A stretch of 12,500 bases of DNA, taken from assembly GCA_014634225.1 (NCBI GenBank), contig BLFN01000954.1:1827175-1839674 (forward strand), written 5' to 3'. The DNA is from Acropora yongei (taxonomy: Eukaryota > Cnidaria > Anthozoa > Scleractinia > Acroporidae). The notes under the pieces are model-generated. The model was not told the DNA's origin, did no database searches, and saw only the letters and a list, made by a program, of their open reading frames with translations. A program made the translations under genes and the position numbers. Below are positions 1 to 12,500 of this stretch, piece after piece; position 1 is the stretch's first letter, and each line of letters starts with the position of its first letter.

Positions 1-12
1 GGTTTCTCTTAC
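1..12 (-). other. 5' end of the intron of copy A
   Basis: Directly after the GAG codon at 15-13, the minus strand reads GTAAGAGAAACC. This is a strong splice donor at the same codon and phase as the donor of copy B. Only 12 intron bases are in the window. Confidence 0.8.
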
Positions 13-498
13 CTCGAACGCCCACCCGTTGGATGGATGCGCTTCTTCGATATAGACGGTGAGGAAGTCGGCCATGTCTTTAAATTGACGAACTATCTCT
101 AGAAATTCTTGAGTTCTTGCTCTGAACACAGGGCACGACCAACTGCCAAAATTGAGAACAAGGGGTCGGTTTCCACGGCAAAAGTTTAGTAAATGGGGAT
201 GAGAAGCACCGTCCAATGTCACGACTGAAGGATTGGGCGCACGCTGTCCAAAGCGCGCTGACTTTTGAAGGTCGCCGAGAATTGTAGAACGCACTGATTG
301 GAACATGTTCCACGAAAACAGCGAACCCCAGTAGTCGTCTATTGGCAAGTCTAGTGTCGTGATTGCCTTGGTCATCTTACCTACGACCCGTTTACTATAA
401 GGAACGAGGCGTAAAATGCGAAGGCAAATAAACGCCCAAAGGAGTAAAACAGTTCCCGCGAAATTATGAAACGCAGTTGACACTTTATGCAGCATCAT
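13..498 (-). CDS. Iodothyronine-deiodinase-like protein, copy A, exon 1 (3' part outside window)
   Basis: First coding exon of a deiodinase-family membrane thiol oxidoreductase; vertebrate members remove iodine from thyroid hormones. The 162 codons seen are open. Residues about 13-33 form one hydrophobic membrane anchor followed by basic residues (SKR). The thioredoxin-like domain follows: DDYW at 54-57, then NFGSWSCPVFRAR at 116-128, with C122 (TGC) where vertebrate enzymes have selenocysteine, then ADFLTVYIEEAHPSNGWAF at 143-161, with E152 and H154 in the conserved EEAH motif. The start is the first of two adjacent ATGs; an in-frame TGA lies one codon upstream (GCC between), which fixes the N-terminus. 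The exon ends GAG|GTAAGA in phase 0, the same codon as in copy B. The remaining roughly 95 codons should lie left of position 1. In the last 55 codons 38 residues match copy B; the N-terminal part is more diverged. Family call is firm from motifs; substrate is inferred. Confidence 0.9.
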
Positions 499-890
499 GG
501 CTCAACGACACGTCTTTCTTTTTTCCGATCTACTCTGGTCGGATGACTGCAGATTTTAATCTGTGAGGAGGACCTTCTCAATTTATACTCACTCAGCAGC
601 GAAGGAATTTCAAAAATTTTTGATCAAGAGAATTAATTTAAAAACATTTGCGGCATAAGTGACCTTTCACATGGCCCTTTCGTGAGGTAGAGATGACAAG
701 CTTGTTTCTTGAACACAAGTGCTACGAAAACATAACCGGAATTAGCAAACGGACTCACGCACGGATGGTTTTTTTCCTCGATCTCAAACGCCGTACCTGA
801 CTGTGAGTCATTTGGGAATGGTCGTGGTTGTTGCCAGTTTCCCTGCTTATGTCAGAGTGTTGTTGAATTTTCAATGCTTAGCCCCACTGC

Positions 891-927
891 TTTATATATT
901 TTTCGTTTCCTAAGTGACCCCAATTGG
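891..927 (-). promoter_or_regulatory. Candidate core promoter (CCAAT and TATA box) for copy A
   Basis: On the minus strand, TATATAAAG occurs at about 898-890, preceded some 25 bp upstream by CCAAT at 927-923. The TATA motif matches the consensus well and faces copy A. Transcription would start near 865-870, leaving a leader of about 370 nt to the ATG at 498. That leader contains other ATGs, so it may be spliced or the true start may lie elsewhere. The CCAAT-TATA spacing is shorter than usual. Confidence 0.35.
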
Positions 928-3195
928 CTCTAAAATTGAGGTCATCACGAAAAGGTTGTCTTATGTCCTAAAGCTCTTAACATGAAGCATTGATACCTTA
1001 TAAAGACATTGCCTCCAGCCCATCCATTGGAGCTTCACTTGGCTTGTTCAACAACTTAATCCCATGTTAAAATTAATATATTTGGAAAACACATTTTGTT
1101 GTTAGGCACTGATTTTCTTTTTTCAAAGCGAAAACAAGAGCATAACTGATTGCATTTTGTTTTTCAGTGTGGATCTGTATAAATATTATTCAAACAGATT
1201 CCCAGGATTAATACAGCGAGAGACTGATATTACATGTTTTGGGGTAATCTCGATCACCTTTTTGTTTCGTAACTTTGCACTCTCTCACCACAGTATGTGG
1301 TCGGGTTAAACAAGAACCCTTGACACTTGTAAACATTGGCGGTGTACTTGTACCACACGAAAACCAATGTTCGCTTTCCCACAAGGATTTCTGCAACTTC
1401 ATGTTTGCTTCTTAAGAATTAATAGTTTTAAAAAAACGAACAAACAAACGCAACGCTTTTCAAATGCCCAAAGTTTGTCTGTAAGAGGAAAACATGAGTG
1501 AATGTCTTTTCGAAAACTTGTATTCTTGTTGATCATGGCTTTCAAGAGAAACTGTTGCATTGAAAAAGTTTCGTTCGAGCGGGTTTTTTTATGTTTACAT
1601 TTCAACCGATCAAGAGTTTAACCTTAGCTTTTTTGGTTCAATTTGGCAGATAAGACTGAAGAGATGTTTAACCAACTCAAGAAATCCAGGGAATAGCTAA
1701 GGCAAAAGCAGGAAGTGATAGATAAAGTTTATCGCATAAGTTTTTTAAGTAAAAAAAGAAAACTTAAATAGACACCACTGTTTTTAGCAATCACGAATGA
1801 GATCAACGCATGTTTGAACTCGTAGTATCTATTGCTCGGCTGATATCGACATTAACAAAACGGTTCACAGTCCGTGTTTTGACAAATTCAAAAGGACATC
1901 GAAATTGCATGTGCGATTAAAGTTAAGTACTCTGTACCGGCAGTCTAAGCACTTGTAAGTACAATTCTGCTGTGCGCGTGCGTCAACCAAAGGATACGTG
2001 AAGAAATTCATGGCAATCAACTCGCATTTGTCCTCGTTATATTAAATATTTAAGGACTGAACATTTGCAGAATTAGTAGCGATTATAATACTGAAATTAT
2101 GGCGGAAAGAAAACACTTAAAGTATTTGTTACGGAATATTGATTCTGGGAGATGTATATTGTCCATTTTTAACTAGTACAGTTGTATCTTAATTCAATCG
2201 AGTCATCAACAACTCCTAGTACCCAATTGCACTTTGATGACGTCTTCCTTTGTAAGATAGCGTAGGTTCAAACCTCTTTTTGTTCGAAACTGTGTCATAC
2301 CCCAAAATTCTGAGGCCTTGCAAGCCCTTAAAATATTGAAATACAAAAAAAGAAGACTATGCACCGGCGCGGGCGGGAATGATCTTCAATTTTAGCTTAC
2401 GAAAAAGAAAAACAAAAAATTTGTCAGCACGTAACTAAGTAAGGCAAGAAGCAAGAGTCGACACCCGTCCACGTTTAAAAAAAAATTAATCATCAATGTT
2501 TCGAATTATGTAAAAATTCGCCCGAGGAGCTTTTGTGAAACTTCGCGTGACCTAACCTGCGTGTTTTTGGCTGTTTATCACAATTGCAAACAGAAGGCTA
2601 GAGCACGCGATCACAATGACATTGCAAATTCCCCTGAAAAAGCAAACTATTAGTCTCTTATTCACATTAATGCTGTATGGCTGAACATCTTTTGCATTTT
2701 TGTACGAGCGGGATAAATAAAACAAATTTATAGCATTCTTTCGGAATCGCTTTATTGATACAACCCAAACAGTTATCAATACGACTTTAACCGGCTTCAG
2801 TTTACGTGGTTAAGAGCGATGCTAAAACTTGCAGTTTAAAGGTTTTTCAATAAAAAATATATATACTTAATAACAGGCGAACAAGTAGAAGTATTTCAAA
2901 ATGTAGTTTTCATATGCAAGCTAAGGTTTGCCTCAATCTGACAAATAACAGCTGTTTTCGGACTCGTTGCAAACACATTGCATGACGGCTATTCGCAAAA
3001 TTAACTCATCAGACAGTCAAACCAAAACACGTCACAAGATTTTGCGTTCAGCCAGCTTTGGCAAACCTGCATAGATGCCACAGACAATAACAAACTGAAA
3101 AGATAATTTTCTCCTGGACTCCAACGCTCTTCATTTTCTGTGGTTTTTTGACGAAAATGTCAAGAATTTTGATGATAGTTTTCTATAACTATATT

Positions 3196-3243
3196 CTGCT
3201 CTTTGGCCTAAAGAGCTTTTTTGAGGGCCCTTTCAAAAAGCAG
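3196..3243. repeat. Pair of adjacent small inverted repeats
   Basis: At 3198-3216 GCTCTTT and AAAGAGC flank a 5-base centre. Immediately after, CTTTTTTGA and TCAAAAAG flank GGGCCCT-type sequence at 3216-3240. The outer ends CTGCT (3196-3200) and AGCAG (3239-3243) are also complementary, so the whole block can fold on itself. No function is known to me; it may be an eroded palindromic element. Confidence 0.4.
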
Positions 3244-4082
3244 TATATTTCTCAGATTTATTACTCTTTCTGATATGGAGAAAGTTCCATTTTTTTATGC
3301 TTGGTCTTATTAAGTGTTTTGTTTTTCAGCTGTCCTTTAAGCATACAAATTAACACTTGTTGTGGATGATTTACTTGATACAAGATATCACTTGAACACT
3401 TCTACACCATTTCATATTACTCAAATTTGAATTTTATCTTCTGCGATACTTTCCACTCTTCAAGCGTATAAGGGTTCTAGAATTCTGCAAAGAAAGACGT
3501 ATTTGCGTTTTGAAGTGACCCACTCACTTTTACGCCAAAAAACGCCAAAGTTGTTCACCGTTTGTACCTATGCTATGACGCAAAAAGATAGTTCACGTCA
3601 TTGCGTGTATTCGAGTCGTTCACTGTTCACTTGAGATGAAGTAGCTGCCATCGCGCTTACACCCCAACAACACTCGGATCCAATATAAGGGTATTGACTG
3701 AAACGTTGAAAGGAACGAAATGCTCTCGCACAAGCCTGGTATTTTCCGCAAGCGTGTGCACCGCTAACAATTTCCATTTAGTACGTTTCATCATGTTAGC
3801 TGTTAAACCGTCCAAAACTGTTTTTCCATGGACGTCGCCGGATTTGAAAAATAATCTGGGTCCATTGTGTTTTTGTGATAAAGGCCGACTTGTCTGGTAT
3901 TGAGGTATGCTGGGAGACTCGTGTCTAATAAAAGAAGGAAACCGTTACAAGTGTTCCCTGTCAAAGCGCAGCAAACTAACGTAAAGCGTGTTGTCCTCCT
4001 TCATTCAAAACATGAACATGAATCATCCGCAATTCGGACAAAACGACAATTGCAAGAACACATGTTTACAATTGTTTCTTTT

Positions 4083-4088
4083 TTTATT
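4083..4088 (-). terminator. Candidate polyadenylation signal AATAAA of copy B
   Basis: This is the first exact AATAAA I find on the minus strand downstream of the copy B stop at 4880; it would give a 3' UTR of about 800 nt. A TGTGTTCTTG stretch follows some 25-40 bases further on, as expected of a GU-rich downstream element. Variant signals closer to the stop cannot be excluded. Confidence 0.3.
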
Positions 4089-4879
4089 TGTTCTTTAGAA
4101 GCAAGAAATTAAGAGAATGCCCTAAAGGTTACGAACGTGATGTACTTAGATCATTAATGACTTTTCGGTGAAAGCAAACCGCCTCATTTTGCATGATGGT
4201 CGCCTTATTTTCTGGTTTTGGTTGAAAAGGTCATCGATGCGTGCTCAGTGCATATATAAACTTATGTCTCATGATGGATTCTTGACTGATATGTATATAT
4301 TGGCTTAAAGTATGTCTACAACTCATATCTATGATAGTTTTTCTCTTTGTCCATTTCCAATGGCCCTAGGCCACGCATACTACGGTACACTTGCACACCA
4401 CGTGCGGGACAGCTTGCGTTAATGAGATACGCGCGTGTCTCCTTTACTCTCACACTTATAAAGTGTCCCTTATTTTTTCTTTCTTTTTCCAGATTTAAGT
4501 CTGAAAAAAAATACTATAATCAACTTTGAAAGCTGAAGTGACATTGGAAATATTGCAATGAAAGGAAAAAAAACGAACAAACACAACGTTGGCTGTTCAA
4601 TTTGGTTCGAGCGGTTAAAATCAGTCAGACGTTCTAGTCACACTTAAGAAATTTTCATGTCTGTATTCATTGGAATTCGTTAAAATAATAACACGAAAGT
4701 AAACTAATTAAGTAGCTTCTGTTGTATAGCCACAGGTAAACATTTCAAATAGCTGGCATCCAAGGGACGTATGTTGCGTCTTGTCTCTGTCTGGAGGTCT
4801 CTTCAACTGAAGGATAAGCATTTACGTCAGATCAAAGTTACTTCGTGGAAACCCCATGACTAGAAACATTTTCTTCAAC

Positions 4880-7444
4880 CTAGGCTCTGTGTCTTGTATT
4901 TTTCTGGTACGTGGTGCTGTAGGATTGAAGCCACTCCTTCACTTCATTTAGGTTATAAAACGTGGGTCCAACACCACCAGCATATTCTACATTTCTCCCT
5001 TTCAGAATGAACAGTCTGATGGGCATTCCGGCGTAAGCTTTGTTTGTCGTGTCTCCCATGTTGTCTACAACGATGGGACAGTCAAATGCCACTGTGTCCA
5101 GCATCACTTGCGCTGCAGCGCATCTTTGCTCCAGTGTTTGATGTTTGGGAATAGTAACATTGTTCTAAATGGAAGAGAATATAATTTGCTTAGCCAGTTT
5201 ACTAAGTTAAGCCCACGCCAAAAGTTACGGCAAAAGATCTTGGGAAGAAAAATTAATGGGCCAATGAAAATGATATGGTATTCAAAGTACATTGTAGGTG
5301 TGAACTGAGCCAAACTCCTTAAAAATTCGAGACTAATAGAGAGCACCGTTCCGTTGTCTTTGCATAGAGGCTGTGTGCAGTGTTTATCGTCTCACTCCCA
5401 GATTTACGAGATGTCCTACAATGTTGAAGGGTTTCATCAATGAGAAAAAGTCTCTCGCATTAACAAACCTGCTTAGTTCCTTAGCTTAATTGGGGACGTA
5501 CTTCAAGTAAAGTGGATGAATGGATTTCTGGAGCATTTCGAAAAAGGAACAATGTTAAAAGGGCGGAAATTATATATAGTCGAAAATTTCAGATGGGAAA
5601 GTCAGAGAATGGTTTGTTGAAACTTACTGGCAAAAAAGGAGAAAACGATACCAGCAGTGACTGATCTGTTAAGGTTATGGTTGGGATTACGTAGTATGTA
5701 AATGCAATCTTCACGCACAAAGAACACTTTGGCGTGGAGATACATCTTACTCTGTTTCAGCGGGAAAAGCGAAGAACGAAATCAAATTAAAATTGCGACA
5801 GATAAACCGTCACACTTATGGATTACATTTAGTGCCAAAACCCTAAGAACAACAAACTGTAAAGACCAAGTGATAAACAGAACAAATTGGGTTGGAGGAT
5901 TTCGATTTGAAAGGTCACATTTTGGATTTCAAAGGTTAGGGACCACCACGATGTGTAGTAATGCAGCGCCACGGCAAGAAGTTATGTGATGGTCGGCTAT
6001 CTGTTAAAGAGTCGGTCAAGACCTTCGTAAATAAAAAATGACTGAGGTTTAAACAATGTACGTAATGCCTTGGTTTGGTGCCAATTCAAACAATAGGCTT
6101 CAGGGGTTTTCGGCACTGATTTTCGAGCTTTCATCGATGTGGTTCCTGAGTTGCGCCCTTGTACTATTATGAATATTCTTGTTGAAATGGTATTTTTCAC
6201 AGTTTCAAATTGTCTGCTACTGTGAAGGAATCTAAAGCAAAAAGGAAACTGGAAGTAAGAGAGATAAATTAGAACTACGAGGCCAGGACTTTGGTTTATG
6301 AAGAAAATCTTTTCTGGGGAAAAATAGGCTCAGTAAACAACGAATTTCCACTGAAGGGAAAATGTGTAAAATTCGTTAGCTTGAAAAAGTGACCCTCAAA
6401 GGCCAAAAGATGAATAAATCACTACTTTCAAAAAAAGTGCTGAGTTTTAAGATTAATTCATGAAATGCGATTTTTATGCAAGCCTGAACGCATTGATCTC
6501 GTTTTGCACGCGTAGAGTTTCCTCTTTCATACCAGATGGTAGTTGTGGCGAGTGAAGGTTTTTCAAAAATAAACACACATGCTCTCTATGTCAAATTGTC
6601 GTTGTAAGTTAGTAAGGAACACAAAATAGCGGTCGCTACAATTTCCTCCTATTACATCCCATTAATCCCATGTCGAACAATATCTAGAGGCGTACGACTT
6701 TCCCTTTGTTAGCTAATATCTGAAAACCTGCATTTCGGTGGAATTTTAAGAAAACCTTCCCTGATTTATGAAGTGAGACGATAACATTTCGCCCCAAGGA
6801 CCTATAGGGATCATTGAAAATATTTAGGTTTGGTGTTCGTGTAGGAAATTTGATTTTCATGAAACCTTGGGGCTCGAGTTTCAGTAAGCCTCTTTTATAA
6901 TGTCTGGAGGTCTGACTTAACTCTTCACACATAGACGTCGTTTTCTTACCTTAAAAGCCCACCCATCGCATGGATGCGCTTCTTCTACGTAAACTGTCAA
7001 AAAATCAGCCACGTCACTATATTCACCTACGATACTGAGGAATTGGTCCACTCTGGCTCTAAAAACAGGGCAGGTCCAACTGCAGAAATTGATAACTAAT
7101 GGACGATTCCCCTCGGAAAAGTCCAGTAGCTGATGACGTGATCGGCCATCCACCGCAAAAACATGAGAGTCTGGGGCGGAATCTCCAGCTTCGCGAACAG
7201 ATTTCTGAAGCTCAAGCAAAATGGACGAGCGCATGGAGTCAAACATAGGACGCGTAAATAATGATTGCCAGTAGTCGTCTTGTTGCATCTTAACGGTCGC
7301 AATTTTCTTCATCAATTCGACGAGAATCCATTGTGCACACGGAAAAAGTTGCACAAGTCGGCAGATAATGAAGGCAAGCAAGAGAACTAGTGAGCCAGTA
7401 TAGTACTTCGCAAGCACTGATATATCGCTCCAATTCAGCAGCAT
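4880..7444 (-). CDS. Iodothyronine-deiodinase-like protein, copy B, complete two-exon gene (exons 6950-7444 and 4880-5164)
   Basis: Complete deiodinase-family gene, join(4880..5164, 6950..7444) on the minus strand, predicted 259 aa, close to the usual 250-280 aa of the family. Exon 1 encodes residues 1-165: a hydrophobic anchor at about 16-36, DDYW at 56-59, NFCSWTCPVFRAR at 119-131 and ADFLTVYVEEAHPCDGWAF at 146-164. C125 (TGC) replaces the catalytic selenocysteine; E155 and H157 match the catalytic EEAH motif. Exon 2 encodes 166-259: NNVTIPKHQTLEQR with H173, 16 residues after H157 as in vertebrate DIO1 (His158/His174), then CPIVVD at 194-199, YAGMP at 209-213 and the GGVGP turn at 228-232, ending in TAG. 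The start is the first ATG after an in-frame TAG and has A at -3. Odd points: C121 replaces the usual Gly, giving CSWTC, and Trp occupies the position two before the catalytic residue. Likely an ER or plasma-membrane reductase; substrate unknown. Confidence 0.92.
5165..6949 (-). other. Intron of deiodinase-like copy B
   Basis: The intron begins AAG|GTAAGAAA after codon 165 and ends TTTAG|AAC, phase 0. Joining here restores the family motif W-A-F-K-N-N, which spans an exon boundary in this gene, so both splice sites are well supported. The acceptor has a weak pyrimidine tract. The interior (1,785 bp) holds several open frames of 66-95 codons on both strands, including one at 5702-5989, but none has recognisable motifs, and I see no nested gene or repeat that I can name. 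Confidence 0.88.
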
Positions 7445-9470
7445 GTTACCAAATAGATCTTGTATCTAACGACAAATTTTGCGAAGGAGCTGCTTTCTTC
7501 GCGGTGTCTCGAGCAGGAATGACCCAAGCCAGGAGAATGCCGAGAATTTATTTAACCGCGTTCTTTTCATTGTTGTTTTGTTAAATCTACCAATGCCAGT
7601 ACGTCACTTGATTCCGCTCCAGATGATCGGTTGAATAAGGGAGAGATTAACCGTATTGGTTTGTTTGGTCTACTTACTTTTGGTATTTAGTGATGACGGC
7701 TTTCCAAATAAATTAAACACAACCCTTCACAGCAGTATACCTCTGCGTGCATAAGACACAACCATGAATATAGCTAAGCACCTTTTACTTGAAGCAGTTT
7801 CTTTGACCCTCATTTGTTCCGGAAGGCATGATCATCACGCAAACCCTGCAAGACTCGTCTTGGTGTTGCTCGGTCAACTTCCCTCTTAACTCTTGCCAAA
7901 AAGTCTCCGGCTAAACGCATTCAGCCACAAAAGTCTCTGGCTCTTTCAGCCAATGTTCTGCACAGATGTACACTCAGCGATTCCAGTCTGCGCTCAAAAT
8001 AGAGAAGCTCAGGGGAAAAAGCTAAATTTACGTTTGTTCATGCTGAGTCGGTTGCTTTTTCACAGGTGACGCTATGCCTGCAAGTTTTACGTGATTTGCA
8101 CGCATGTAAACAAATGCAACTTCAATCACGCGATGAACTACCCACTGGCTCACGCAAAATGCGAGAACTCACGCTCCGCCAGTTTCAAGGAACTTCACTA
8201 GAAAGGTTCCACTGCTTGCATGAAGGAAATGACATCAGAATTAAGGTTTGAACTTCCGTTGAATATAATTGAGCAAATGAGTCTTTCCGTCATCTCAAGC
8301 TCTCAGCGTGCCGTCTTTGTAGAGCAATTAACAGCCTCGAAGAGGACGAATGTCGGTCGCAGAGAATTTAAAGAGGCATTTGGCGTCGATTGGCTTAGGT
8401 TTTGACATTTTAACCCCTACGGCAAATAACGTTAGATCATTACGAAGACAAGTGTTTATGCTTCAGCAATCAAGGCTCGTAAAAACTTGTTGAAAACACG
8501 CCGCAAATAAACCAAAAAGTTAACACCAGAGCATATGCGTCAGTCTTCTTGGACAAGTGCAGATATCAGAAAAAGTTGAACTTTAATTGTTGATGTATCA
8601 CCTCTTTTTCAAATGCTCTGTTTTGTCAAAAAGACATTTGAAATCTGGATTTGGAGGATCAAAGATCTGACTGTACTGAATGATCTGTCAAATGGGAGAC
8701 AAAGTGAATTTAAATTGGATTTACAGCTGTAAAGCGCTGATTGTAGGAAATAATCTAAAAAGGCTTGCCTGTATAACCTGCAACTACTGGCTTGGGGCGG
8801 TTTTATGGACAGGCTGATAAGTCATACAGTGCTTCAGCTTTCTTGTTGAAACGAAAAGCCTTTGTATATTTGGCAAAACAATTGCAACTACTTGATTAAT
8901 CATGTTTTCTTTCTTTTTAAGATTAAGTTTATTCTTGGAGAAATGTTATTTTAACTCTTTCGACTGCTTGGAAAACTACTGCGGTGCGTTCGTGAAAAAT
9001 AGAAACAGGCTAAAAGCATGATCTTATAGACTGAATTGTAGTTATTTCAGTTATTCATACCTGAAATATTTTTCTAGTTGCAAATCTTGGAAAATAAATT
9101 ACACAATCTGCTATTACCATAGCCATTTGGAACAAATTTTCCTGAATTTTACGAATTTTAGGATTGCAAGATTTTGGAAAAATCGAGGCTTTCAGAAAAT
9201 TAAGAAAAGATTGTTTTGTTCGGAGCTTAAGAATAAGACCAAAACCCACAAAACAAAAAAAAAAACAATTGTAGACAAAACACTTGCAGACTTACTTAAG
9301 TTATACCAGATGACTGAATTTTCCCTAAACTAGTTATTAAGATCGTCGAAATAGCGACCGTGCACAGAAAGGCAAGTCTTAGTTAATATCGCTAATTTTC
9401 AAGTAAGATTTACCTTTGTTATAATAACGTAAGATCCGTTATTCTTGTATTGCTTAAACCTTTTTTGTTG
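7445..9470. other. Region upstream of copy B without a supported gene
   Basis: This should contain the copy B promoter and any untranslated exon, but I find no clear TATA box on the minus strand. Imperfect direct copies of a motif of about 17 bases (AAAAGTCTC/TCTGGCT type) lie at 7896-7912 and 7925-7942. A pyrimidine-rich stretch ending in CAG at about 8065 precedes an open frame at 8066-8251, but its translation resembles nothing I recognise. A-rich, low-complexity sequence lies at about 9238-9270. Confidence 0.5.
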
Positions 9471-9755
9471 ATGGTTTGGCACAAAATACTCTTGGGGTTC
9501 CTCTTCCTATTGCGTAGTTTTCGTGAGATATTTCCTGAGCCACAAAAGAACGAAGAAGATCCGAGAGGTGAGCGGAATATTGGCCACTTTTAACTGTCAA
9601 ACTATGGAATTAGATGTTTCAATTTTACTTCGAAAACCTGTCTTCCAGTTTTGCTGAACCCTTCAAACCGTGACCCTGGAGAGTGTGGCGAACAGAACTG
9701 CATATTTTACACGATTTTTTCAATGTTTTACCCTTTTGGTAAAACAGCAATGTGA
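9471..9755 (+). CDS. Speculative two-exon small secreted-peptide gene
   Basis: Tentative model join(9471..9567, 9649..9755), 67 aa. The ATG at 9471 opens a peptide whose residues 6-14 (ILLGFLFLL) form a signal-peptide-like hydrophobic core after a short basic start, followed by a polar, acidic stretch (PEPQKNEEDPR). The frame then meets a good donor, GAG|GTGAGC. An acceptor CTGTCTTCCAG lies 81 bp on and restores the frame in phase 1, adding NPSNRDPGECGEQNC with two cysteines, then an aromatic-rich tail and a TGA. A second possible donor, TTTG|GTAAAA, near 9738 could extend the gene. Against it: weak start context (T at -3), a very short intron, no AxA cleavage site, no known homologue. It may be chance. 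Confidence 0.2.
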
Positions 9756-10993
9756 ATATTCTACTGTCTTCAAATCCGCTTTAAATTTTCTGAGCTGAAG
9801 AATACAACTCCAAGGTTTATAGGAAGGAGTGAAATATTAGTCTTTTACCAATTGACAAAGAATTCAGTTTTAAGGCATTTTTCGGGGTCGCGATCATTTA
9901 ACTGTGTCTATATGCGACGAATTCCATCTAACCTTCCGAAGTTCAGTAGGCTCATTCTTGGCGATAGATGAAAATTTTCGAAGAATATTGATGAAAATCA
10001 TTGTTTTTGCGTCGATAACGATATCATACGCTGCTTTCCTCCGTTTTAGGTGCAACAGATTGAACTTAAACTGAAAAGAAAAATGTCGTATTTAAGTTCT
10101 AACTCTAAAGTTTAACTTAAAAATGCGTTAACAATATCGTTTCTAGTCTGTAATTTGGATTTTGTGGCTTCTTGCATGGGCAGTTAATCTGAATAATGGT
10201 AGAGTAATTGCTATCGGAAACCATCTGTAAGTCATTAGAGGTTTTTTTTTTCAGCATGGCCGGCTATGGGTAACGCTTTCCATTCAGTTGAATATTTTTC
10301 AGTTAGAGTTGTCAATTGGTCAGCTATTTCTTCTTAGCCCGGGGTGTGAAAGTAGCTGCTTGGCGCACGCTATGCCCAGTTACTAATCAATTAAAAGAAA
10401 AAACGAACGTGTGTGCCTCAATGAATCAAGTGTTATGCTCGTAAATCATTCAGCGCTAAATTGCTTCTGGCAGAAGTTTTAATAAAAATAGCTCAAAGTA
10501 AATTATATTTAGCTTTATAACATGCAAGCAATGAAGATTCTCGAGCGCGCGTAATTACATCTGCAATAGACTAAGTTGATGCAGTCAAAGTCAATTCATT
10601 GTTGTAATTTTACAGAAAATGCATTCTCAACGCTTAGTTAAAGGAGCACTGCCTCGGTAGTTTTGCTTTTTTAGATCTTACTTGGTCGAAAAACGAAACT
10701 TGGAACTTGATTGAAAAGATTCTACACGGCCGAAAAAACAGTATCAATTGAATTTTGCCGGAAATTTCATCCATATTAAAAGTTTGCGGAATTTTGCAAT
10801 AGATCGTCTTCAAACTTGAAAACGCTAGCCAATTTCTTCACGTTTCAATTGTGAGCTATGTATTCAGTATTCTTAAAGTTCTTTAAAAGAAATTTGAGCT
10901 TTACTTTTATTTGCCATTGATTTTATAAAGCATTTTCTTCCTACTGGAATTCCACGCGAATGTCGTGATGGTGCCTGGCCCTTCAACGTCGAT
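9756..10993. other. Non-coding stretch with no supported gene
   Basis: AT-rich DNA with stops in every frame. A T10 run at 10242-10251 followed by CAG resembles a splice acceptor, but the plus-strand frames after it close within a few codons. I see no RNA gene or named repeat. Confidence 0.5.
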
Positions 10994-11120
10994 AGCTCTG
11001 GCCCAAGTTGATCAAAGCGTAGATAGCGCTATTCACTGGATAAAGTCACTATATCCAGCGAATAAGTAGTAAAAACAAATTGTGTCCTTCAGTGGATGGT
11101 GATTTATCCAACTAACAACT
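10994..11120. repeat. MITE-like inverted-repeat element, partly eroded
   Basis: GGATAAAGTCACTATATCC at 11038-11056 is itself roughly palindromic and is matched in reverse complement by CTTCAGTGGATGGTGATTTATCC at 11087-11109. It is preceded by a TAGCGCTATTCACTGGATAAA stretch starting near 11023. The pattern (TAGCGCTA, CACTGGATAAA, symmetric halves around a short spacer) resembles a palindromic non-autonomous DNA element that I associate with coral genomes. The right terminal part is missing or diverged, so the ends are approximate. Confidence 0.55.
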
Positions 11121-11255
11121 AAGACCTGACCGATAAGCATTCATGAGGGCTGGTATCAATAGAAGCTAACAGTGTCTTAACTCTACTCCCAGCCCCACCC
11201 CTCTACATCAAAGGAAAGTGTAACAAACACAAACAGTACAACAACCAACAAATAA

Positions 11256-11283
11256 CATTGTAAACCACTTATGGTTTACAATG
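11256..11283. repeat. Perfect 12-bp inverted repeat with 4-base loop
   Basis: CATTGTAAACCA at 11256-11267 and TGGTTTACAATG at 11272-11283 are exact reverse complements around CTTA. GTACAAC occurs on both sides, near 11237 and 11302, in direct orientation. It may be the tip of another small palindromic element or a cruciform-forming site. Confidence 0.6.
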
Positions 11284-11339
11284 CGAAGATAGCATAAACC
11301 TGTACAACTACATTGTTGTGATCCAAAGAAAATTTATTG

Positions 11340-11525
11340 GATCAGTTATCTGACCTCGGAGCAAAGTTTGGAATCCGTACGATCGTTGATGTGTATCAGA
11401 ATGCTCTCGATCGCAGGATCCCCAAGGGAATGAAATGGGGACCTCTGGCTGGCTCCGAATGCCGCATGCGCTTGGACAATACGGTCATTTATCTCATTCA
11501 TGACAGAAGCATCAGAGATCAATCA
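11340..11525 (-). pseudogene. Relic of a LINE-type reverse transcriptase
   Basis: On the minus strand, codons from 11519 to 11454 read ISDASVMNEINDRIVQAHA followed by AFG. This fits the pattern S-D-A-S-x-x-x-E-I-x-x-R-I-x-x-A-x-x-A-F-G, which follows the polymerase domain in many non-LTR retrotransposon proteins, next to the Y-L-G-S strand. Downstream GASQRSPFH loosely follows the G-x-L-x-x-x-V-W part, after which the match is lost. Upstream, an in-frame TGA interrupts the reading frame, and no catalytic Y-x-D-D is visible. The plus-strand open frame at 11337-11600 is then a shadow. The family is called from memory of the motif; only about 22 residues carry the signal. Confidence 0.45.
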
Positions 11526-12500
11526 ACACAACCCGAATGCGCAGTATCCTGTTGTTCTCCGCGTTTGAACATCGGGAGGCATAACATTTTAGATATTTAA
11601 AGAACAACTGTTGTAATCGGATGAAATCTTTAAAAACACGAAAGCCTCTAGAAATATTTGGGTCTGCTGAAAGAACTCAGCAGCTGTCGAGAGAAAATCT
11701 GCTTATGTTGAAAAACTGCTTGAAAGACCTGCCAGTTACAAGTGCTACGTTATGCTACCAGTCTCTCTTTCTTGTGGGGAGAATTAGAGATCAAAGTCAG
11801 TCTAGGTTTCCATTATGTTGCTGGCTAACAAACATCCACGAAAAAAAATTGTTTCACAGCAACTCGTAAAAGCATTTAGCAATTTTCCCGCAAATACAAC
11901 ATTCAAATCGACTAAATTCACGATCATCCTTCCATACTGATTTTGTCGTCCACTTCATATTCCAAAAATACAGATTTTTAATACGTCACTTGACTGGAGA
12001 AGACGACGACCTTGCAAGAACAAGGCACCTCGTAATCAACACCTCGCCTCCAACAAACCAACAATCAGAGATTGCGGTTTCTCAAGAGAAATTAAACACA
12101 TCAGCGCATTGCCTCAAACTGATATCCAAAGATGATTTCTGAGTTCGATTCAGGTCTGGCACTAAGGCAGGCCGAAATGTACACAGAAATAGCCTTTCTC
12201 TCACAGTTTTAGGAAGCTCAATCACCTCTATGGTATGTCATGCCAACTATCTGCCGAAGGCAAATCTGATAACGCGCCATTTATAGTCATCTATTCAGCG
12301 ATCTGACAGGATTCGCAAAAGAGCAACAACATGCACACTCTGCGGGCCTATCTTGCAGTTAGTTAGCAAAGGTCACCAGAAGCTTTGTTTCCAGGAAAGC
12401 ACACCCTCCAAAGATACATGGGAACAATTTATAGGGGGGGGGGATGAAGACCCCTGGAAAAGAATGAACATGTTCGAAACATGATGGAAAAATGTTGCAT
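11526..12500. other. Right end of window, no supported gene
   Basis: A plus-strand open frame at 11621-11869 and a frame from about 11970 to the TGA near 12140, basic at its start (RRRR), are visible. Neither has motifs or a convincing exon context. A G10 homopolymer lies at 12434-12443. Nothing else is recognised. Confidence 0.45.

Follow-up and report, generated by a model that had tools for sequence, protein, structure and literature searches.

Two neighboring genes of the stony coral Acropora yongei carry a TGC codon in place of the UGA of vertebrate deiodinases. Are both products deiodinase-family enzymes that work with cysteine and, if so, how would they be recycled and on what would they act? 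To answer this, we analyzed a window of 12,500 nucleotides (contig BLFN01000954.1), which holds one complete gene (copy B) and, at its edge, part of a second (copy A).

Two adjacent genes of the deiodinase family

The following features were assigned:

498..13, minus strand: exon 1 of copy A, a cysteine-type deiodinase gene; 162 aa (MMLHK...NGWAFE), start MMLHK
135-133, minus strand: TGC codon of copy A; Cys122 at the vertebrate selenocysteine position, motif GSWSC-PVF (numbered from the first Met at 498; 121 if numbered from the second Met)
12-11, minus strand: GT, splice donor of copy A exon 1, directly after the exon
7444..6950, minus strand: exon 1 of copy B; 165 aa with the N-terminal helix, active site CSWTC-PVF, EEAH and WAFK
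7072-7070, minus strand: TGC codon of copy B; Cys125 at the vertebrate selenocysteine position, from alignments to 4tr3 and 9h48
6949..5165, minus strand: intron of copy B, 1785 bases, GT..AG
5164..4880, minus strand: exon 2 of copy B; 94 aa plus stop, with H173 (second His), C194 (distal Cys) and the C terminus RHRA

At E ≤ 0.001, the exons matched no Pfam family but T4_deiodinase (PF00837), and did so far beyond chance. With a cut-off of 27, copy A exon 1 scored 122 bits (E 3.2e-35, on 13-501), and exons 1 and 2 of copy B scored 114.9 bits (E 4.5e-33) and 77.8 bits (E 1e-21). Copy B is complete, with two exons and 259 aa. Its splice model differs from the database protein P0001 at 2 of 259 residues, and its exon 2 is 100% identical to residues 166-259 of that protein. 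Only exon 1 of copy A lies within the window; the remainder was judged from P0037, a near-identical 256-aa protein differing from this exon at 4 of 162 residues. Both proteins matched mouse D3 (E 1.4e-39 for P0001, 2.9e-36 for P0037) and mouse D2 (5.3e-36 and 3.1e-31). Alignment of P0037 to the D3 and D2 crystal sequences also supports the selenocysteine position assigned in copy A. EEAH (Glu, His) and the loop Trp are present in copy A exon 1, and E155, H157, W162 and H173 are present in copy B. The second His of copy A would lie in exon 2, left of base 1 and hence outside the window, and was seen in P0037.

The predicted model of P0001, which stands for copy B, had a mean pLDDT of 92.7 and an N-terminal helix at residues 5-33; both gene products are probably membrane-anchored. 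Among the best 50 of 1260 fold matches, the closest solved structures were D3 (4tr3, E 4.7e-18) and D2 (9h48, 4.1e-17), followed by a match at 1.1e-06. The best matches are thus deiodinases, and an origin in another thioredoxin-like family, which would have refuted the first-pass reading, was rejected.

P0001 is known from one contig of 1683 bases. The copy B intron, at 1785 bases, cannot fit in it, so P0001 speaks for expression of copy B. With near-identical proteins (P0001 and P0037) from short contigs, both copies are apparently expressed.

The exon-1 proteins of the two copies are 51% identical (80/158 aligned residues), so the duplication is not recent. No third copy was found in the window using six query proteins in tblastn, all other matches having E ≥ 0.09. 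An Rfam scan of the window to E 10 gave seven matches, none at the gathering score, and none of the seven was a SECIS element (the 3' end of copy A lies outside the window). The window contained no tandem repeats. Ten other open frames, chosen from 44 of at least 60 aa, were scanned against Pfam and gave two weak matches, both under the cut-off (HypF finger, E 0.074; death effector domain, E 0.012).

The first-pass annotation had described tandem genes with cysteine at the selenocysteine position, an intact EEAH motif and loop Trp in each, and an intact second His in copy B, and all of this was borne out. We consider it probable that the locus comprises two adjacent, head-to-tail genes whose products are iodothyronine deiodinase-family enzymes with a thioredoxin fold, in which Cys is the catalytic residue and its thiolate would remove the halogen.

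Placement among stony-coral relatives

Relatives were collected as a set in which 120 of 156 proteins are listed. The larger tree comprised 81 of 123 proteins and both copies; a readable motif and at least 150 aa were required, and six duplicates or fragments (P0023, P0032, P0035, P0053, P0055, P0079) were excluded by hand. Copy A fell in a starred set of 11 rows and copy B in a starred set of 13 rows, both within a starred clade of 56 rows. The split between the A and B branches was starred only in part across the two trees; in this one it received 95 (26 rows) and 98 (29 rows). The smaller tree was built from 38 of the 123 proteins, picked by hand, both copies and six of 12 bacterial and archaeal relatives, used only as the outgroup. 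There the two branches received 93/94 and 81/91, unstarred, and P0024 fell outside both.

By these trees, copies A and B belong to two branches of a stony-coral clade, within a cysteine-type group whose named members are anthozoans; the lineage-specific branch proposed earlier is thereby upheld. The separate clades, together with the 51% identity, also rule out a recent duplication. The 33-row cysteine group was weakly supported (69/37). One change between Cys and UGA is enough on the tree for the 39 labelled rows. P0097 has Trp (probably UGA) at the selenocysteine position, and its grouping with 32 cysteine rows was neither shown nor rejected (p-AU 0.381). Four pairs of A- and B-branch proteins have longest contigs of equal size (P0036/P0059, 39036; P0044/P0006, 1047393; P0061/P0008, 121567; and P0031/P0011 from Desmophyllum, 857037), which suggests that the two genes are linked in relatives too.

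Active sites were readable in 91 rows; the other 34 of 125 rows were left out of the counts. E155, H157 and W162 (copy B numbering) were kept in 91/91. Cys stood at the selenocysteine position in 85 of the 91, ten of these being annotated records in which U may appear as C (P0011, P0013, P0031, P0038, P0058, P0060, P0063, P0069, P0075, P0079). These counts bear on the idea that at least one copy is a decaying pseudogene, or that an assembly error turned TGA into TGC. Broken relatives do exist (P0033, P0112), and nothing more favors the idea. The frames are intact, the copy B splice sites are clean, near-identical proteins occur in other records, Cys is the prevailing residue and the window gave no SECIS match; we regard this explanation as hardly credible.

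Active site, recycling and substrate

At the proximal Cys position, two residues before the selenocysteine, both copies have Trp. Copy B carries a Cys at -4 (C121) before catalytic C125; copy A has neither a -2 nor a -4 Cys. A -4 Cys was found in 43 of the 91 readable active sites (copy B included) and a proximal Cys in 17, never both. Trp or Tyr at -2 in 63/63 rows of the coral group is true by construction, since that group was selected by the motif [CG]S[WY][ST]C. Cysteine-type deiodinases have already been reported from a sea anemone, though the recycling residues, judged from sequence, look rearranged in the coral pair. The literature searched had no account of what both copies show, a missing proximal Cys with Trp in its place.

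The residues described as the proton relay of D2 and D1 (Ser, Thr, Tyr, Glu, His, His; PMC11592359, PMC9141512) were found 6/6 in copy B as S122, T124, Y152, E155, H157 and H173. Copy A has Ser where the D1 relay has Thr, a replacement that leaves human D1 with almost wild-type activity (PMC9141512). Human D1 with a mutated proximal Cys is not recycled by glutathione, and D2 likewise does without a proximal Cys, having Ala there (PMC9141512).

In the mechanism we propose, the cysteine thiolate would take the halogen off the aromatic ring, the Thr/Ser-Glu-His relay would protonate the ring carbon, and thiols would then reduce the oxidized cysteine. Since Trp replaces the proximal Cys that serves this purpose in human D1, copy B would rely on C121, the distal C194 or an external thiol directly, the -4 Cys being a candidate substitute for the proximal one. 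Copy A would work like D2. In P0037, the near-identical relative of copy A, Ser occupies the distal Cys position. The least certain step is the substrate, likely an iodinated tyrosine-derived compound (an iodothyronine or its acetic-acid analogue).

Where D3 has its substrate clamp, Arg275, copy B has Val and P0037 has Ile, and Ile also replaces the PERL-motif Glu; an iodothyronine therefore need not be the substrate. These residues, together with the Trp adjoining the active site, would fit reductive dehalogenases of other halogenated aromatics, such as bromo- or iodo-metabolites of marine animals. However, in D1, too, Arg is missing from that exact position and stands one residue before it, and D2 carries Lys (PMC7506546); a review describes the coral compounds as predominantly T4, which favors iodothyronine. 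This alternative is possible, though doubtful. A more specific version, in which the resolving Cys of a selenium-free stony-coral branch moved from -2 to -4, the vertebrate clamp is absent, and the enzyme, recycled through a different thiol arrangement, acts on halogenated coral metabolites instead of thyroid hormones, appears unlikely.

The fold might also have been kept for a main role as a thiol peroxidase or thiol-disulfide oxidoreductase in coral redox defence. ResA-like proteins and peroxiredoxins come next after D3 and D2 among the best 50 of 1260 fold matches, and the absent clamp and, in copy B, the -4 Cys would be in keeping with a dithiol redox protein. In addition, an Acropora deiodinase-like transcript was classed under oxidative stress by its authors, via database annotation (PMC3204972). 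Against this stand the invariant Glu, His and Trp, the second His of copy B, and an E-value weaker by more than 10 orders of magnitude for the fold match that follows the two deiodinases. We consider such a role quite unlikely and retain the deiodinase-family reading.

The first-pass annotation had also suggested a chemistry of its own for the pair. The Trp at the proximal recycling position (PMC9141512) and the Val at the Arg275 position in copy B (PMC7506546) lend this some weight. Its suggestion of iodotyrosine metabolism found no support: iodotyrosine deiodinase is, by the title of the source, a flavoprotein, and T4_deiodinase was the only Pfam match at E ≤ 0.001.

Iodinated compounds are reportedly abundant in corals (PMC13078365), and an Acropora 'thyroxine 5'-deiodinase' transcript belongs to a set with higher levels in larvae than in primary polyps (PMC3204972). 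With this gene pair, thyroid-hormone-like chemistry in corals can be tested directly. A natural selenium-free branch with a shifted Cys also lends itself to comparison on two questions: why selenocysteine is used in vertebrates, and which cysteine recycles a deiodinase.

Comparison with known deiodinases

The 12 bacterial and archaeal relatives (L001-L012) share 29-36% identity and an EAH motif. All 12 have the motif FGS[CW]TCP. This says nothing on selenocysteine forms, because C or W at the catalytic residue was itself required by one of the two patterns used in the search. A -2 Cys is found in 11/12, and L008 has Trp.

Among animals, a non-selenoprotein deiodinase of amphioxus reportedly deiodinates Triac, to go by the title of Klootwijk et al. 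2011; on that title, it is selenium-free like the coral copies and belongs to another lineage. Together with the cysteine-only deiodinases reported from Nematostella vectensis in 2012 (PMC3473315), this removes the surprise that the first-pass annotation saw in an animal cysteine form as such. By their description, the Nematostella proteins have Cys at the selenocysteine position and belong to the same family; clustered deiodinase genes were reported in other invertebrates (PMC3473315). Anthozoan database proteins (Actinia, Pocillopora, Oculina, Desmophyllum, Montipora, Xenia) also have Cys there, that of the anemone Actinia and the soft coral Xenia resting on annotated records that possibly show U as C; several of the coral proteins are close relatives. 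The proximal Cys is present in Actinia P0058 (GSCTC), whereas the stony-coral clade mostly has [CG]SW[ST]C.

Vertebrate DIO1, DIO2 and DIO3 (mouse D3, 4tr3; mouse D2, 9h48) have in common with the coral copies the Pfam family, fold, EEAH, second His, loop Trp and relay residues, and with copy B the distal Cys. They differ in having selenocysteine where the coral copies have Cys and no SECIS match. D1 and D3 have the proximal Cys where both coral copies have Trp, copy B having its Cys at -4 instead, and D3 has the Arg and Glu that are replaced by Val in copy B and by Ile in the PERL motif.

Gene structure, family and expression

Two deiodinase genes lie head to tail on the minus strand of the window. 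The features read from them are as follows.

7444..6950, minus: exon 1 of copy B, T4_deiodinase match of 114.9 bits
between exons 1 and 2, minus: intron of copy B, 1785 bases with GT..AG ends
5164..4880, minus: exon 2 of copy B, T4_deiodinase match of 77.8 bits
7072-7070, minus: TGC at the selenocysteine (Sec) position of copy B
498..13, minus: exon 1 of copy A, T4_deiodinase match of 122 bits, GT donor at 12-11
135-133, minus: TGC at the Sec position of copy A (residue 122, numbered from the first of two Met)

With a Pfam cut-off of 27 bits for the three exons scanned, the family assignment made in the first-pass annotation was confirmed, as was its TGC codon at the Sec position of both genes. 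Spliced copy B is complete (259 aa). Only exon 1 of copy A is in the window, the remainder lying beyond base 1. The observation of the pair is sound, and the genes are of a kind already known. Elsewhere, an open frame at 11585-11866 (plus strand) weakly matched the death effector domain at 16.3 bits (cut-off 35.9; E 0.012), which is probably chance or a remnant.

The database protein P0001 (259 aa; 37 member sequences) differs from spliced copy B at 2/259 residues. Its one contig measures 1683 bases, less than the copy B intron alone, indicating that it derives from spliced RNA or, less likely, from a processed copy. P0037, a protein of 256 aa with 28 member sequences and contigs of up to 2085 bases, differs from copy A exon 1 at 4/162 residues and extends past it into a deiodinase C-terminus that includes the second His. 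P0034 and P0035, from longer contigs than P0037, continue beyond the exon end into unrelated sequence, as expected where an intron begins. The closest named relative of copy A is from Montipora capricornis (86%), which makes a member of the same coral family the probable source of the window.

P0001 and P0037 matched the crystal sequences of mouse D3 (E 1.4e-39 and 2.9e-36) and D2 (5.3e-36 and 3.1e-31), and neither search returned another distinct solved sequence at E 0.001 or better. An AlphaFold model of P0001 (alignment of 27 sequences; mean pLDDT 92.7) had D3 and D2 as its top two fold matches, the third being more than 10 orders of magnitude weaker in E-value (best 50 of 1260 matches).

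Phylogeny and the catalytic residue

Two trees were built, a quick one of 83 rows and a careful one of 46 rows with an outgroup. Both place copies A and B in separate branches of a single clade, in line with the proposed lineage-specific branch; the named members of this clade are stony corals. The 83-row tree gives the support mark to this clade (56 rows; 98), to the A branch (26 rows; 95) and to the B branch (29 rows; 98). Only there is the A/B split so marked: the 46-row tree gives 93/94 and 81/91, with P0024 in neither branch. The longest contig has the same size in four pairs of A-branch and B-branch proteins (39036, 1047393, 121567 and 857037, the last from Desmophyllum pertusum), and on this indirect evidence the pairing looks old.

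Copies A and B were aligned with 123 proteins, and the active site could be read in 91 of these 125 rows. The catalytic residue is Cys in 85/91, 10 of these being annotated records in which U is possibly displayed as C, and Trp in 6/91. One Trp row, P0074, forms a fully supported pair in both trees with P0075, a deiodinase of a named fish. Because the deiodinases of vertebrates contain selenocysteine (PMC3316567, excerpt), we infer from this pair that Trp here would be UGA translated as Trp. On a tree of 39 rows, 33 with Cys and 6 with Trp, a single change accounts for the distribution, the Cys group being weakly supported (69/37). P0097, an ENA protein of 195 aa whose longest contig has 6747 bases, has Trp, probably UGA, at the Sec position, and its frame leaves the family alignment at the intron position of the coral genes. 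Within this region of the tree it may represent a Sec-type gene; the tree test neither groups it with the Cys rows nor excludes it. The fragments P0033 and P0112, in which the first part of a deiodinase exon is fused to another tail instead of the active site, are probably broken copies.

An amphioxus study reportedly deals, by its title, with a non-selenoprotein deiodinase acting on Triac. Cys-for-Sec, which the first-pass annotation set against the typical selenoprotein form of animals, had already been reported in the group: according to excerpts of PMC3473315, the deiodinase genes of Nematostella are all of the Cys form, and gene clusters of the deiodinase family occur in amphioxus, Trichoplax and Lottia. 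Excerpts of other papers put the number of deiodinases at four in Nematostella, citing earlier work, and at five in Edwardsiella (PMC3909931), assign a transcript of Acropora millepora named 'thyroxine 5'-deiodinase' to a larva-over-primary-polyp enriched pool (PMC3204972), and show an iodothyronine deiodinase of type III among the genes listed by a cnidarian-dinoflagellate study (PMC3141003). More interesting than Cys-for-Sec are the rearranged cysteines and pocket residues, which are open to simple enzyme assays.

Recycling cysteine, proton relay and substrate pocket

Protonation of the substrate has been proposed to run through a relay made up of Ser, Thr, Tyr, Glu and His (PMC9141512 and PMC11592359, excerpts). 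All relay residues are present in copy B. Copy A has Ser at the Thr position, a change tolerated by D1 (PMC9141512, excerpt), and its second His falls outside the window.

In human D1, the proximal Cys, at -2 from Sec, bonds with the catalytic residue and is required for reduction by glutathione, a requirement bypassed by dithiothreitol (PMC9141512, excerpt). Where D1 has this Cys, both copies have Trp. Among the 91 readable rows, related sequences whose counts carry no statistical test, a -4 Cys occurs in 43, the proximal Cys in 17 and both in none, the pattern that a shift of the recycling Cys would leave. Copy B combines the -4 Cys with the distal Cys (C194); copy A and 19 other rows from the coral group have neither the -4 nor the proximal Cys. 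At the distal position, P0037 has Ser and Montipora P0038 has Cys. Among the 12 bacterial and archaeal loci read, only L008 (Planctomycetota) likewise has Trp at -2 (FGSWTCP). The deiodinase literature searched, a search not aimed at this motif and thin in subscription journals, gave no mention of a -4/-2 exchange. D2 also lacks the proximal Cys, according to an excerpt of PMC9141512, so its absence from copies A and B does not by itself imply loss of function.

In simulations of D3, Arg275 holds the carboxylate of the hormone (PMC7506546, excerpt). Ile replaces the Glu preceding a conserved Arg, and the Arg275 of D3 is replaced by Val in copy B and by Ile in P0037. The suggested own chemistry is partly supported by the altered pocket and cysteine arrangement, and these pocket changes make a different substrate a live option.
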